64,000 nucleotides of DNA from Methylorubrum sp. B1-46 (GTDB lineage Bacteria > Pseudomonadota > Alphaproteobacteria > Rhizobiales > Beijerinckiaceae): positions 689,501-753,500 of the forward strand of contig NZ_CP088247.1 of the NCBI RefSeq assembly GCF_021117295.1, read 5' to 3'. Positions 1-64,000 of this stretch are shown piece by piece (position 1 is the first letter of the stretch; every line of letters begins with the position of its first letter). Position numbers and translations under genes: made by a program. The notes below the pieces were generated by a model, which saw only the letters and a program-made list of their open reading frames with translations, was not told where the DNA came from and searched no databases.

Positions 1-2
1 TG

Positions 3-344
3 GTTGCTGCCCTCGTCGTCGCACCGGTGGGCCTCGTGGAAGCCGGCTCCGACCTATTCACCCCGGCCACGCTTACAACGGGGCTCGTCATCGCCGTCCT
101 GTCGAGCGCCCTGCCCTACTCGCTCGAAATGTTCGCCCTCACGCGCCTGCCCCGCCCGGCCTTCGGCGTGCTGATGAGCCTGGAGCCGGCCGTCGCGTCG
201 GTGGCCGCCCTCGCCCTGCTCGGGGAGCGTCTGAGTCCGGTGCAGGGCGGGGCCATCGCCTGCATCGTGGCGGCTTCGGCGGGGATCACGCTGGCAGGGC
301 GCAAGACCGGCAGCCGCAGACGGGAATCGAACGACGTTGGGTGA
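3..344 (+). CDS. EamA/DMT-family transporter, C-terminal part (5' truncated)
   Basis: The reading frame is open from the window edge and ends at 344, so the first methionine-like codon inside (GTG at 27) is not the real start. The visible 113 residues are hydrophobic and carry features of the last helices of EamA/RhtA-type drug/metabolite transporters: a YSLEMFALTRLP segment, then FGVLMSLEPAVASVAAL and LLGERLSP, the family's typical penultimate helix with the EP and GE motifs. The probable role is export of amino acids or small metabolites across the inner membrane; the substrate cannot be told from this fragment. The tail is basic and cytoplasmic. Confidence 0.8.
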   Translation, partial: VAALVVAPVGLVEAGSDLFTPATLTTGLVIAVLSSALPYSLEMFALTRLPRPAFGVLMSLEPAVASVAALALLGERLSPVQGGAIACIVAASAGITLAGRKTGSRRRESNDVG

Positions 345-378
345 ACGGGCGTGATCCCGGTCGAACGATCGGCCGCCC

Positions 379-1440
379 CTACCCCTCCCAGACCTGCCCC
401 GGACGCAGCGCCAGGAACCGCTCCGGCGGCAAGGCGGCCGCCGTCAGCGCCTCGGCCAGCGCCTCGACGGGCCGCTCGATGCCCTCGTCGGTGAGCTTGA
501 ACGTGCCCCAATGGTGGCCGAGCGCCTGATCGGCGCCGAGCAAGGTCAGGGACTCCACCGCATCGGCCGGGTTCATGTGCTGCGGCTGCATGAACCAGCG
601 CGGCTCGTAGGCGCCGATCGGCAGGGTGGCGAGCCGCGGTGGGCCGAACCGGGCGCGGATCTCGCGGAAGATCGCGCCGTCACCGAGGCCCGTGTCGCCC
701 ACATGGTAGTGAACCCCGCGCGGCGTGGTCAGCAGATAGGCGCACCACAGTGCCATGCGCCGGTCGTTGAGGCCGCGGGCCGACCAGTGGTTGGCGGGCG
801 TGAGATGCGCGGTGATGCCGGCCCCCAGATCGACCGACTCGCCCCAGTCGCGGGTCTCGACATGCATGGTCTCGTCGTAGCCGCGCAGGATCACATCGTT
901 GCCCAGCGGCGCCACGATCAGCGGCTGGTGGTCCTGCCAGAGCCGGGCGAGCGTCGGGCCGTCGAGATGGTCGTAGTGGTTGTGGGTGATCAGGACCGCA
1001 TCGATCGGCGGCAGGTCGGCATAGGCGATGCCCGGCGGGTTGACCCGCTTCGGCCCGGCGAAGCGGAACGGGCTCGCGCGCCGCGCGAAGACCGGATCGA
1101 TCAGGATGTTGCGGCCGGCCACCTGGAGCAGGTAGCTCGCGTGGCCGATCAGCACGACGCGAAAGCCCTCGGCCCGTTCGGATGGCTTGTCCGCCGGGAA
1201 CGGGCTCGGGAAGCTCGCCGGCCACGCCTCGGGCTTGCCGGTCCGGCGCCAGCGGGCGAGGTCGGCGAGCGACTTGTCGGGCGGCTGGTTCGCGGTGTGG
1301 AAGCGCAAGCCGTCGAAATGGTCGCTCTTGGGCCCGCGGTAATAGGGGTTCTTGCCCCGGCGATGGGCGGCGTAGCCGACGCCGCCGAGGGTCATCACCG
1401 TGGCCGCGCTGGCGACCGTGAGCAGGCCACGCTTCTTCAT
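379..1440 (-). CDS. MBL-fold metallo-hydrolase, NAPE-PLD-like
   Basis: A 353-residue metallo-beta-lactamase-fold protein. The zinc ligand motif THNHYDHLD sits near residue 150, followed by HWSARG and GDTG, and then PIGAYEPRWFM and HMNPADAV. The last set is characteristic of the NAPE-phospholipase D-like/UlaG branch rather than of true beta-lactamases. The N-terminus (MKKRGLLTVASAATVMTLGG) looks like a signal or anchor helix, so it probably acts at the membrane or in the periplasm. ATG start at 1440. It converges with the EamA gene, with a 34-nt gap. Substrate unknown; phospholipid or phosphodiester hydrolysis is only an analogy to the family. Confidence 0.88.
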   Translation of the reverse strand: MKKRGLLTVASAATVMTLGGVGYAAHRRGKNPYYRGPKSDHFDGLRFHTANQPPDKSLADLARWRRTGKPEAWPASFPSPFPADKPSERAEGFRVVLIGHASYLLQVAGRNILIDPVFARRASPFRFAGPKRVNPPGIAYADLPPIDAVLITHNHYDHLDGPTLARLWQDHQPLIVAPLGNDVILRGYDETMHVETRDWGESVDLGAGITAHLTPANHWSARGLNDRRMALWCAYLLTTPRGVHYHVGDTGLGDGAIFREIRARFGPPRLATLPIGAYEPRWFMQPQHMNPADAVESLTLLGADQALGHHWGTFKLTDEGIERPVEALAEALTAAALPPERFLALRPGQVWEG

Positions 1441-1489
1441 ACGGCCAAGATGGCCCGACCGGTCCGCGGTTCAAGCGCGGCGCAGGGCC

Positions 1490-1699
1490 TCAGGACGGGC
1501 TCGCGCCCGGCCCTACGACCGAGACGAGGGTGTCGGCGAGGTGGCGGATCTTCTCCCGAGCCTGCCGCTCGATCTCGTCGCGGGGCAGGTCCTGCCCGGC
1601 AACGATCACGGTGCCGTTGATGCGGCCATGTTCGGATAACAGGGTGAAGTTGAACCGGCCGGATCGGCTCCGACGAATGACATAGTGCGGCCTCGGCAC
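1490..1699 (-). CDS. Small conserved-looking hypothetical protein
   Basis: About 69 residues from a GTG at 1699, chosen because an AGGGAG ribosome-binding site lies 6 nt upstream; an in-frame TTG at 1723 is possible. The protein starts with a short basic strand-like segment (PHYVIRRSRSGRFNFTLL), continues with GRINGTVIVAG, and ends in an acidic/basic amphipathic helix (RDEIERQAREKIRHLADTL). No signal peptide or membrane helix. I do not recognise the family. Coding is supported by the RBS and the plausible alpha/beta pattern only. Confidence 0.5.
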   Translation of the reverse strand: MPRPHYVIRRSRSGRFNFTLLSEHGRINGTVIVAGQDLPRDEIERQAREKIRHLADTLVSVVGPGASPS

Positions 1700-1782
1700 C
1701 CGATACTCCCTCGCGCAACTCAAGCGATACGCATCTCGACGATGCGGAGAGCGTAAAAGTTTCAGGTTGCGGCTTCACAACC

Positions 1783-2865
1783 TCACGAGCGCCAGCGCAA
1801 TTCCTGGCGCGCAAGCGGATTCGTGAAGGGTCGGCCGTCGCGCGCCGCCTCCAGGGCCTCGCGCTTGAGGCGGAAATACCATTGCGAGGGCAGATCGCCC
1901 TGGCCCAGCAGCACCATGGTGGGTTTCCGGTCGAGGCCGGCCTGCGCGTGCTGGAGCACCTGCTGATCCTGGGTCAGGAACTGGCGCATCAGCGGCCGGG
2001 CGATCGGCTTCAGCAGGTTCAGCGCCGGCAGGCTCCAGTAGAGCGCGTTGGTCAGCATGGTGCGGTTGGCCCCCATCGGGGTGGCGAAGGTGTAGTTCGC
2101 CACCCGCTTGGTGCCCGCCTTGATCCGCTCCAGCCGCACGCCGGGCAGGCGGAACTCGATCTCGACCTCCGGCGCACCGCCGAGCAGGCGATAGATCGGG
2201 GAACTCGTGGTCGTCGCGTGGCTCGTCATGACGAAGCCGTGCGGCACCGGCTGGAAGGTCTTCACCTTCTCCCGCAATTCCTTGGAGGGTCGGAACCACC
2301 ATGTGTCGTGAACGAAGGCGACATGGCCGGGATCGACGAGGCTGAGCGTCGTGAGATCGAACGAGGCCTCGACTTCGAGTTCGAGCACGAGGCAGCCGGC
2401 CGGCTCGAAATCGAGGGCGGGCACGGCCGGCACGGCACCTAAGTCGGCGGTCCCGAGATGCGGGTTGACCCAGAGGAAGCCCGCGCTCTCGACGATGGGG
2501 AAGCGCTGGACGGCGATGCGCGAGAAATCGGAGGCGTCGTGCTCGGAGAGCGTCGGCACGTCGCGGCAGCGTCCGTCGGTGCCGAAGCGCCAGCCGTGGA
2601 ACGGGCACATCAGCGTGTCGCCGTCGAACCTGCCCTTGGAGAGCGCCATGCCGCGATGGGGGCAGCGGTCGCGCAGCGCGAACAGGGCCCCGTCTTTTCC
2701 TCGGCCGAGCACGACCTGCTCGCCGTTGAGCGCGACCGCCCGCATCTTGCCCCCCGTGATCGCCGAGGCTTGGCCGGCGCAATACCACGCGTTCGGCAGC
2801 GGCTCGCGCATGGCGCGCGGATCGAGGGCGTCGTCGGCGGAAACGCGCGGGGCGGCGGAGGACAT
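1783..2865 (-). CDS. Rieske 2Fe-2S aromatic-ring-hydroxylating oxygenase, alpha-subunit type
   Basis: Rieske centre ligands are CPH (near residue 65) and CPFH 18 residues later, within RCPHRGMAL and LMCPFHGWRF. The catalytic half shows LVDPGHVAFVHD, the D-x2-H-x4-H mononuclear iron site of vanillate O-demethylase/phenoxybenzoate dioxygenase-type enzymes. The length of about 360 residues fits this family, which hydroxylates or O-demethylates aromatic rings with electrons from a separate reductase. No reductase gene is adjacent, so the partner must lie elsewhere. I chose ATG 2865; an upstream in-frame ATG at 2964 would add 33 low-complexity Arg/Ala residues. Substrate unknown. Confidence 0.87.
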   Translation of the reverse strand: MSSAAPRVSADDALDPRAMREPLPNAWYCAGQASAITGGKMRAVALNGEQVVLGRGKDGALFALRDRCPHRGMALSKGRFDGDTLMCPFHGWRFGTDGRCRDVPTLSEHDASDFSRIAVQRFPIVESAGFLWVNPHLGTADLGAVPAVPALDFEPAGCLVLELEVEASFDLTTLSLVDPGHVAFVHDTWWFRPSKELREKVKTFQPVPHGFVMTSHATTTSSPIYRLLGGAPEVEIEFRLPGVRLERIKAGTKRVANYTFATPMGANRTMLTNALYWSLPALNLLKPIARPLMRQFLTQDQQVLQHAQAGLDRKPTMVLLGQGDLPSQWYFRLKREALEAARDGRPFTNPLARQELRWRS

Positions 2866-3037
2866 GGTTTGAGGGCCCGATGCTGACGGGCGTCTTCTTA
2901 GGCGCCTCGCCGCCAGTCTGCCAGCGGCCGGCGGCGATGCATTTTGTGCACCGCGGCGAGACAACGCACCGGTTCGGCCGTCGAGGGTCTTTCGCCCAGG
3001 GGAATTCCTCCCTACCTTGGGCTCACCCGCAACGAAC

Positions 3038-3054
3038 GAAAGGAGGTGATCCAG
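3038..3054 (+). promoter_or_regulatory. Extended Shine-Dalgarno fully complementary to the 16S rRNA 3' tail
   Basis: These 17 bases (GAAAGGAGGTGATCCAG) are the exact reverse complement of the generally conserved 16S rRNA 3' end. The match runs up to the first base of the GTG start codon at 3054. Ordinary sites match 4-7 bases. The 16S sequence itself is from general knowledge and is not in this window. Confidence 0.75.
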
Positions 3055-3122
3055 TGTCTCATTGTCATCAGCCGTCGCCGACGACCAAGGCCTGGACCGT
3101 TACCTCCGGCGTGTGCGCCTAA
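3054..3122 (+). CDS. 22-residue leader-like peptide with perfect 16S-complementary RBS
   Basis: A short ORF starts at GTG 3054 and ends at TAA 3122. The product begins MSHCHQPSP and ends WTVTSGVCA: 22 residues with two Cys, two His, one Trp and no membrane segment. Support for translation is the exceptional ribosome-binding site that abuts the start codon. A 26-nt perfect palindrome lies 50 nt downstream and could terminate a short transcript. The next gene (3308-3772) points the other way, so this is a free-standing short transcription unit and not a leader of an adjacent biosynthetic operon. Function unknown; a ribosome-titrating or translation-sensing small mRNA is possible. Confidence 0.55.
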   Translation: MSHCHQPSPTTKAWTVTSGVCA

Positions 3123-3174
3123 CGCATTCGCAGGATCATGACAGGTTTCGTCGGACTGACCGGTTCGACAATGG

Positions 3175-3200
3175 AAGGGCCGCCCCATGGGGCGGCCCTT
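3175..3200. terminator. Perfect 26-nt palindrome, probable intrinsic terminator
   Basis: AAGGGCCGCC and GGCGGCCCTT flank a CCATGG centre, giving a fully symmetric 26-nt palindrome. It lies 50 nt after the 22-codon ORF and would also end transcripts coming from the minus-strand side. The U-tract is short (TT). Confidence 0.55.
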
Positions 3201-3307
3201 CGCATGTTCGGCGTCTGAGTGTCTCTCACAAAGCGCCCGCCGCACTGTCCTCGCCAGACCGGGAACGGTGGGTGACCGGGAGTTTTGTGTGGTACTCTGA
3301 AAGCGGC

Positions 3308-3772
3308 TCAGCGCGGCTGCACCTGGAACAGGGGCGCGGCCAGTGCCTCGCAGCGGGCGCGCCAGAGGTCGCGCTCGCTCCGTAGATCCTCCATCTTGCC
3401 GACTTCCTCGGCGATGTGAGCGCGCAGCTCGCGGATTTCCTGGGCCAGGATGGTCTGAAGCTCATCGCGGCGCTCGGCCTCGATCCGGAGCCGCGCCTTC
3501 AGCATCATGTTCTCGGCCATGATCTCGGCCACGTCCTCGTCGGCGGCCTCGGCCGACTTCGCGGCGGCGGAAACGAGGCGGGGCGACCAGGCGGCGCTGC
3601 GCGATTCGATGTCCGCCTCGACTGGAAGGGGCTCGGCCTCCTGCGTCTCGGCAGGCTTCGTCTCCGACACCGTCGCACGCATGATGGCGAGCCAGTCGCG
3701 CAGCGGCGCGGTGCTGGCCGAGGACCGGAGTCCGGTCTCGGGGGATGGGGCCTGTCGCGCGGGTTCCGACAT
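3308..3772 (-). CDS. Coiled-coil hypothetical protein
   Basis: A 154-residue soluble protein. Residues 1-75 are Pro/Glu/Ala-rich and probably disordered. Residues ~78-145 form a continuous heptad-like helix rich in Glu, Arg and Leu (for example RIEAERRDELQTILAQEIRE). The start is ATG 3772 with GAGGA upstream. No enzymatic motif. It is divergent from the Cys-rich gene ahead of ffh. A scaffolding or polar-adaptor type protein is conceivable but not shown. Confidence 0.7.
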   Translation of the reverse strand: MSEPARQAPSPETGLRSSASTAPLRDWLAIMRATVSETKPAETQEAEPLPVEADIESRSAAWSPRLVSAAAKSAEAADEDVAEIMAENMMLKARLRIEAERRDELQTILAQEIRELRAHIAEEVGKMEDLRSERDLWRARCEALAAPLFQVQPR

Positions 3773-4114
3773 CGGGGTAGTCCTCGGGCACCTCCAGCGG
3801 TGCGTTGCCGAGCATCAGAGCCCAACATGCTTAACGAACGGTAAAACTTAACCGTCCGCTTACGTGCGTTTCGGGCACAATCGTGCGTCGATCCGCGGGC
3901 GGGCCCTGCTTCAGCATCGACCGGCGGGAGCGGTCGCGGGATTGACTTGAGGCAGCCCAGGGCCTATCCGCCCGGCTCCATTTCGACGTTCGAACGTCAC
4001 GATGAGCCGCCGACCGGCCCGAGAGGCCGGAGGTCAACGCCCGACAGCGCGTGCGCGCCCTCGGGCGCCCTTGTCGTTGCCGTGACTTCGTCGAAGCGTC
4101 AAACGAGCCCTGCC
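3773..4114. other. Divergent intergenic region
   Basis: A 342-nt gap between two divergent genes with no convincing ORF. It contains an imperfect palindrome near 3838-3855 (ACGGT...ACCGT arms), a possible operator, and the promoter-like sequence listed separately. Confidence 0.5.
3942..3970 (+). promoter_or_regulatory. Candidate housekeeping promoter for the ffh region
   Basis: TTGACT at 3942-3947, then 17 nt, then TATCCG at 3965-3970. This fits the relaxed alphaproteobacterial sigma-70 pattern and lies 145 nt ahead of the small gene that precedes ffh. Sequence match only. Confidence 0.3.
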
Positions 4115-4336
4115 ATGGCGCCCGCGAACGACACGCCCCTTCGCATCGAGGATGCGGTCAACGACTTCTGCCCATGGTCGGGCAAGCCGATCGTGCCGGA
4201 GGCGCTGACCCTCTATAACGGCGCGACCGTCGGCTTCTGCGACGCGGAATGCCGGGACAAGTTCGCTCGCGCGGTGGCGGCTTTCGAGGACGCGCTGCGC
4301 GCGCGCCGCGTGGCCAATGCCGGCCTTCACCAGTAA
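4115..4336 (+). CDS. YHS/TRASH-like small Cys protein
   Basis: A 73-residue protein built around FCPWSGKPIVPEAL, an aromatic NGATVGFCDAECRDKF turn, and a C-terminal helix. The spacing of three Cys (C-x-W-S-G-K-P-I ... FC-x3-C-x-x-KF) closely resembles YHS/TRASH treble-clef domains, which bind metals, so I infer a metal-binding or metal-sensing role. The ATG at 4115 follows a long in-frame extension of poor composition that I left out. It ends 16 nt before ffh and is probably cotranscribed with it. Rhizobiales homologues are, from memory, sometimes labelled glutathione S-transferase, which the sequence does not support. Confidence 0.65.
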   Translation: MAPANDTPLRIEDAVNDFCPWSGKPIVPEALTLYNGATVGFCDAECRDKFARAVAAFEDALRARRVANAGLHQ

Positions 4337-4352
4337 GGACCTCTGAACCCGC

Positions 4353-5915
4353 ATGTTCGAAGGCCTTTCCGACCGCCTTTCCGGCATCCTCTCCGGTCTG
4401 ACGCGCCGCGGCGCGCTGACCGAGGCCGACGTCACCGCCGCCATGCGCGAGGTGCGCCGCGCGCTCCTCGAAGCCGACGTGGCGCTGGAAGTGGTGCGCT
4501 CGTTCACCGACAAGGTGCGCGAGAAGGCGGTGGGCGCCGTCGTGTTGAAGTCGGTGACGCCCGGCCAGATGGTCGTGAAGATCGTCAACGACGAGCTCAT
4601 CGCGATGCTCGGCACCGATGCCAGCGTTGTCGATCTCAACGCGCCGGCCCCCGTCGCCATCCTGATGGTCGGCCTTCAGGGCTCGGGCAAGACGACCACC
4701 ACCGCCAAGATCGCCCGGCGGTTGTCGAGCCGCGACAAGCGGCGCGTCCTGCTCGCCTCCCTCGACACGCGCCGCCCGGCAGCGATGGAGCAGCTCGCGG
4801 TTCTCGCAAAACAAGTCGAGGTCGAGAGCCTGCCGATCGTCGCCGGTCAGTCGGCGGTGCAGATCGCGCGGCGCGCCATGGAGGCCGCCCGGCTCGGCGG
4901 CTTCGACGTGGTGATGCTCGACACCGCCGGCCGCACCACGGTCGACGAAGGCCTGATGAACGAGGCCGCCGAGGTGAAGGCGGCGACGAACCCCCACGAA
5001 GTGCTGCTGGTGGCCGACGCGCTCACCGGCCAGGACGCGGTCAACACCGCCCGCGCCTTCGACCAGCGCCTCGGCGTCACCGGCATCGTCCTGACCCGCA
5101 TGGACGGCGATTCCCGCGGCGGTGCGGCGCTCTCGATGCGCGCCGTCACGGGTAAGCCGATCAAGCTCGTCGGCGTCGGCGAGAAGGTCGATGCGCTGGA
5201 GGAATTCCACCCGCAGCGGGTGGCCAACCGCATCCTCGGCATGGGCGACATCGTCTCGCTCGTCGAGAAGGCGGCCGAGACCATCGACCACGAGCAGGCC
5301 CTGCGCACCGCCGAGAAGATGCGGAAGGGCAAGTTCGACCTCGAAGACCTGTCGATGCAGCTCGCCCAGATGGAGAAGATGGGCGGCATCGGCGGCCTGA
5401 TGAGAATGCTGCCCGGCATGGGGCAGATCAAGAAGCAGGTCGAGGGTGCCAACCTCGACGAGAAGATGTTCAAGCGCCAGCGCGCGATCATCTCATCGAT
5501 GACGCCGGGCGAACGCAAGAACCCCGACATCCTCAAGAACAGCCGCAAGAAGCGCATCGCGGCGGGTGCCGGCGTGAAGGTCGAGGAGATCAACAAGCTC
5601 CTCAAGATGCACCGGACCATGGCCGACATGATGAAGTCGATGGGATCGGGCAAGCGCGGCGGCATCGGCCAGGCGTTGGGCAACATGTTCGGGCTCGGCG
5701 GCGGCATGCCGGGCGGGCTGCCGGGGGGCATGAAGATGCCTCCGGGGATGCCCGAGCCGACGCCGGAGCAGATCGCCGAGATCGAGCGGCAGTTCGGCGG
5801 CAAGCTGCCGCCGATGCCGGGGGGGCTCGGCGGCGGCAAGATGCCGAACCTGCCAGGGCTCGGCGGCCCGAAGCTGCCGGGCCTGGGCGGCTTCCTGCCG
5901 GGTAAGAAGAAATGA
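4353..5915 (+). CDS. ffh: Signal recognition particle protein Ffh (SRP54)
   Basis: A 520-residue GTPase that binds 4.5S RNA and hydrophobic signal sequences and delivers ribosome-nascent chains to FtsY. N-domain helices occupy residues 1-90. The P-loop GLQGSGKTTTTAK is near 107, DTAGR near 190 and TRMDGDSRGG near 248. The Met-rich M domain (GMGQIKKQ, SRKKRIAAGAG) spans about 325-440. The last 80 residues form an unusually long Gly/Met/Pro-rich tail (repeats of GGMPGGLPGG type). Its stop overlaps the next start by 4 nt (ATGA), so it is translationally coupled to chorismate mutase. Confidence 0.97.
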   Translation: MFEGLSDRLSGILSGLTRRGALTEADVTAAMREVRRALLEADVALEVVRSFTDKVREKAVGAVVLKSVTPGQMVVKIVNDELIAMLGTDASVVDLNAPAPVAILMVGLQGSGKTTTTAKIARRLSSRDKRRVLLASLDTRRPAAMEQLAVLAKQVEVESLPIVAGQSAVQIARRAMEAARLGGFDVVMLDTAGRTTVDEGLMNEAAEVKAATNPHEVLLVADALTGQDAVNTARAFDQRLGVTGIVLTRMDGDSRGGAALSMRAVTGKPIKLVGVGEKVDALEEFHPQRVANRILGMGDIVSLVEKAAETIDHEQALRTAEKMRKGKFDLEDLSMQLAQMEKMGGIGGLMRMLPGMGQIKKQVEGANLDEKMFKRQRAIISSMTPGERKNPDILKNSRKKRIAAGAGVKVEEINKLLKMHRTMADMMKSMGSGKRGGIGQALGNMFGLGGGMPGGLPGGMKMPPGMPEPTPEQIAEIERQFGGKLPPMPGGLGGGKMPNLPGLGGPKLPGLGGFLPGKKK

Positions 5916-6259
5916 CGCTTCTGTCCGCCCAAGGGGTCGATCCCGAGCTGGCCAGACTGCGCGAGAGCATCGACAACTTCGATGCCGCGCTCATCCATCT
6001 CCTCGCCGAGCGCTTCCGCTGCACGCAGCGGGTCGGCGAGTTGAAGGCCCGTAAGGGCCTGCCTCCCTCCGATCCGGATCGGGAGGCGCGTCAGGTCAAG
6101 CGCCTGAGAAATCTCGCGGTCGAAGCCAAGCTCGACCCCGATTTCGCCGAGAAGTTCCTCGCCTTCGTGGTCAAGGAAGTCATTCGGCACCACCGGACGA
6201 TCGCCGAAAGCGTCGATCACAACACCACTCAGACACACGACACCGAAAGGAACGACTGA
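5912..6259 (+). CDS. Chorismate mutase, AroQ type
   Basis: A 115-residue all-helical AroQ-fold enzyme converting chorismate to prephenate for Phe/Tyr synthesis. Diagnostic residues are [20 protein letters not shown] near the N-terminus, [18 protein letters not shown], and a C-terminal helix ([14 protein letters not shown]). It overlaps ffh by 4 nt and rpsP by 1 nt, so an amino-acid enzyme sits tightly between SRP and ribosomal genes. No regulatory ACT domain or prephenate dehydratase is attached. The symbol is left blank because aroQ and pheA fragments are easily confused. Confidence 0.88.
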
Positions 6260-6621
6260 TGTCCCTCAAGATCCGTCTCACCCGCGGCGGCGCCAAGAAG
6301 CGCCCCTACTACCGCATCGTCGTCGCCGATGCCCGCGCCCCGCGCGACGGCCGCTTCATCGACAAGGTCGGCGCCTACGACCCGATGAAGGCCAAGGACG
6401 ATCCGGCCCGCATCGTGCTCGACAACGAGAAGATCCAGTCCTGGCTCGCCAAGGGCGCCCAGCCGACCGACCGCGTCCTGCGCTTCCTCGACGCTGCCGG
6501 CCTCGCCAAGCGCCCGGCCCGCAACAACCCGCAGAAGGCCGAGCCCGGCGAGAAGTCCAAGGAGCGCGCCGCCAAGCGCGCCGAGAAGGCTGCCGCCCCG
6601 GCCGAAGACGCCGCGGCCTAA
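6259..6621 (+). CDS. rpsP: 30S ribosomal protein S16
   Basis: 120 residues beginning [20 protein letters not shown], the S16 signature, followed by [21 protein letters not shown]16 assembles early on 16S rRNA. The last ~40 residues are a Lys/Ala/Glu-rich extension beyond the ~80-residue core, as common in alphaproteobacteria. The ATG at 6259 shares its A with the TGA of the preceding gene (CGACTGATG, with GGAACGA upstream). It heads the classic rpsP-rimM-trmD set. Confidence 0.97.
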
Positions 6622-6643
6622 GCCGATCGCTCGCCTTCCCCGC

Positions 6644-6667
6644 GGATCTCGGGCCTGCCCGAGATCC
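6644..6667. terminator. Strong hairpin between rpsP and rimM
   Basis: GGATCTCGGGC and GCCCGAGATCC form an 11-bp perfect stem around CT. It starts 22 nt after the rpsP stop. No U-run follows, so it may be an mRNA stabiliser or partial attenuator limiting rimM expression relative to rpsP rather than a full terminator. The rest of the 207-nt gap is C/G-rich without a gene. Confidence 0.5.
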
Positions 6668-6828
6668 GATCTGATCTGCCCGGAGCGGGCAAGCCCAATC
6701 TGGGTGGGGAGGGACCAGGGGGTGGGGTCGCGCAAGAGGCACCGCTTGCGCCTCTGCCAGCGCCGCCCCGCCTCCACGCCTTTCCTCCCCGAGGAAGGGA
6801 CACACGCGCCGTCATCGAGGCACCCTGC

Positions 6829-7503
6829 ATGGCCCGCCGCCCCGGATCGTCATCGCGCGGACCTGCGCGGCCCGCCGACCGCCTCGCGCCGGAGGCCGTC
6901 ACCTCGGCCCGCAAACCGCAGGGCGCCAAGCCCGCCCCGCCCGCCTCGCTCGATCCGGGCCTCGTCCTGCTCGGCGAGTTCGGCCGGCCGCACGGACTGC
7001 ATGGCGAGGTGCGGCTGAAATCCTATACCGGCGAGCCCTTGGCGATCGCGGGCTACGGCCCCTTGCGCGCCTCCGACGGCCGCACCCTCGAACTCGATGA
7101 CGTCCGTCCCGCCCCCGGCGGATCCTCCGATCTGCTGATCGTGCGGGTGAAAGGCGTGAACGACCGCAGCGGCGCCGAAGCCCTTAACCGCGTCACCCTC
7201 GCCATCGCTCGCGAGCGCCTAGGAGACGTCGAGGACGAGGACGAGTTCTTCCTCACCGACCTGATCGGCCTCACGGTCGAGGACGGCACCGGGTCCGTGA
7301 TCGGCACCATCGTGGCCGTGCCGAATTACGGCGGCGGCGACCTGCTCGAAATCCGCCCGGCGGCCGGCGGCCCGACCGCGCTCCTGCCCTTCACCAAGGC
7401 CTTCGTGCCGAGCCTCGATCTCGCGGGCGGAAAGGTCGTCGCCGATCCGCCTGAAGACCTGTTCGCCCCGCCGGGGCCGAAGCCCACCGACGATCCGGGC
7501 TGA
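6829..7503 (+). CDS. rimM: Ribosome maturation factor RimM
   Basis: A 224-residue 16S processing and 30S-head assembly factor that binds S19. After a disordered basic/Pro-rich N-terminus (~1-42) comes [20 protein letters not shown], the RimM N-domain signature. The PRC-barrel half follows, with [32 protein letters not shown] and [11 protein letters not shown]. The C-terminus is Pro-rich. It lies 207 nt after rpsP. The start could be an internal one because the first 40 residues are low-complexity. Confidence 0.94.
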
Positions 7504-7557
7504 TCGGCGATTACAGCATCATCCCGAAAGCCGGCGCCCACCTTTCGGGATTGTGCT

Positions 7558-8352
7558 TTAGCGCGTGCCCGCCTCCATCGCGGCGCGGGCGAGGCGGATC
7601 GGCTCGGGCGATAGTGCGAGGGGGCCGTCGAACGGGCGCTCGTGCAGGGCGACCACGCCCAGCGTCGTCACCATCGCGGCGGAGAATAGAAATAGCGTCG
7701 CACCTTGCGCCAACGGGCGCTCGCAATGGACGAGAGCGATCGCCGTCAGCGTCAGGACGGCGAGCACGAGGAGCGTCAGCCACTTGCTCTCATCGCTGCG
7801 AGCGGAACTGAGGGCGAGGCGCTCGCTGCGAGCCGAGCGGAGCTGCATCACCGCGTCGAGAAGGGCCGCATGGGTCGCCTCCCCCGCCTCCTTGGCATTG
7901 CGCGGGTCGGCCGCCACTTGGAGAAGGCGGCCGAGCGCCTGACCTGCATTGGGCGCCGAGGCTCCGGTCGCGGCCATGGACGGCCATTCCTCCGTCACCA
8001 CCGCCTCGAGATAGGCGAACAGCGCGGTGCGCAGGCCGCTCATGTCGGGCGCCGAGGCGATGCTGAGATCGTAGACCGCGAGCGCGTGCGAGCGTTCGGC
8101 CTGCAGCACGCGGCTTGCCTGCCGCTGGCGCTCCCAGGCATCGTTGGCGACGAAGCCGGTCAGCAGCGCGAGCAGCACTGCGACCACGGCGATATAGGGC
8201 GGCACGATGCCGGTCGCGAGCCGGCGCACACCCCCCTTGGTCCAGGGCAGGTTGGTGAGCAGACTCAACCCCGCGCAGATCGCGAGGAAGACGCCCGCCA
8301 GGAGCGTGAACATTAGCCAGACGGGTTGGTCGAGCCAGAGGCCGAGAATCAT
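7558..8352 (-). CDS. DUF4239 (bestrophin-like) membrane protein
   Basis: 264 residues from ATG 8352. Two helices lie near the N-terminus (WLMFTLLAGVFLAICAGLSLL and YIAVVAVLLALLTGFVA), a soluble helical middle contains ERQRQASRVLQAERSHALAVYD, and two C-terminal helices follow (LLVLAVLTLTAIALVH, GATLFLFSAAMVTTLGVVAL). This 2+2 layout and the FVANDAWERQ motif fit DUF4239. Function is unknown; anion-channel-like folds have been proposed for the group. It is antisense to the rim/trm direction and splits rimM from trmD. Confidence 0.75.
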   Translation of the reverse strand: MILGLWLDQPVWLMFTLLAGVFLAICAGLSLLTNLPWTKGGVRRLATGIVPPYIAVVAVLLALLTGFVANDAWERQRQASRVLQAERSHALAVYDLSIASAPDMSGLRTALFAYLEAVVTEEWPSMAATGASAPNAGQALGRLLQVAADPRNAKEAGEATHAALLDAVMQLRSARSERLALSSARSDESKWLTLLVLAVLTLTAIALVHCERPLAQGATLFLFSAAMVTTLGVVALHERPFDGPLALSPEPIRLARAAMEAGTR

Positions 8353-8454
8353 ACCGGATCGATCGCGAGGACGGGGTCGCCAGCCTGGCCGATCAATTCC
8401 TCCGATTCGGTAAAGGCATGGCGTGCGGCGATCGGTGTTCCCTTCGTCGCACCT

Positions 8455-8547
8455 CGTCATCGCAAAGCGACGCCGAAGCGATCCAGAGCGCGGGCGCTCC
8501 GGATCCTGCGGAGCCCTGGATTGCCACGGCTTCGCCTCGCAATGACG
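8455..8547. repeat. 93-nt dispersed palindromic repeat, copy 1
   Basis: The element starts CGTCATCGC and ends GCAATGACG, with inner segments CGAAGCGATCCAG, GGAGCCCTGGATTGC and ACGGCTTCGCCTCGC. Copies with the same ends and near-equal length occur at 50933-51020 and 62961-63053. All three are intergenic, as expected of REP/RPE-like elements in Rhizobiales. Confidence 0.8.
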
Positions 8548-8583
8548 GACGTCGGCACGGACGCTATCAGCCCCAAGGGCCTG

Positions 8584-9315
8584 TCAGCGCCGCGCGCGCG
8601 TGGCCTCGTCCCGGCACGGCCGGATCACCTCCGGCTCGGGGCGGCGGTCGGGTGCGGGCGCCTCGAACACCGCGAGATAGCCGACCCCGCCCTTCAGCCG
8701 GGTCATCGAGACCTCGCGATAGCCGACCGCCGCCAGTTCGCAGCGCAGGAGCTTCGGCGGCGTGCCGTGGCGGGAGGGGATCGCATCGGCATCGACGATC
8801 CCGACCCGACCGCCGGGCTTCATCGCGGCGGCAAGGTTCCACAGCAGGCCGAAGGGTTGGGCGATCTCGTGGTACATATGGACCAGCACCGCCGCATCGA
8901 CCGAGCCGGGCGGAAGGCGCGGGTCGTGCGCCTCGCCACGCACGACGGTGACGTTGGGCAGACGCGCTTCGGCTACTCTCCGCTCCAGATCGGCGAGGTA
9001 ATCCGGCGTGATATCCTGCGCGAGGATGCGCCCCTGAGGCCCGACCCGCGGGCTCAGGCGGAACACGTAGTAGCCGTTTCCGGCGCCGACATCGGCCACC
9101 GTCTCACCGGGCGCGATCCGCATCAGGCGCGCGACCTGCCCGACCTCGTCGGCCCGATCGCGCTGCCCCTCATGCGCCCATTGCGGCGCCACGATCTCGG
9201 CAACAGGTCGGTCGGGCTTCGGAAAGCGCTCGGCCGGCGCGCCGGCCGCGGCCAGCGGTTCGGCGGCAGAAGCCGGCAGCGTCAGCAGGAGGAGGAAGGC
9301 GGCGAAGCGGGTCAT
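8584..9315 (-). CDS. Exported class I SAM-dependent methyltransferase-like protein
   Basis: 243 residues from ATG 9315. The N-terminus (MTRFAAFLLLLTLPASAAEP) is a clear signal peptide with an AxA-type cleavage site, unusual for a methyltransferase. The body has the SAM-binding motif VADVGAGNGYYVFRLS, then VGPQGRILAQDITPDYL, and VLVHMYHEIAQPFGLLWNLA as motif IV-like. Secreted relatives of this kind are annotated in many proteobacteria, but how they would obtain SAM in the periplasm is unclear. Divergent from the small secreted gene at 9442. Confidence 0.82.
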   Translation of the reverse strand: MTRFAAFLLLLTLPASAAEPLAAAGAPAERFPKPDRPVAEIVAPQWAHEGQRDRADEVGQVARLMRIAPGETVADVGAGNGYYVFRLSPRVGPQGRILAQDITPDYLADLERRVAEARLPNVTVVRGEAHDPRLPPGSVDAAVLVHMYHEIAQPFGLLWNLAAAMKPGGRVGIVDADAIPSRHGTPPKLLRCELAAVGYREVSMTRLKGGVGYLAVFEAPAPDRRPEPEVIRPCRDEATRARR

Positions 9316-9441
9316 GCCCCGGATAAGTCCCGGCGCGGACAAACGTGCCCACCCCGCGCGCCTCGGCCGCGCACCGAACCCGCGGTCGGCTCCCCCGTTT
9401 GCAAGGGACAGGCTCGAACCGACATCCGAAAGCGAGACGCG

Positions 9442-9726
9442 ATGCGCCGCCCGATCCTCCTCCTCACTCTCCTCGCGCTTCCCGTCCCCCCGGCGCTGGC
9501 GCAGGGTTTCCCCGGCGCGACGGTCGGCATTCCGCTGGGAAAGCCCGACCCATTCGGCCGCATGACGCGCCCGCCGGCGGAGCCGATGGCCGAGCCTTCT
9601 GCCGATCCCGCGGCCGGCCGTGAAGCGGCCCGGCCGGATCGCCGCCTGCACTCCCAGGCCCGGCGCCCCCTCAAGGGCCATCGTCAGGCCGAACCGAAGC
9701 GGCGTCCGCCTCTGACCCGACGCTGA
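9442..9726 (+). CDS. Small secreted, Pro/Arg-rich hypothetical protein
   Basis: 94 residues from ATG 9442, with GCGAGACGCG upstream. Residues 1-20 form a signal peptide (MRRPILLLTLLALPVPPALA). The mature part is short, Pro/Glu-rich and then strongly basic (HSQARRPLKGHRQAEPKRR), and is likely disordered. No family recognised. It lies 54 nt before trmD in the same direction. Confidence 0.55.
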   Translation: MRRPILLLTLLALPVPPALAQGFPGATVGIPLGKPDPFGRMTRPPAEPMAEPSADPAAGREAARPDRRLHSQARRPLKGHRQAEPKRRPPLTRR

Positions 9727-9780
9727 CCGGCGGGGCGCCGCCGTCATTGACCAGCCCGGCGCGCACCGCCATCAAGCGGC

Positions 9781-10503
9781 ATGAGCGCGCCCGTCGATCC
9801 CGGGACGTCGGCCCCCTGGCGGGCCACGGTCCTGACCCTCTACCCGGAGATGTTCCCCGGTCCCCTCGGCCATTCGCTGTCGGGCGATGCGCTGACGCGC
9901 GGCACGTGGAGCCTGGAGCCGCGCCAGATCCGCGAGCACGGGCTCGGCCGCCACCGCAGCGTGGACGACACGCCGGCCGGCGGCGGCGCCGGAATGGTCT
10001 TGCGCTGCGACGTCCTCGGGGCGGCGATCGACGCCGCGGCAGGCCCGGATGATCTCCGCCCACGCCTCCTCATGTCGCCGCGCGGAAAACCGCTGACGCA
10101 GGCGCGGGTGCGGGCACTGGCCGAGGGACCGGGCGCGATCCTCGTCTGCGGCCGGTTCGAGGGCGTGGACGAGCGGGTGATCGAGGCGCGCCAGCTCGAA
10201 GAGGTGTCGATCGGCGATTACGTTCTGTCGGGCGGCGAGATCGCAGCGCTGGTGTTGATCGATTCCTGCGTCCGCCTGCTGCCCGGCGTGATGGGAAAGC
10301 ACGCCTCGGGCGTCGAGGAGAGTTTCGAGGGCGGGTTGCTCGAATACCCGCACTACACCCGGCCGCGGGACTGGGAGGGGCGGACGATCCCCGACGTGCT
10401 GATGGGCGGCAACCATGCGGCCATCGCCCGCTGGCGGTCCGAGCGAAGCCGCGCGCTGACGCAAGCGCGCCGGCCCGACCTGCTGCAGAGGGACGAACCT
10501 TAG
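9781..10503 (+). CDS. trmD: tRNA (guanine-37-N1)-methyltransferase TrmD
   Basis: A 240-residue SPOUT methyltransferase that makes m1G37 in tRNAs reading CNN/GGG codons and so prevents +1 frameshifting. It begins [17 protein letters not shown]. The trefoil-knot SAM motifs are [16 protein letters not shown] and [18 protein letters not shown], and the C-terminal domain has LEYPHYTRP and VPDVLMGG-like ([13 protein letters not shown]) sequences. Dimeric active site. The usual downstream rplS is absent here; serC follows instead. Confidence 0.97.
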
Positions 10504-10599
10504 ATGAATCTTTTTGCTCGCTATTCTTTCGAGAACTGAACGATCGGTCCGTTGCTTGCAGCACACGCGTACCCGAATCCTTGAAAAAGCTGCTTGCCT

Positions 10600-10677
10600 T
10601 GCGGTGCGCGATCCGTCATTTACCGCAGCGGGACACCTCCCCCCAACGGGAGGCAACCATCTGGAAGGATGGATGAC
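10600..10677 (+). ncRNA. Structured 5' leader of serC (serC-motif-like)
   Basis: Three consecutive stems precede the serC ATG. TGCGGT at 10600 pairs with ACCGCA at 10622; CCTCCC at 10636 pairs with GGGAGG at 10648; CCATC at 10657 pairs with GATGG at 10668. The last loop and stem contain the GGAAGG ribosome-binding site, so folding would hide it. An RNA called the serC motif is known upstream of serC in alphaproteobacteria. Position and the two terminal hairpins agree, but I could not compare with the Rfam model. Confidence 0.5.
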
Positions 10678-11853
10678 ATGACGGTTCAAATGCCCGCCGC
10701 GCGCCCGCGCGTGCCTTACTTTTCGTCCGGCCCCACGACCAAGCGTCCCGGTTGGAGCCTCGATGCCCTCGCCGGCGCGGCGCTCGGCCGCTCACACCGC
10801 TCGGCCGCCGGCAAGGCCAAGCTCGCCGAGGCCATCGAGCTCACCCGCACGGTTCTGCGCGTGCCCGCCGACTATCGCATCGGCATCGTCCCCGGATCTG
10901 ACACCGGCGCCGTCGAGATGGCGATGTGGTCGATGCTCGGACCGAAGACCGTCGAGGTCATGGCCTGGGATTCCTTCGGTGCCGAGTGGGTCACCGACGC
11001 CCTGAAAGAGCTCAAGATCGATCCGATCGTCCATGTCGGCGAGCACGGCATCCTGCCCAAGCTCGACGCCATCGACACGAAAAAGAACGACCTCGTCTTC
11101 ACCTGGAACGGCACCACCGCCGGCGTGAAGGTCCCGCACAGCGACTGGATCGCCGACGACCGCGAAGGCATCACCATCTGCGACGCGACCTCGGCCGCCT
11201 TCGCGATGCCGCTGCCGTGGGACAAGCTCGATGTCGTCACCTATTCCTGGCAGAAGGTGATGGGCGGCGAGGCCGCGCACGGCATGCTGATCCTCTCGCC
11301 GCGCGCGGTGGCGCGCCTGGAGAGCCACACGCCGGCCTGGCCGATCCCGAAGGTGTTCCGCCTGACCAAGGGCGGCCGGCTCATCGAGGGCATCTTCAAG
11401 GGCGACACCATCAACACGCCCTCGATGCTCGCGGTCGAGGACTACCTCGACACCCTGAAATGGGCCGAGCGCATCGGCGGGCTCGACGCGCTGCATGCGC
11501 GGGCCGACGCCAATGCCCGTGCGGTCCACGCGTGGGTGGCGCGCACGCCCTGGATCGGCCACCTCGCGGTGGATCCGGCGACCTACTCGAACACGGGCGT
11601 GTGCCTCGTGATCACCGACCCGGACGTGCTCGCCAAGGGCGACGCCGTGGTCAAGACCGTCGCCGCGGGGATCGTCAGCCGCCTCGAGCGTGAGGGCGTG
11701 GCCTTCGACTTCGGCGCCTATCGCGATGCGCCGGCCGGGCTGCGGATCTGGTGCGGGGCGACCGTCGAGACTTCCGACATCGAGGCGCTGACGCCTTGGC
11801 TCGACTGGGCCTTCGCCCAGGAGAAGGCGGCACTCGCCGCCGCGGCAGCCTGA
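10678..11853 (+). CDS. serC: Phosphoserine aminotransferase
   Basis: A 391-residue PLP enzyme converting 3-phosphohydroxypyruvate plus glutamate to phosphoserine. ATG 10678 was chosen 8 nt after GGAAGGA; an in-frame ATG at 10669 is inside the RBS. The family opening [12 protein letters not shown], the PLP lysine near residue 193 in [14 protein letters not shown], the CDATSAAF aspartate, and [11 protein letters not shown] of the partner subunit mark the alphaproteobacterial SerC subgroup. It heads serC-serA, the first two committed steps of serine synthesis. In methylotrophs serine also feeds one-carbon assimilation. Confidence 0.96.
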
Positions 11854-12013
11854 AGGTCTGAAGACGTCACGATGGCCGGTCATGAGACCGGCCATTTGCT
11901 TATCGACGCGCTCCAGCGATCTCCCGGTCTTGATTCCCGCGCGACGCGACGACCGGCCATGCCTCTCCCGAGAGGAAGCGATCCTGCGCGCGCGCACGAC
12001 GCGAGGTGCTCCC

Positions 12014-13621
12014 GTGTCCCAACCCATCACCGCCAAACCCAGGGTCCTCGTCTCCGACGCCCTGTCGGAGGCCGCCGTCCAGATCTTCCGTGATCGCGGT
12101 ATCGAGGTCGATTTCCAGCCCGGCCTCGGCAAGGACAAGGACGCGCTGGCCGCCGTCATCGGCCAGTATGACGGCCTCGTCATCCGCTCCACCACCAAGG
12201 TGACGGGCAAGCTGCTTGGCCAGGCCACGCGGCTGAAGGCGATCGGCCGCGCCGGCATCGGCGTCGACAACGTCGATGTCCCGGCGGCGACCGCCAAAGG
12301 CGTGATCGTGATGAACACGCCGTTCGGCAACTCGATCACCACCGCCGAGCACGCCATCGCGCTGATGTTCGCGCTCGCCCGCCAGATCCCCGCCGCCGAC
12401 GCTTCGACGCAGGCCGGCAAGTGGGAGAAGAACCGGTTCATGGGCGTCGAGCTGACCGGCAAGACGCTCGGCGTCGTCGGCTGCGGCAATGTCGGCGCCG
12501 TGGTCGCCGACCGGGCGATCGGGCTCAAGCTGAAGGTCGTCGCCTACGATCCCTTCCTGACGCCAGAGCGCGCCGTCGAGATCGGCGTGGACAAGGTCGA
12601 ACTCGACGAGTTGCTGGCACGCGCCGACATCATCACGCTCCACGTGCCGCTCACCGACAAGACCCGCAACATCCTCTCGGCGGAGAACCTCGCCCGGACC
12701 AAGCGGGGCGTGCGCATCGTCAACTGCGCCCGCGGCGGCCTTGTGGACGAGGCGGCTTTGCGCGCCGCCCTCGATTCCGGCCATGTGGCGGGCGCGGCCC
12801 TCGACGTCTTCGTCACAGAGCCGGCGATCGAGAACCCGCTCTTCGGCCACCCGAACGTGATCTGCACGCCGCATCTCGGCGCCTCGACCTCCGAGGCGCA
12901 GGAGAACGTGGCGCTGCAGGTCGCCGAGCAGATGGCCGATTACCTGCTGACAGGCGCCATCACCAACGCCGTCAACTTTCCCTCGATTTCGGCCGAGGAG
13001 GCGCCCCGCCTCAAGCCGTTCGTTGCGCTGTGCGAGAAACTCGGCTCGTTCCTGGGCCAGCTCACGGAAGCGCCGATCAAGGGCATCCGCATCACCTACG
13101 AGGGTGCGGTGGCCGCCATGAACACCCGCGCGCTGACCTCGGCGGCGGTGACCGGGGTGCTGCGCCCGATCCTGCAGGAGGTGAACATGGTCTCGGCCCC
13201 GGTGATCGCGCGGGATCGCGGGATCGTCGTCGACGAGATCAAGCGCGAGGGCGGAGCCAGCGACTACGAGTCGGTGGTGCGCATCGCGGTCGAGGCGGAG
13301 GACATGACGCGGGATGCCGCCGGCACCGTCTTCAACGACGGCAAACCGCGGGTCATCGAGATCCGGGGCATCAACATCGACGCGCCCTTCGCGCCACTGA
13401 TGCTCTACGTGCGCAACCACGACAGGCCCGGTTTCGTCGGCCGGTTCGGGTCGGTGCTCGGCGATGCCGGCGTCAATCTCGGGACCTTCGCGATGGGCCG
13501 CGAATCGAAGGGGGGTGCTGCCGTCGCTTTCGTCTCGGTGGATGCCGAGGTGTCCCCCGAGGTGCTGAGAGCGATCGAGGCCATCCCGCAGGTGAAGCGT
13601 GTTCGCCCCGTCCGGTTCTGA
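12014..13621 (+). CDS. serA: D-3-phosphoglycerate dehydrogenase, long form with ACT domain
   Basis: 535 residues from GTG 12014, preceded by GAGGTG. The substrate domain is split around a Rossmann domain with GVVGCGNVGAVVADRA near residue 153. Catalytic Arg is in NCARGGLVDE, and Glu/His in the following helix and in TPHLGASTSEAQENVA. An intervening (ASB) domain spans about 320-450, and an ACT domain follows (LYVRNHDRPGFVGRFG to the end), the serine-sensing feedback site. It oxidises 3-phosphoglycerate with NAD. Start further upstream (11882) is unlikely: the extension has no family similarity. Separated from serC by 160 nt. Confidence 0.96.
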   Translation: MSQPITAKPRVLVSDALSEAAVQIFRDRGIEVDFQPGLGKDKDALAAVIGQYDGLVIRSTTKVTGKLLGQATRLKAIGRAGIGVDNVDVPAATAKGVIVMNTPFGNSITTAEHAIALMFALARQIPAADASTQAGKWEKNRFMGVELTGKTLGVVGCGNVGAVVADRAIGLKLKVVAYDPFLTPERAVEIGVDKVELDELLARADIITLHVPLTDKTRNILSAENLARTKRGVRIVNCARGGLVDEAALRAALDSGHVAGAALDVFVTEPAIENPLFGHPNVICTPHLGASTSEAQENVALQVAEQMADYLLTGAITNAVNFPSISAEEAPRLKPFVALCEKLGSFLGQLTEAPIKGIRITYEGAVAAMNTRALTSAAVTGVLRPILQEVNMVSAPVIARDRGIVVDEIKREGGASDYESVVRIAVEAEDMTRDAAGTVFNDGKPRVIEIRGINIDAPFAPLMLYVRNHDRPGFVGRFGSVLGDAGVNLGTFAMGRESKGGAAVAFVSVDAEVSPEVLRAIEAIPQVKRVRPVRF

Positions 13622-13724
13622 GGCCGCTCCGACCCCGGCGGAGGCAGCCCCCGCCGCCTCACCCCCGAACGGCACGGCGCCGACGGCGCCGTCCGCCCTC
13701 CCCCTTGAGAATGAGGATCGCACG

Positions 13725-13928
13725 ATGAGCTGCAAAGTCACCGTCCGCTGCGCCTGGGACGAGGCTGCCGGCGTCTTCTTCGTCCACGACTCGCCGGTGC
13801 CGGGCCTCGCCACCGAGGCGCCGACCATGCCGGCCCTGCTGTGCAAGCTGCCCGGCATGATCCGCGACCTGCTCGGCCTCGACGACGGCGCCTATATCGA
13901 CATCTACGTCGAGCGAGTGGCCCGCTGA
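13725..13928 (+). CDS. DUF1902 protein 1 (HicB-like antitoxin candidate)
   Basis: 67 residues from ATG 13725 with GAGGA upstream. The sequence has VRCAWDEAAGVFFVHDSPVP, GLATEAPTMPALLCKLPGMIRDLL and a terminal strand. That is the beta-beta-beta-alpha-beta pattern of DUF1902, a HicB-like partial RNase H fold. It shares most positions with the next gene (VRCAWD, VPGL.TEA, CKLPGMI.DLL), so the pair is a tandem duplication. No DNA-binding domain is fused. Likely antitoxin or antitoxin-like partner of the HicA-like gene at 14322. Confidence 0.75.
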   Translation: MSCKVTVRCAWDEAAGVFFVHDSPVPGLATEAPTMPALLCKLPGMIRDLLGLDDGAYIDIYVERVAR

Positions 13929-14007
13929 AGGCACTTATCACTGGCCGGAGGGATTGCGTGCTGCGCGTTGCGCCGTCATCCTCCGGCCGACCATGAGGAA
14001 TTCTCCG

Positions 14008-14235
14008 ATGAACCGGCACGTTGTCGTACGCTGCGCCTGGGACGACGAGGCCGACGTGTGGTTCGTGCAGGACTCCGATGTGCCGGGCCTCGTGACCGAG
14101 GCAACCACCTTGGACGCCCTTCGCTGCAAGTTGCCGGGAATGATCCAGGATCTTCTCGAGGTCGAAACCGCAATGGATATCGAGGTCGATCTGATCGCCT
14201 ACGCCCACGATCGTGTGAGGGTGCAAGCCGCCTGA
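14008..14235 (+). CDS. DUF1902 protein 2 (HicB-like antitoxin candidate)
   Basis: 75 residues from ATG 14008, with GAGGAA 8 nt upstream. Paralogue of the preceding gene: VVVRCAWDDEADVWFVQDS, VPGLVTEATTLDALRCKLPG and MIQDLLEVE, followed by a longer C-terminal strand (AYAHDRVRVQAA). It lies directly upstream of the HicA-like gene, 86 nt away, and is the more probable cognate antitoxin of the two. The DUF1902 family itself has no assigned activity that I know with certainty. Confidence 0.75.
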   Translation: MNRHVVVRCAWDDEADVWFVQDSDVPGLVTEATTLDALRCKLPGMIQDLLEVETAMDIEVDLIAYAHDRVRVQAA

Positions 14236-14321
14236 CAGGACCGGTTGCGGCAGCGTTAACGCACCGTCGCGCCAACCTGTGCCAATGTCGGACACCGAGT
14301 GCTTCGCAGGGACAGCGACAG

Positions 14322-14516
14322 GTGACCGACTACACTCCGGCTTTGAAAAAACTGCTGCGCCAGCAGGGCTATGTATTTTTCCAAAGCGGCCGCGGCGATC
14401 ACGAGGTCTGGCGAAATGACGCTACAGGCAGGAAAGTCATTGTGGACGGTGCGATCAAATCACGCCACACCGCCAACGGCATCCTGAAGCAAGCGGGTCT
14501 GCCAAAATCCTTCTGA
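14322..14516 (+). CDS. HicA-like toxin candidate
   Basis: 64 residues from GTG 14322. The fold pattern is alpha (YTPALKKLLRQQGY), beta (VFFQSGRGDHEVWRN), beta (RKVIVDG), alpha (HTANGILKQAGL), which is the double-stranded RNA-binding-like fold of HicA mRNA interferases. The GDH histidine sits where HicA has its catalytic His in GSHH. ILKQAGL is a near-perfect HicA C-terminal helix. Base composition is visibly more AT-rich than neighbours (runs such as TTGAAAAAAC and TATTTTTCC), suggesting acquisition. Probable RNase toxin with the DUF1902 antitoxin upstream; activity not shown. Confidence 0.75.
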   Translation: MTDYTPALKKLLRQQGYVFFQSGRGDHEVWRNDATGRKVIVDGAIKSRHTANGILKQAGLPKSF

Positions 14517-14582
14517 TCCATCGTCGGCCCTTCAAACTCTTTTTTTGGAGCGGTCCAGCGAAATCCGATGCGCGAGCACCCC

Positions 14583-15680
14583 ATGAAGATCGACGGACAG
14601 CCCTATCGCACCATCTTCCCCGAGGCCGACGGTCGCGCCGTCACGGTCATCGATCAGACCCGGCTGCCCTTCGCCTTCGAACTCAAGCGCCTGACGAGCC
14701 TTGATGACGCGGCTGTGGCGATCCGCACCATGGTGGTGCGCGGCGCGCCGCTGATCGGTGTCACAGCCGCCTACGGACTGGCGCTGGCGATGCGGGAGGA
14801 TGCGAGCGAGGCGGGGATCGAACGGGCCTCCGCGACGCTCGTTGCCACGCGGCCGACCGCGATCAACCTGCGCTGGGCGCTCGACCGGATGGCCGTCCTG
14901 CTGCGCCGGGCGCCGGAGGCCGAACGCGAGGCGCTCGCCTTCGCGGAAGCGGCAAGAATCGCCGATGAGGACGTTGCGAGTTGCCGCGCCATCGGCGAGC
15001 ACGGCGCCGCGATCCTGTCCGAGATCGCCGCGAAGAAGAGCGGACCGGTCAACGTGCTGACCCATTGCAACGCCGGCTGGCTCGCCACGGTCGATTGGGG
15101 GACGGCGCTGGCGCCGATCTACGTGGCGCACGATGCCGGTGTGCCGATCCACGTCTTCGTCGACGAAACTCGGCCGCGCAACCAGGGCGCGGCGTTGACC
15201 GCCTTCGAACTCAACGCCCACGGCGTGCCGCACACCGTGATCGCCGACAATGCCGGCGGCCACCTGATGCAGCACGGACAGGTCGATGTCTGCATCGTCG
15301 GCTCGGACCGGACCACGGCTTCGGGCGATGTCTGCAACAAGATCGGCACCTACCTGAAGGCGCTGGCAGCTTCCGACAACCGCATCCCGTTCTACGCGGC
15401 CCTGCCCTTCTCGACGATCGACTGGACCCTCCAGGACGGCGTGCGCGATATCCCGATCGAGGAGCGCGACGCCCGCGAGGTCACCCATCTCACCGGCCGC
15501 ACCGATGCTGGCGCCTTCGCCACGGTCGCCGTGGTCTCGCCGGGCAGCCCGGTGGCCAACCCGGCCTTCGACGTGACGCCCGCCCGCCTCGTCACCGGCA
15601 TCATCACCGAGCGCGGTGTCTGTGAGGCGACCGAAGAGGGTCTGGCCGGGCTCTATCCCGAGCGGCGCAAGGCCGCCTGA
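14583..15680 (+). CDS. mtnA: S-methyl-5-thioribose-1-phosphate isomerase
   Basis: 365 residues from ATG 14583; an alternative ATG at 14568 adds five residues. It isomerises MTR-1-P to MTRu-1-P in methionine salvage. Motifs are [17 protein letters not shown] near the N-terminus, the catalytic Cys in [30 protein letters not shown], and the Asp in [19 protein letters not shown]. The eIF2B-like Rossmann half is complete and the length is normal. No other mtn genes lie within the window. Confidence 0.96.
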
Positions 15681-15685
15681 TCCGG

Positions 15686-15706
15686 CCCCGCTTGATCGAA
15701 GCGGGG
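15686..15706. terminator. Terminator-like hairpin after mtnA
   Basis: CCCCGCTT and AAGCGGGG form an 8-bp stem around GATCG, 6 nt after the mtnA stop and between convergent genes. No poly-U tract. The gap to 15801 holds nothing else evident. Confidence 0.5.
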
Positions 15707-15800
15707 ATCGGACCAGCAAGCCCGCGCGGCTCTTGAGCGAGGCCCAAATCCGCCATCCCGAGGGGATCAGCCGGATTTGGCATGACACGCGAACGGGGCC

Positions 15801-16148
15801 TCAATCCTTCAGCGGATCGTGGCCCCAGTTCATCAGCGAAAGGCGCCAGGGCGAGTCCTTCATCTTGGATTTGTCCTCGGGCCCGCCCTGCTTGAGGTGG
15901 CGGTGGACGTAGCCGACCACCTTCTCCATGTGGGCGTAGTCGTCGTCGCTGAGATCGGCCTTCTTCTTGTGCAGGATCTCGACGATGCGGCGGCCCTCTT
16001 TGTGACCGGTGGCCTCGCCGCCGTCCTTCTTCTGCCCGACCGACCGGCTCTCTTCGGATGCCAGGAATTTCTCCAGAGCCGAGGCGGTCATGTTCACCGC
16101 GTCCTTGAAGTCCTTCCAGATCGTCTCGTGATCGTCGGTCTGGGCCAT
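15801..16148 (-). CDS. DUF3140 domain protein
   Basis: 115 residues from ATG 16148 (MAQTDDHETIWKDFKDAVNM). Other segments are ALEKFLASEESRSVGQKK, GRRIVEILHKKKADLSDDDY, HMEKVVGYVHRHLKQGGP and a C-terminal WRLSLMNWGHDPLK. This layout matches DUF3140, which I recall as DNA-binding-like or stress-associated small proteins of unknown function. Soluble, charged and helical. The same frame stays open far upstream, but that part is antisense shadow of the MATE gene. Confidence 0.8.
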   Translation of the reverse strand: MAQTDDHETIWKDFKDAVNMTASALEKFLASEESRSVGQKKDGGEATGHKEGRRIVEILHKKKADLSDDDYAHMEKVVGYVHRHLKQGGPEDKSKMKDSPWRLSLMNWGHDPLKD

Positions 16149-16213
16149 GGCGCCTGTCGTCCTTCCGCTCTCGTCGGGGCGGCAACAGGCGCTCTTCAGG
16201 CGCGGTTCCGCTC

Positions 16214-17635
16214 TCACCCCGCCTGCGCGGTTGGGCCGCGTGCCCGGCCCGCGCTCAGCCGCCGCCAGCGGATCACCAGGGCGACCGAGACGACGAGAAG
16301 GCCGGCGCAGAAGCCCGCCCAGATGCCGCACCCGCCCATCCCGGCACCCCAGGCGAGTGCCGCACCGAGCGGCACGCCGATGCCCCAGTAGCCGAACAGA
16401 GCGATCAGCATCGGGACCTTGGTGTCCTGCAGGCCGCGCAGGGCACCGAGCGCCACCGACTGCACACCGTCCGAGATCGCGAATAGGGCCGAGAAGATCA
16501 GGAAGCCGGCGGCCACGGGAAACACGCCTGCCGCGCCCGGCGCACCGGCATCGAGGAACAGGCCGATGAGCGTGCGGGGCGCGAGAAGCTGCACCAGGGC
16601 ACAGGCCACCATGAAGCCGAAGCCGAGCCAGAGTGCGACCGCGCCCGCCCGGCGCAGGGCTGCCCGGTCGGCGGCGCCGTAGGCACGGCCGACCCGCACG
16701 GTGGCCGCCTGTCCGATGCCGTTGGGCACCATGAAGCAGGTCGCGGCGATCTGGAGCGTGATCGCGTGGGCGGCGAGCGGCACCGTGCCGAAGGTGCCCA
16801 TCGCCACCGTGGCCGCCTCGAACAGACCGGCCTCGGCGATCCCCGCCACGCCCATCGGCAGTCCGACCCGCACCACGCGGGCGAGGGGCTCGGTATCGAG
16901 CCGCCAGAGATCGGCGAACATCCGGTGGCGGTGGAGGATCCGGTCGAGCCGGATCACCAGCACCAGGGCGGCGAGCGCCAGGAACTCGGTGAGCACGGTG
17001 CCGAGCGCCACGCCGGCGATGCCGAGATCCGGCGGCCCGAAGACGAGGAAGGCGCCGAGCGCGAGGTTGAGCGGCAGGGCGATCAGGCTCACCGCGAGCG
17101 GCGGTCCCGGCCGCTGCAGCGCGGCGAGCGCCCCCTTCAGCACCATGAAGGCGAGTGCCGGGAACATCCACCATTGCAGCACCCGCATGTAGGTGCCGGC
17201 ATCGCGCGCGACCGCGGGCTCCTGGCGCAGCAGCAGAAGAAGATCCTCCGTGAACCAGAGCACCGGCATCAGCACCAGCGTGACGAGGAAACCGACCCAC
17301 AGCCCCGCCCGAACCGTGCGCCGCACCGCGCCGGACGCCGCCGCACCCGAATCTCGGCCGACCGCTTCCGCGACCAGCGGCGCCACGGACGAGGTGAGGC
17401 CGATGCCGCCGATAAACAGCAAGAGGTAGAGGCTGGTGGCGAGCGCGCCCGCGGCGATGGGCTCGGCGCCGAGCCGGCCGAGCAGCACCGCGTTCGAGGC
17501 CACCAGCCCATGCTGGGCGAGGTTGATGAGGACGAGCGGCGCCGACAGCTTCAGCGTCGCGCGCAGCTCATCCCACCAGGGCGAGGTCGGCGGCCGATCG
17601 AGGCCGGTCGCCGCGAGGCTCGGTGCAGACGTCAC
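16214..17635 (-). CDS. MATE-family multidrug efflux transporter
   Basis: About 473 residues from GTG 17635, placed 18 nt after the ABC exporter stop; an upstream ATG at 17710 would overlap that gene. About 12 hydrophobic helices in two halves, with family motifs SAPLVLINLAQHGLVASNAV in helix 1, GALATSLYLLL, and GLPMGVAGIAEAGLFEAATV at the second half. It would export cationic or organic compounds by H+ or Na+ antiport (NorM/DinF type). Close spacing suggests an operon with the upstream ABC exporter. Confidence 0.92.
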   Translation of the reverse strand: MTSAPSLAATGLDRPPTSPWWDELRATLKLSAPLVLINLAQHGLVASNAVLLGRLGAEPIAAGALATSLYLLLFIGGIGLTSSVAPLVAEAVGRDSGAAASGAVRRTVRAGLWVGFLVTLVLMPVLWFTEDLLLLLRQEPAVARDAGTYMRVLQWWMFPALAFMVLKGALAALQRPGPPLAVSLIALPLNLALGAFLVFGPPDLGIAGVALGTVLTEFLALAALVLVIRLDRILHRHRMFADLWRLDTEPLARVVRVGLPMGVAGIAEAGLFEAATVAMGTFGTVPLAAHAITLQIAATCFMVPNGIGQAATVRVGRAYGAADRAALRRAGAVALWLGFGFMVACALVQLLAPRTLIGLFLDAGAPGAAGVFPVAAGFLIFSALFAISDGVQSVALGALRGLQDTKVPMLIALFGYWGIGVPLGAALAWGAGMGGCGIWAGFCAGLLVVSVALVIRWRRLSAGRARGPTAQAG

Positions 17636-17652
17636 AGGACCATCGCAGCTGC

Positions 17653-19509
<1,857 letters not shown>

Positions 19510-19637
19510 GATGCGGAGGAACCGAGTGAGAAATGAGAGGCTCAGGTAAGCCTCCTTGACGCCGGGCCAACCCCGCGCTCATCAACCCTGCCCCGATGCC
19601 GCAGGCAGGACCCTGCCCCGCCGCCCCGCTTTCGCCG

Positions 19638-20087
19638 ATGCTTCACCTCGCCCTCTACCAGCCGGACATCCCGCAGAACACCGGCACCATGCTGCGCATG
19701 GCGGCCTGCCTCGGCGTCGCCGTCGAGATCATCGAGCCCGCCGGCTTCGACGTGTCCAACCGGAACCTGCGCCGCGCGGGGATGGACTATCTCGACCACG
19801 TGGCGATCACTCGCCATCGCTCCTGGGAGGCGTTCGAGGCATGGCGCGAGGCGGCCGGCCGCCGCCTCGTGCTTGCCACCACCGCCGGCTCGGTGTCCTA
19901 CACGCAGCACGCTTTCCGCGACGGCGACTGCGTGCTGATGGGGCGTGAATCGGCCGGCGTGCCGGAGGCGGTGCATGCGGCGGCCGAAGCCCGGGTGGTG
20001 GTGCCGATTCGGCCGGGCCTGCGCTCGCTCAACGTCGCGGTCTGCGCCGCGATGATCCTGGGTGAGGCAATCCGGCAGGCGGGGTAA
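19638..20087 (+). CDS. trmL: tRNA (cytidine/uridine-34-2'-O)-methyltransferase TrmL
   Basis: 149 residues from ATG 19638, which gives the normal family length; an in-frame ATG at 19596 adds 14 residues. SPOUT-class enzyme that methylates the wobble ribose of tRNA-Leu. Motifs are LALYQPDIPQNTGTMLRMAA at the N-terminus, FDVSNRNLRRAGMDYLDHV, LMGRESAGVPE and VPIRPGLRSLNVAVCAAMIL forming the knot. It stands alone between the ABC exporter and the DUF6894 gene. Confidence 0.95.
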   Translation: MLHLALYQPDIPQNTGTMLRMAACLGVAVEIIEPAGFDVSNRNLRRAGMDYLDHVAITRHRSWEAFEAWREAAGRRLVLATTAGSVSYTQHAFRDGDCVLMGRESAGVPEAVHAAAEARVVVPIRPGLRSLNVAVCAAMILGEAIRQAG

Positions 20088-20158
20088 GGTCGATCGCCAC
20101 TGTGCGAGGCTCGACGGATCAGCCTTCGCGCGCCCTCATGCCGTGACCGGCCGTCGGC

Positions 20159-20476
20159 TCAGTTCGAATGCACGACCCGCTCGAGCTGCTGCGCCCGGGG
20201 CCGCTTCTGACGATGCGCGACGTCGGAAGACGGCACGGACAGCGCCGCTTGATTCAGGGTGACCTTGACATCGATTGTGAACAGGACGGCATCGGTCGTA
20301 TCGCTCGCCGTGAGCTGCCACGTATCACCGAAGCCGACGGACGAGGCTGCCTCTTTCAAGAGTTCTCCGGCATAGCGGATGGCGGCACGACGCGCTGCGT
20401 CGAGATCCGGCAAGTCCGTTCCCTCTTCATCCCATAATTCCAGATCGTCGTTGGTGTTGAAGAAGAACCTGGGCAT
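20159..20476 (-). CDS. DUF6894-type small protein with unusual C-terminus
   Basis: 105 residues from ATG 20476, with AGGAG 6 nt upstream. The first ~80 residues follow the DUF6894 pattern common in Methylobacterium and relatives: MPRFFFNTNDDLELWDEEG, LPDLDAARRAAIRYAGELL, WQLTASD and VLFTIDVKVTL. The last 25 residues are basic (AHRQKRPRAQQLERVV) and may be disordered. Soluble and of unknown function. Confidence 0.75.
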   Translation of the reverse strand: MPRFFFNTNDDLELWDEEGTDLPDLDAARRAAIRYAGELLKEAASSVGFGDTWQLTASDTTDAVLFTIDVKVTLNQAALSVPSSDVAHRQKRPRAQQLERVVHSN

Positions 20477-20500
20477 CTCTGGCTCCTGAGAGAGCGTCAC

Positions 20501-20681
20501 CCGAGTGTGGACTCGGAACGTCGACGGCCAGCCGGATCGCCGAACCTACGGACTCGGATGCCGCTTCAGTTGAATTAACTATTCGATAGACATGCTTCAT
20601 GTCAATCGATTGAGGCTTAGTAAAAGTTCTGTATTCGCGAAAATAATACTGTTTCGCATTTCTGCCATTTCGGAACTTCAC
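20501..20681. other. AT-rich gap upstream of DUF6894 gene
   Basis: Only 181 nt, but much richer in A/T than the surroundings (for example TAGTAAAAGTTCTGTATTCGCG near 20620 and AAAATAATACTG after it). No ORF. It carries the 3' end of the AraC unit and the promoter of the DUF6894 gene, both on the minus strand. Confidence 0.4.
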
Positions 20682-21695
20682 TCAGCGTAGCATGTCCCGC
20701 CGCGTTTCCCTGGGCGTGCAGCCGAAGCGGCGCCGATAGCGTTGCGCAAAATCGCTCATGTGCGCGAAGCCCCATCGGCGGCTCAGTTCCGCGATGGAAA
20801 CATCCCGCTGCGCCTCGCTGCAGAGATCGCGGTGAACCTGCTGCAGACGCCGCTCGATGATGAATTCGACCGGTGTCACGCCCAACTCACGCTTGAACGA
20901 CATCTGCAACATCCGGACACTAACACCCACCTCGGCCGCGACATCTGCCAATCGGAACGGCGTCGCCAGATGAGCTCCGATGTATTCGACCGCGCGGCGA
21001 ACGTGAGAGGCCGAGAGACTGCCGGTCGAGTGCAGCTCGGCAACTGGCGCCCGCGGCCACACACTCAGCAATTGGTAGGAAACGATCTCTTCCAGCAGCG
21101 GAAAGAACAGATCGTCGGCCGTACGCACATCGCGGAGCCGGATCTGCATATGTTCCAGCGACAGCAAGAGCGCCCGCATCCCCAAACCGTCGATCGAGGT
21201 GAGCGGCTCCAGCGCGGGAAGCGGGCGATCCACTTTTCCCTCCAGAGCGTGGTAGCTCGCCAGAAGCGATGCGCGCGCGATGGTGCTGCTGATGGCCGAA
21301 AAGCCCGGCGAAGACTCGCCGCTTCGCATATCCTCCAGTGCGCTGAACGTTGCGTAGCCCTGGGTGACGATCTGCTCTGCGCGCGCGTTGCGGCGGACCA
21401 TCTGGCCGCCTGTGACGAAGCGGATGGTGAACAGATCGGCTTCCAGCGTCGGTACGGTGAGGAAGCCCGTGGCGGACTGCGTGAGCCAGAGGCTCATGGT
21501 CGGGCTCTGTCCGCCCTCCACCCGTACCTGAGGGGTTGCGCGGGAGACGGGATAGAAGTTCACGGCGAGACCGCCGTCGTCGTTCAGGTGATCGAACTCG
21601 CGCACGGATTGCAGTTGATGCGCGAAGAACCGCTGTGGCCGCCAGGGCGATTGCACGTCTCGGGCCGCGGGCACTCGGCTTTTGCTATCAGGCAT
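20682..21695 (-). CDS. AraC-family transcriptional regulator
   Basis: 337 residues from ATG 21695. The N-terminal ~200 residues are of the AraC-binding-like sensor type (PTMSLWLTQSATGFLTVP). The C-terminal 100 residues form the double helix-turn-helix: SHVRRAVEYIGAHLATPFRL, ADVAAEVGVSVRMLQMSFKR, then ISIAELSRRWGF-like (VSIAELSRRWGFAHMSDFAQ) and YRRRFGCTPRE. Length and layout are complete. No obvious target operon is adjacent. It lies in the AT-rich patch with no strong Shine-Dalgarno, consistent with transfer. Confidence 0.9.
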   Translation of the reverse strand: MPDSKSRVPAARDVQSPWRPQRFFAHQLQSVREFDHLNDDGGLAVNFYPVSRATPQVRVEGGQSPTMSLWLTQSATGFLTVPTLEADLFTIRFVTGGQMVRRNARAEQIVTQGYATFSALEDMRSGESSPGFSAISSTIARASLLASYHALEGKVDRPLPALEPLTSIDGLGMRALLLSLEHMQIRLRDVRTADDLFFPLLEEIVSYQLLSVWPRAPVAELHSTGSLSASHVRRAVEYIGAHLATPFRLADVAAEVGVSVRMLQMSFKRELGVTPVEFIIERRLQQVHRDLCSEAQRDVSIAELSRRWGFAHMSDFAQRYRRRFGCTPRETRRDMLR

Positions 21696-22081
21696 CGAAA
21701 CAGATCGCGGATACGGTTGATGGCTTCAGTGCCATCCATGGACATTCAAGATGAGATGCCGCCGATAGACCTCCAGACGAATATGTCGAGAGACTAACAA
21801 GTTCGCGGTTGCGGCCCAAGACATCGGTGAGAGATTTCGACCGAGGAACACTGGCTTCGTCGAGACCCTTCATCAACCATTCTTGACGTGATGTCGACAA
21901 CGGCGCGGCCATCATACAACGATCGCGCGAATCGTAGGGTTCAATTGCAGGGCGGCGGGCGCAAGCCGATGACAAGAGGCTTGTGCGGCTCCACACGTCA
22001 TCTGCGCGAACGCAGAAGATTGCCACATCCGAGGCGTGCATTCTCCTTGAAAACACCATTTCGGTGTTTTACCATCGAGCC
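21696..22081. other. AT-richer intergenic region ahead of the TnpB-like segment
   Basis: 386 nt without a supported gene. It should contain the AraC promoter (minus strand) and the promoter of the pspA unit (plus strand). Its clear structure is the hairpin at 22051-22071. Composition is less GC-biased than either flank. Confidence 0.45.
22051..22071. promoter_or_regulatory. 8-bp perfect hairpin before the pspA reading frame
   Basis: AAAACACC and GGTGTTTT pair around ATTTC, ending 10 nt before the GTG at 22082. The T-run in the right arm makes it terminator-like; a subterminal IS hairpin relic is an alternative given the TnpB-like segment that follows. Confidence 0.4.
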
Positions 22082-22573
22082 GTGACGCGCTCAGGAATCC
22101 TTCCCTCTCGTCTGACGTACCGGCTCCTGCCCGAACCGGCCGAACTCGATGCGGTCCGGTCCCTGCTCGCGGCCTATCGGCGGATGCTCGTCATCCTCGA
22201 GGAGATCCGCCGGGAGCACGGCCTGCGGGCCAACGTCGTCGCCCTGATCGAGCACGGCTATCAGCGCGCGCGCGACGAGACCGGACTGCCGGCCCGCCTC
22301 GTGACGCTCGGCATCCGCGATTTCGCCCAGCGCCCCGCCGGGTTCGACCCCGAGGGCGTCACGTCGATGCCGCTCGACGACAAGCTGTTCAGCGTGAAGG
22401 GCGCTTCCGAGATCGCGCTCACCACGCTCTGCGGACGTCGCACGATGCCCTACCGCGTCGAGGGCTATGACGGCCCCTGGCGCGACCTCTCCAGCGCCCG
22501 CCTCACGGTCGCGGGCGACACGCTCACCATCCAGGTGGGCGTCTCCGTCACCGTCCCGAAAGAGGAGACCCGC
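22082..22573 (+). pseudogene. TnpB N-terminal-like segment, open in frame into pspA
   Basis: From GTG 22082 there are 164 codons with no stop before the pspA ATG. The sequence resembles the N-terminal (REC/WED-like) part of IS605-type TnpB: LTYRLLPEPAELDAVRSLLA at the start, GLPARLVTLGIRDFAQ, then DDKLFSVKGASEIALTTLCG, GRRTMPYRVEGY, and GDTLTIQVGVSVTVP where TnpB has its paired beta strands. The RuvC nuclease and zinc-finger parts are missing; PspA takes their place. It may be a decayed transposase end, or a real N-terminal domain of a fused protein. The TnpB resemblance is pattern recognition, not a computed match. Confidence 0.45.
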
Positions 22574-23221
22574 ATGCCCGAGAACATCCTGACCCGCGTC
22601 GGACGGATCATCGGCGGCCTGTCGAACGCCGCCATCGACGCGGTCGAGGACCGCAACCCCCTCGCGGTCGCCGAGCAGGCCCTGCGCGAGATCGATGCGG
22701 TGATCCACGAGGCCCGGCTCGATCTCGGTAAGATCAAGGCCGAGGAGCACCGCCTCACCGCCCGCCGCGGCCAACTCGCCGGGGAGCTTTCGGCATTGCC
22801 CGAAAAGCTGTCTCTCGCGCTGTCGAACGGACGCGAGGATCTGGCACGCGCCGGCATCAGCCGTCAGCTCGATCTGGAGAGCCAGATCGAGGCGATCGAT
22901 TCGAGCCTCGCCGAGGTCGCTGAGCGGCACGGGGCGGCCACCAAGGCGATGCAGGCGGCCCAGGCCGCTCGTCGCGACGCCGAGCACCGGATCGCGCTGC
23001 TGCGGCAGCCCCCGGCAAAGGCGGCCGACCCGCTCGACGGCTACGGCCGCGAGGAGGCGACGCGCACCCGCCAGCTCGAACAATCGCTGCGGGCGATCGA
23101 CCGGGTGACCGGCACGGCCTCGGCGGTGGCCGATCCCTCGGTCGAGGAACTCGACCGGCTCCACCGCGACGACGCCATCGAGCGGCGGCTCGCCGCGCTG
23201 AAGCAGGGCCGGCCTTCTTGA
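22574..23221 (+). CDS. pspA: PspA/IM30-family membrane-stress protein
   Basis: 215 residues from ATG 22574, chosen for the GAGGAG site 7 nt upstream and for the family opening (ILTRVGRIIGGLSNAAIDAV, then EDRNPLAVAEQALREID). The rest is a long coiled coil of ESCRT-III-like type with KIKAEEHRLTARRGQLAGEL and DLESQIEAIDSSLAEV. PspA proteins polymerise on stressed inner membranes and preserve their integrity. It overlaps yqiJ by 4 nt, so the trio PspA-YqiJ-YqiK is one unit. An in-frame upstream extension exists. Confidence 0.88.
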   Translation: MPENILTRVGRIIGGLSNAAIDAVEDRNPLAVAEQALREIDAVIHEARLDLGKIKAEEHRLTARRGQLAGELSALPEKLSLALSNGREDLARAGISRQLDLESQIEAIDSSLAEVAERHGAATKAMQAAQAARRDAEHRIALLRQPPAKAADPLDGYGREEATRTRQLEQSLRAIDRVTGTASAVADPSVEELDRLHRDDAIERRLAALKQGRPS

Positions 23222-23871
23222 GCGCGCTCGTTGGCCCCGCCCTGTTCCCCTTTACCCTGGCAGCAGCGGTGATGACCGGCCTCGTCGTGGTGGAGGCCTT
23301 GTCTCTCCTCGTCGGACACTCCCTCTCCGGGCTGGTGGACAACGCCCTCGGCCATGAGGCGGGCGGCGGAGACCTCGCCACCTCGGCAGATGCCGACAGC
23401 GCGCTCTCGCCGGCCGCGCTGATATCGTGGATCAATCTCGGCCGCGTGCCCTTCCTGATCCTGCTGATCCTGGCGCTGGCCGTCTTCGCTCTGGCGGGCT
23501 TTCTCGTGCAGGGGCTCGCGGCCGCCCTCATTGCGCCCCTGCCCGCCCTCCTGGCGGTTCCGGTGGCCGGCGCGGCGACGCTGCCGGCCCTGCGCATCTC
23601 GACCCGTGCCATCGCCCGGCTGATCCCGCGGGACGAGACCTACGTCGTCACCGCCGACGATCTGGTCGGTGCGACCGCCGAGGTCACTCTCGGCCCCCTC
23701 GACGAGGGCCTGCCGGGCCAGGTCCGCGCGGTGGACCGCCACGGCAACACCCACTTCCTGCGCGCCCGCGCCGCCCCCGGCGCGCCGGCCATGGCCACCG
23801 GCGCCCGCGTCCTCCTCGTGGACCGGGCCGAAGCGGTCTTCGTCGCGGTGCCCGCCACACCGGATCTCTGA
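23218..23871 (+). CDS. yqiJ: YqiJ-like NfeD/OB-fold membrane protein
   Basis: 217 residues from TTG 23218, whose last two bases are shared with the pspA stop. Membrane helices are ALFPFTLAAAVMTGLVVVEA, VPFLILLILALAVFALAGFL and AALIAPLPALLAVPVAGAA. The C-terminal OB-fold (VGATAEVTLGPLDEGLPGQV and MATGARVLLVDRAEAVFVAV) is typical of YqiJ/NfeD partners of flotillins. It presumably anchors or organises the YqiK flotillin in membrane microdomains. Neighbouring genes support the call. Confidence 0.87.
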   Translation: MSALVGPALFPFTLAAAVMTGLVVVEALSLLVGHSLSGLVDNALGHEAGGGDLATSADADSALSPAALISWINLGRVPFLILLILALAVFALAGFLVQGLAAALIAPLPALLAVPVAGAATLPALRISTRAIARLIPRDETYVVTADDLVGATAEVTLGPLDEGLPGQVRAVDRHGNTHFLRARAAPGAPAMATGARVLLVDRAEAVFVAVPATPDL

Positions 23872-23939
23872 ACGCCCTTCCCCAGCCGAACGCTCAGCCG
23901 ACCTCCAAACTGAACCCTTGGCCGAAAGGATCGCATTCG

Positions 23940-25643
23940 ATGGACATGGTCAGTTCCGGTATCGTCAACCTGCTGGTCATCGCCGGCATCATCGTCGTGG
24001 CTTTGCTCGGCATCGGCTTCGTCTTCAGCCGGCTCTACCGGCGCACGACGCGGGACACGGCCTTCGTCCGCACGGGTCTGGGCGGGCGCAAGGTCGTGGT
24101 CGATGGCGGCGCGGTGCTGCTGCCCGTCTTCCATTCCATCGCCATGGTGAACCTCAACACCCTGCGGCTCGAAGTAAAGCGCTCCGGCAACGAGTCGCTC
24201 ATCACCAAGGACCGGCTGCGGGCCGACATCACGGTCGAGTTCTACGTCCGGGTCGAGCCCAAGGAAGAATCGATCGCGCTCGCCGCCCAGACGCTCGGCG
24301 ACCGCACCAACGACGCCATGCTCTTGCGCGAGCTGATCGAGGCCAAGTTCGTCGATGCCCTGCGGGCGGTCGCCGCCGGCATGACCCTGCCCGACCTGCA
24401 GGAGAAGCGCGCCGCCTTCGTCAAGGGCGTGCAGGAGGCCGTCTCGGGCGATCTGCGCCACAACGGCCTCGAACTCGAATCCGCTTCGCTGACCCGCCTC
24501 GACCAGACCTCGATCGAACACTTCAACCCCGACAACTCGTTCGACGCGGAAGGCCTCGCTCGATTGAAGGAAATCACCGAGCAGCGCCGCAAGGAGCGCA
24601 ACGCCACCGAGCGCGATGCCGAGGTGGCGGTGGCCGAGAAGGACCGCGAGACCGCGCTGAAGCAGCTCGAGATCAAGCGCACCACTCGCGAGGCGGAACT
24701 CGCCCAAGAGCGCGACATCGCCAACAAGACCGCCGAGACCCGCGCCGAAACCGCCCAGGCCGAGCAGCGCGCCCAGCAGAGCGAGGAGACCGCACGGATC
24801 GAGCGCGAGCAGGCGGTGCGCCTGCGCGAAGCCGAGGCGCGCAAGAACTCGGAGGGCGCGCGGATCGAGGCGGATCTCGCCATCGCCCAGCGCAACGCGG
24901 AGGCCGAGCGCGAGCGCCAGCTCGTGCTTCAGGACAACGCCATCAAGATCGCCGAGCGCTCGCAGCGCGAATCCGAGGCGCGCGCCGCCGCCAAGGCCGC
25001 CGAGGCTCTGGCGGTCGCCGCGGAGGAGCGCGTCGCCACAGCGAAAGCCAAGGAGATCGCCGAGCGCGAGCGCGAGATCGCGGTCATCGCCGCCAAACGC
25101 GAGGCGGAGCGGGAGGCGACCGGCGTCACCGTTACGGCGGAGGCCGAGCGCCGCGCGGCCGAGGACCGGGCCAACGCCATCACGACGCTGGCCGAGGCCG
25201 AGGCGACGGCGGCCGCCTCGAAGGCGGAGGCCATCGCCAAACTCGGTCAGGCCGAGGCCGAGCGCGAGCGCGTCATGAACGAGGCCCGCAACGCGCTGTC
25301 GGCGGACGCGCGCGCCTACGAGACCGGCTTGAAGCGCCTCGGTATCATCCCGGAGGCGCTGCGCGAGAGCATGCGGGCGGTCGAGAAGATCGACTCGATC
25401 CGCATCTTCGACGCGGGCGGGATGATGGGCGCCGGCAACGGCGCGGGCGGGTTGTCGGCGAGCCTCGGCGACAGCCTGTCGGGCCACCTGCTGCGCTACC
25501 AGTACAACAGCCCGATCCTCGGCGCGATTTTGAACGAGGCGGGGTTTTCCGAGGGCAAGGGCAGCCTCGACGCGCTGGTCGGCGGATTGCGCGAAGAGGC
25601 TCCGAAGCCCCTCGCCGACGGACATGTCAACGGGGGGGCCTGA
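23940..25643 (+). CDS. yqiK: Flotillin-family protein YqiK
   Basis: 567 residues from ATG 23940, with GAAAGGA upstream. One N-terminal anchor helix (IVNLLVIAGIIVVALLGIGF) is followed by an SPFH domain (~residues 30-210: FVRTGLGGRKVVVDGGAVLL, TKDRLRADITVEFYVRVEP). Then comes an Ala/Glu/Arg coiled coil to about 480, and a C-terminal part containing ALRESMRAVEKIDSIRIFD. YqiK forms membrane scaffolds that affect envelope stress and cell shape. It ends the pspA-yqiJ-yqiK unit. Confidence 0.93.
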   Translation: MDMVSSGIVNLLVIAGIIVVALLGIGFVFSRLYRRTTRDTAFVRTGLGGRKVVVDGGAVLLPVFHSIAMVNLNTLRLEVKRSGNESLITKDRLRADITVEFYVRVEPKEESIALAAQTLGDRTNDAMLLRELIEAKFVDALRAVAAGMTLPDLQEKRAAFVKGVQEAVSGDLRHNGLELESASLTRLDQTSIEHFNPDNSFDAEGLARLKEITEQRRKERNATERDAEVAVAEKDRETALKQLEIKRTTREAELAQERDIANKTAETRAETAQAEQRAQQSEETARIEREQAVRLREAEARKNSEGARIEADLAIAQRNAEAERERQLVLQDNAIKIAERSQRESEARAAAKAAEALAVAAEERVATAKAKEIAEREREIAVIAAKREAEREATGVTVTAEAERRAAEDRANAITTLAEAEATAAASKAEAIAKLGQAEAERERVMNEARNALSADARAYETGLKRLGIIPEALRESMRAVEKIDSIRIFDAGGMMGAGNGAGGLSASLGDSLSGHLLRYQYNSPILGAILNEAGFSEGKGSLDALVGGLREEAPKPLADGHVNGGA

Positions 25644-25771
25644 AGCGTTCGGACGAACGACGTCGAGGGTCCGGAGCAGAGCGCGCAGCTCGTCGGGGAT
25701 CGACGGCTCCGGCCGTCCGCTGTCTGGGCCTGAATTGACGGATCGGGGCCTGAGTGGGAAAGCCTGAGGCC

Positions 25772-26707
25772 ATGAGCGACGCGACGGCTTCCCCGAACCC
25801 CGCCCCCTTGCCCTCCCCGGACGACCTCGCGGCGCTGAAGAGCGAGGCGGGCGCGTGGTTCGCCACCCTGCGCGATCGCATCGTCGCCGCGCTGGAGACG
25901 CTGGAGGACGAGGCGACGGGCCCGTTCCACCCGGACGCGCCAGCGGCGGCGGGCCGGTTCGAAAAGACGCCCTGGCAGCGCACGGACCATAGCGGCGTGC
26001 CGGGCGGCGGCGGCGTCATGGCGATGCTGAAGGGCCGCGTCTTCGAGAAGGCGGGCGTCCATATCTCCACCGTACACGGCGAGTTCGCGCCGGAATTCCG
26101 GGCGCAGATGCCGGGCGCGGCCGAGGATCCGCGCTTCTTCGCCACCGGCATCTCGCTGATCGTGCACCCCTGGAACCCGAACGTTCCGACGGTGCACATG
26201 AACACCCGCTTCGTGGTGACGACGAAGGCGTGGTTCGGCGGCGGCGCCGACCTCACCCCCGTGCTCGACCGGCGCCGGACGCAAGAGGATCCCGACACGC
26301 AATTCTTCCATGCCTGCCTGCGCGAGACCTGCGAGAGGCACGCGCCGGCCGCCAACTACGAGCGGTACAAGGCGTGGTGCGACGAGTACTTCCACCTCAA
26401 GCACCGCAACGAGCCCCGCGGCATCGGCGGCATTTTTTACGACTATCACTGGACCGGCGATCCGCAGGCCGACCTGGCCTATACCCGCGATGTCGGGCAG
26501 GCGTTTCTCAAGGCCTACCCGGAGATCGTCCGGCGCAACCTCGCGCAAGCCTGGACCGAGGCCGATCGGGAGGAGCAGCAGGTGCGGCGCGGGCGCTACG
26601 TCGAGTTCAACCTGCTCTACGACCGCGGCACCATCTTCGGCCTGAAGACCGGCGGCAACGTCGCCTCGATCCTCTCTTCCCTCCCGCCGACGGTGCGCTG
26701 GCCCTGA
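25772..26707 (+). CDS. hemF: Oxygen-dependent coproporphyrinogen III oxidase
   Basis: 311 residues from ATG 25772; an in-frame GTG at 25754 is possible. Catalyses oxidative decarboxylation of coproporphyrinogen III to protoporphyrinogen IX in haem synthesis (and bacteriochlorophyll synthesis where present). Signatures are [53 protein letters not shown] and [19 protein letters not shown]. Soluble, dimeric, complete. A sole haem gene in the window. Confidence 0.96.
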
Positions 26708-26755
26708 CGTCGCGGCCGGTCCCAAACCCAACCGACTCGTCTATGACGTGACGCC

Positions 26756-27874
26756 ATGGCCGAGTCCGTTCCCACCCAGTTCGCCCCGCAGCAGGACGCG
26801 GCGCTCAAAGCCATTGCCCGCTGGCGCAAGGAAGGCGGTAGCCAAGTGTTCCGCCTGTTCGGCTATGCCGGCACCGGCAAGACCACGCTGGCTCGCCGCA
26901 TCGCCGACGATATCGAGGGTCCGGTCGTCTACGGCGCCTTCACCGGCAAGGCGGCCTCCGTCATGCGCCAGAAGGGCTGCCACGACGCCGCGACGATCCA
27001 CTCGCTGATCTACCGCACCAAGGAGGGCGACGAGGGCGGCCCGACCTTCACGCTCAACCGCTCGGGACCAGCGGCCAAGGCCGACCTCATCGTCATCGAC
27101 GAGTGTTCGATGGTCGATTCCGCCCTCGGCCACGACCTTCTCTCCTTCGACAAGCCGGTTCTGGTGCTGGGCGATCCGGCGCAATTGCCGCCGGTGCGCG
27201 GCGGCGGCTTCTTCACCGAGGCCGAGCCCGATGTGATGCTCACCGACGTCCACCGTCAGGCCGCCGACGACCCGATCGTGCGCATGGCAATGACGATCCG
27301 CGAGGGCGGGCGGCTGGAGGTCGGGGAATACGGCGCGAGCCGGGTGATCCGCCGCCGCGACATCGACCCGACCCAGGTGCTCGACTGCGATCAGGTCCTG
27401 GTCGGCCTCAACCGGACGCGACGGCTGTACAACAATCGCCTACGGGAATTGGCCGGTCACACCGATCCGATGCCGTCGGTCGGTGAGAAGCTGGTCTGCC
27501 TGCGCAACGACCGCACCAAGGGCCTGCTCAACGGCTCGACCTGGACGGTGCAGGCGCTCCGCGCCCCGCCCCGCCCCGACACGATCCGCCTCGACGTGGT
27601 GCCCGAGGACGACCCGGCCGTGCGCCGCCGCGCAGTGGACATCAAGGTGCTGCGGCAGGTGATCGAGGGATCGGAGGAAGAGATCCCGCTGTTCCTGCGC
27701 CGCGAGACCGACGAGTTCACCTACGGCTACGCGCTCACCGTGCACAAGGCGCAAGGGTCGCAATGGGACAAGGTGGTGCTGTTCGACGAATCCTACGCCT
27801 TTCGCGAGCACCGGGCCCGGTGGCTGTACACGGGCCTGACGCGGGCGGCGCAGGCGATCACCGTGGTGGTGTGA
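26756..27874 (+). CDS. RecD-like superfamily 1 DNA helicase/ATPase
   Basis: 372 residues. Walker A GYAGTGKTTLARRIA is near residue 36, followed by GAFTGKAASVMRQKGC and LIVIDECSMVD (Walker B with the helicase DE.S signature). Then come LVLGDPAQLPPVRGGGFF, LTDVHRQAADDPIVRMA, and the C-terminal UvrD_C_2-like TYGYALTVHKAQGSQWDKVV and YTGLTRAA. It is shorter than RecD2 (no N-terminal HhH region), so it is a compact RecD/Dda-like helicase that may act in repair or replication restart. It sits 48 nt after hemF. Confidence 0.92.
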   Translation: MAESVPTQFAPQQDAALKAIARWRKEGGSQVFRLFGYAGTGKTTLARRIADDIEGPVVYGAFTGKAASVMRQKGCHDAATIHSLIYRTKEGDEGGPTFTLNRSGPAAKADLIVIDECSMVDSALGHDLLSFDKPVLVLGDPAQLPPVRGGGFFTEAEPDVMLTDVHRQAADDPIVRMAMTIREGGRLEVGEYGASRVIRRRDIDPTQVLDCDQVLVGLNRTRRLYNNRLRELAGHTDPMPSVGEKLVCLRNDRTKGLLNGSTWTVQALRAPPRPDTIRLDVVPEDDPAVRRRAVDIKVLRQVIEGSEEEIPLFLRRETDEFTYGYALTVHKAQGSQWDKVVLFDESYAFREHRARWLYTGLTRAAQAITVVV

Positions 27875-27900
27875 GTCCCGCCAAGAAGCGCTTCGGTGCC

Positions 27901-27930
27901 GCGTCGGATCTTTCAAAAAAAATCCGACGC
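27901..27930. terminator. Hairpin terminator after the helicase gene
   Basis: GCGTCGGAT and ATCCGACGC pair over a 12-nt loop containing an A7 run. It lies 26 nt after the helicase stop; read on the minus strand the loop gives a T-run. The third AT-rich terminator-like element of the window. Confidence 0.6.
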
Positions 27931-27952
27931 GCGACGTGCGAAGATCGGGACC

Positions 27953-27983
27953 GCCATTCTCCGCATGACCTGCGGAGAATGGC
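27953..27983. terminator. 13-bp hairpin terminator between convergent genes
   Basis: GCCATTCTCCGCA and TGCGGAGAATGGC pair perfectly around TGACC, 7 nt after the aminotransferase stop codon. With the neighbouring hairpin it separates two convergent genes. Confidence 0.6.
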
Positions 27984-27989
27984 TCGCCC

Positions 27990-29267
27990 TCACCCCGCCG
28001 CTCGCGCCTCCACCGCCGCCAGCAGCGTGCAGAGCGCCACCGCCTCTGCCGCCTTGCGCACCGCATCGAGCTTCGGGAAGGTCGGCGCGATCCGCAGCGT
28101 GCGGTCGTGCGGATCCTTTCCGTAGGGGTGCGTCGCGCCGGCCGGGGTCAGCGCGATGCCCGCCTCGCCCGCGAGCCGGACCACCTGCGAGGCGGTGCCG
28201 TCGGCGACGTCGAGCGTGATGAAGTAGCCGCCGAGCGGCCGGCTCCAGCGGGCGACCTCCCAGTCGTCGAGGCGGGCGGCAAACGCCTCCTCGACCGCCG
28301 CGAATTTCGGGGCGATCAGGGCACGGTGACGCTCCATATGCGCCGCGATTCCGGCGGCGTCGCGCAGGAAGCGGACGTGACGGAGCTGGTTGAGCTTGTC
28401 CGGTCCGATGCTGCGGCGCCCGGCCTGGGCGAGGTACCACTTCACGTTCGCGGGCGAAGCGGCGAGCATGGCGAGGCCGGCGCCGGCCAGCGTCACCTTC
28501 GAGGTCGAGGCGAACACGATCGGCCGGTCCGGGTGCCCCGCCTCGGCGCAGGCCTCCAGGATATTGACGAGCGCGGGCCGAGCCTCGGTGAGGTGATGCA
28601 CCGCGTAGGCGTTGTCCCACAGGATGCGGAAATCGGGCGCCGCCGCCTTGAGCGACGCCATCCGCCGCACGGTCTCGTCGGAATAGGTCTCGCCGCTCGG
28701 ATTCGAATATTGCGGCACGCACCAGATGCCCTTCACCGACGGGTCGGCGGCCTCGCGCTCGACGGCGTCCATGTCCGGCCCCTCCCCCGACATCGGGATC
28801 GGGATCATGCGGATGCCGAAGCCCTCGCATAGAGTGAAATGGCGATCGTAGCCCGGCACGGGGCAGAGGATCGTGATCGGCTCCTGCTTCGACCAGGGCC
28901 CGTCGCCGCCGGGCACGCCCTTCAGCAGGGCGTAGACGAGCACGTCGTGCATCAGCGCGAGGCTCGAATTGTTGGCGATGACGATCTGCTCGGGCGAGGC
29001 ACCGAGCACGGGCGCGAACAGGGCGCGGGTCTCGGGCAAGCCCTGGAGGTTGCCGTAGTTGCGCGCGTCGGTGCCGTCCTCGGCGGTGGTGTCGCGGTTG
29101 CCGGGCAGCGCCAGCATCTCGGCGGCGAGATCGAGCTGATCCGAGGCGGGCTTGCCGCGGGTCATGTCGAGCTTGAGGCCCTGCGCTTTCAGCGCCTCGT
29201 ACTCGCCGCGCAGGCGAGAGCGCAGCTCCGTCAGAGCCTCGGATGACAGGGTGGAGAGCGACGGCAT
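27990..29267 (-). CDS. Aspartate-type aminotransferase, class I/II subgroup Ic
   Basis: 425 residues from ATG 29267, which has AAGAGGA 6 nt upstream; upstream in-frame codons are low-quality. PLP fold type I: LDMTRGKPASDQLDLAAEML, YGNLQGLPETRALFAPVLG, CPVPGYDRHFTL, GIWCVPQYSNPSGETYSDE, ILWDNAYAVHHL, and the PLP lysine in VFASTSKVTLAGAGLAM. The RGKP opening and length identify the PF12897-type aspartate aminotransferases rather than AspC proper. Catalyses transamination between aspartate and 2-oxoglutarate or related pairs. Confidence 0.92.
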   Translation of the reverse strand: MPSLSTLSSEALTELRSRLRGEYEALKAQGLKLDMTRGKPASDQLDLAAEMLALPGNRDTTAEDGTDARNYGNLQGLPETRALFAPVLGASPEQIVIANNSSLALMHDVLVYALLKGVPGGDGPWSKQEPITILCPVPGYDRHFTLCEGFGIRMIPIPMSGEGPDMDAVEREAADPSVKGIWCVPQYSNPSGETYSDETVRRMASLKAAAPDFRILWDNAYAVHHLTEARPALVNILEACAEAGHPDRPIVFASTSKVTLAGAGLAMLAASPANVKWYLAQAGRRSIGPDKLNQLRHVRFLRDAAGIAAHMERHRALIAPKFAAVEEAFAARLDDWEVARWSRPLGGYFITLDVADGTASQVVRLAGEAGIALTPAGATHPYGKDPHDRTLRIAPTFPKLDAVRKAAEAVALCTLLAAVEARAAG

Positions 29268-29384
29268 CGGATTCCTCTTGGCTCGGATTCCTCGGGGCAG
29301 AGCCGAGCCAGGGTTCGAGCCCGAGGCGCCGCTCGGGTCAAGATCGCTCGGACGGAAAGACGTGGGCCGCACCGACGTCAGCGG

Positions 29385-29408
29385 GTCACACTGTGACACA
29401 TCTGTCAC
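29385..29408. promoter_or_regulatory. Triple GTCAC/GTGAC half-site cluster
   Basis: GTCACA-C-TGTGAC is a perfect 13-nt palindrome at 29385-29397. A further GTCAC at 29404-29408 forms a second inverted pair with the GTGAC. The geometry suggests a dimeric regulator operator near the aminotransferase promoter. The half-site resembles the CRP/FNR TGTGA core, which is suggestive only. Confidence 0.4.
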
Positions 29409-29464
29409 GAGCGCGGAGGCGAGGTGACCAAACTCCTAACGCCTGCTCCGCCCCGAGCTTGGCC

Positions 29465-29480
29465 TTAACGCGCCGTTAAC
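29465..29480 (+). promoter_or_regulatory. CtrA-type box TTAA-N7-TTAAC upstream of ftcR
   Basis: TTAA at 29465, seven bases (CGCGCCG), then TTAAC at 29476, continuing as CAT. This is the full alphaproteobacterial CtrA consensus, 200 nt before the ftcR ATG. CtrA controls flagellar master genes in Caulobacter and rhizobia, so cell-cycle control of the flagellar cascade is a reasonable inference. Confidence 0.6.
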
Positions 29481-29677
29481 CATTCCAACCAAAAAGCTAA
29501 GACCGTCAAATGTTGGAGGATACGGCAAGCGAGACGCGTCGAGCACCAGCCGACCCACTCTTCAGGCCGCCATCCGCCAGCATTCGGCAACCCTATTCAC
29601 AACTCGAACGGCCATAGCGGCGCGCGAAGGGTTTTCGCGCGGGACGCAATGACCTCGCACATCTTCGAGCACTGACG

Positions 29678-30357
29678 ATGAATATCGTTGTCGACGAGCG
29701 GCAGAGCGTCACCGACCACTACGTTGCCGGCTTCGGCGCCGAGGGCGTGCGGGCGCAGGGTCTGGCCATCGGTTCGATGAAGGGCTGGCTCGACGCCGCT
29801 CCCCGGATCGACGTCGAGGCGATCGACGGCTTCCTGATCGGAGACTGCGCCGATCGCGCCTCCTGCACCGTCGCGATCCGCTCGCTCAGCCGGGCGCCGA
29901 TCATCGCTCTCAACGAGACCCGCTCCCTGGAGCAGACCCTGGCGCTGTTCACCGCCGGCATCGACGACGTGGTGCGCAAGCCCGTCCATGTCCGCGAGAT
30001 CATCGCTCGCGCCACCGCGATCCGGCGCCGGACCGGCCGCGGCGTCGAGCCGGCCCCCGCCCCCGACCGGGCCGGGCGCCTCAAGGTCTACACCGACGGG
30101 CGCGACCCGGAGATCGACGGCGCCTGCCTGATCCTGCCCCGGCGCGAGCGGCACATCCTCGAATATCTTTCAAAGAACCGCGGCCGGCAGGTGACGAAGG
30201 GCCAGATCTTCACGGCCGTCTACGGCGACCTCGACACCAGCGTCGAGGAGAGCGTGGTGGAGGGCCAATCAGCAAGCTGCGCAAGAAGCTGCGGATGCGG
30301 CTGGGCTACGACCCGATCGAGGCCAAGCGGATGGCCGGCTACACCTTCGTCGGCTGA
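29678..30357 (+). pseudogene. ftcR: Flagellar transcriptional regulator FtcR, frameshifted near codon 197
   Basis: Residues 1-115 form a response-regulator-like receiver lacking the usual acidic-pocket spacing (MNIVVDERQSVTDHYVAG, LIGDCADR, ITALNE-like IIALNETRSLEQTL, VRKPVHVREII). An OmpR-type winged helix follows (LPRRERHILEYLSKNRGRQ, VTKGQIFTAVYGDLD). At about 30267 one base appears to be missing: the expected GHISKLRKKLRMRLGYDPIE reading moves to another frame, ending properly at TGA 30357 (...RMAGYTFVG). The unshifted frame runs on to 30379 with unrelated residues and loses the recognition helix and wing. FtcR activates flgE and other flagellar genes in Brucella. Real mutation or sequence error cannot be separated here. 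Confidence 0.85.
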
Positions 30358-30385
30358 CGGTCCCGCGCGAAACTCCTGAATCAAG

Positions 30386-30418
30386 AAAAGGCCGCGCTCG
30401 GGGTGAGCGCGGCCTTTT
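30386..30418. terminator. Bidirectional terminator between ftcR and flagellin
   Basis: AAAAGGCCGCGCTC and GAGCGCGGCCTTTT form a 14-bp perfect stem around GGGGT, with A-run and T-run ends that make it functional from both sides. It serves ftcR (plus) and flagellin (minus). Confidence 0.85.
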
Positions 30419-30466
30419 CGCTTGTCCGGTTGGGCCCGCCCGCGAGGGATGGGCCCGCCCTTCGGC

Positions 30467-31849
30467 TTAGCGGAACAGCGAGAGGACGGTCTGGCTGCCG
30501 GAGTTGGCGATCGAGAGCGCCTGGACCGCGAGCTGCTGCTGGGTCTGGAGCGCCTTCAGCTTGGTCGACTCCTCCTCGATGTCGGCATCGACCAGGATGC
30601 CGATGGTACGGTCGTTGGCCTTCATCAGCGTGTCGACGAAGGCCTTCTGGCCGTCGATCTGGGTCTTGTTGGCGCCGAGCTTGGTGCCGGCATCCGTCAC
30701 CTTGGCGATCGCCTTCTCGACCTGGGTGATGACAGCGCTGAGCGTCGAGTCACCGGTGGTGCCGACAAGGTTCGCGATGTTGATCGTGGCGATGGAGAAG
30801 CCGGTGCCCTCGACCGTGTCGAGAATGCCCTTTCCGGCCGTGGTGCCCGCCGCCGAGCCCTTGCCGACCCGTGCATCGGTGCCCGCGGTGCCGGTGCCGA
30901 AGCCGACATCGACCAGGGTGTTGCCGGTCGAGACCGTGTTGTTCTGGATCGTGACCGAAGCCGTAGCGTTGGCCGCGGTGGTCTTGAAGGTCAGGCGGCC
31001 CGCGGTGTCGAGCGAGGCGCTCACCTTGCCGGCGAGCGGCGTGGTGGCGGTGTCGGCGGCGATCTGGTTGTTGATCGCGTCGAGGAACTCCTGCGTCGTC
31101 ACCTTGGTCAGGTTGGCGGCGGCCGAGGCCATCGTCGTCTTGTTGATCAGGATGTCCGCGGTGAAGCCGCCATCCAGCAGCAGGTTGAAGCTGACCTCGT
31201 TGGTGCCGCTGAAGTTGGCGGTGCCGCCGGAGAACACCGTGGTGCCGGTCAGCGAGGTGCTGCCGAAGACTTGAGCCGAGGTGGCCGGAGTGGTGATGCT
31301 GGCGGCGTTGTCGTCATAGAGCTTGATCGCGTTCACATCGACGCCGATCATCGAGAAGGTGACGGTGCCCGACGTGTCGCGGGAGAAGCCGGCCACCACG
31401 TTCTGGGTCGCCTGATAGCTGGTGTTGGAGGGCGCGGAATTGACGGACAGCCAGTTCTGACCCGATGAGGTCGAGGAGTCGGCCGTAGCCTGCATCTTGT
31501 CCTGGATCGCCTTGATCTCGGTCTGAACCTTGGCGCGGTCGACGCCGGGCTGCAGCGCCGTCTGCAGCTTGGCGCGCAGGTTCTGCATGTCAGACAGGAT
31601 CGAGTTCAGGCCGTTATAGGCGGTGTCGACCGCCGAGGAGCCGAGGCCCAACGAGTCCTTCACGGCCGACAGCGAGGCGTTGTCGGTGCGCACGGTGGTC
31701 GCGATCGACCAGTAGGCGGCGTTGTCGGAGGCAGCCGAGACGCGCTGGCCGGTGGAGACGCGGTTGGAGGTGGCGTCGAGCTGCTGGTTGATGCCCTTGA
31801 GCGTCGTCAGCGCCGTCATGGCGGAGATGTTTGTGAGCAGGCTGGTCAC
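30467..31849 (-). CDS. Flagellin
   Basis: 460 residues from GTG 31849, with CGGAAGA upstream. The conserved D0/D1 N-terminus is TSLLTNISAMTALTTLKGIN, followed by QQLDATSNRVSTGQRVSAAS and DNAAYWSIATTV. The C-terminal partner ends EESTKLKALQTQQQLAVQAL and SIANSGSQTVLSLFR, with the terminal Arg typical of rhizobial flagellins. The middle (about 150-380) is the Ser/Thr/Ala/Gly-rich variable surface region. It assembles into the filament after export by the FlhA/FliI machine; FlaF and FlbT encoded downstream are the expected post-transcriptional regulators. The only flagellin gene in the window. Confidence 0.95.
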   Translation of the reverse strand: MTSLLTNISAMTALTTLKGINQQLDATSNRVSTGQRVSAASDNAAYWSIATTVRTDNASLSAVKDSLGLGSSAVDTAYNGLNSILSDMQNLRAKLQTALQPGVDRAKVQTEIKAIQDKMQATADSSTSSGQNWLSVNSAPSNTSYQATQNVVAGFSRDTSGTVTFSMIGVDVNAIKLYDDNAASITTPATSAQVFGSTSLTGTTVFSGGTANFSGTNEVSFNLLLDGGFTADILINKTTMASAAANLTKVTTQEFLDAINNQIAADTATTPLAGKVSASLDTAGRLTFKTTAANATASVTIQNNTVSTGNTLVDVGFGTGTAGTDARVGKGSAAGTTAGKGILDTVEGTGFSIATINIANLVGTTGDSTLSAVITQVEKAIAKVTDAGTKLGANKTQIDGQKAFVDTLMKANDRTIGILVDADIEEESTKLKALQTQQQLAVQALSIANSGSQTVLSLFR

Positions 31850-32214
31850 GGATCTGTCTTCCGGGAATGATGAAGGACGGGGCGGTTCTTGAGGACCGGG
31901 CTCGCACCGGTGCGGCCGCACGGCCCCGCCAGGGGGCCGCGGCGTGCCCGTCAGGGCCCGTGGCGCCGCGCATCACACCTCCGGACTCGCACCGGATCAG
32001 CGGACCGACATCATGTCTATGAACCCGTCTGAGGGTTCACCCGCTGGCCTGTTCTCGACCGCCTCCGCATGGTTACGGGAGGCGTCTGTCGATGTCGCGA
32101 GAATGGCGGGTGCCTGTTACGAACCAATTAAGCCGACCGGGACGGCTCCGTCCCACCCGAGGCCCTCCACAGGGCGGTGGCGGGCCTGTGGACAAGAGGC
32201 CGCCGTCGGGCCGG
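31850..32214. other. Flagellin upstream region
   Basis: 365 nt between flagellin and the PilZ gene, both minus strand. No coding ORF is supported. A GAACCC/GGGTTC hairpin (32021-32038) and a CGGCCCC/GGGGCCG-like stem near 31920-31940 lie in the probable flagellin 5' UTR, where FlbT-type control acts in other alphaproteobacteria. No sigma-28 site was evident. Confidence 0.45.
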
Positions 32215-32508
32215 CTACGGCTGGACCGGCTCGCTCTCGAAGGCGACGCCGATGAAGTCGCCGCGCCGCCAGCACAGCCGGGCGGTCACCGTGCGCAGGT
32301 CGTGGGCGGCGATCACGAGGGGAAAGGTCTCCGGCAGCGCCTGTTCGGGCGCGATCCGGATCTTGGCACCCCGCGGAGAGAGGTCGCGCACCGTGCAGGC
32401 GACCAGACGCTCGGGCCCGAGGACGATACGCCCCTGCTGAACGACGCGGTGCCGCCTGCCCGCCCGCGTGACCGGCTTCGGCAAAACAGCTTCTCGCGCA
32501 TCGGCCAT
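32215..32508 (-). CDS. PilZ-domain protein
   Basis: 97 residues from ATG 32508, with GGAGG 5 nt upstream. Single PilZ domain: the c-di-GMP-binding RxxxR is represented by RRHRVVQQGRI, followed by ACTVRDLSPRGAKIRI (the D/N-x-S-x-x-G motif as DLSPRG). The end is LCWRRGDFIGVAFE, the standard final strands. It should bind c-di-GMP and could slow or steer the flagellum, in line with its position next to flagellin. Confidence 0.88.
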   Translation of the reverse strand: MADAREAVLPKPVTRAGRRHRVVQQGRIVLGPERLVACTVRDLSPRGAKIRIAPEQALPETFPLVIAAHDLRTVTARLCWRRGDFIGVAFESEPVQP

Positions 32509-32726
32509 GCTCGCCTCCGGCGGCTCACTCGGGCTTCGGCTTAACAACGGTTCGAAGCGCTGTCGATCAGACGGAGTGAGACGCTACGCCCCCTTCGCGC
32601 GGCGTCGTTAACCGGGCGTCAAGTATAACAGTACACGGATCGTGAACCTTAACGTTTTCGCCCCGGTGAGCGCGACACGAATACCTCTCGTGCGTGGTGC
32701 TCCGGGACCGGTCCACCGAGATCCGC

Positions 32727-33287
32727 ATGACGCCCGATCCCATCCGGCGCTCCTCATCCGGCAGCGCGTCACGCCTTCCGTCTCGGCCGCTGGCGGGAAG
32801 CGTGGTCGCCCGCCGTGCCCGGGAAGCGGCGGGTGAGCGCACCGTGCTGGCCGGCCTCGTCCTGCTCGCTCTGACTGCAAGCGGATTTGCCGGCTACGCC
32901 ATCTCGACCGGCACTCACGGCTACGACGTGCAGGCCGTGCTTCCGGCCGGCATGGCGCCGTTCGCCTGGAAGAAGACCGTGGCGCAGGGCCGCCTCGCCG
33001 ACCCCGATTTCGATCCCGTCACTACCGGCTCGCTGCCCGACCGCCCGGTGGCTCCCGGCCCGCAGGTCCCGGCGGAGCCGCCGGCGCCGCCCCCCGCCCT
33101 TTCCGCAGGCACCTACACCTTGCGCGGCGTCGCTGACGGCGTCGCCACCGTGGAGAGTCGCGAGGGACGGCTCACGGTCTCGCTCGGCAGCACCCTGCCA
33201 GGCGCGGGCCGCGTCCTGTCGATCCGCCAGACCGGTGCCGGCTGGGTCGTGATCACGACCGAGACGATCATCGGGCCTGCCTCGTGA
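32727..33287 (+). CDS. Single-pass membrane protein at flagellar locus
   Basis: About 186 residues from ATG 32727; an in-frame GTG at 32694 is possible. One helix (VLAGLVLLALTASGFAGYAI), then an acidic/Pro-rich linker (PAEPPAPPPALSAG), then a small beta-rich C-terminal domain: YTLRGVADGVATVESREGRL and VLSIRQTGAGWVVITTETII. No enzyme motif. It precedes the DUF1217-flgF-fliI set. Possibly a periplasmic accessory protein of the basal body; family not recognised. Confidence 0.65.
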   Translation: MTPDPIRRSSSGSASRLPSRPLAGSVVARRAREAAGERTVLAGLVLLALTASGFAGYAISTGTHGYDVQAVLPAGMAPFAWKKTVAQGRLADPDFDPVTTGSLPDRPVAPGPQVPAEPPAPPPALSAGTYTLRGVADGVATVESREGRLTVSLGSTLPGAGRVLSIRQTGAGWVVITTETIIGPAS

Positions 33288-33432
33288 CACGGGTTCGTAT
33301 CCCGGCCAGGCGGCCGTGCCTCGGCGGGCAAGCCTGGAGCAAGCGTACCGGCCTAGAGGCGGCATCGGATCCTGCCCTCGCTGCCGAACCGATGGCCGCG
33401 GTCCTCCCGCGCTCCCGCCTAGGCGCCCGCCC

Positions 33433-34689
33433 GTGACCGACACCCTCACCAGCTACCGCCTGATCGCCAAGGACCTCACCGCCTCCCTCAAGCGGAAGGC
33501 GGCCGAGCCGAGCGTGGCGCGGGAGACCGCCTATTACGAGGCCAATATCGGTCGGGTGAAGACGGTCGACGACCTCCTCGGCGACCAGCGCCTCTACGCC
33601 TACGCCATGAAGGCCTACGGCCTCGAGGAGATGACCTACGCCAAGGCGTTCATGCGCAAGGTTCTGGAGGAGGGTGCGGCCAGTTCGGCGAGCTTCGCCA
33701 ACCGCCTGGCGGACGACCGCTACACCGCCTTCGCCAAGGCGTTCAGCTTCGGCCAGGGCGTGACAGTCAAGGGCACCGATCCCGCAAGCTTCGGCCTGCC
33801 GGCCGTCGCCGCCTCGCTCAGCGCGCCGAAGCGCCTGGCCGACGCCTACGACTTCAGCGGCCGGGCCGAGGCGAGCTTCCTCGTCGAATCGCGGATCGAC
33901 GCCGCGACGACCCAATCGGTCACGGTCCGGCTCAATGCGAAGACACTGGCCGGGCGGGTGGCGGACCTGTCGAAGGTGACGCCCGCCGAGATCGCGGCCG
34001 CGGTGGCGGCGCAGATCGAGGCGTCTGCCCTCAAGGGCAAGGTCCAGGCGGGGCTCGCCGCCGATGGCAGCCTGTTCTTCCAGACCACCGCCCTGACCGA
34101 TCTCGGCGCCGACGGGCGCGCCGGCGGCACGGGCCTCGACGCCGATACGCTGGTGAACGCGGGCGGGACGAACCGCAGCCTGACGATCCGCAACGCGCCG
34201 CTCTCCGCCGCGGACAAGCTTGCCGCGGATGTCGGCTTCGGCACGGATCTCGGACCGGACGCGCTGGCCCAGACCGTGACGCAGGCCTATCTGCGCCAGT
34301 CGCTGGAGAGCGAGGCGGGCGACGCCGACACCGGCGTGCGCCTCGCCCTCTACTTCGCCCGCAAGGCGCCGACGCTCACCAGCGCCTACGACATCCTCGG
34401 CGACGCCGCGCTGAGCCAGGTGGCCAACACGGTGATCGGCCTGCCGGCGACGAGCGGGGCCGCGACCAGCGAGGCGCTGGCCCGGCGCGCCGATCTGATC
34501 GCCAAGAAGATCGATGTCGCGAGCCTGAAGGATCCGGCCAAGCTCGACGCCTTCGTGCGGCGCTTCGCGGCGATCTGGGACGCGCAGAACAACACCGCCA
34601 GCGCGCCCGTGCTGGCCCTGTTCACCGGCTCGGGCGGCATCGACGCCGAGATGCTGATGAATCGGCAAGCAGCGCGGATCGGAGGCTGA
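33433..34689 (+). CDS. DUF1217 flagellar-locus protein
   Basis: 418 residues from GTG 33433. The N-terminus SYRLIAKDLTASLKRKAAEP, and EEMTYAKAFMRKVLEEG and LADDRYTAFAKAF, recur in related form near the C-terminus (ALSQVANTVIGLP, LARRADLIAKKIDVASL). That matches the repeated DUF1217 module of Rhizobiales flagellar clusters. Secreted-component-like composition with no signal peptide, so export through the flagellar type III system is possible. It ends 4 nt before flgF. Confidence 0.82.
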   Translation: MTDTLTSYRLIAKDLTASLKRKAAEPSVARETAYYEANIGRVKTVDDLLGDQRLYAYAMKAYGLEEMTYAKAFMRKVLEEGAASSASFANRLADDRYTAFAKAFSFGQGVTVKGTDPASFGLPAVAASLSAPKRLADAYDFSGRAEASFLVESRIDAATTQSVTVRLNAKTLAGRVADLSKVTPAEIAAAVAAQIEASALKGKVQAGLAADGSLFFQTTALTDLGADGRAGGTGLDADTLVNAGGTNRSLTIRNAPLSAADKLAADVGFGTDLGPDALAQTVTQAYLRQSLESEAGDADTGVRLALYFARKAPTLTSAYDILGDAALSQVANTVIGLPATSGAATSEALARRADLIAKKIDVASLKDPAKLDAFVRRFAAIWDAQNNTASAPVLALFTGSGGIDAEMLMNRQAARIGG

Positions 34690-34693
34690 GGCC

Positions 34694-35422
34694 ATGCAGA
34701 GCAGCCTCTACGTCGCCCTTTCGAGCCAGATCGCCCTCGAGAAGCGCCTGACGACCACCGCCAACAACGTCGCCAACATGGCGACCGTCGGCTTCCGGGC
34801 CGAGGAAGTGACCTTCTCCGAACTGCTCGCCCGCTCGAACCGGGGCGAGGTCGCCTTCGTCGGCCCCGGCAAGAACACGATCTCGCGGGCCGCCGGCCAG
34901 ACGACGAAGACCGATTCCGCGCTCGACGTCGCCGTCCAGGGCGATGCCTGGCTCGGGGTCAAGGGGCCGAAGGGCGAGACGCTCTACACCCGCGACGGCC
35001 GCCTGACGATGGACGCCAACGGGCAGTTGCGCACGGTGAGCGGCCTGCCTGTGGTCGATCCGGGCGGCGGCCCGCTGCTGCTCGATCCGCAGGGCGGTCC
35101 GCCGAAGATCGGCCGCGACGGCAGCATCCATCAGGGTGTCAATCAGGTCGGCGCCCTCGGCCTGTTCACCCTCGACCCGAAGGCGGGGCTGACGCGCTCG
35201 GGCCAGAATTCGGTCGCCGCGAGCCTGCCCGGCCGGCCGGTGCAAGACTTCACACGCGTCGGTCTCGTGCAGGGTTACGTCGAAGGCGCCAACGTCAATC
35301 CGATCCTGGAGATGACCAAGCTCATCGCGATCCAGCGCGCCTTCGAGAGCGCGGCGACGATGACCTCGGAGGCCGACAACACGCTGACCGGCGCCGTCAA
35401 GACGCTGGGTCCGCAGGGTTAG
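34694..35422 (+). CDS. flgF: Flagellar basal-body rod protein FlgF
   Basis: 242 residues. Rod-family N-terminus LYVALSSQIALEKRLTTTAN with NNVANMATVGFRAEEVTF; middle VQGDAWLGVKGPKGETLYTR and DGRLTMDANGQL; C-terminus LVQGYVEGANVNPILEMTKL and IAIQRAFESAATM. Exported axial component of the proximal rod. Directly upstream of fliI with 7 nt between. Confidence 0.94.
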   Translation: MQSSLYVALSSQIALEKRLTTTANNVANMATVGFRAEEVTFSELLARSNRGEVAFVGPGKNTISRAAGQTTKTDSALDVAVQGDAWLGVKGPKGETLYTRDGRLTMDANGQLRTVSGLPVVDPGGGPLLLDPQGGPPKIGRDGSIHQGVNQVGALGLFTLDPKAGLTRSGQNSVAASLPGRPVQDFTRVGLVQGYVEGANVNPILEMTKLIAIQRAFESAATMTSEADNTLTGAVKTLGPQG

Positions 35423-35429
35423 ACGGGCC

Positions 35430-36758
35430 ATGACCCTGAACGCCATCGAGCGCCTGGAGCAGGCGATGGAGGCCGGGCGCCGCGACCTGCCGCTGGTGCG
35501 CGTCGCCGGCCCCGTGCGCGAGGTGACCGCCAGCGCCGCGCGGGTCGCGGGCGTGTCCGCCTTCGTGCGGCTCGGCGACCGCATGGGCTTTTCGGCGGAC
35601 GGCCGGGTGCAGATCGGCGAAGTCGTGCGCATCGATGCGGCCGGCGCGACGGTGAAGCCGTTCGAGAGCCGGATCGAGGCCGGCATCGGCAGCCTCGCCC
35701 ACCGCATCGGACCGGCGCAGTTGCGCTCGGATCCACGCTGGAAGGGCCGGGTGATCGACGCCCTCGGCCGCCCCGTCGATGGCCTCGGCCCCCTGGCGGA
35801 AGGGCCGGACAGCGTTCCGCTCGACGCCGACCCGCCCGCCGCCATGACCCGCGCGCGCGTGAAGACACCGCTGCCGACAGGCGTGCGGGCGATCGACCTG
35901 TTCACGCCGCTCTGCGCCGGGCAGCGCATCGGCATCTTCGCGGGCTCCGGCGTCGGCAAGTCGACGCTGCTGGCGATGCTGGCGGGCGCGCAGGGCTTCG
36001 ACAGCGTGGTCGTGGCGCTGGTGGGTGAGCGCGGACGCGAGGTGCGCGAGTTCCTCGAAGGACCGATCGCCGCCGCCCGAGACCGCGCCGTCATCGTCGT
36101 CTCGACCGGCGACGAGAGCCCGATGATGCGCCGGCAAGCCCCTAAAGTGGCGCTGGCGGTGGCCGAATCGTTTCGCGATCGCGGCGAGTCGGTGCTGCTC
36201 ATCGTCGATTCCGTGACCCGCTACGCCCACGCCGCCCGCGACGTGGCGCTCGCCGCCGGCGAGCCGGCGGTGGCCCGCGGCTACCCGCCGAGCGTGTTCT
36301 CGGATCTGCCGCGCCTGCTCGAACGCGCCGGCCCCGGCGCGGAGGGCACCGGCACCATCACCGGCATCTTCTCGGTGCTGGTCGATGGCGACGACCACAA
36401 CGATCCGGTCGCCGACTCGATCCGCGGCACCCTCGACGGCCACGTGGTCCTCGACCGCGCCATCGCCGAGCAGGGCCGCTATCCGGCGATCGACCTGCTC
36501 GGCTCAATCTCGCGCCTCTCGGGCGAGGTCTGGACCGGGGACCAGCGCGAACTGGTGCGCAAGCTGAAAAGCATGATGGCCCGCTTCGAGGAGACGCGGG
36601 ACCTGCGCCTGATGGGCGGCTACCGCGCCGGCAGCGACCCCGATCTCGACCAGGCCGTGAGCCTCGTGCCGCGGATCTACGAGGCCTTGCGCCAGGAGCC
36701 GGGCCAGCCGCCCAGCCGCGACGCCTTCCTCGAACTCGCCCAATCCCTGCGGGGATGA
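35430..36758 (+). CDS. fliI: Flagellar export ATPase FliI
   Basis: 442-residue F1-beta-like ATPase. Walker A FAGSGVGKSTLLAML near residue 170, VVALVGERGREVREFLEG, VLLIVDSVTRYAHAARDVAL (Walker B), YPPSVFSDLPRLLERAG, and DGHVVLDRAIAEQGRYPAID. It energises export of flagellar substrates with FlhA. Short N-terminal OB-like domain and complete C-terminal helical domain. Cotranscribed with flgF. Confidence 0.96.
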   Translation: MTLNAIERLEQAMEAGRRDLPLVRVAGPVREVTASAARVAGVSAFVRLGDRMGFSADGRVQIGEVVRIDAAGATVKPFESRIEAGIGSLAHRIGPAQLRSDPRWKGRVIDALGRPVDGLGPLAEGPDSVPLDADPPAAMTRARVKTPLPTGVRAIDLFTPLCAGQRIGIFAGSGVGKSTLLAMLAGAQGFDSVVVALVGERGREVREFLEGPIAAARDRAVIVVSTGDESPMMRRQAPKVALAVAESFRDRGESVLLIVDSVTRYAHAARDVALAAGEPAVARGYPPSVFSDLPRLLERAGPGAEGTGTITGIFSVLVDGDDHNDPVADSIRGTLDGHVVLDRAIAEQGRYPAIDLLGSISRLSGEVWTGDQRELVRKLKSMMARFEETRDLRLMGGYRAGSDPDLDQAVSLVPRIYEALRQEPGQPPSRDAFLELAQSLRG

Positions 36759-36840
36759 GCAAGCCCCGCAGAACCTTCAGCCCCGCGCAAGCGACACCGT
36801 GTCCATTGCGCCAGAATTCGAAAGTCAACGAGGTGTCCGC

Positions 36841-38052
36841 ATGAGTCTCATCGGCGTGCTCCGCACCGGCGTCTCCGGGATGAACGCTCAGTCCAACCGC
36901 ATCTCGACGGTGGCCGAGAACATCCAGAACGCCAGCACCACCGGCTACAAGCGCACCTCGGCCGAATTCTCGTCGCTGCTGCTCGATTCCGGTGATGTCG
37001 GCAACTACAACTCGGGTGCGGTCGAGACCACGTTGCGCCGCGCGGTGAGCGAGGGTGGGCCCATCGCCTCGACCAATTCCGACAAGGATCTGGCGATCCA
37101 GGGCAACGGCTTCTTCGTGGTAAGCGATGCCGGCGGCGCGCCCTTCATGACCCGGGCCGGCAACTTCGTGGTCGATGGCAAGACCGGCAACCTCGTCAAT
37201 GCCGGCGGCTTCACCCTAATGGGCTACAGCCTCGCCAACGGCACGCCGAACCCCGTCCTCAACGGCGTCGCCGACCTCAAGCCGGTCAATGTCAGCGTGA
37301 TGGGCCAGGAGGCGCGCCCCTCCACCAGCGCCACGATCAGCGGCAACCTCTCCTTCGAGACCCCCGTCTACGATCCGTTGGCGACGGGCGCCGTCGGCTA
37401 CTCGAAGAAGAATTCGCTCAAGGTCTACGACAACGTCGGCCAGCCGGTGACGCTCGACGTTCAGATGACCAAGACCGCCGCCAACACCTGGGCGGTGAGC
37501 TTCATCAACCCCGCGGCTCCCACGCCCGCGATCGGGTCCACCACGGTGACCTTCGACGGCAACGGCAAGGTCAGCGGCGGCGGATCGACCGTCGTGACCG
37601 TACCGAACGGGCGCAGCGTCACCGTCAATCTGAGCGGCCTCACCCAGCTCTCCGGCGATCACAACCTGTCCGGCACCGCCGACGGCTCCTCGCCGACCGC
37701 CGTGAGCGGCACGGCCTTCGGCGAGGACGGCACTGTCTACGCGGTCTATTCCGACGGCACCCGCAAGGCCGCCTTCAAGGTGCCGCTCGCGGACGTGGCG
37801 AGCCCCGACAACCTGACGCCGCGGGCCGGCAACGTCTTCACCACGAGCGCCGAATCCGGCGACATCCAGATCGGCTTCGCCGGTCAGGGCGGGCGCGGCA
37901 TCATGAAGGCCGGGGCGCTCGAACAATCCAACGTCGACGTCAGCACCGAGCTGACCACGATGATCGAGTCGCAGACGGTCTACACCGCCAACTCCAAGGT
38001 GTTCATGACCGGCAACGAGCTGCTCGAAACCCTGATGAATCTGAAGCGCTGA
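36841..38052 (+). CDS. flgE: Flagellar hook protein FlgE
   Basis: 403 residues from ATG 36841, with ACGAGGTG 5 nt upstream. The N-terminus MSLIGVLRTGVSGMNAQSNR, ISTVAENIQNASTTGYKRTS and the C-terminus NVDVSTELTTMIESQTVYTA, NSKVFMTGNELLETLMNLKR are the paired D0 helices. The middle holds FlgE D1/D2 beta domains (FETPVYDPLATGAVGYSKKN). FlgE polymerises into the hook. In Brucella it is the direct FtcR target, so its level here may depend on the frameshifted regulator. Confidence 0.95.
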   Translation: MSLIGVLRTGVSGMNAQSNRISTVAENIQNASTTGYKRTSAEFSSLLLDSGDVGNYNSGAVETTLRRAVSEGGPIASTNSDKDLAIQGNGFFVVSDAGGAPFMTRAGNFVVDGKTGNLVNAGGFTLMGYSLANGTPNPVLNGVADLKPVNVSVMGQEARPSTSATISGNLSFETPVYDPLATGAVGYSKKNSLKVYDNVGQPVTLDVQMTKTAANTWAVSFINPAAPTPAIGSTTVTFDGNGKVSGGGSTVVTVPNGRSVTVNLSGLTQLSGDHNLSGTADGSSPTAVSGTAFGEDGTVYAVYSDGTRKAAFKVPLADVASPDNLTPRAGNVFTTSAESGDIQIGFAGQGGRGIMKAGALEQSNVDVSTELTTMIESQTVYTANSKVFMTGNELLETLMNLKR

Positions 38053-38130
38053 CGGGAACGTCGCCGCCTTCCGGGGGTGCCGGCCCGACACCGGCGCCCC
38101 CGTCTCGTACCGCGTCCCAGGAACCGACCG

Positions 38131-39600
38131 ATGGGTCTCACCCTCGCGCTCAACACCGCGCGCGCCTCGCTGCTCGCGAATTCGAACCAGATCGCGGTGT
38201 CCGCGCGCAACGTCGCGGGCGCGAACGATCCCGGCTATTCGCGCAAGATCGCGACGCTGGTCGCCGGCAGCGCGGGCGGGGCCACCGTCACGATTACCCG
38301 CGCGGGTGATCCGGCGCTCTATGCCCGCACCCTCACCGCCTCCTCCGACGCCGCCCGCGGCGACGCGCTGCTGACCGGCCTGACGAAGCTCGCCCAGACC
38401 ATCGGCGACACGGACGATCCGACCGCCCCGGCCGCGCGGCTCTCGGCCCTCCAGGCCGCCCTTCAGGCCGCCGCCAACCAGCCCGACAACACGCAGCTCG
38501 CCCGCGACACGGTCGAGGCGGCCAAGGCGCTGGCCGGCAGCCTCAACGCGGCGGCCGACACGGTCCACGCCGTGCGGGCGGAGGCCGATGCCGGCATCGC
38601 CAACTCGGTGACCCGCATCAACGATCTCCTCGGGCGGTTCGACGCCGCGAACCGCACCGTCGTCAAGCTGACCGCCCTGGGGGGTGACGCCACCGACGCA
38701 CTCGACGACCGCGACCGCATCCTGACCGCGCTCTCGCAGGAGATCGGCGTCACCGCCGTGAACCGCGAGGGCGGCGACATGGCGCTCTACACCGACGGCG
38801 GCGTCACCCTGTTCGAGCGCGGCCCTCGCGCGGTCACATTCTCCCCCACCTCCACCTTCGCAGCCGGAACCGTCGGCGGCACCGTGACCATCGACGGCGT
38901 GCCGGTGACCGGAGCCGCCTCTCCGATGCCGCTCATGTCCGGGCGGATCGCCGGGCTCGCGAGCCTCCGCGACGGGGCGGCGCTGGGCTACGAAGCGCAG
39001 CTCGACGCGCTGGCCGGCGCCCTGATCGGCGCCTTCGCCGAAAGCGACTCCGTGGCGCCGGACGGCGGCCCGCGGGCCGGCCTGTTCACCGCGGGCGGCA
39101 GCGCCGCCCTGCCCGCGTCCACCGCCGCCGGTCGCATCGGCCTCGCATCGTCGATCGCGATCAACGCGGCGGTGGATCCCGCCCGGAACGGCGACCCGAC
39201 TCTGCTGCGCAGCGGCGGCCTGAACGGCAGCGACTATGCCGACCCCGCAGCGGGCGGGGATGCGGCCTATGCCGGCCGCCTGCGCGGCCTCGTCGAGGCG
39301 CTCTCCGCATCGCGGCCCGTCGATGCGGCCCTCGGTCTCGGCACGGAAGCCAGCCTGCCCGATCTCGCCGCGTCCTCCGCGGGGTGGCTCGAGGCGCAGC
39401 GCAAGGACGCCGCGACCGCCGCCTCCTACCAGAAGACCCTGCTGGCGCGCGCCAACGAGGCGCTCTCGAACGCGGTGGGCGTGAACGGCGACGACGAGAC
39501 CGCGCTCGCGCTGCAGCTCGAGCGCTCCTACAGCGCCTCGGCCAAGCTCATCACGGTCGTCAACGACCTCCTCAAGACCCTCCTCGACGCGGTGCGGTGA
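38131..39600 (+). CDS. flgK: Hook-associated protein FlgK
   Basis: 489 residues from ATG 38131 (MGLTLALNTARASLLANSNQ). VSARNVAGANDPGYSRKIAT replaces the usual NIANANTPGYSRQ. The C-terminus LQLERSYSASAKLITVVNDL has the conserved axial helix. It joins hook to filament. Order flgE-flgK-flgL matches Rhizobiales. Confidence 0.93.
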   Translation: MGLTLALNTARASLLANSNQIAVSARNVAGANDPGYSRKIATLVAGSAGGATVTITRAGDPALYARTLTASSDAARGDALLTGLTKLAQTIGDTDDPTAPAARLSALQAALQAAANQPDNTQLARDTVEAAKALAGSLNAAADTVHAVRAEADAGIANSVTRINDLLGRFDAANRTVVKLTALGGDATDALDDRDRILTALSQEIGVTAVNREGGDMALYTDGGVTLFERGPRAVTFSPTSTFAAGTVGGTVTIDGVPVTGAASPMPLMSGRIAGLASLRDGAALGYEAQLDALAGALIGAFAESDSVAPDGGPRAGLFTAGGSAALPASTAAGRIGLASSIAINAAVDPARNGDPTLLRSGGLNGSDYADPAAGGDAAYAGRLRGLVEALSASRPVDAALGLGTEASLPDLAASSAGWLEAQRKDAATAASYQKTLLARANEALSNAVGVNGDDETALALQLERSYSASAKLITVVNDLLKTLLDAVR

Positions 39601-39607
39601 TACGGCG

Positions 39608-40660
39608 ATGATGACGACCGGCTTCATCTCGAGCCTCAACCTCTGGAACGCGCCGCGCACCGGCATGTCGCGCCTCCAGTCCGATCTCGCGACCGCGACC
39701 AAGGAGATCGCCACCGGCCGCTTCGCCGATATCGGGGCGACGCTGGGCGGCGGCGTCGCCGGGGCCTTCGGCCTGCGCGGACAGAGCGCGGTGCTCGCGG
39801 CGCTGACGCAGAGCAACGCGGCGGCCTCGTCCCGGCTCGAAGCCTCGCAGAGCGCACTTAAGGAGATTCAAACCGCGGCCGAGGCGACGCTCAACGAACT
39901 CTTGGCGCTGCCCGCCGATCAGCGCGCGAAGACGGTTGGCGAATCCGCCCGCAGCCGCCTCGCCGCGCTGGCGGGCGCGCTCAACACCAGCGCGAGCGGT
40001 CAATTCGTGTTCGGCGGCACAAATAGCAGCACCGCTCCGCTGACCCCCTACGAGGACAGCCCGCCCTCGGCCGCGAAGCAGGCGGTGGATGCGGCCTTCA
40101 CGCGCTTCTTCACCTTCGCGCCGGGTAGCCCGGCGGCCTCCGCCATCACGCCGACCCAGATCGAGGGCTTCATCGACGGCCTGCTCGCCGACACGTTCAG
40201 CGAGGCGAACTGGAGCGGGACCTGGTCGGCAGCCTCGAACCGGACGATCGACAGCAAGATTTCGCTCACCGAGACCGTCACCACCTCGGTGAGCGCGAAT
40301 GCCGAGCCGTTCCGTCAGCTCGGTATGGCCTACGTCATCGCCGCCGGGCTCGGCCTGTCCGATCTTCCGGCGGACACGCAGCGGGCGGCGACGAGCAAGG
40401 TCATGGACCTGCTGGGCCAAGCCACCCGGAGCCTGACGACGATGCGGGCCGATCTCGGCCGCGCGCAGAGCCAGATCGGGGAAGCGAATGCGCGCATGGT
40501 CAAGCAGACCGCGCTGCTGACCGGACAGATCCGGGATCTGGAAAGCGTCGATCCGGCGGAGGCCAAATCCCGGGTCGATGCGATCACGACCCAGATGCAG
40601 ATGTCTTACGGGCTGACCGCGCAATTGCGCAGCCTCAGCCTGATCAACTTCATCTCCTGA
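39608..40660 (+). CDS. flgL: Hook-filament junction protein FlgL
   Basis: 350 residues (two in-frame ATGs at 39608 and 39611). N-terminus FISSLNLWNAPRTGMSRLQS and ATATKEIATGRFADIG, flagellin-like; the conserved FVFGGTNSSTAPL; C-terminus LGRAQSQIGEANARMVKQTA and LTAQLRSLSLINFIS. HAP3, the second junction protein, with overall flagellin homology. Follows flgK by 7 nt. Confidence 0.93.
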   Translation: MMTTGFISSLNLWNAPRTGMSRLQSDLATATKEIATGRFADIGATLGGGVAGAFGLRGQSAVLAALTQSNAAASSRLEASQSALKEIQTAAEATLNELLALPADQRAKTVGESARSRLAALAGALNTSASGQFVFGGTNSSTAPLTPYEDSPPSAAKQAVDAAFTRFFTFAPGSPAASAITPTQIEGFIDGLLADTFSEANWSGTWSAASNRTIDSKISLTETVTTSVSANAEPFRQLGMAYVIAAGLGLSDLPADTQRAATSKVMDLLGQATRSLTTMRADLGRAQSQIGEANARMVKQTALLTGQIRDLESVDPAEAKSRVDAITTQMQMSYGLTAQLRSLSLINFIS

Positions 40661-40703
40661 ACGACCGCCTTTCTGAAGAATCGAGTACGGAGCGTAGGCC
40701 CCG

Positions 40704-41054
40704 ATGTACCGTCTATCCTATGCCGAGATCATGGAAGACGCGCCCGATCTCGGCCGCGAGCGCGAGCGTGCGGCGTTCGACCGGGCACTCGGCCTGCTGC
40801 GCTCGGCCGAGGCGCGCGGCGCCACCGCCGGTCCGGAGCGGACGGCCGCGGTCGGATCGATCCAGGATCTCTGGAATGTGCTGATCGCCGACCTGCTCGA
40901 CGCCGAGAACGCCTTGCCCGAGGCCCTGCGCGCCGATCTCGTCGCCATCGGCCTGTGGAACATGCGCGAGGCCGGGGAAGTGCTGAGCACGCCCGAGCGC
41001 AGCCTCGCCGCTCTGATCGAGGTCAACACCTCGATCCGCGACGGACTGCAGTGA
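40704..41054 (+). CDS. flaF: Flagellar biosynthesis regulator FlaF
   Basis: 116-residue helical protein with LSYAEIMEDAPDLGRERERA, GSIQDLWNVLIADLLDAENA and ALRADLVAIGLWNMREAGEV, the FlaF signature. In Caulobacter and rhizobia FlaF promotes flagellin synthesis in antagonism to FlbT. GGAGCG precedes the ATG. Spacing of 10 nt to flbT. Confidence 0.94.
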   Translation: MYRLSYAEIMEDAPDLGRERERAAFDRALGLLRSAEARGATAGPERTAAVGSIQDLWNVLIADLLDAENALPEALRADLVAIGLWNMREAGEVLSTPERSLAALIEVNTSIRDGLQ

Positions 41055-41064
41055 GGGACGGGCC

Positions 41065-41592
41065 ATGACGCGCGAGACCGGCCGGGCCACGTCCCGCACC
41101 ATGCACCTGAGCCTGAAAGCGGGCGAGCGCGTCTACATCAACGGCGCGGTGGTGCGCGTCGACCGCAAGGTCGCGCTCGAACTGATGAACGACGCGACCT
41201 TCCTGCTGGAGGGCCACGTTCTCCAGGCGGAGGAGGCGACGACGCCGCTGCGCCAGCTCTACTTCGCGGCGCAGACGGTGCTGATCGCGCCGGCCCAGGC
41301 CGGCCCGGCCCGCGCGCTCTATGCCCGGATCGAGGAGGGCATCCTCGCTGCCACGACGGAGCCGGCGATCCGCGACGGGCTGGCGGCGGCGCACACCCTC
41401 GTCGAGGCCGGCCGTGCCTTCGAGGCGCTGAAGCTCATCCGCGGCCTCTACTCGGCGGAGGCCGACCTGCTCGGCGCGGGCCGGCCCCTCCCCGAGGTGC
41501 CGCCCGCCGCCCTCGTTCCGCCCGACCGGTCCGGCTCCCGCCGCCGGCCCACGACGCGCGCCCGGTCGGCGCCCTCCTCCGACAAGGCCTGA
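41065..41592 (+). CDS. flbT: Flagellar biosynthesis repressor FlbT
   Basis: 175 residues from ATG 41065, with GAGGGAC upstream; a second ATG at 41101 begins the typical family start (MHLSLKAGERVYINGAVVRV). Further motifs: ALELMNDATFLLEGHVLQAE, TPLRQLYFAAQTVLIAP, FEALKLIRGLYSAEADLL. FlbT binds flagellin mRNA 5' UTRs and represses translation until hook completion. The C-terminal 35 residues are an Arg/Pro-rich extension. Confidence 0.93.
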   Translation: MTRETGRATSRTMHLSLKAGERVYINGAVVRVDRKVALELMNDATFLLEGHVLQAEEATTPLRQLYFAAQTVLIAPAQAGPARALYARIEEGILAATTEPAIRDGLAAAHTLVEAGRAFEALKLIRGLYSAEADLLGAGRPLPEVPPAALVPPDRSGSRRRPTTRARSAPSSDKA

Positions 41593-41595
41593 ACC

Positions 41596-42003
41596 ATGGA
41601 CGTCACCAACACCGGCACGACGAGCGGCACCACCACGGCCGCCGCGGCGAAGGCAGCCACCTCGGTCGCCTCCAAGATGAACGCCGACACCTTTCTGACG
41701 CTGCTGATGGCGCAGCTTCAGAATCAGGACCCGACGAAGCCGATGGACTCGACCGAATATGTCGGTCAGCTCGCCTCGTTCTCGCAGGTCGAGCAGGCCA
41801 CCAAGACCAACCAGAAGCTCGACTCGCTGCTCACCTCGAGCTTCCTGAACCAAGCCGACGCGATCATCGGGCGCACGCTCACCTCGGCGGACGGCCTGAC
41901 GACCGGCACGGTTCAGTCGGTGCGGGTCACCGGCGACGGCGTGATGGCCAAGCTCACCGACGGGCGCGAGATGCTGCTCGCCTCCGGTATCTCGATCAGC
42001 TAG
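41596..42003 (+). CDS. flgD: Hook-capping/scaffold protein FlgD
   Basis: 135 residues, a short FlgD of the alphaproteobacterial type. NADTFLTLLMAQLQNQDPTK and PMDSTEYVGQLASFSQVEQA are the FlgD N-terminal core; a small beta C-terminal part (DGREMLLASGISIS) replaces the longer domains found in enterics. FlgD caps the growing hook. It lies 3 nt after flbT and 11 nt before fliQ. Confidence 0.94.
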   Translation: MDVTNTGTTSGTTTAAAAKAATSVASKMNADTFLTLLMAQLQNQDPTKPMDSTEYVGQLASFSQVEQATKTNQKLDSLLTSSFLNQADAIIGRTLTSADGLTTGTVQSVRVTGDGVMAKLTDGREMLLASGISIS

Positions 42004-42014
42004 TCACGCATTCC

Positions 42015-42281
42015 ATGAACGAGGTCGACGCCCTCGAACTCGTCCGCTCGGCGATCTGGACGGTGCTCGTCGCCGCCGGCCCTTCCGTCGGCGCGGCGAT
42101 GCTGGTCGGCATCGCGGTCGCCCTGCTGCAAGCGCTGACGCAGGTTCAGGAGGTCACCCTCACTTTCGTGCCGAAGATCGTCGCGATCCTGCTGGTGATG
42201 CTCGTCACGGGGACCTTCGTCGGCTCGCAGATCTACGCATTCGCCGAGATGACCTACGGGCGGATCGCGACGGGCTTCTGA
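42015..42281 (+). CDS. fliQ: Flagellar type III export gate protein FliQ
   Basis: 88 residues with two membrane helices (GPSVGAAMLVGIAVALLQAL and IVAILLVMLVTGTFVGSQIY), and LTQVQEVTLTFVPKI between them. FliQ forms the FliPQR export channel. In related genomes fliQ is followed directly by flhA; here a chemoreceptor intervenes. Confidence 0.94.
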   Translation: MNEVDALELVRSAIWTVLVAAGPSVGAAMLVGIAVALLQALTQVQEVTLTFVPKIVAILLVMLVTGTFVGSQIYAFAEMTYGRIATGF

Positions 42282-42396
42282 ACCCCATCGAATCGGAACC
42301 GACGCTCATCCGGAGACGCCGATCGCGCCGGCGAAACGGTGAAGGTCGTGCGGACCGACGGCGAGAGGCTGTACGGCCGTCATCGGGAAAAAGGGC

Positions 42397-42440
42397 GGGA
42401 CCGGGCGGATGGAGCTGTCGAGACTTGACCGCCCGGTCCC
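42397..42440. terminator. 12-bp long-range hairpin after fliQ
   Basis: GGGACCGGGCGG and CCGCCCGGTCCC pair perfectly over a 20-nt loop, 115 nt after fliQ. Terminator-like but without a U-tract. Confidence 0.45.
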
Positions 42441-42598
42441 TCGCGAGAGCCTCGACCTGGGGAAGGACAAAAGCTGTTGCGATCGGATCTTAGCATCGGC
42501 GTTGCCTGTTGGCAGCAGGCGATGCGGTGGCCTGCCATGCATCGGTTAACAGTGAACAGGCGGCTGTCAGCGATTGCATTCTGACGGCCAGGTTGTTC

Positions 42599-42629
42599 GG
42601 GCGCGGGACGGCATCGCCGTTCCGCGCCC
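42599..42629. terminator. Near-perfect palindrome at 3' end of the chemoreceptor
   Basis: GGGCGCGGGACGGC and GCCGTTCCGCGCCC pair with one G-T wobble around ATC, 33 nt after the chemoreceptor stop codon at 42663 (minus strand). Confidence 0.5.
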
Positions 42630-42662
42630 GCGGTCCATCAGACACGCCTCGCGGGGCCGGGA

Positions 42663-44360
42663 TCAGGCCGCGCGGATGGTGGCCAGGAAGCGGTCGACCT
42701 CGCTGGTGAGATGCTCCGATTCGCGCGACAGCTCGGTCGCCGCCGCCAGCACTTCGCTCGCCGCTGCGCCAGCCTCGTCCGAGGCCTGCGCCAGTCCCGT
42801 GACGTTGCGCGTCACCTCGGTCGTCCCGATCGAGGCCTGGGAGACGTTGCGCACGATCTCCTGGGTGGCCGCGCCCTGCTGCTCGACCGCGGCCGCGATG
42901 GTCGCGGCGACGGTGTTGATCTCCCCGATTCGTCCGGTGATCGAACCAATGGCCGAGACCGCCCGCTCGGTGACGCTTTGGATCTCGCTGATCTGACCGC
43001 CGATCTCCTCCGTGGCGCGGGCGGTCTGGCTGGCGAGTTCCTTCACCTCCGTCGCGACGACCGCGAAACCGCGTCCGGCTTCGCCCGCGCGCGCGGCCTC
43101 GATCGTGGCGTTGAGGGCAAGCAGGTTCGTCTGCGAGGCGATGTTGGAGATCATGCTCACCATGTCGCCGATACGGGCCGAGGTGCGGCTCAATTCGCGC
43201 ACGAGCTGACCGGTCTGATCCGCCTCCGCGACGGCGTTTTGCGCGAGCCCGGAGGATCCCTGAACCTGCCGTCCGATCTCCTGGACGGATGCCCCGAGTT
43301 CTTCCGCCGCGGCCGCCACAGTGCCGACATTGCTCGCCGCCTCCTCCGCCGCCGCAGCGACGGTGCTCGACTGGTTCGCCGTTTGATTGGCGGTCATGGA
43401 CATCTGCTGGGCCGTGGCCTGAAGCTCGGTGGCCGAGGAGGAGACCCGGCCGACGATGCCGCCGACCGCCCGCTCGAAGCCGTCGGCGAGTTGGATCATC
43501 GTGCGGCGGCGCTCGGCGGCGGCAGCCTCGTCGGCGATGCGCCGCATCTCGGCCTGCTCCGCCGCCTTCTGCGCAACCATGGCCTTGATGCCATCGACAG
43601 CGCGGCCGACCGCACCGATTTCGTCGCCGCGCGCGGCCTCGCGGATCGTCGCATCGACATCCCCGTCCGCCATGCGCCGGAGCACAGCGACGAGACTCGC
43701 CAGCGGCCGGGTGATGCCGAGCACGGTGATGGCCGTGGCAAGCCCGAGCGCTGCGAGAATACCCAGCACGGACGCGATGGCGAGGTTGGTGATCGACCGG
43801 CTCGCGGCTTGATCCGCTCTGTCCCGAGCCTCGGCAAGCTCCTCACCCAAACGATCGACCCGCGTCTGCACGGCATCGCGCAGCTTGGCACGGAAGACGG
43901 CCGCTTCCGTCAGCAGAAGCTTTCCGGCGGCTTCATTGTCGTTCCTGAGTGCGAATTGAAGGACGCGATCATTGACGGAAAACAGGTCCGCAGCCGTTTT
44001 CCGCATCTCGTCGTTGGCCGCGCGGCGCTCTGCGGTGTCGGCCAAAGCGTCCAACTGATCGATATTCTTGAAGGTCGAATTGACCGCATTGTCGTATCGA
44101 TTCTTGTATTCGTCCAATTGTTTCTGGCGATTTTCAATGATTGTGTTGCGGGTCAGAATGGCAACTTCAGCGACATCATTTTTCACCGAAAGAACATTCT
44201 CAAGCCTCTTGGCCTGAACATCAACAATTTGCCTCATCTGAGCAGTATTGTCTAATATGATCGTGCCGGCATAAAAAATCGATCCACTCGATAGAGCCAC
44301 GATAATCAAAATCGGCAAGAACGACTTTATGATCAAATTCAAGCTGTTGAGTAGGCGCAT
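42663..44360 (-). CDS. Methyl-accepting chemotaxis protein
   Basis: 565 residues from ATG 44360, with GGAGCGG upstream; a TTG at 44405 is a worse start. TM1 LPILIIVALSSGSIFYAGTI; a four-helix-bundle-like sensor to ~185; TM2 NLAIASVLGILAALGLATAI; HAMP (TRPLASLVAVLRRMADGDVD). The signalling hairpin follows, with IASQTNLLALNATIEAARAG and EAGRGFAVVATEVKELASQT. Ligand unknown. It points against the flagellar operons and separates fliQ from flhA. The 5' third is clearly more AT-rich (sequence around 44060-44340), suggesting a transferred sensor joined to a resident signalling domain. Confidence 0.93.
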   Translation of the reverse strand: MRLLNSLNLIIKSFLPILIIVALSSGSIFYAGTIILDNTAQMRQIVDVQAKRLENVLSVKNDVAEVAILTRNTIIENRQKQLDEYKNRYDNAVNSTFKNIDQLDALADTAERRAANDEMRKTAADLFSVNDRVLQFALRNDNEAAGKLLLTEAAVFRAKLRDAVQTRVDRLGEELAEARDRADQAASRSITNLAIASVLGILAALGLATAITVLGITRPLASLVAVLRRMADGDVDATIREAARGDEIGAVGRAVDGIKAMVAQKAAEQAEMRRIADEAAAAERRRTMIQLADGFERAVGGIVGRVSSSATELQATAQQMSMTANQTANQSSTVAAAAEEAASNVGTVAAAAEELGASVQEIGRQVQGSSGLAQNAVAEADQTGQLVRELSRTSARIGDMVSMISNIASQTNLLALNATIEAARAGEAGRGFAVVATEVKELASQTARATEEIGGQISEIQSVTERAVSAIGSITGRIGEINTVAATIAAAVEQQGAATQEIVRNVSQASIGTTEVTRNVTGLAQASDEAGAAASEVLAAATELSRESEHLTSEVDRFLATIRAA

Positions 44361-44639
44361 TTGCCGCTCCGACACTCCGAGGACCGAGGAATGGACCTTC
44401 GTCAAAGCAGCACTAGTGAGAGCTGATTATCAAATGATAAAACTCTCATAATTTTCTTCACATATGATCGATAATCGACCGGATCTATAACGCCGCTTTG
44501 AGCGACCGGCGCCATATCCGCCGTGCCCACCGTCGGCCTGGGCAGAGCTCGTGGTTGCTCGTTTCTGCTTCAGCGCCTCCATCCCCGCGCAAGCTTGCCG
44601 GGTCACAAGCGGCGTGACCTGAGGGGAACGGTTCACGTC

Positions 44640-46721
44640 ATGGCGGTGAGCGAAGCGCTCGTCCTGGAGAAGCGATCGCGGCGAGATTTCGGATTCGCGG
44701 CCGGCATCGTCGCGATCCTGGCGGTTCTGTTCCTGCCGGTGCCGGCGGTGCTGCTCGATATCGGGCTCGCCTTCTCGATCGCACTCTCGGTGCTGATCCT
44801 GATGGTGGCGCTCTGGATTCAGAAGCCGCTCGAATTCTCGGCCTTCCCCACCGTGCTGTTGATCGCGACGCTGCTCAGGCTCGCCCTCGGCATCGCCACC
44901 ACACGCCTGATCCTGGCCAACGGACAGAAGGGCGTGGACGCCGCCGGCCACGTCATCCAGGGCTTCTCGCAATTCGTGATGAGCGGCGATTTCGTCATCG
45001 GAATCGTCGTCTTCGTGATCCTCATCACGGTCAACTTCCTCGTCATCACTAAGGGCGCGACCCGCATCGCCGAGGTCGGTGCCCGCTTCACCCTCGACGC
45101 CATCCCCGGCAAGCAGATGGCGATCGACGCCGACCTCAATGCCGGGCTGATCGACGACAAGGAGGCGCAGCGCCGCCGGCGCGAGTTGGAGGAGGAGTCA
45201 GCCTTCTTCGGCTCAATGGACGGCGCCTCGAAATTCGTGCGCGGCGAGGCGGTGGCCTCGCTCATCGTCATCGCCGTCAACGTCTTCGGCGGCGTCATTA
45301 TCGGCACCACCCGCCACGGCATGCCGCTGGGTCAGGCCGCGGACGTTTTCGTCAAGCTGTCGGTGGGCGACGGCCTCGTCTCGCAGATCCCGGCGCTGAT
45401 CGTCTCGCTCGCCGCCGGCCTCCTCGTCTCGAAGGGCGGCACCCGCGGCGCGGCGGAAGAGGCGGTGCTCGGCCAGCTCAGCGCCTATCCCCGCGCGCTG
45501 ATCGTCGCCGCCGCCTTGATGCTGATGTTCGCCCTCGTGCCGGGCCTGCCGTTCCTGCCCTTCGTCGCGCTCGCGGGCCTGATGGGCTTCGTGGCGATCA
45601 CCATCCCGAAGCGCCGCGCGGCGAAGGCTGCGCTGGCCGCAGCCAAGGTCAAGCGCGAGGAGGAGACCAAGCAGGCCGAGGTCAAGGATTCGGTCAAGGA
45701 GCAGTTGCGCACGCCGGAGATCGAGCTGTGCCTCGGCCGGCAGGTCGCCGCCCAGATCCAGGGCAGTCATGCCGAGCTGCACCATCGCGTCGCCAAGATG
45801 CGCCGCAAGTTCGCGCGCCAGTACGGCTTCGTCGTGCCCGACATCAAGCTCACCGACAGCCTCAACCTGCCGCCCAAGACCTACCAGATCCGCATCCACG
45901 GCACGGTGGCCGCAACCCAGGAGATGCGGCCGGGGGAATTGCTCGTCGTCGTCGGCGACGGCCCGCGCCCTGACGTTCCCTCGGAGGAAGTGCGCGAGCC
46001 CGCCTTCGGCATGAAGGCGCTCTGGGTGGTCGATGCCTATGCCGGCGAGATCCGCCGCTCCGGCTTCGAGGCGATCGACGGCGCCTCTGTGCTGCTCACC
46101 CACCTCTCCGAGGTGATCCGCAACAACCTGCCCCAGTTCCTGTCCTACAAGGACATGCGGTCGCTGCTCGACCGGCTCGACCCCGAATACAAGCGGCTGA
46201 TCGACGAGATCTGTCCCTCGCAGATCTCGCATTCCGGCCTGCAGGCGGTGCTGAAGCTGCTGCTCTCCGAGCGCGTCTCGATCCGCAATCTCCACCTGAT
46301 CCTGGAGGCGGTGGCCGAGATCACCCCACATGCCCGCCGGGCCGAGCAGATCGCCGAGCACGTGCGCATGCGCGTCGCCCAGCAGATCTGCGGCGATCTC
46401 GCCGAGGACGGGGTGCTGCACGTGCTCAGGCTCGGCGCCAACTGGGACCTGACCTTCCACCAGAGCCTGAAGCGCGACGCCAAGGGCGAGGTCATCGAGT
46501 TCGACATCGACCCGCGCCTCGTCGAGCAGTTCGGCGCGGAGGCCGGCGAGGCGATCCGCGAGCGGATGCGGCAGGTCCACGGCTTCGCCCTCGTCACCGC
46601 CCCCGACGCGCGGCCCTACGTGCGGATGATCATCGAGCGGATCTTCCCGACGCTCCCCGTCCTCTCGCATTTGGAGATTGCGCGGGGCGTCGAGATCAAG
46701 TCGCTGGGCACCATCTCGTGA
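44640..46721 (+). CDS. flhA: Flagellar export apparatus protein FlhA
   Basis: 693 residues from ATG 44640, with GAGGGGAA upstream. Eight N-terminal membrane helices ([20 protein letters not shown] and similar). The FHIPEP signature is present in form [20 protein letters not shown] and [20 protein letters not shown]. Cytoplasmic C-domain from ~350 with [24 protein letters not shown] residues, docking substrates and chaperones. Overlaps fliR by 4 nt. Confidence 0.96.
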
Positions 46722-47488
46722 TTCCGGGCTTTGGCAGCCTGCTCGGCGGCGACGCCTTCCTCGCCACCTTCCTGATCTTCTGCCGTATCGGCGGCTGCCT
46801 TCTGATCGTACCCGGCTTCTCCAGCCCGCGGGTGCCGGCGCAGGTGCGACTCCTCATCGCCGGCGGCGTCTCGCTCGCGGTCACGCCGCTCCTCCTGCCG
46901 CTGTTCCAGGGCCGGCTTCCGGGGCAGGCGCCGACGGACTCGCTCGTCTGGATTGCCAGCGAGACGGTGACGGGGCTGCTCATCGGTCTGCTCGGGCGGA
47001 TCTTCATCTTCGTGCTGGAGACGGTGATGAACGCGACCTCGACCATGGTGGGCTTCGGCTCGATGCCGGGCACGCCGGTCGAGGGCACCGAGGCGATCCC
47101 CGCGGTCGAGTCGCTCATCGTCCTCAGCGCGGTGGCGCTGATGTTCGCCGCCGACCTGCACTGGGAGCTGTTTCGCGGGCTCGTCGATTCCTATACCCGC
47201 ATCCCGCCGGGCGAGGGCTTCGGCACGCAGACGGCGCTGGTGCGCATCACCGACCAGATCGGCGAGGCCTTCACGCTGAGCTTACGGATCGCGGCGCCCT
47301 TCATCATCTACGCTGTGGCGGTGAACCTCGCCTCCGGCTTCGTGAACAAGCTGACGCCGACGATCCCCGTCTACTTCGTTGCCACGCCCTTCGTGATGTT
47401 CGGGGCCCTGATCCTGCTCTACACCCTGTCGACCGAGTTCATGACCCAGTTCCTCTCCGGCTATCTCGCTTGGCTGCGCAAGGGCTGA
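46718..47488 (+). CDS. fliR: Flagellar export gate protein FliR
   Basis: 256 residues from GTG 46718, overlapping the flhA stop. Six helices; [20 protein letters not shown] at the start, [20 protein letters not shown], and [20 protein letters not shown]. Component of the FliPQR channel. Confidence 0.95.
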
Positions 47489-47492
47489 GCGC

Positions 47493-47903
47493 ATGTCCGC
47501 CGCCGACATCGCCAAGCGCCTGAAGCGGGCCGAACGCCTCACCGCCGTGCAGGAGCAGATGCGCCGGGCCGCCGAGTGGCAGCTCGCCCAGACCCGGCGC
47601 GACGCCGACGCCGTCGAGGCGGACCGCGCCGCCCTGCTGGCCGCCGTCGGCTCCTCCGCCCACGGCCATCTGTTTCTGGAGGCATCCAACCGCCGCCTGC
47701 GCGGCCTCGCCGCCCGCGCGACCGAACTCGAACGGATCGCGGCATCGCAAACCGCCGAGTTGCGCGAACAGGGTCTCGCGCTGAAGCGCGCGGAGCTCAA
47801 TGCCGAGCGGATCGAGACGCTGCTCGACCGCGAGCGCGAACGGGTCGAGGCGATGGAGCGGCTCGACGGGCTGGCTCAGCGCCGCGACGCAAGCCTCCCG
47901 TAA
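47493..47903 (+). CDS. FliJ-like coiled-coil protein
   Basis: 136 residues, almost entirely helical and charged (LKRAERLTAVQEQMRRAAEW; RDADAVEADRAALLAAVGSS; LNAERIETLLDRERERVEAM). Size, composition and place after fliR suggest a FliJ-type export stalk partner of FliI, but FliJ sequences diverge too much to be sure. GTG/ATG spacing of 4 nt from fliR supports cotranscription. Confidence 0.6.
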   Translation: MSAADIAKRLKRAERLTAVQEQMRRAAEWQLAQTRRDADAVEADRAALLAAVGSSAHGHLFLEASNRRLRGLAARATELERIAASQTAELREQGLALKRAELNAERIETLLDRERERVEAMERLDGLAQRRDASLP

Positions 47904-47974
47904 GCCAGCGGGTCTAGGGTTCCTCCGATTGTCAGCGGCGCACCGGTTCGCGCCGCGTCAGGATCGATGGCGCG

Positions 47975-48448
47975 ATGAGCATCTCTCCCCCTTCCGACAT
48001 CGTCATGGACGTGGCCCGCGCCGCCGATCCGGCCCGCTACCAGGAGGCGGCGTCCAAGCTGTCGCAGCCCGGCGACCCGGCAGCCTTCGCCAGCGCCGCC
48101 GACGAGGCCGCCCGCGAGGTCGGCCTCACCACGCACATGCCGCTCGACGTCCATGGGACGCTGACGAGCATGAAGAACGACACCGCCCGCAGCGGAGCCG
48201 CCGACCCCTACCGGAAGTTCGAGGGGCAGGTGATCCAGCAATTCGTCGAGGCGATGCTGCCCAAGGCCGAGACCGTATTCGGCAAGGGCAATGCCGGCGG
48301 CATCTGGAAGTCGATGCTCTCCGAGCAGATCGGCCAACAGATCGCCAAGACCGGCGGCATCGGCATCGCCCGCATGCTGAACCCGGCGCATCCCACCGGC
48401 ACCACGACAGCGGCTCCCACGGCCACCGGCGTGGCCGGCAAGGTCTGA
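47975..48448 (+). CDS. Rod-binding protein, FlgJ N-domain/CheL type
   Basis: 157 residues. The core YRKFEGQVIQQFVEAMLPKA with GNAGGIWKSMLSEQIGQQIA and KTGGIGIARML is the FlgJ/CheL rod-binding domain (FEG...F...ML pattern). No muramidase domain follows, as usual in Rhizobiales, where the protein is called CheL. It should cap rod assembly. Confidence 0.85.
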   Translation: MSISPPSDIVMDVARAADPARYQEAASKLSQPGDPAAFASAADEAAREVGLTTHMPLDVHGTLTSMKNDTARSGAADPYRKFEGQVIQQFVEAMLPKAETVFGKGNAGGIWKSMLSEQIGQQIAKTGGIGIARMLNPAHPTGTTTAAPTATGVAGKV

Positions 48449-48454
48449 CCGGCG

Positions 48455-48799
48455 ATGCTGCTCGAATCCCTCAAGCGGCTGGAGGCCACCGTCGAGGCCG
48501 AGACCGAGGCGCTCGCCGCCAACGCCGCCCTCGATCTCGACGCGGTCAACCGGGCGAAAAGCCGGAGCCTGCTCGAACTCACGCGGCTGGCCCGCGGCAT
48601 CGACGTCGCGGCGCTGGATGCCGAGACCGGCATCGTGCTCGCCCGCCTGCGCGACAAGCTGATCCGCAACCAGGAGGCGGTCGCCCTGCATCTGCGGGCG
48701 GTGGAGGAGGTCGGCGAGACGCTCCAGGCGAGCCTCCAGGCGGCCGAGTCCGACGGCACCTATTCCGCGCGCCTGTCCGCACATTCGGGACGCGACTGA
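48455..48799 (+). CDS. FlgN-like small helical protein
   Basis: 114 residues, helical throughout (LESLKRLEATVEAETEALAA; NRAKSRSLLELTRLARGIDV; ALHLRAVEEVGETLQASLQA). The N..K...L.EL arrangement is similar to FlgN, the chaperone for FlgK/FlgL. It sits between cheL and the following membrane protein, separated by a few nt. Confidence 0.6.
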   Translation: MLLESLKRLEATVEAETEALAANAALDLDAVNRAKSRSLLELTRLARGIDVAALDAETGIVLARLRDKLIRNQEAVALHLRAVEEVGETLQASLQAAESDGTYSARLSAHSGRD

Positions 48800-48802
48800 G
48801 CG

Positions 48803-49249
48803 ATGCGCGTCCTCTTCAGCGGCTTGTGGATCTGCGCCGTCACCATCGCCTCATGTTACGCGGCGGTGACCTATGGCGGCGGGTTCTTCTCGAAATCGAC
48901 CGAGCCCTACCTGGAAGGGCTGCAATATCAGAAGCTCGCGCCCATCAACATTCCGATGGTCGCCGAGGGCAAAGTCCAGGGCTACGTCATCGCCGTGCTG
49001 GTCTTCACGGCGGATGCCAAGCTGATGCACACGCTGCCCGTCGCCCCCAACGCCTTCGTGGTCGATGAGGCCTTCCGCCAGATCTACGGCGACACCACGA
49101 TCGATTTCCGCAAGCTCGCCCGCTACGACATCAACGGCCGCCTCGCCCAGATCCGCGCCAAGGTGAACGAGCGCCTCGGCTCCGACGTGGTGAAGGACGT
49201 GCTGGTGGATGAATTGAACTTCGTGGCCAAGCGGGAAGTGCGCTCGTAG
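48803..49249 (+). CDS. Flagellar-locus membrane-anchored protein
   Basis: 148 residues. One N-terminal helix (LFSGLWICAVTIASCYAAVT), then a periplasmic domain with YVIAVLVFTADAKLMHTLPV, FVVDEAFRQIYGDTTIDFRK, and VVKDVLVDELNFVAKREVRS. Anchor plus 100-residue domain ending in a conserved-looking helix recalls FliL, but key FliL residues are not evident. Last gene of the flhA-led group. Confidence 0.65.
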   Translation: MRVLFSGLWICAVTIASCYAAVTYGGGFFSKSTEPYLEGLQYQKLAPINIPMVAEGKVQGYVIAVLVFTADAKLMHTLPVAPNAFVVDEAFRQIYGDTTIDFRKLARYDINGRLAQIRAKVNERLGSDVVKDVLVDELNFVAKREVRS

Positions 49250-49288
49250 GGCCTGCTCGACCGACATCCTCCGACGAACGCGTCGTCC

Positions 49289-49330
49289 CTCATGCTGAAG
49301 GTGCCGAGTCACCGATTGGCCTCGAAGCAT
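49289..49330. repeat. Degenerate intergenic repeat remnant
   Basis: CTCATGCTGAAGGTGCCGAG followed by GCCTCGAAGCATCC resembles the common Rhizobiales repeat of the CTCATCCTGAGGTGC...GCCTCGAAGGATG type, recalled from memory. It lies in the 219-nt gap after the flagellar block. Confidence 0.35.
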
Positions 49331-49416
49331 CCCGGAACGCTCGATCCCACGGCGTCGCCTCGCTAGATCCAGCCGCAGCGGGACAGTCGCCCCCGGCCGG
49401 TCTTAAAGGTCGATTC

Positions 49417-49457
49417 ACGCAGAACTGTTTGACTCACCCTCAGAGTAAGTTCTGCGT
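49417..49457. promoter_or_regulatory. Inverted repeat just upstream of the DUF2336 gene
   Basis: ACGCAGAACT and AGTTCTGCGT are 10-bp perfect arms 21 nt apart, with an inner ACTC/GAGT pair. The element ends 11 nt before the ATG at 49469 and overlaps the usual RBS position (AGAGTAAG). It may act as an operator or as an mRNA hairpin hiding the RBS. Confidence 0.5.
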
Positions 49458-49468
49458 AATCGAGTGCC

Positions 49469-50464
49469 ATGTCCTCATCGGTCGCCGGCGCGCCGGACCT
49501 GTCCGGCCTCATCGAGCTCTCGCGCGACCCCGCGCTGGACCTGAAGCCCGCAATCCTGCGGGTGCAGACCGACCTGTTCCTGACCGCGCCGGTTCACGAC
49601 CGGGCGATCCTTCAGGCCTTCGAGTCCCTGGCGGCGGGTCTGATCCCGACCGTGGACGAGGACACGCTGCGCGTCGTCGCGGAAAAGCTCGACGGTTGCC
49701 CCGACGTGCCGGAGGGCGTGCGTGCCGCGCTCGCGACCCGCGGCTTTCCCCTCGCGCTGCCCCGCGAGCCGGAGACGGAGGCGGAAGCCGACTGGGCGAT
49801 CGCGGAAAATCCCGGCGCACTGATCGGCACCCGGGTTCTGGAGCGCCTGCTCGCCCGCGCCCGCACCGACGCGGATCTCGCCCGCACCCTGCTCGACCGG
49901 CCCGACATCCCGCCCGCCGACCTCGCACCACTCTGGCTCTTCGCCGAATCTGAGCAGCGCCGCGCCATCACTGAGGCCGTCGAGGCCACCGCGGCCTTGC
50001 GGCCCTGCCCGCCCGCACCGCGCGCGCTGGCCACGAGCCTGGTCGAGCATTCCCATTCCCGCGACGTCCAGGCCTTCGTCACCGCGCTTGGAAACGGGCT
50101 CGGCCTTCCGCCGAACTACCTCAGCGCAGCGGTCGATCCCGCCGCGCGCTACGACCTGCTGACGCTCGCCCTGCGGGTCGCGGATCTGCGCGAGGGCGAG
50201 GCGGTGTTCGTCTTCCTCACGCTCAACGACAACGTGGCGCGCTCAGTCGATCGGGTGTTCGCCCTCGTCACGCTGTTTCGTGACACGAGCCGGGCCACGG
50301 CCCGCGACCTGCTCTGCGCGATCCTCGGCGTGCCGGTGATGGAGCGCGCGGGCGGCGAGCACCAACCGCTGCACGGCCCCGAGGCCAAGCGCCCGACCCC
50401 GGCCGCCTCCGAGCGCGGCGGCTTCCGTACCATTCTCCCAACGCGCCTGCGCCGCACGAGCTGA
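49469..50464 (+). CDS. DUF2336 protein
   Basis: 331 residues, rich in short helices: DLSGLIELSRDPALDLKPAI, VHDRAILQAFESLAAGLIPT, VRVVAEKL-like LRVVAEKLDGCPDVPEGV, GTRVLERLLARARTDADLAR. The alternation of Ala/Leu/Arg helices is HEAT-like, as for DUF2336 of alphaproteobacteria. Function unknown. Preceded by the inverted repeat noted separately, so expression may be controlled. It is not clearly part of the flagellar operon. Confidence 0.8.
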   Translation: MSSSVAGAPDLSGLIELSRDPALDLKPAILRVQTDLFLTAPVHDRAILQAFESLAAGLIPTVDEDTLRVVAEKLDGCPDVPEGVRAALATRGFPLALPREPETEAEADWAIAENPGALIGTRVLERLLARARTDADLARTLLDRPDIPPADLAPLWLFAESEQRRAITEAVEATAALRPCPPAPRALATSLVEHSHSRDVQAFVTALGNGLGLPPNYLSAAVDPAARYDLLTLALRVADLREGEAVFVFLTLNDNVARSVDRVFALVTLFRDTSRATARDLLCAILGVPVMERAGGEHQPLHGPEAKRPTPAASERGGFRTILPTRLRRTS

Positions 50465-50480
50465 CGCCGGCTGAAAAACG

Positions 50481-50822
50481 CTACTCCGCGAGCGGCAGGC
50501 CGTGCCGGCCCTCGCGGTCGTCGATCTCGACGATCCAGAGATCGGAATCGAAGCGGATCTCACGGGCGAGCCGCTCCTCGACATCCGGCGACGGGGCGGC
50601 GCTGAGGATCGCCGTGAACAGGCGCTCGCCCGGATCCTCGGCCTCGATCAGCGCCTGGGGCGCCGGGCCGTAAAGGTCGGCGGTGCCGTCGAGCCGGTCG
50701 ATCTTGACGAAGATCGCCCCCGCCTCCGCCGCGCCGCGGCGGCGCTGCACCGCCGGGATGTTTTCCCCGTTGAGGCGGCGCAACTGCGCGGAGACCCAGA
50801 AATCCGAGCGAAGGCGTGGCAT
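50481..50822 (-). CDS. DUF1491 protein
   Basis: 113 residues: LRSDFWVSAQLRRLNGENIP, VQRRRGAAEAGAIFVKIDRL, DGTADLYGPAPQALIEA, LAREIRFDSDLWIVEIDDRE. The alpha-beta pattern and the SDFWVSA opening match DUF1491, a small alphaproteobacterial family of unknown function. Convergent with DUF2336. Confidence 0.85.
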   Translation of the reverse strand: MPRLRSDFWVSAQLRRLNGENIPAVQRRRGAAEAGAIFVKIDRLDGTADLYGPAPQALIEAEDPGERLFTAILSAAPSPDVEERLAREIRFDSDLWIVEIDDREGRHGLPLAE

Positions 50823-50932
50823 GCCCGGTTCATAGGCGCCCGCCGCCTCGCTGGCGAGGCCTGCAAGGCACAGCTCCGGGCGCTGAGACGACCCGCTTTT
50901 CGCTGAAGCGCATCGAGTTTCGCTTCACTCCA

Positions 50933-51020
50933 TCATCGCGAGCGGCCGCGAGGTGATCCAGCCGCGCGACATCTTCGGAAAGGACGCGCCCAGGATCGCG
51001 TCGGCTTCGTCTCGCGATGA
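50933..51020. repeat. Dispersed palindromic repeat, copy 2 (88 nt)
   Basis: Ends TCATCGCGAG and CTCGCGATGA with inner GTGATCCAG and CAGGATCGC. Same termini and organisation as the elements at 8455 and 62961, but the inner part is more diverged. Confidence 0.7.
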
Positions 51021-51069
51021 CGGAGGGGAAACCGAAGCGATCGAACCGATCCTGCCTTATCCGCTCGTC

Positions 51070-51819
51070 TTATCCGCTCGCCTTGGCGGTCATCTCGCGG
51101 GTCAGGGCGCGCAGGGTCGGCCCGGCGGCCTCGCCTTTCACCGGCAGCTTGCGATCTCGCTCGAATTTCTCGATCGCCGCCTTCGTGCCCGGTCCCATCA
51201 AGCCGTCGTCCTTGAGCGGCCCGTAGCCGAGCTTGGCCAGCGCGCGCTGGACGCGGATGACGGTGGGGTCGGGCTTCGGGCTCTCAGGCTTGCCCGCATC
51301 CGCCTTCACCTCGGCCTTCTCCTTCGCGGCCGGCTTCGATTCGGGCTTGCGCTCCGCCTTGGGCGTGACCGAGGCGGTCGTCTCGCCGGAGCGGATCATG
51401 TCGGCGATCGCGTCGCGGGGCGGGGCCGACGCCTCCCGCACGGGGGCGGCCTTCGGCGCCTCCACGGTGCGGACCTCCCGCACCGGCGGCGGAGCGGGCT
51501 TTGCCGCCACAGGCTTTGACTCGACGGTCGGCAGGATCGGCGCCGGGTGCGGTCCGTCCTGAAGGCCCATGGCGTTGACGCAGACATAGATCGCCGCGCT
51601 GGCGCCGAGCAGCGTTCCGAACACGCCGCCGGGATAGCGCAGGCAGAACCGCCCGGCCCCGCTCGCCGCAGACAGGGCGGTGGCCTGCCAGCCGGCGGCG
51701 GTCGGCCCGCGCGGCACCGGCTTGCGGCGCGGCGATCTGGCCGGGCCTCGCCCGGCGCGCATGTCACCGGGGACGACGATCTCGCGCTGGTCCCGTCGGA
51801 CGGGCGGCTCGCGCATCAT
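51070..51819 (-). CDS. Peptidoglycan-binding-domain membrane protein
   Basis: 249 residues. A basic cytoplasmic N-terminus, one helix (GGVFGTLLGASAAIYVCVNA), a long Pro/Ala/Lys-rich linker (~90-180), and a C-terminal PG_binding_1 domain: VIRVQRALAKLGYGPLKDDG, LMGPGTKAAIEKFERDR, KLPVKGEAAG. Probably a periplasmic protein anchored in the inner membrane that touches the cell wall. ATG 51819 is used; the next codon is also ATG. It lies between a repeat and the histidine kinase. Confidence 0.85.
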   Translation of the reverse strand: MMREPPVRRDQREIVVPGDMRAGRGPARSPRRKPVPRGPTAAGWQATALSAASGAGRFCLRYPGGVFGTLLGASAAIYVCVNAMGLQDGPHPAPILPTVESKPVAAKPAPPPVREVRTVEAPKAAPVREASAPPRDAIADMIRSGETTASVTPKAERKPESKPAAKEKAEVKADAGKPESPKPDPTVIRVQRALAKLGYGPLKDDGLMGPGTKAAIEKFERDRKLPVKGEAAGPTLRALTREMTAKASG

Positions 51820-51928
51820 TTCGCTCCTTCAGCGCATCGTCCCGAAAGGCGGAATCCAGCCTTCCGGAAACGACGATGCAAGAACAGGGACCCTGCTCCG
51901 GGTGTCTGCCACGCTGCGTTCGACCGGC

Positions 51929-53920
<1,992 letters not shown>

Positions 53921-54293
53921 GCCCGAAACCGGGTGGCTCGCGCCCCTCGACTACTCGTTACGATCTTCGAGCAAACCGTCGCAGAGCCGGTTTAAGCGAG
54001 GATGAAAAGGGTCGCTCACTTGCTGCCGACCGCGGGTGCGACCGGCCCCCTGCGGACCCCGGCCGAGGCGCCGATCCCCGTTCTTCACAGCGCCCGGAAC
54101 CGGGCCCGGCGGTGCTCCGCAGAGGGTAAACAGGCCTGCGCGAGGGCGGCACCGGGCGGAAAAAGGCTTCGTTCACCACGTCGGCGTTTTCAGGTCGCGC
54201 GCTTCATCCCGCCGTCCCGCGACGATGGCAGGATCGGATCAGGAATTCGCGCCGGCCGCGCCGGCCAAACAGCGCCCCCCTGGAACCGGATCG
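53921..54293. other. Divergent intergenic region
   Basis: 373 nt between the histidine kinase and the small anchored protein. No supported gene, strong repeat or hairpin was seen; it presumably holds both promoters. If the alternative ATG at 54225 is used for the downstream gene, the gap is 69 nt shorter. Confidence 0.4.
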
Positions 54294-54653
54294 ATGTCGT
54301 TTCTCCTGCGCGCCGCCCTCGTGATCGGAGCCCTGTCGTTTCTTGCGCTTCAGCGCCAGGAGGGGTCGTCGCCGGCCCGGCCGCGCGCTGCCACCGCAGA
54401 GACCGCATCGGGGATCGCGACGGGCGAGGCGATGGATCGCCTGACCACCGGCGGCATCGGCGCGCTAGTGAACGCCGTGAACGCGCTGCCGCCCGAGACC
54501 CGCGACGAGATGGTGCGGGCCGGGGCGGAGGCCGTCGCCCGCCACGTCACGGACCAATTCGCCGGACAACCCATCACATCGCCGCGTCCCTCCGCCGACA
54601 CCCTCTCGGCCAGCGACCGCCGGCCGTCATGGCGGGGACCCACATCGCATTGA
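54294..54653 (+). CDS. Small membrane-anchored hypothetical protein
   Basis: 119 residues from ATG 54294 (alternative ATG 54225 with 23 more residues). N-terminal helix FLLRAALVIGALSFLALQRQ, an acidic helix (ETASGIATGEAMDRLTTGGI, GALVNAVNALPPETRDEMVR) and a basic disordered tail. No known domain. It precedes the cydB gene by 69 nt in the same orientation and occupies the place where cydA would be expected. Confidence 0.55.
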   Translation: MSFLLRAALVIGALSFLALQRQEGSSPARPRAATAETASGIATGEAMDRLTTGGIGALVNAVNALPPETRDEMVRAGAEAVARHVTDQFAGQPITSPRPSADTLSASDRRPSWRGPTSH

Positions 54654-54722
54654 GCGCGGTTCTGGCCTGATGAGGCGGTGCTCCTATAACGGGCGTGTGC
54701 CGCCGGCCGGGTAGGAGCGACG

Positions 54723-55766
54723 ATGTTCGGCTTCGGGAACGAGTACGAAGGCTTGGCCTTCTGGCTGCCGCTGATCTGGGCCGGCCTGCTGGCTCTGGCG
54801 GTGGCGATGTACGTCGTCATCGACGGGTTCGACCTCGGGGTCGGCATCCTCTTCACCGCCGCGCGCCCCGGCAACTGGCGCGACCGGATGATGCTCTCGG
54901 TGGCGCCGATCTGGGACGGCAACGAGACCTGGCTCGTGCTTGGCGGCGGCGGGCTGTTCGCGGTGTTCTCGGTCGCCTACGCGATCCTGCTGCCGGCGCT
55001 CTACCTGCCGATCATCCTGATGCTGATCGCGCTGATCTTTCGCGGCGTCGCCTTCGAATTCCGCTTCAAGGCCGAGCGCTCGCAGGTGGTGTGGGACAAC
55101 GCCTTCCATTACGGCTCGCTGGTCGCCACCTTCGCCCAGGGCATGGTGCTCGGCGCCTTCGTCCAGGGCTTCCAGACCGAAGGCCGGGGATTCTCCGGCG
55201 GCACCTTCGATTGGCTCACCCCCTTCAGCGTCATGACCGGCATCGGCCTCGTCTGCGGCTACGGTCTGCTCGGCGCGACGTGGTGCGTGATGAAGACTTC
55301 GGGCGAACTGGAGATCTGGTCACGGATCAAGGCCAAGCAATTCCTGATCGGCACCGTCGTCTCGATGGCGATCGTCAGTGCCTGGGTGCCGTTCCTCGGG
55401 CTCCACATCCAGTGGCGCTGGTTCTCCTGGCCGAACCTGCTGTTCGTGGCGCCCGTGCCGCTGCTGACCGCCTTCGTCTGCTGGCGAATCTGGCGGGCGA
55501 TCGAGGACGGGCGCGAGGTGGCACCGTTCCTCCTCTCGATCGCCCTGTTCCTGCTCGGCTTCCTCGGGCTCGCGATCAGCCTGTTCCCCTACATCGTGCC
55601 GCCCAAGCTGACGATCTGGCAGGCAGCCAACGCGACCTCGGCGCTGGAATTCGCCCTCGTCGGCTACGCGGTGGTGATGCCGCTGACGCTCGCCTACACG
55701 GCCTATGCCTACTGGGTCTTCCGCGGCAAGATCGAGGAAAACCCGAACGCGGCGAGCTACCATTGA
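54723..55766 (+). CDS. cydB: Cytochrome bd/CIO-type oxidase subunit II, orphan
   Basis: 347 residues with about eight or nine membrane helices. Family signatures: YVVIDGFDLGVGILFTAAR, PIWDGNETWLVLGGGGLFA, FAVVYAILLPALYLPI-like, FRGVAFEFRFKAERSQVVWD, and FPYIVPPKLTIWQAANATSA. Together with subunit I (CydA) it forms a quinol oxidase that reduces O2 with high affinity. No cydA is found in the window. A 32-residue partner follows at once. CIO-type variants lack high-spin haem d; which type is here depends on CydA. Confidence 0.93.
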   Translation: MFGFGNEYEGLAFWLPLIWAGLLALAVAMYVVIDGFDLGVGILFTAARPGNWRDRMMLSVAPIWDGNETWLVLGGGGLFAVFSVAYAILLPALYLPIILMLIALIFRGVAFEFRFKAERSQVVWDNAFHYGSLVATFAQGMVLGAFVQGFQTEGRGFSGGTFDWLTPFSVMTGIGLVCGYGLLGATWCVMKTSGELEIWSRIKAKQFLIGTVVSMAIVSAWVPFLGLHIQWRWFSWPNLLFVAPVPLLTAFVCWRIWRAIEDGREVAPFLLSIALFLLGFLGLAISLFPYIVPPKLTIWQAANATSALEFALVGYAVVMPLTLAYTAYAYWVFRGKIEENPNAASYH

Positions 55767-55861
55767 GCGTCCGGCGCATCCTCTGGTTCGCCGCCCTCTA
55801 CGGTCTGAGCCTCCTCGCCTTCACGGCGCTCGTCTACTTCATCCGCGCCATCGCGCGGTGA
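55763..55861 (+). CDS. DUF2474-like small membrane protein (CydX analogue)
   Basis: 32 residues from TTG 55763, overlapping the cydB stop by 4 nt. LSVRRILWFAALYGLSLLAF then TALVYFIRAIAR: a basic start, one helix of about 20 residues and a basic end. Small DUF2474 or CydX subunits with W-x2 and LYG-type helices are known to stabilise bd oxidases and lie directly after cydB. Too short for normal ORF callers, so easily missed. Confidence 0.65.
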   Translation: MSVRRILWFAALYGLSLLAFTALVYFIRAIAR

Positions 55862-55874
55862 GGCGGGCAGCGGA

Positions 55875-56000
55875 TCAGAGGCAGAGGGGAAAGGCGGCGG
55901 CAAGCCAGAGCGTCACGCCTTCCCGCGCCCACAGCAGCGCGCCGGCCAGCGTCAGCGCGCCGAGAAGGGCGAGGACGACGAGTTCGTCCCGCCCGCTCAT
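55875..56000 (-). CDS. 41-residue membrane protein coupled to MFS transporter
   Basis: The ATG at 56000 overlaps the MFS gene's TGA (ATGA overlap), strong evidence for translational coupling. SGRDELVVLALLGALTLAGA then LLWAREGVTLWLAAAFPLCL gives two short or one-and-a-half helices. Possible small accessory subunit of the transporter; no known family. Confidence 0.55.
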   Translation of the reverse strand: MSGRDELVVLALLGALTLAGALLWAREGVTLWLAAAFPLCL

Positions 56001-57265
56001 CCCGGCCTCGCCCGCAGATCCCGCCGCGCCAGCGGAGCATCGCGGATCGGCAGGTTGAGGAGGCCGGCCAGCAGCGCGATGCCGATCGAGAGGGTCCAGG
56101 CCGCGTCGTAGGAGCCGGTATGGGCGAAGATGAAGCCTGCGCCCCACGCGCCGAAGAAGGCGCCGACCTGATGGCTCATGAAGACGATGCCGAACAGGGT
56201 CGAGAGATAGCGCACGCCGAAGATCTGCCCGACGAGGCCGCTCGTCAGCGGCACGGTGCCGAGCCAGAGAAAGCCGATGGCGCAGGCGAACACAGTCGCA
56301 GAGAGCGGCGTGAGGGGAAAGACGAGGAACAAAGCCATCACCGCGGCGCGGGCGACGTAGATCCACGACAGCACGTACTTCTTGCGCAGCCGGTCGGCGG
56401 CGACGCCGAAGGCGTAGGAGCCGAGGATGTTGAACAGGCCGATCAAGGCGAGCGCTCGGGCGCCGACGCCTGCATCGAGGCCGGCATCGGTCAGGACGGC
56501 CGGAAGATGCGTCGAGACGAAGGCGATGTGAAAGCCGCAGACGAAGAAGCCGGCATTGAGCAGCCAGTAGCCGCGATGTCCGGCCGCTTGGCGCAGGGCG
56601 ACCTTCAGCGGGATCTCGTCCGTCGCCCCGCTCGTCCGCACCGCGGAAGCCCCCCTGCGCGCAATGCCGAGGGCCAGCGGCAGCATCAGCGTGGCGAGGC
56701 CGGCTGCGGCGAGCAGCGCCCCGCGCCAGCCGAGGCCGTCGACGACGATCTGCGTGGCCGGTACCAGCAGAAACTGCCCAACCGAGCCGCCGGCGGTGAC
56801 GATGCCGGCGGCCGCGCCCCGTCGCCCGGGCGGCATCAGCGGCACCACGGCGCCCAGCACGACGACGAAGGTGACGCCGGTCATGGCGAGCCCGACTAGA
56901 AACCCGAGCGTGACGGTGAGGCCGAGCGCCGAGGAGATGATCGCCGCGAGCGCGAGGCCGACCGCGTAGAGGAACCCGCCGATGGCGGCGACACGGCCGG
57001 GTCCGTACCGGTCCGCCAGCGCCCCGACGAAAGGCTGGGCGAGGCCGAAGATGAGGTTCTGCACGGCCATGGCGAGGCCGAAGCTCTCGCGTCCGACACC
57101 GAGATCGAGCTCGACCGGCCGCATGAACAGGCCGAAGCCCTGGCGGATTCCCATGGCCATCGTCACGATCACCGCGCCGCAGGCGAGAGCGATCCAAGGG
57201 GCGGGCCGGCGAAGAGGCGGGGAAGGGATCAAGGTCGCGGATCCGGGACAATCAGCCGGAATCAT
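55997..57265 (-). CDS. MFS transporter, 12-helix
   Basis: 422 residues from ATG 57265. Twelve helices; MFS motif A appears as GALADRYGPGRVAAIGGFLY, and AAGIVTAGGSVGQFLLVPAT is on helix 5. The second half has AADRLRKKYVLSWIYVARAA. The GIRQGFGLFMRPVELDLGVG opening is typical of monocarboxylate/oxalate-formate-like or YbfB-like MFS members. Substrate unknown. Convergent with the cyd genes. Confidence 0.88.
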   Translation of the reverse strand: MIPADCPGSATLIPSPPLRRPAPWIALACGAVIVTMAMGIRQGFGLFMRPVELDLGVGRESFGLAMAVQNLIFGLAQPFVGALADRYGPGRVAAIGGFLYAVGLALAAIISSALGLTVTLGFLVGLAMTGVTFVVVLGAVVPLMPPGRRGAAAGIVTAGGSVGQFLLVPATQIVVDGLGWRGALLAAAGLATLMLPLALGIARRGASAVRTSGATDEIPLKVALRQAAGHRGYWLLNAGFFVCGFHIAFVSTHLPAVLTDAGLDAGVGARALALIGLFNILGSYAFGVAADRLRKKYVLSWIYVARAAVMALFLVFPLTPLSATVFACAIGFLWLGTVPLTSGLVGQIFGVRYLSTLFGIVFMSHQVGAFFGAWGAGFIFAHTGSYDAAWTLSIGIALLAGLLNLPIRDAPLARRDLRARPG

Positions 57266-57466
57266 AGTCCGTATCCCGGCCTCGGCAGAACCGGCTCATG
57301 CTGCATGACCGCTCATGCGGCGGGAGCGGCACACGAGCGTGGCGCCGGTGTCACCCGTCCGCGCCGTTCGCCGGCCGCCCCTCCGCGCGCGTAGCCTTGC
57401 CGGCCCCCGCTCCGCTAAGGTCCGTCCCATGATGTGGGATTTCGGCCAAGCGGCGAACGGTTCGCA

Positions 57467-59941
57467 ATGACGGCGCAGGGACCGGACAGGCCGGATCAGG
57501 AGACAGCCGAGACGAGGGCTGCGGCGCGGGAAGCGGCGCGAGCGGCCGCCCTTCTCGCGCGCCAGCTCGGCCGCCTTGCCGGCAGCGCGGGGCGGGGCGC
57601 ATGGCGCAGCGGCGCGGCGGCGGCCAAGGAAGCGGTAAAGGGGATCGCGCCGGTCTTCGCACGGGCGGCAGACCGCCTTCGCTCGACCGGACCGCGCGCG
57701 GCGCCCGCCGCACCCGTGGCGGATCCGGCGCCGGTCGAGCGGCCGGAGACGCGGCGCCCATCCTCCGACAGTCGCCCCGCCCGCTCTCCCCGCCGCCGTC
57801 GGCCATGGCTCATCGGAGGGGCGATCCTCGTCGGCCTGCCGCTGGTGATCCTGGCCGGCTACATCTTCGCCGCCTTCGCCACCCTGCCGCCGCTCGGCGG
57901 CGTGGCGCCGGAGGCGGCCCAGCGCGCCCTCGTGGTCGAGGCCGAGGACGGGCGCTCCTTCGCCACCCGCGGCGCGTTCCAGGGCGAGCGGCTGACCGAG
58001 AAGACGCTGCCGCCCCGGCTCGCCCAGGCCATCGTCGCGATCGAGGACCGGCGCTTCTACAGCCACTGGGGCATCGACCTGCGCGGCATGGCCCGCGCCA
58101 TATGGCGCAACGCCACCGGCGGCGGCGTGCGCGAGGGCGGCTCGACCATCACCCAGCAATATGCCCGCCTCACCTCGCTCAGCCAGGAGAAGACGCTCCG
58201 GCGCAAGATCCAGGAAGCCTTCCTGGCGCTGCGCCTGGAGAGCACGCTGACGAAGCCCGAGATCCTCGTCGGCTACCTCAACACCGCCTATTTCGGCGCC
58301 GGCGCCTACGGGGCGGACGCGGCGTCGCGGCGCTATTTCGGGCATGGCGCCGAGAAGCTGACCCTGCCGGAGGCGGCGATGCTGGCCGGCCTCGTGCGCG
58401 CGCCCTCGCAGCTCGCCCCGACCCGCAATTTCGGCGGCGCCAAGGAGCGGGCCGACCTCGTGCTTCAGGCCATGGTCGAGACCGGCGCGATCAGCCAGCC
58501 AGAGGCCGACAAGGCGCGGGCCGAGAAGCTGACCCTGCACACCCCGCCCGAGACGCCGCCGGGCACCAACTACTTCCTCGACGCGGTCCAGGGCGAGGTG
58601 AAGCGGCTGACCGAGGCGGCCGGCGACGTCACCGTCCGCTCGACGCTCAACCTCGATCTCCAGAGCCTCGCCGAGGGCGTGCTCGCCCGCCGCCTCGACG
58701 CGGAGGGAGGCAAGAAGAAGGTCGGCCAGGGCGCGCTGATCGCGATGGCGCCCGACGGCGCGATCCTCGCCATGGTGGGCGGGCGCGACTACGAGGACAG
58801 CCAGTTCAACCGGGCGACCCAGGCCAAGCGGCAGGCCGGCTCGCTGTTCAAGCTGTTCGTCTACCTCGCGGCCTATGCGCGGGGCTACTTCCCCGATAGC
58901 GTGCTCGTCGACCGCCCGACCCAGATCGGCGAGTGGGAGCCGCAGAACTCCAACAACCGCTTCCGCGGAGCGCTGCCGCTGCGCCAGGCCTTCGCGCTCT
59001 CCGTCAACACCATCGCGGCGCAACTCGGCGAGGAGGTCGGGATCCCCGCGATCGTCGCCGAGGCGCGCCGGCTCGGCGTGCAGGCGGAGCTGCCGGCCGT
59101 GCCGAGCCTCGCGCTCGGCACGGCCGACGTATCGCTCTTCGAGATGACCCGCGCCTATGCCGGCGTGCTCGGGCCGGGCGTGCCGGTGGAGCCCTACCTC
59201 GTCCGAACGGTCCGCGGGAACACGCCGCAGCCGCTGTTCCAGCGCCCGGCACCGAAGCCCGGCGCGGCGATGGACGCGCAGGTCCAGTCGATGATGCTCG
59301 ACTCGCTTCAGGCGGTGGTGGAATCCGGCACCGGCAAGGCGGCACGAGTCAACGGCCTCGCGGTCGGCGGCAAGACCGGCACCAGCCAAGATTACCGCGA
59401 CGCGTGGTTCGTCGGCCTGACCCCGGACATGATCGTCGGCGTCTGGGTCGGCAACGACGACAACGCGCCGATGAACAAGGTCACCGGCGGCGACATCCCG
59501 GCCCGCGTCTTCCACGATTTCGTGGAGCGGGCGCAGAAGGTGATGAAGGGCCGCAAGCGCCCTGCCCCCTCCACCGCGCGGGCCGAGCCGGCTCCGACGG
59601 CCGTGGCGCCCGCGGCACCGGCCACAGGCGAGGTGCGCGGCGTGCCCGAGGTGGTCGATACCGGCACGCTGACGATCCGCGGTCGCAAGGTGCATCTGCT
59701 CGGCGTCGTCGGCGAGAGCGGCGCGCTCGCGCGCCAGCTCGCGCGCTACCTGCGCCGCCGCGAGGTGATCTGCTCCGGCGATCCGACCTCCGCCCGCTGC
59801 CGCCTCGACGGCGACGACCTCGCCGCCCTGATCGTGACGGCCGGGGGGGCGCGGGCGAGCGAGGACGCGCCGAGCGACCTGATCGAGGCCGAGGATCAGG
59901 CCCGGGCCGAGCGGGCCGGTTTGTGGCAGCGGGAGCGGTGA
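57467..59941 (+). CDS. Class A penicillin-binding protein 1A with SNase-like C-terminal domain
   Basis: About 824 residues from ATG 57467. Basic cytoplasmic N-terminus, TM anchor near 114-137 (WLIGGAILVGLPLVILAGYI), and a glycosyltransferase 51 domain (VAIEDRRFYSHWGIDLRGMA, GGSTITQQYARL, GYLNTAYFGAGAYGADAASR). The transpeptidase follows: SLFK near 458 (SxxK), SVN near 512, KTGTS near 634. It polymerises and cross-links peptidoglycan. The last ~95 residues (from about 728: GTLTIRGRKVHLLGVVGESG through ARCRLDGDDLAALIVTAGGA to AEDQARAERAGLW) align by pattern with staphylococcal-nuclease-like domains but lack the catalytic Arg/Glu positions. That fusion is unusual. Confidence 0.93.
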   Translation: MTAQGPDRPDQETAETRAAAREAARAAALLARQLGRLAGSAGRGAWRSGAAAAKEAVKGIAPVFARAADRLRSTGPRAAPAAPVADPAPVERPETRRPSSDSRPARSPRRRRPWLIGGAILVGLPLVILAGYIFAAFATLPPLGGVAPEAAQRALVVEAEDGRSFATRGAFQGERLTEKTLPPRLAQAIVAIEDRRFYSHWGIDLRGMARAIWRNATGGGVREGGSTITQQYARLTSLSQEKTLRRKIQEAFLALRLESTLTKPEILVGYLNTAYFGAGAYGADAASRRYFGHGAEKLTLPEAAMLAGLVRAPSQLAPTRNFGGAKERADLVLQAMVETGAISQPEADKARAEKLTLHTPPETPPGTNYFLDAVQGEVKRLTEAAGDVTVRSTLNLDLQSLAEGVLARRLDAEGGKKKVGQGALIAMAPDGAILAMVGGRDYEDSQFNRATQAKRQAGSLFKLFVYLAAYARGYFPDSVLVDRPTQIGEWEPQNSNNRFRGALPLRQAFALSVNTIAAQLGEEVGIPAIVAEARRLGVQAELPAVPSLALGTADVSLFEMTRAYAGVLGPGVPVEPYLVRTVRGNTPQPLFQRPAPKPGAAMDAQVQSMMLDSLQAVVESGTGKAARVNGLAVGGKTGTSQDYRDAWFVGLTPDMIVGVWVGNDDNAPMNKVTGGDIPARVFHDFVERAQKVMKGRKRPAPSTARAEPAPTAVAPAAPATGEVRGVPEVVDTGTLTIRGRKVHLLGVVGESGALARQLARYLRRREVICSGDPTSARCRLDGDDLAALIVTAGGARASEDAPSDLIEAEDQARAERAGLWQRER

Positions 59942-60027
59942 GAGGCGGTCGGGTGATCAGCCCGCATCCCTCGCGGCCGAGGACGGGCGACGCGTGGCAC
60001 CTGCAGCGCGACGGGTGCCATCGATGA

Positions 60028-60615
60028 TCAGGGCGTGCGGCACGCCATGGCCGCCGTCGCCTCGACCACACTGAGCGCCCGGCGTCGAACTTCGTGGGAG
60101 ACACGCGGGCTGTCGGCGACGGCCGACGCCTCGCGCTTCAGCGCCGCGTCGCAGGCGCAGGACGGATGGCCGCTGGCGTCGTAGCAGGTATCGTGGCGCA
60201 TGCAGGCCGCGTCGAGCTCGTCGATCGGGGGCGCCCCGTCGCCACGCTGACCCTTGCCGCAGTAATTGCCGTGGAACAGTGCTTGGCCGGCCACGACCTT
60301 GTCGAGATCGCCTTTCGGCGGTGCCGGGGTTTCGGCCTGCCCACCCGGATTGAGATCGTTGGCCGGGCCGCCCGCTCTGGCTCCCGATCCGCGCAGCGTC
60401 TTCGGGATGCCGGAGCTTGCGCCGGGCTCGTTCAGGGGTTCCGCAGCGCGGGCGTTCGGATCCGAGAGATCCGGCAGCGGCGGAGGAGGTCCCGGACGAG
60501 GCTCCTCGATCTCCGTCGTCGCGGCAGGTACTTTCTCCACGGCGCCCTGTGCTGAAAGATCATGCGGGTGGATCAGACAGATCAGCCCAAGCACGATGAG
60601 AAGACGAGATTTCAT
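60028..60615 (-). CDS. Secreted phospholipase A2-like protein
   Basis: 195 residues from ATG 60615, with GGGGGA upstream. Signal peptide SRLLIVLGLICLIHPHDLSA, then a Pro/Glu-rich linker. In the C-terminal part, GNYCGKGQRGDGAPPIDELD matches the PLA2 calcium loop, and DAACMRHDTCYDASGHPS contains the Cys-x3-His-Asp-x2-Cys-Tyr active site, with further Cys in CACDAAL. Together these are diagnostic of the PLA2 superfamily. The catalytic His-Asp is intact. Probably a secreted or periplasmic phospholipase, or a PLA2-like binding protein. Divergent from the small Cys protein at 60863. Confidence 0.8.
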   Translation of the reverse strand: MKSRLLIVLGLICLIHPHDLSAQGAVEKVPAATTEIEEPRPGPPPPLPDLSDPNARAAEPLNEPGASSGIPKTLRGSGARAGGPANDLNPGGQAETPAPPKGDLDKVVAGQALFHGNYCGKGQRGDGAPPIDELDAACMRHDTCYDASGHPSCACDAALKREASAVADSPRVSHEVRRRALSVVEATAAMACRTP

Positions 60616-60732
60616 CGTGTCCCCCAAATTGCGAACCGATCAACTTGGAGGCTGCCGATTTCGTTCCTCAGGGCCGGACGCGTATCGATCGAATAGGCAT
60701 ATCCGCGAACACTGCTCCGAGAAGACAAGTTT

Positions 60733-60760
60733 TGCGTGTGAAATGTTTATATTACACGCA
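60733..60760. promoter_or_regulatory. Inverted repeat in the divergent promoter region
   Basis: TGCGTGT and ACACGCA, 7-bp perfect arms with a 14-nt AT-rich spacer (GAAATGTTTATATT), between the two divergent secreted-protein genes. Possible shared operator. Confidence 0.4.
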
Positions 60761-60862
60761 TTCATCGACGAAGCGCCGAGCCGATGCGAGTGTGCAACGA
60801 TTGAAGATCCTGCGGCGTTCTCGCCTTCGGCCCAGATCGATTGGGCACCTTGGGAGCAGATC

Positions 60863-61108
60863 ATGCTGGGACGTTTTGGGCTGGGAGTCGTTTTGACCAT
60901 GGTGGCCGGCAGCGCTGCGTTGGCCGCGCCTATGTCGGATGAAGACAAGGCGGTCCTTCAACAGCAATGTGCCGGTGATTTCACGACTTTCTGTGCCGGC
61001 TTGCCGCCCGAGGACGGCCCCGAAACCCAGGCCTGCTTCCAGAAGAACATGTCTCAGCTCTCCCCTGGCTGCCGGACTGCGATTCAGGCGTACAAGAAGA
61101 AGGGTTGA
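60863..61108 (+). CDS. Small secreted Cys-containing protein
   Basis: 81 residues from ATG 60863, with GGGAG 5 nt upstream. Signal peptide LGRFGLGVVLTMVAGSAALA; mature part MSDEDKAVLQQQCAGDFTTF then CAGLPPEDGPETQACFQKNM and SPGCRTAIQAYKKKG, with four Cys spaced C-x7-C and C-x11-C. This resembles cysteine-rich-repeat periplasmic proteins of Rhizobiales. Function unknown. Confidence 0.7.
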   Translation: MLGRFGLGVVLTMVAGSAALAAPMSDEDKAVLQQQCAGDFTTFCAGLPPEDGPETQACFQKNMSQLSPGCRTAIQAYKKKG

Positions 61109-61367
61109 CGCTTCGCAGCCGGAGATGATTGGCAGCGCAAGTCGCTCCACGATGGACGGCAGGGGTTCACTTCTGCCGGCCAAGCTCGTAGTATTTAAAG
61201 AATATATATATCTCTATTTCCTGAGATTTCTGGACAATAGATATTTCCACCCCGATATAAGATCCAGAATCGGCAACTCTCGTCCAGACCACATCTTGTT
61301 ACTCGATACGGCACTTGCGATTCCCGTATCATCAGCGTCATAGGCCATATCGGATTGCTTGGCGTGC
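61109..61367. other. AT-rich intergenic patch
   Basis: 259 nt containing an extreme AT stretch (61190-61265, with ATATATATAT). No gene seen. The contrast with the >65 percent GC surroundings suggests foreign or non-coding regulatory DNA ahead of the TAXI gene. Confidence 0.5.
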
Positions 61368-62777
61368 ATGAGGCCCGTCCCGCGTCCTGGGGGTGTGTCG
61401 GTGGGGAAGTCAGCTTTTTCGAGGAGCCGCGAAGCGCTGTTGCTTCTCAGTCTGACGCCTGTCCTGATCCTCGGCGCCGCCGCAGCGTATTACCTCACAC
61501 GGCCCACGACCCTGACCATTGCCGTCGCTCCGAGTGGCGGGACCGAACCGGCCCTGCTGCGCGCCTATGCCGACGAACTCGTCCGAAGACGGGTCGGCAT
61601 CCGGCTGAAGGTCATCCCATTCGACGGCGTGCGCGAGAGCGCGGAGGCGCTCAAGGCCGGAAAAGCCGACCTCGCCGTGGTCAGGCCCGATGTCGCGATG
61701 CCGGGCAACGGCTTGACCCTCGTCGTCCTGAGGGAACTCGCCGTCTTCGTTGCGGCGCCGATCTCCACCGGCATCACCAGTTTCCCGAATCTGGCGGGCA
61801 AGCGATTGGGTCTGCTGGCCGGCCGAACCGCCGACCGGACACTCGTCGGCCACCTGGCCGACCATTACGGGCTGGAGATCCTGGCCGACGCGGCAAGCGG
61901 CGTCGTGCCGGCCAATGCCATGTCCATCGTGCCGATCGAGGAGGCCGAGATCGAAGCGGCGCTCCGAGACCGGCGTCTCGACGCGATGATTCTGGTCTCC
62001 ACCCCGACTTCGCCGGCCGCTCGGCGCGTCGTCGGCCTCGTGCACGCCGCGAGCGAGGAGGATGGCGCGACGCTCGTCGGAACCGCCGAGACCGGCGCGG
62101 TCCTGGCGCGTTGGCCGCGTCTGCAATCGATCACGATTCCGGCGTCCCTATTCGGCGGAAATCCGCGCCTGCCCGCCGAGGACGTCACGACCGTCGGCTC
62201 GTCCTATCGCCTGATGGCGCGCGCCAGCCTGTCACGCAGCGTCGCCGCCGAGGTGACGCAGCACCTGTTCGAGATGCGGGCAGCCTTGGCGGACAAGGTG
62301 TCGGCCGCGGAGAGCCTCACGCACCCGGCCTACGAGGACAGCGCGGACGCCACCAGCGCCCGCCTCCCCATCCATCCCGGCGCGCTCGATTACTACGAAC
62401 GCGAGCAGGAGACGTTCATCGAGCGCTACGAAAGCTGGATCTATCTGGTCGCCATCCTGGCCGGCGGATTCGGCTCGACGCTCGCATGGCTGCGGCAGCG
62501 TCTCGGACGCATCCGCCGGGAGCGGATCGCGGTGGCCACGACGCGCCTGCTGGAATTGCGCTCCGACGCCCGACGCGAGAGGGAACGAGGGCGTCTGGAG
62601 ACCATGGCCGCCGAGATCGACGATCTCGCCGCCAGCATCGCGCGCCATGCCTTGAACCGCCCGACGGAACCGCGGATGCTGGGTGCGGCCAATGTCGCCA
62701 TCGAGGCGGCCCGTTCGACGGTCCGGCGCCGTATGGGGCAGGACGGTGTGCCGGAAGGCGCGCCGGACGTGATCTAG
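61368..62777 (+). CDS. TAXI-family TRAP-type solute-binding protein, membrane-anchored
   Basis: About 469 residues from ATG 61368 (a GTG at 61404 is possible). TM near the N-terminus (LLLLSLTPVLILGAAAAYYL) and a binding domain ~45-330 of TAXI type (IAVAPSGGTEPALLRAYADE, VRPDVAMPGNGLTLVVLREL, NLAGKRLGLLAGRTADRTLV). A second TM follows (WIYLVAILAGGFGSTLAWLR) with a cytoplasmic coiled tail. Double-anchored TAXI proteins without adjacent TRAP permease genes may be sensors or orphan binding proteins. No DctQ/M homologue is near. Confidence 0.82.
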   Translation: MRPVPRPGGVSVGKSAFSRSREALLLLSLTPVLILGAAAAYYLTRPTTLTIAVAPSGGTEPALLRAYADELVRRRVGIRLKVIPFDGVRESAEALKAGKADLAVVRPDVAMPGNGLTLVVLRELAVFVAAPISTGITSFPNLAGKRLGLLAGRTADRTLVGHLADHYGLEILADAASGVVPANAMSIVPIEEAEIEAALRDRRLDAMILVSTPTSPAARRVVGLVHAASEEDGATLVGTAETGAVLARWPRLQSITIPASLFGGNPRLPAEDVTTVGSSYRLMARASLSRSVAAEVTQHLFEMRAALADKVSAAESLTHPAYEDSADATSARLPIHPGALDYYEREQETFIERYESWIYLVAILAGGFGSTLAWLRQRLGRIRRERIAVATTRLLELRSDARRERERGRLETMAAEIDDLAASIARHALNRPTEPRMLGAANVAIEAARSTVRRRMGQDGVPEGAPDVI

Positions 62778-63112
62778 GCTTTCAGGCGTCCGGCGCGGGT
62801 GTCCACCTCACCGGCGGGAGGTGACTTCGACCCGCGAGGATCGGAGGGCCGGTCGGCCATGCGGAGCGGAGGTGCGGCGGCCCGATGCCGAACCGCATGC
62901 CGCCTCGGCAACGCCTCCTACTACCGTTTCCGATTGATCGCTTCGGTTTTTACCCGACGTCGTCATCGCGAGGCGAAGCCGTGGCGATCCAGGGTGCGAC
63001 ATTTCCGGAAAGCGCGGAGCCCTGGATTGCTTGCGCCTTACCTCGCAATGACGAAGAGACGCCGAAGCGATCCAGCGGAGACCGTATGAGACCATTCCGA
63101 TCGCGTTCGACG
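62778..63112. other. Gap with repeat copy 3
   Basis: 335 nt without a supported gene between two convergent genes. It contains repeat copy 3 (62961-63053), followed by a partial extra GCCGAAGCGATCCAG unit at 63061-63075 shared with copy 1. Nothing else seen. Confidence 0.55.
62961..63053. repeat. 93-nt dispersed palindromic repeat, copy 3
   Basis: Starts CGTCATCGCGAGG and ends CCTCGCAATGACG; inner CGAAGCCGTGGCGATCCAGG and GGAGCCCTGGATTGC match copy 1 in order and length. Confidence 0.85.
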
Positions 63113-64000
63113 CTACCGGAACGGCGGCTCATCAAAGCTCCTGAGCTTCCTCGAATGCAGGCCGGCCCGGTCGGTGCGCAGCGCGTCGAGGGTCGCCAAC
63201 CCGATCTGGAGATGCTCGGCCACCGCGCGCTCGTAGAAGGCGTTGGCCGCACCCGGAAGCTTGATTTCGCCGTGCAGCGGCTTGTCGGAAACGCAGAGCA
63301 GCGTCCCGTAGGGCACCCGCAGGCGGTAGCCTTGGGCGGCGATGGTGCCGCTCTCCATGTCCACCGCGATCGCCCGCGACAGGTTGATCCGCCGCCGCTC
63401 CTGGCTGAAGCGGAGCTCCCAGTTGCGGTCGTCGTAGGTCACGACGGTGCCGGTGCGCAGGCGGCGCTTGAGCGCATCCGCCCGCTCGCCGGTGACGGCG
63501 GCCGCCGCCGCTTGCAGGGCGATCTGCACCTCGGCCAGCGCCGGCACCGGAATCTCCGGTGGCACGAGGTCGTCGAGGATGCGGTCACGGCGCAGATATC
63601 CGTGGGCGAGCACGTAGTCACCGATGGTCTGCGATTGGCGCAATCCGCCGCAATGCCCGACCATCAGCCAGCAATGCGGACGCAGCACCGCAAGGTGGTC
63701 GGTGATGGTCTTGGCGTTGGAAGGGCCGACGCCGATATTGACGAGCGTCGAGCCCTGGGGCGCCCCGTCCGGCCCGCGGCCGACGAGGTGGTAGGCCGGC
63801 ATCTGGTACTTGTGCCAGGGCGAGGCGGCGATCAGCGCCGCCGGGTCGGCAGAGGCCGCATCGGCCCGCTCGACCACGATCCCGCCGGGCAGCACCAGCC
63901 GCTCCCCCTCTCCCGCCGCCAAGCGCTCCAGCCCGTGGCGGACGAAGCCGTCGACGTAGCGGTGATAGTTGGTGAGCAGGATCCAGGGCTGGATCTCGCG
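63113..64000 (-). CDS. amn: AMP nucleosidase, C-terminal part (5' end beyond window)
   Basis: The frame is open to the right-hand edge; visible residues begin REIQPWILLTNYHRYVDGFV. Motifs: LVLPGGIVVERADA, SPWHKYQMPAYHLVGRGPD, GSTLVNIGVGPSNAKTITDH, MVGHCGGLRQSQTIGDYVLA, VDMESGTIAAQGYRLRVPYG, CVSDKPLHGEIKLPG and a terminal helix with FDEPPFR. This is the nucleoside phosphorylase-like catalytic domain that cleaves AMP to adenine and ribose-5-phosphate. Catalytic Asp in SDKP is present. Confidence 0.93.
   Translation of the reverse strand, partial: REIQPWILLTNYHRYVDGFVRHGLERLAAGEGERLVLPGGIVVERADAASADPAALIAASPWHKYQMPAYHLVGRGPDGAPQGSTLVNIGVGPSNAKTITDHLAVLRPHCWLMVGHCGGLRQSQTIGDYVLAHGYLRRDRILDDLVPPEIPVPALAEVQIALQAAAAAVTGERADALKRRLRTGTVVTYDDRNWELRFSQERRRINLSRAIAVDMESGTIAAQGYRLRVPYGTLLCVSDKPLHGEIKLPGAANAFYERAVAEHLQIGLATLDALRTDRAGLHSRKLRSFDEPPFR

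What the first reader, a model, noticed from the sequence alone, without database searches (positions are those of the whole stretch)
3038..3200. 22-codon ORF with a 17-nt perfect match to the 16S rRNA 3' end
Seen: the 17 bases 3038-3054 are the exact complement of the conserved 16S tail (GGCTGGATCACCTCCTTTC region) and touch the GTG start; the ORF encodes a 22-residue Cys/His/Trp-containing peptide; a 26-nt palindrome ends the unit. Known: normal SD matches are 4-7 bases, and overlong ones can stall initiation. Inference: a short mRNA that senses or titrates free 30S subunits, or a leader peptide of a system I do not know.
Basis: partly seen in the sequence, partly recalled or inferred. Interest (0 to 1): 0.75.

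Follow-up and report, generated by a model that had tools for sequence, protein, structure and literature searches.

The report
Mini-mRNA with self-hidden ribosome site
A short bacterial RNA, filed in databases as a non-coding RNA of unknown role, looks like a tiny gene with an unusually strong ribosome landing site that is hidden by the RNA's own copy of the ribosome's matching end, so it may work as a switch that responds to free ribosomes.

Summary
In detail: 3038-3054 is a 17-nt complement of the alphaproteobacterial 16S 3' tail, ending on the GTG of a 22-codon ORF (3054-3122); a 26-nt palindrome (3175-3200) closes the unit. The whole (3030-3199) is the known sRNA family RF01867 'CC2171' (101 bits, cut-off 75), role unknown. 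New here: (1) the site is in 59 of 59 genomes examined of the genus, and similar units occur in several alphaproteobacterial orders, mostly missed by RF01867 (1 of 18 loci over its cut-off). (2) Reading frame and ORF length are conserved (first stop at 14-26 codons in 149 of 157 elements; 29 and 22 in the other frames); the peptide much less, though some peptide constraint is possible. (3) A segment inside the ORF (CUGGACC-n3-ACCUCC) mimics the 16S tail and pairs with ribosome site and start codon; this helix is absent from the Rfam model and covaries. (4) Codons 3-5 pair with a segment just before the end hairpin. Best reading: a stand-alone mini-mRNA whose ribosome site is shared between its own 16S mimic and free 30S subunits, opened by ribosomes, closed without them. 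Sensing or titrating 30S is inference; expression is untested.

The parts
3013..3018 (+). TACCTT, a -10-like box seen in the genus as TACCTT, TACATT, TAGCTT, TAACTT or TACTTT; transcript start inferred near 3025-3030
   Evidence: upstream sequences of genus loci, by eye; the consensus scanner found no sigma-70 site, so inference only
3030..3199 (+). RF01867 (CC2171) RNA, whole match
   Evidence: cmscan 101.2 bits, gathering score 75, E 5.6e-20
3038..3054 (+). 17-nt extended Shine-Dalgarno, complement of the 16S 3' tail
3054..3122 (+). 22-codon ORF, GTG start, TAA stop
   Evidence: frame and length conservation
3042..3054 (+). helix P1, 5' arm: GGAGGT + GATCCAG (ribosome site and first base of the start codon)
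   Evidence: covariation of the GATCCAG part; GGAGG does not vary and so is not tested
3092..3107 (+). helix P1, 3' arm inside the ORF: CTGGACC (3092-3098) and ACCTCC (3102-3107), 16S-tail mimic; here A3049-C3097 is a mismatch and 3099-3101 bulge out
   Evidence: best internal duplex -20.8 kcal/mol
3060..3066 (+). helix P2, 5' arm CATTGTC (codons 3-5)
   Evidence: also in the minimum-energy fold
3167..3173 (+). helix P2, 3' arm GACAATG, directly before the end hairpin
3175..3200 (+). terminator-like palindrome AAGGGCCGCCCC-AT-GGGGCGGCCCTT (12-bp stem; no T run follows; not called by the scanner)
   Evidence: stem covaries; scanner

Best explanation
A stand-alone, about 165-nt mini-mRNA. Its ribosome site matches the whole 16S tail and is held shut by a 16S-like segment inside its own 22-codon ORF (P1), while codons 3-5 are tied to the RNA's 3' end (P2); the two helices cross, so they form a pseudoknot or exclude each other. 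A free 30S subunit can displace P1 because its tail pairs more strongly; a ribosome crossing the ORF melts P1 and P2 and leaves the site open for the next one; without ribosomes the RNA closes. What is chiefly conserved is being translated and the fold, more than the peptide, so the RNA works as a ribosome-operated switch, most likely reporting or buffering free 30S subunits. Shown by comparison: RNA family, conserved frame and length, P1, P2 in its own group, end hairpin. Inferred: expression here, order of events, and the output (sensing, titration or RNA lifetime).
For: RF01867 match. Site in 59 of 59 genus genomes, 80 of 160 of the order with a shorter pattern, 79 of 385 of the class. First stop in the start-codon frame at 14-26 codons in 149 of 157 elements; other frames 29 and 22 of 157. 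The internal partner lies in one codon phase in 40 of 48 rows, 29 of 32 with a good match. P1: 84.5% of cells paired, slid controls 11.7-50.6%; 29 cells changed on both sides, shuffle mean 12.2. In 21 rows with a non-consensus site the own mimic fits the own site better than the consensus site in 13, equally in 7, worse in 1. P2: 92.2% paired, slid controls 20.7-56.8%. The assumed 16S tail pairs more strongly than the best internal partner in 155 of 155 elements scored. In the genus the P1 and P2 arms are nearly fixed as nucleotides: pairwise difference 0.05-0.09 per site against 0.31-0.40 outside.
Against: No transcript, ribosome-profiling or genetic data for this strain. The nested minimum-energy fold holds P2 and the end hairpin but not P1. 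A thermodynamic test of ribosome-site pairing is weak: mean z -1.13, 36 of 157 below -2. P1 has about as many pairs with a double change in shuffles (3.8) as observed (4) and is poor in some rows (L127 3 of 7 pairs, L120 4 of 7). P2 has only 5 double-changed cells, and one slid control (-3) has a higher covariation score, 0.126 vs 0.085. P1 and P2 were drawn from these sequences, which favours them over slid versions. P2 is hardly detectable in the Rhodobacterales (3 of 28) and 14-codon (2 of 7) groups. Peptide constraint is hinted at: outside the arms synonymous changes exceed expectation in the genus (0.467 vs 0.314), and over the ORF in the Rhodobacterales group (0.387 vs 0.282). One genus genome (G399) has the gene split, so it may not be indispensable.
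Confidence: 0.45

Rival explanations
1. The product is the 22-residue peptide: a small-protein gene with a very strong ribosome site, the RNA structure only tuning its yield.
For: Conserved ORF; excess of synonymous change outside the helix arms in the genus (0.467 vs 0.314) and in the Rhodobacterales group; MSHCHQP and TW.VASG are nearly fixed among 21 distinct 23-codon genus ORFs. The Sinorhizobium meliloti SEP1 (23 aa, highest translation efficiency among 54 unannotated ORFs, Western-blot signal; PMC10117765, passages and section 23 read) could be a relative, which I could not test.
Against: The fixed residues lie mostly in the P1 and P2 arms, where changes are rarely synonymous (0.089 vs 0.273), as expected if the nucleotides are kept; of 18 rows whose site differs at the bases facing the Trp codon, 17 lack Trp, against 26 of 30 with Trp otherwise; in two other groups the synonymous share is at or below expectation (0.27 vs 0.263; 0.118 vs 0.216); across groups the peptides share little beyond MS.
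Confidence: 0.22
2. A non-coding sRNA as Rfam files it: the 16S-like or the ribosome-site-like segment pairs with other RNAs in trans, and the ORF is incidental.
For: Filed as sRNA in Rfam; a Caulobacter sRNA group with an anti-Shine-Dalgarno motif exists (PMC12559287, passages).
Against: Frame-specific stop position and mostly one-phase spacing are not expected of an incidental ORF.
Confidence: 0.17
3. A type I toxin mRNA kept silent by a 5'-3' helix and a hidden ribosome site.
For: Small ORF, hidden site and a helix joining start and 3' end recall such mRNAs (recalled knowledge).
Against: Peptides look neither hydrophobic nor conserved across groups (by eye); one copy in 78 of the 79 class genomes with a match.
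Confidence: 0.05
4. A leader or attenuator of a downstream gene.
For: An arfB-like ORF is the first co-directional downstream ORF in 6 Rhodobacterales-type loci (family checked on one of them).
Against: A terminator-like hairpin closes the unit; in the window a convergent ORF follows; no neighbour family is shared across the orders sampled.
Confidence: 0.04

Closest known systems
RF01867, CC2171 sRNA (Caulobacter; Rfam 15)
   Same: Whole element matches over the gathering score; P2 and end hairpin are in its consensus.
   Different: Typed as sRNA; the consensus shown has no P1; it misses most of the wider group (1 of 18 loci tested over the cut-off).
Extended Shine-Dalgarno mRNAs (Staphylococcus aureus; PMC13009471, start of abstract in the listings)
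   Same: Ribosome sites longer than usual.
   Different: Here the complement is the whole tail, on a stand-alone mini-ORF, with an internal 16S mimic; I did not read that paper for such a case.
RNAs with tiny ORFs such as rnTrpL/peTrpL of S. meliloti (PMC10117765, passages)
   Same: Small translated ORF on an RNA also listed as sRNA.
   Different: That one is leaderless and belongs to an attenuator before trpE; here a very strong ribosome site and no attenuated gene.
Pseudoknot or hidden-site autoregulated mRNAs such as ribosomal protein leaders (recalled)
   Same: Start region held by a crossing helix; regulation by a ribosome component.
   Different: The competing ligand would be the 16S tail of the 30S itself; no ribosomal protein is encoded.

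Membership tests
RF01867 (CC2171) | Covariance-model score over the gathering score | tested here: met
   101.2 bits vs 75
RF01867 (CC2171) | Long-range helix and end hairpin of the consensus | tested here: met
RF01867 (CC2171) | Non-coding (typed as sRNA gene) | tested here: inconclusive
   conserved ORF frame and length speak against it; translation was not measured
Leader peptide / attenuator | Directly followed by a co-directional regulated gene | tested here: not met
   convergent ORF 3308-3772 follows; no neighbour shared across orders sampled
Type I toxin mRNA | Conserved hydrophobic, usually membrane-spanning peptide | tested here: not met
   peptide lists, read by eye; no membrane predictor was run
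Type I toxin mRNA | Antisense RNA antitoxin | not tested
   no expression data
Dual-function RNA | ORF translated | not testable with these tools
   needs ribosome profiling or a tagged fusion
Dual-function RNA | Separate function of the RNA in trans | not testable with these tools
   needs genetics or RNA-RNA interaction data

The most novel reading that the evidence does not exclude
A class-wide RNA gauge of free 30S subunits in Alphaproteobacteria: the RNA carries both the full complement of the 16S tail and a copy of that tail, so free subunits compete directly with the internal copy; translation of a nearly throw-away ORF is the read-out that sets the state or lifetime of the RNA.
Probability: 0.28. 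Interest if true: 0.88.

Novelty: new variant of a known kind. Interest (0 to 1): 0.67.

Why it matters
An sRNA family with no role that I could find gets an anatomy and a testable mechanism. How bacteria sense spare translation capacity is, to my knowledge, open, and an RNA that carries both the complement and a mimic of the 16S tail would be a direct read-out of it. Widened beyond RF01867, the group gives many natural variants in tractable alphaproteobacteria.

Tried and rejected
Tried with little result: best-duplex energies against shuffles are weak. A first P2 test over the whole 3' region did not separate own from foreign partners (main group 9 of 78 at 5%); the window just before the end hairpin did better (two directions of the swap): main group 46 and 41 of 78, MSHG group 13 and 7 of 16, MSS group 7 and 5 of 21, Rhodobacterales group 3 and 1 of 28, 14-codon group 2 and 2 of 7. 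Neighbour clustering: the largest shared family covers 17 loci. Consensus scans found no promoter or terminator. Viral collection: 25 stretches, of which 7 resemble the element, 16 start ORFs of 47 codons or more and 2 start ORFs of 7 and 9 codons; I did not test whether any belongs to a phage rather than to flanking host DNA. One search used a mis-spaced pattern and says nothing. Literature: 'RF01867' is in two held papers; 'CC2171' is in nine, the other seven unrelated by title; searches on related wording listed nothing on it, judged from titles and abstract starts. The library is open-access only and the 2008 Caulobacter sRNA paper is not held, so earlier print cannot be excluded. Rejected: chance; cis leader and toxin (see rivals).

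Corrected on checking: an alignment-based count gave one codon phase for the mimic in 48 of 48 rows, partly the aligner's doing; without alignment it is 40 of 48, and 29 of 32 with a good match. The genus shows more synonymous change outside the arms than expected. For these two facts I lowered the main explanation from 0.5 to 0.45 and the novel case from 0.3 to 0.28, and raised the peptide rival from 0.17 to 0.22; interest went from 0.68 to 0.67.

Rows dropped: the set of 157 are pattern hits, not each proven a member (L074 is from a Gemmatimonadota bin); left out were three ORFs over 60 codons (L046, L052, L101), duplicates and hits near contig ends. A1 holds 48 of the 70 references; the 22 left out, mostly without a clear end hairpin, include good P1 cases (L029, L084, L107) and poor ones (L157, L158, L163).

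Full report
What is there. Positions 3038-3054 read GAAAGGAGGTGATCCAG, the complement of the alphaproteobacterial 16S 3' tail, and the last G is the first base of a GTG start; the ORF runs to a TAA at 3120-3122 and a perfect 26-nt palindrome fills 3175-3200. The stretch 3030-3199 is Rfam RF01867, CC2171, at 101.2 bits against a gathering score of 75. The strain's own 16S is not readable in the held genome, but rrn copies on replicons of Rhizobium, Phyllobacterium, Paracoccus and Azospirillum carry exactly the tail assumed. The duplex with that tail is -32.4 kcal/mol; the best of 127 mechanical ORFs of 150 aa or more in the window reaches -18.0.

How widespread. The 59 genus genomes examined all hold the site, 56 once and 3 twice. 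Of the three second hits, L270 (G432) starts an unrelated ORF, while L266 (G400) and L269 (G398) are complete second copies. In one genus genome, G399, the gene is split (below). In the order 80 of 160 genomes match a shorter pattern, 5 of 160 its backwards control. In the class 79 of 385 match the longer pattern, none the control, and only G012 has two places. RF01867 gives 85 of 385 at E 1e-3 but 14 of 385 over its cut-off, with filters that lose weak matches; among 14 named control genomes it rings only in Caulobacter vibrioides. By their titles (placing of genera recalled) 111 of 118 are alphaproteobacterial, three are from other phyla (L046 and L052 with long ORFs, L074) and four are unresolved. 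Of 18 loci that I picked from that scan, one passes the RF01867 cut-off.

The ORF. In 157 distinct pattern hits (three with long ORFs, duplicates and hits near contig ends left out) ORF lengths cluster at 14 (7), 18 (45) and 20-26 (97) codons. The first stop in the start-codon frame falls at 14-26 codons in 149 of 157; in the other two frames in 29 and 22. The internal 16S mimic lies in one codon phase in 40 of 48 rows of alignment A1, and in 29 of 32 rows where it matches well; the 48 of 48 follows the alignment columns and overstates this. So insertions and deletions mostly keep the frame. The peptide is less clear. Synonymous shares of single-change codon pairs are 0.27 against 0.263 expected (MSHG group), 0.118 against 0.216 (14-codon group) and 0.387 against 0.282 (Rhodobacterales group). 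In 21 distinct 23-codon ORFs of the genus, codons in the helix arms hardly vary and are rarely changed synonymously (0.089 against 0.273), whereas outside the arms synonymous changes are in excess (0.467 against 0.314). My reading is that fold and frame carry most of the constraint and that some peptide constraint is possible.

The two crossing helices. P1 pairs GATCCAG (3048-3054) with CTGGACC (3092-3098), extended by GGAGGT (3042-3047) with ACCTCC (3102-3107). The 3' arm resembles the 16S tail CTGGATCACCTCC with three extra bases. On A1 (48 of 70 candidates), P1 shows 84.5% paired cells against 11.7-50.6% for slid controls and 29 double-changed cells against a shuffle mean of 12.2; the number of pairs with a double change is no better than shuffles (4 vs 3.8). 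Of 21 rows whose site departs from consensus, the own mimic fits better in 13, equally in 7, worse in 1; of 18 rows that differ at the bases facing the Trp codon, 17 lack Trp, while 26 of the other 30 have it. So the helix rather than the residue is followed. Outside A1, L029, L170 and L171 pair GATCCTG with CAGGATC, and L084 and L107 pair GATCCGG with CCGGGTC. P2 pairs CATTGTC (3060-3066) with GACAATG (3167-3173): 92.2% paired against 20.7-56.8% slid, but few double changes, and one slid control has the higher covariation score. P1, P2 and the end hairpin together pair in 91.8% of 1053 cells. The Rfam consensus has P2 and the hairpin, not P1. The nested minimum-energy fold of the window also shows P2 and the hairpin, not P1, so P1 is either part of a pseudoknot or an alternative state. 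Other groups also carry anti-Shine-Dalgarno-like segments, in the Rhodobacterales type often after the stop codon, but P2 is hardly seen there.

Mechanism. For 155 of 155 elements scored, the assumed 16S tail pairs more strongly with the site than the best internal partner does; one tail was used for all. A free 30S could therefore open P1, and a ribosome crossing the ORF would melt the mimic and P2; without ribosomes the RNA closes. This is inference from anatomy. Whether the output is sensing, buffering of 30S or a change in RNA lifetime is not shown. The neighbourhood gives no target: no family of neighbours is shared across the orders sampled, the largest covering 17 loci. Among Rhodobacterales-type loci a queuosine-precursor-transporter-like ORF is first upstream in 17 and an arfB-like ORF first downstream in 6 (one of each checked by family model).

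Literature. RF01867 appears in two held papers. In M. huakuii it is the predicted intergenic sRNA MH_s33 (PMC5596092, passages). In Caulobacter two previously predicted ncRNAs were reported as translated, not named in the passages I saw (PMC4117421). In S. meliloti SEP1, 23 aa and conserved in Rhizobiaceae, has the highest translation efficiency of 54 unannotated ORFs (PMC10117765, passages and section 23); its sequence was not visible, so identity with this element is only a lead.

A gene that mobile elements enter. In a Methylobacterium-like provirus contig (L245) the gene is cut at about codon 5, some 80 nt from an integrase-like ORF (Phage_integrase, 21.3 bits, below the cut-off of 27.1). 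In G399 (L265) it is cut at the same place, with the displaced 3' half recognisable from about 8980, some 0.7 kb further on. Both foreign halves bring a partner for CATTGTC (GGCAATG or GACAATG) and an end hairpin (fold z-scores -1.97 and -3.71). With two cases this is suggestive only, but it fits an RNA whose fold is worth keeping.

Noticed in passing
L265:8231-9110 (G399) and L245:3881-5320: The CC2171 gene is split by foreign DNA at about codon 5; one case lies about 80 nt from an integrase-like ORF in a provirus contig. The foreign half supplies a new partner for CATTGTC and an end hairpin, so the gene may be an integration site.
   Followed up: partly
L266 (G400), L269 (G398): Second, diverged but complete copies of the element on contigs of 3.0 and 4.8 kb in two genomes of the genus.
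   Followed up: partly
G012: The only one of 385 class genomes with two places, with different site variants (GATCGA and GATCCG); it may hold two element types side by side.
   Followed up: no
L240, L251, L256: A 14-codon type (KRCHLAGIAR-like peptide), seen mostly in Bradyrhizobium; in these three provirus contigs a tRNA gene lies about 150-230 nt from it.
   Followed up: no
L032, L039 and other Rhodobacterales-type loci: The element often lies downstream of a queuosine-precursor-transporter-like ORF (17 loci) and in 6 loci directly upstream of an arfB-like ORF, a ribosome-rescue factor.
   Followed up: partly
window 4023-4075 and 10626-10677: Rfam matches to ffh sRNA (RF01793), upstream of the SRP54 gene at 4353-5915, and to the serC leader (RF00517).
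   Followed up: no
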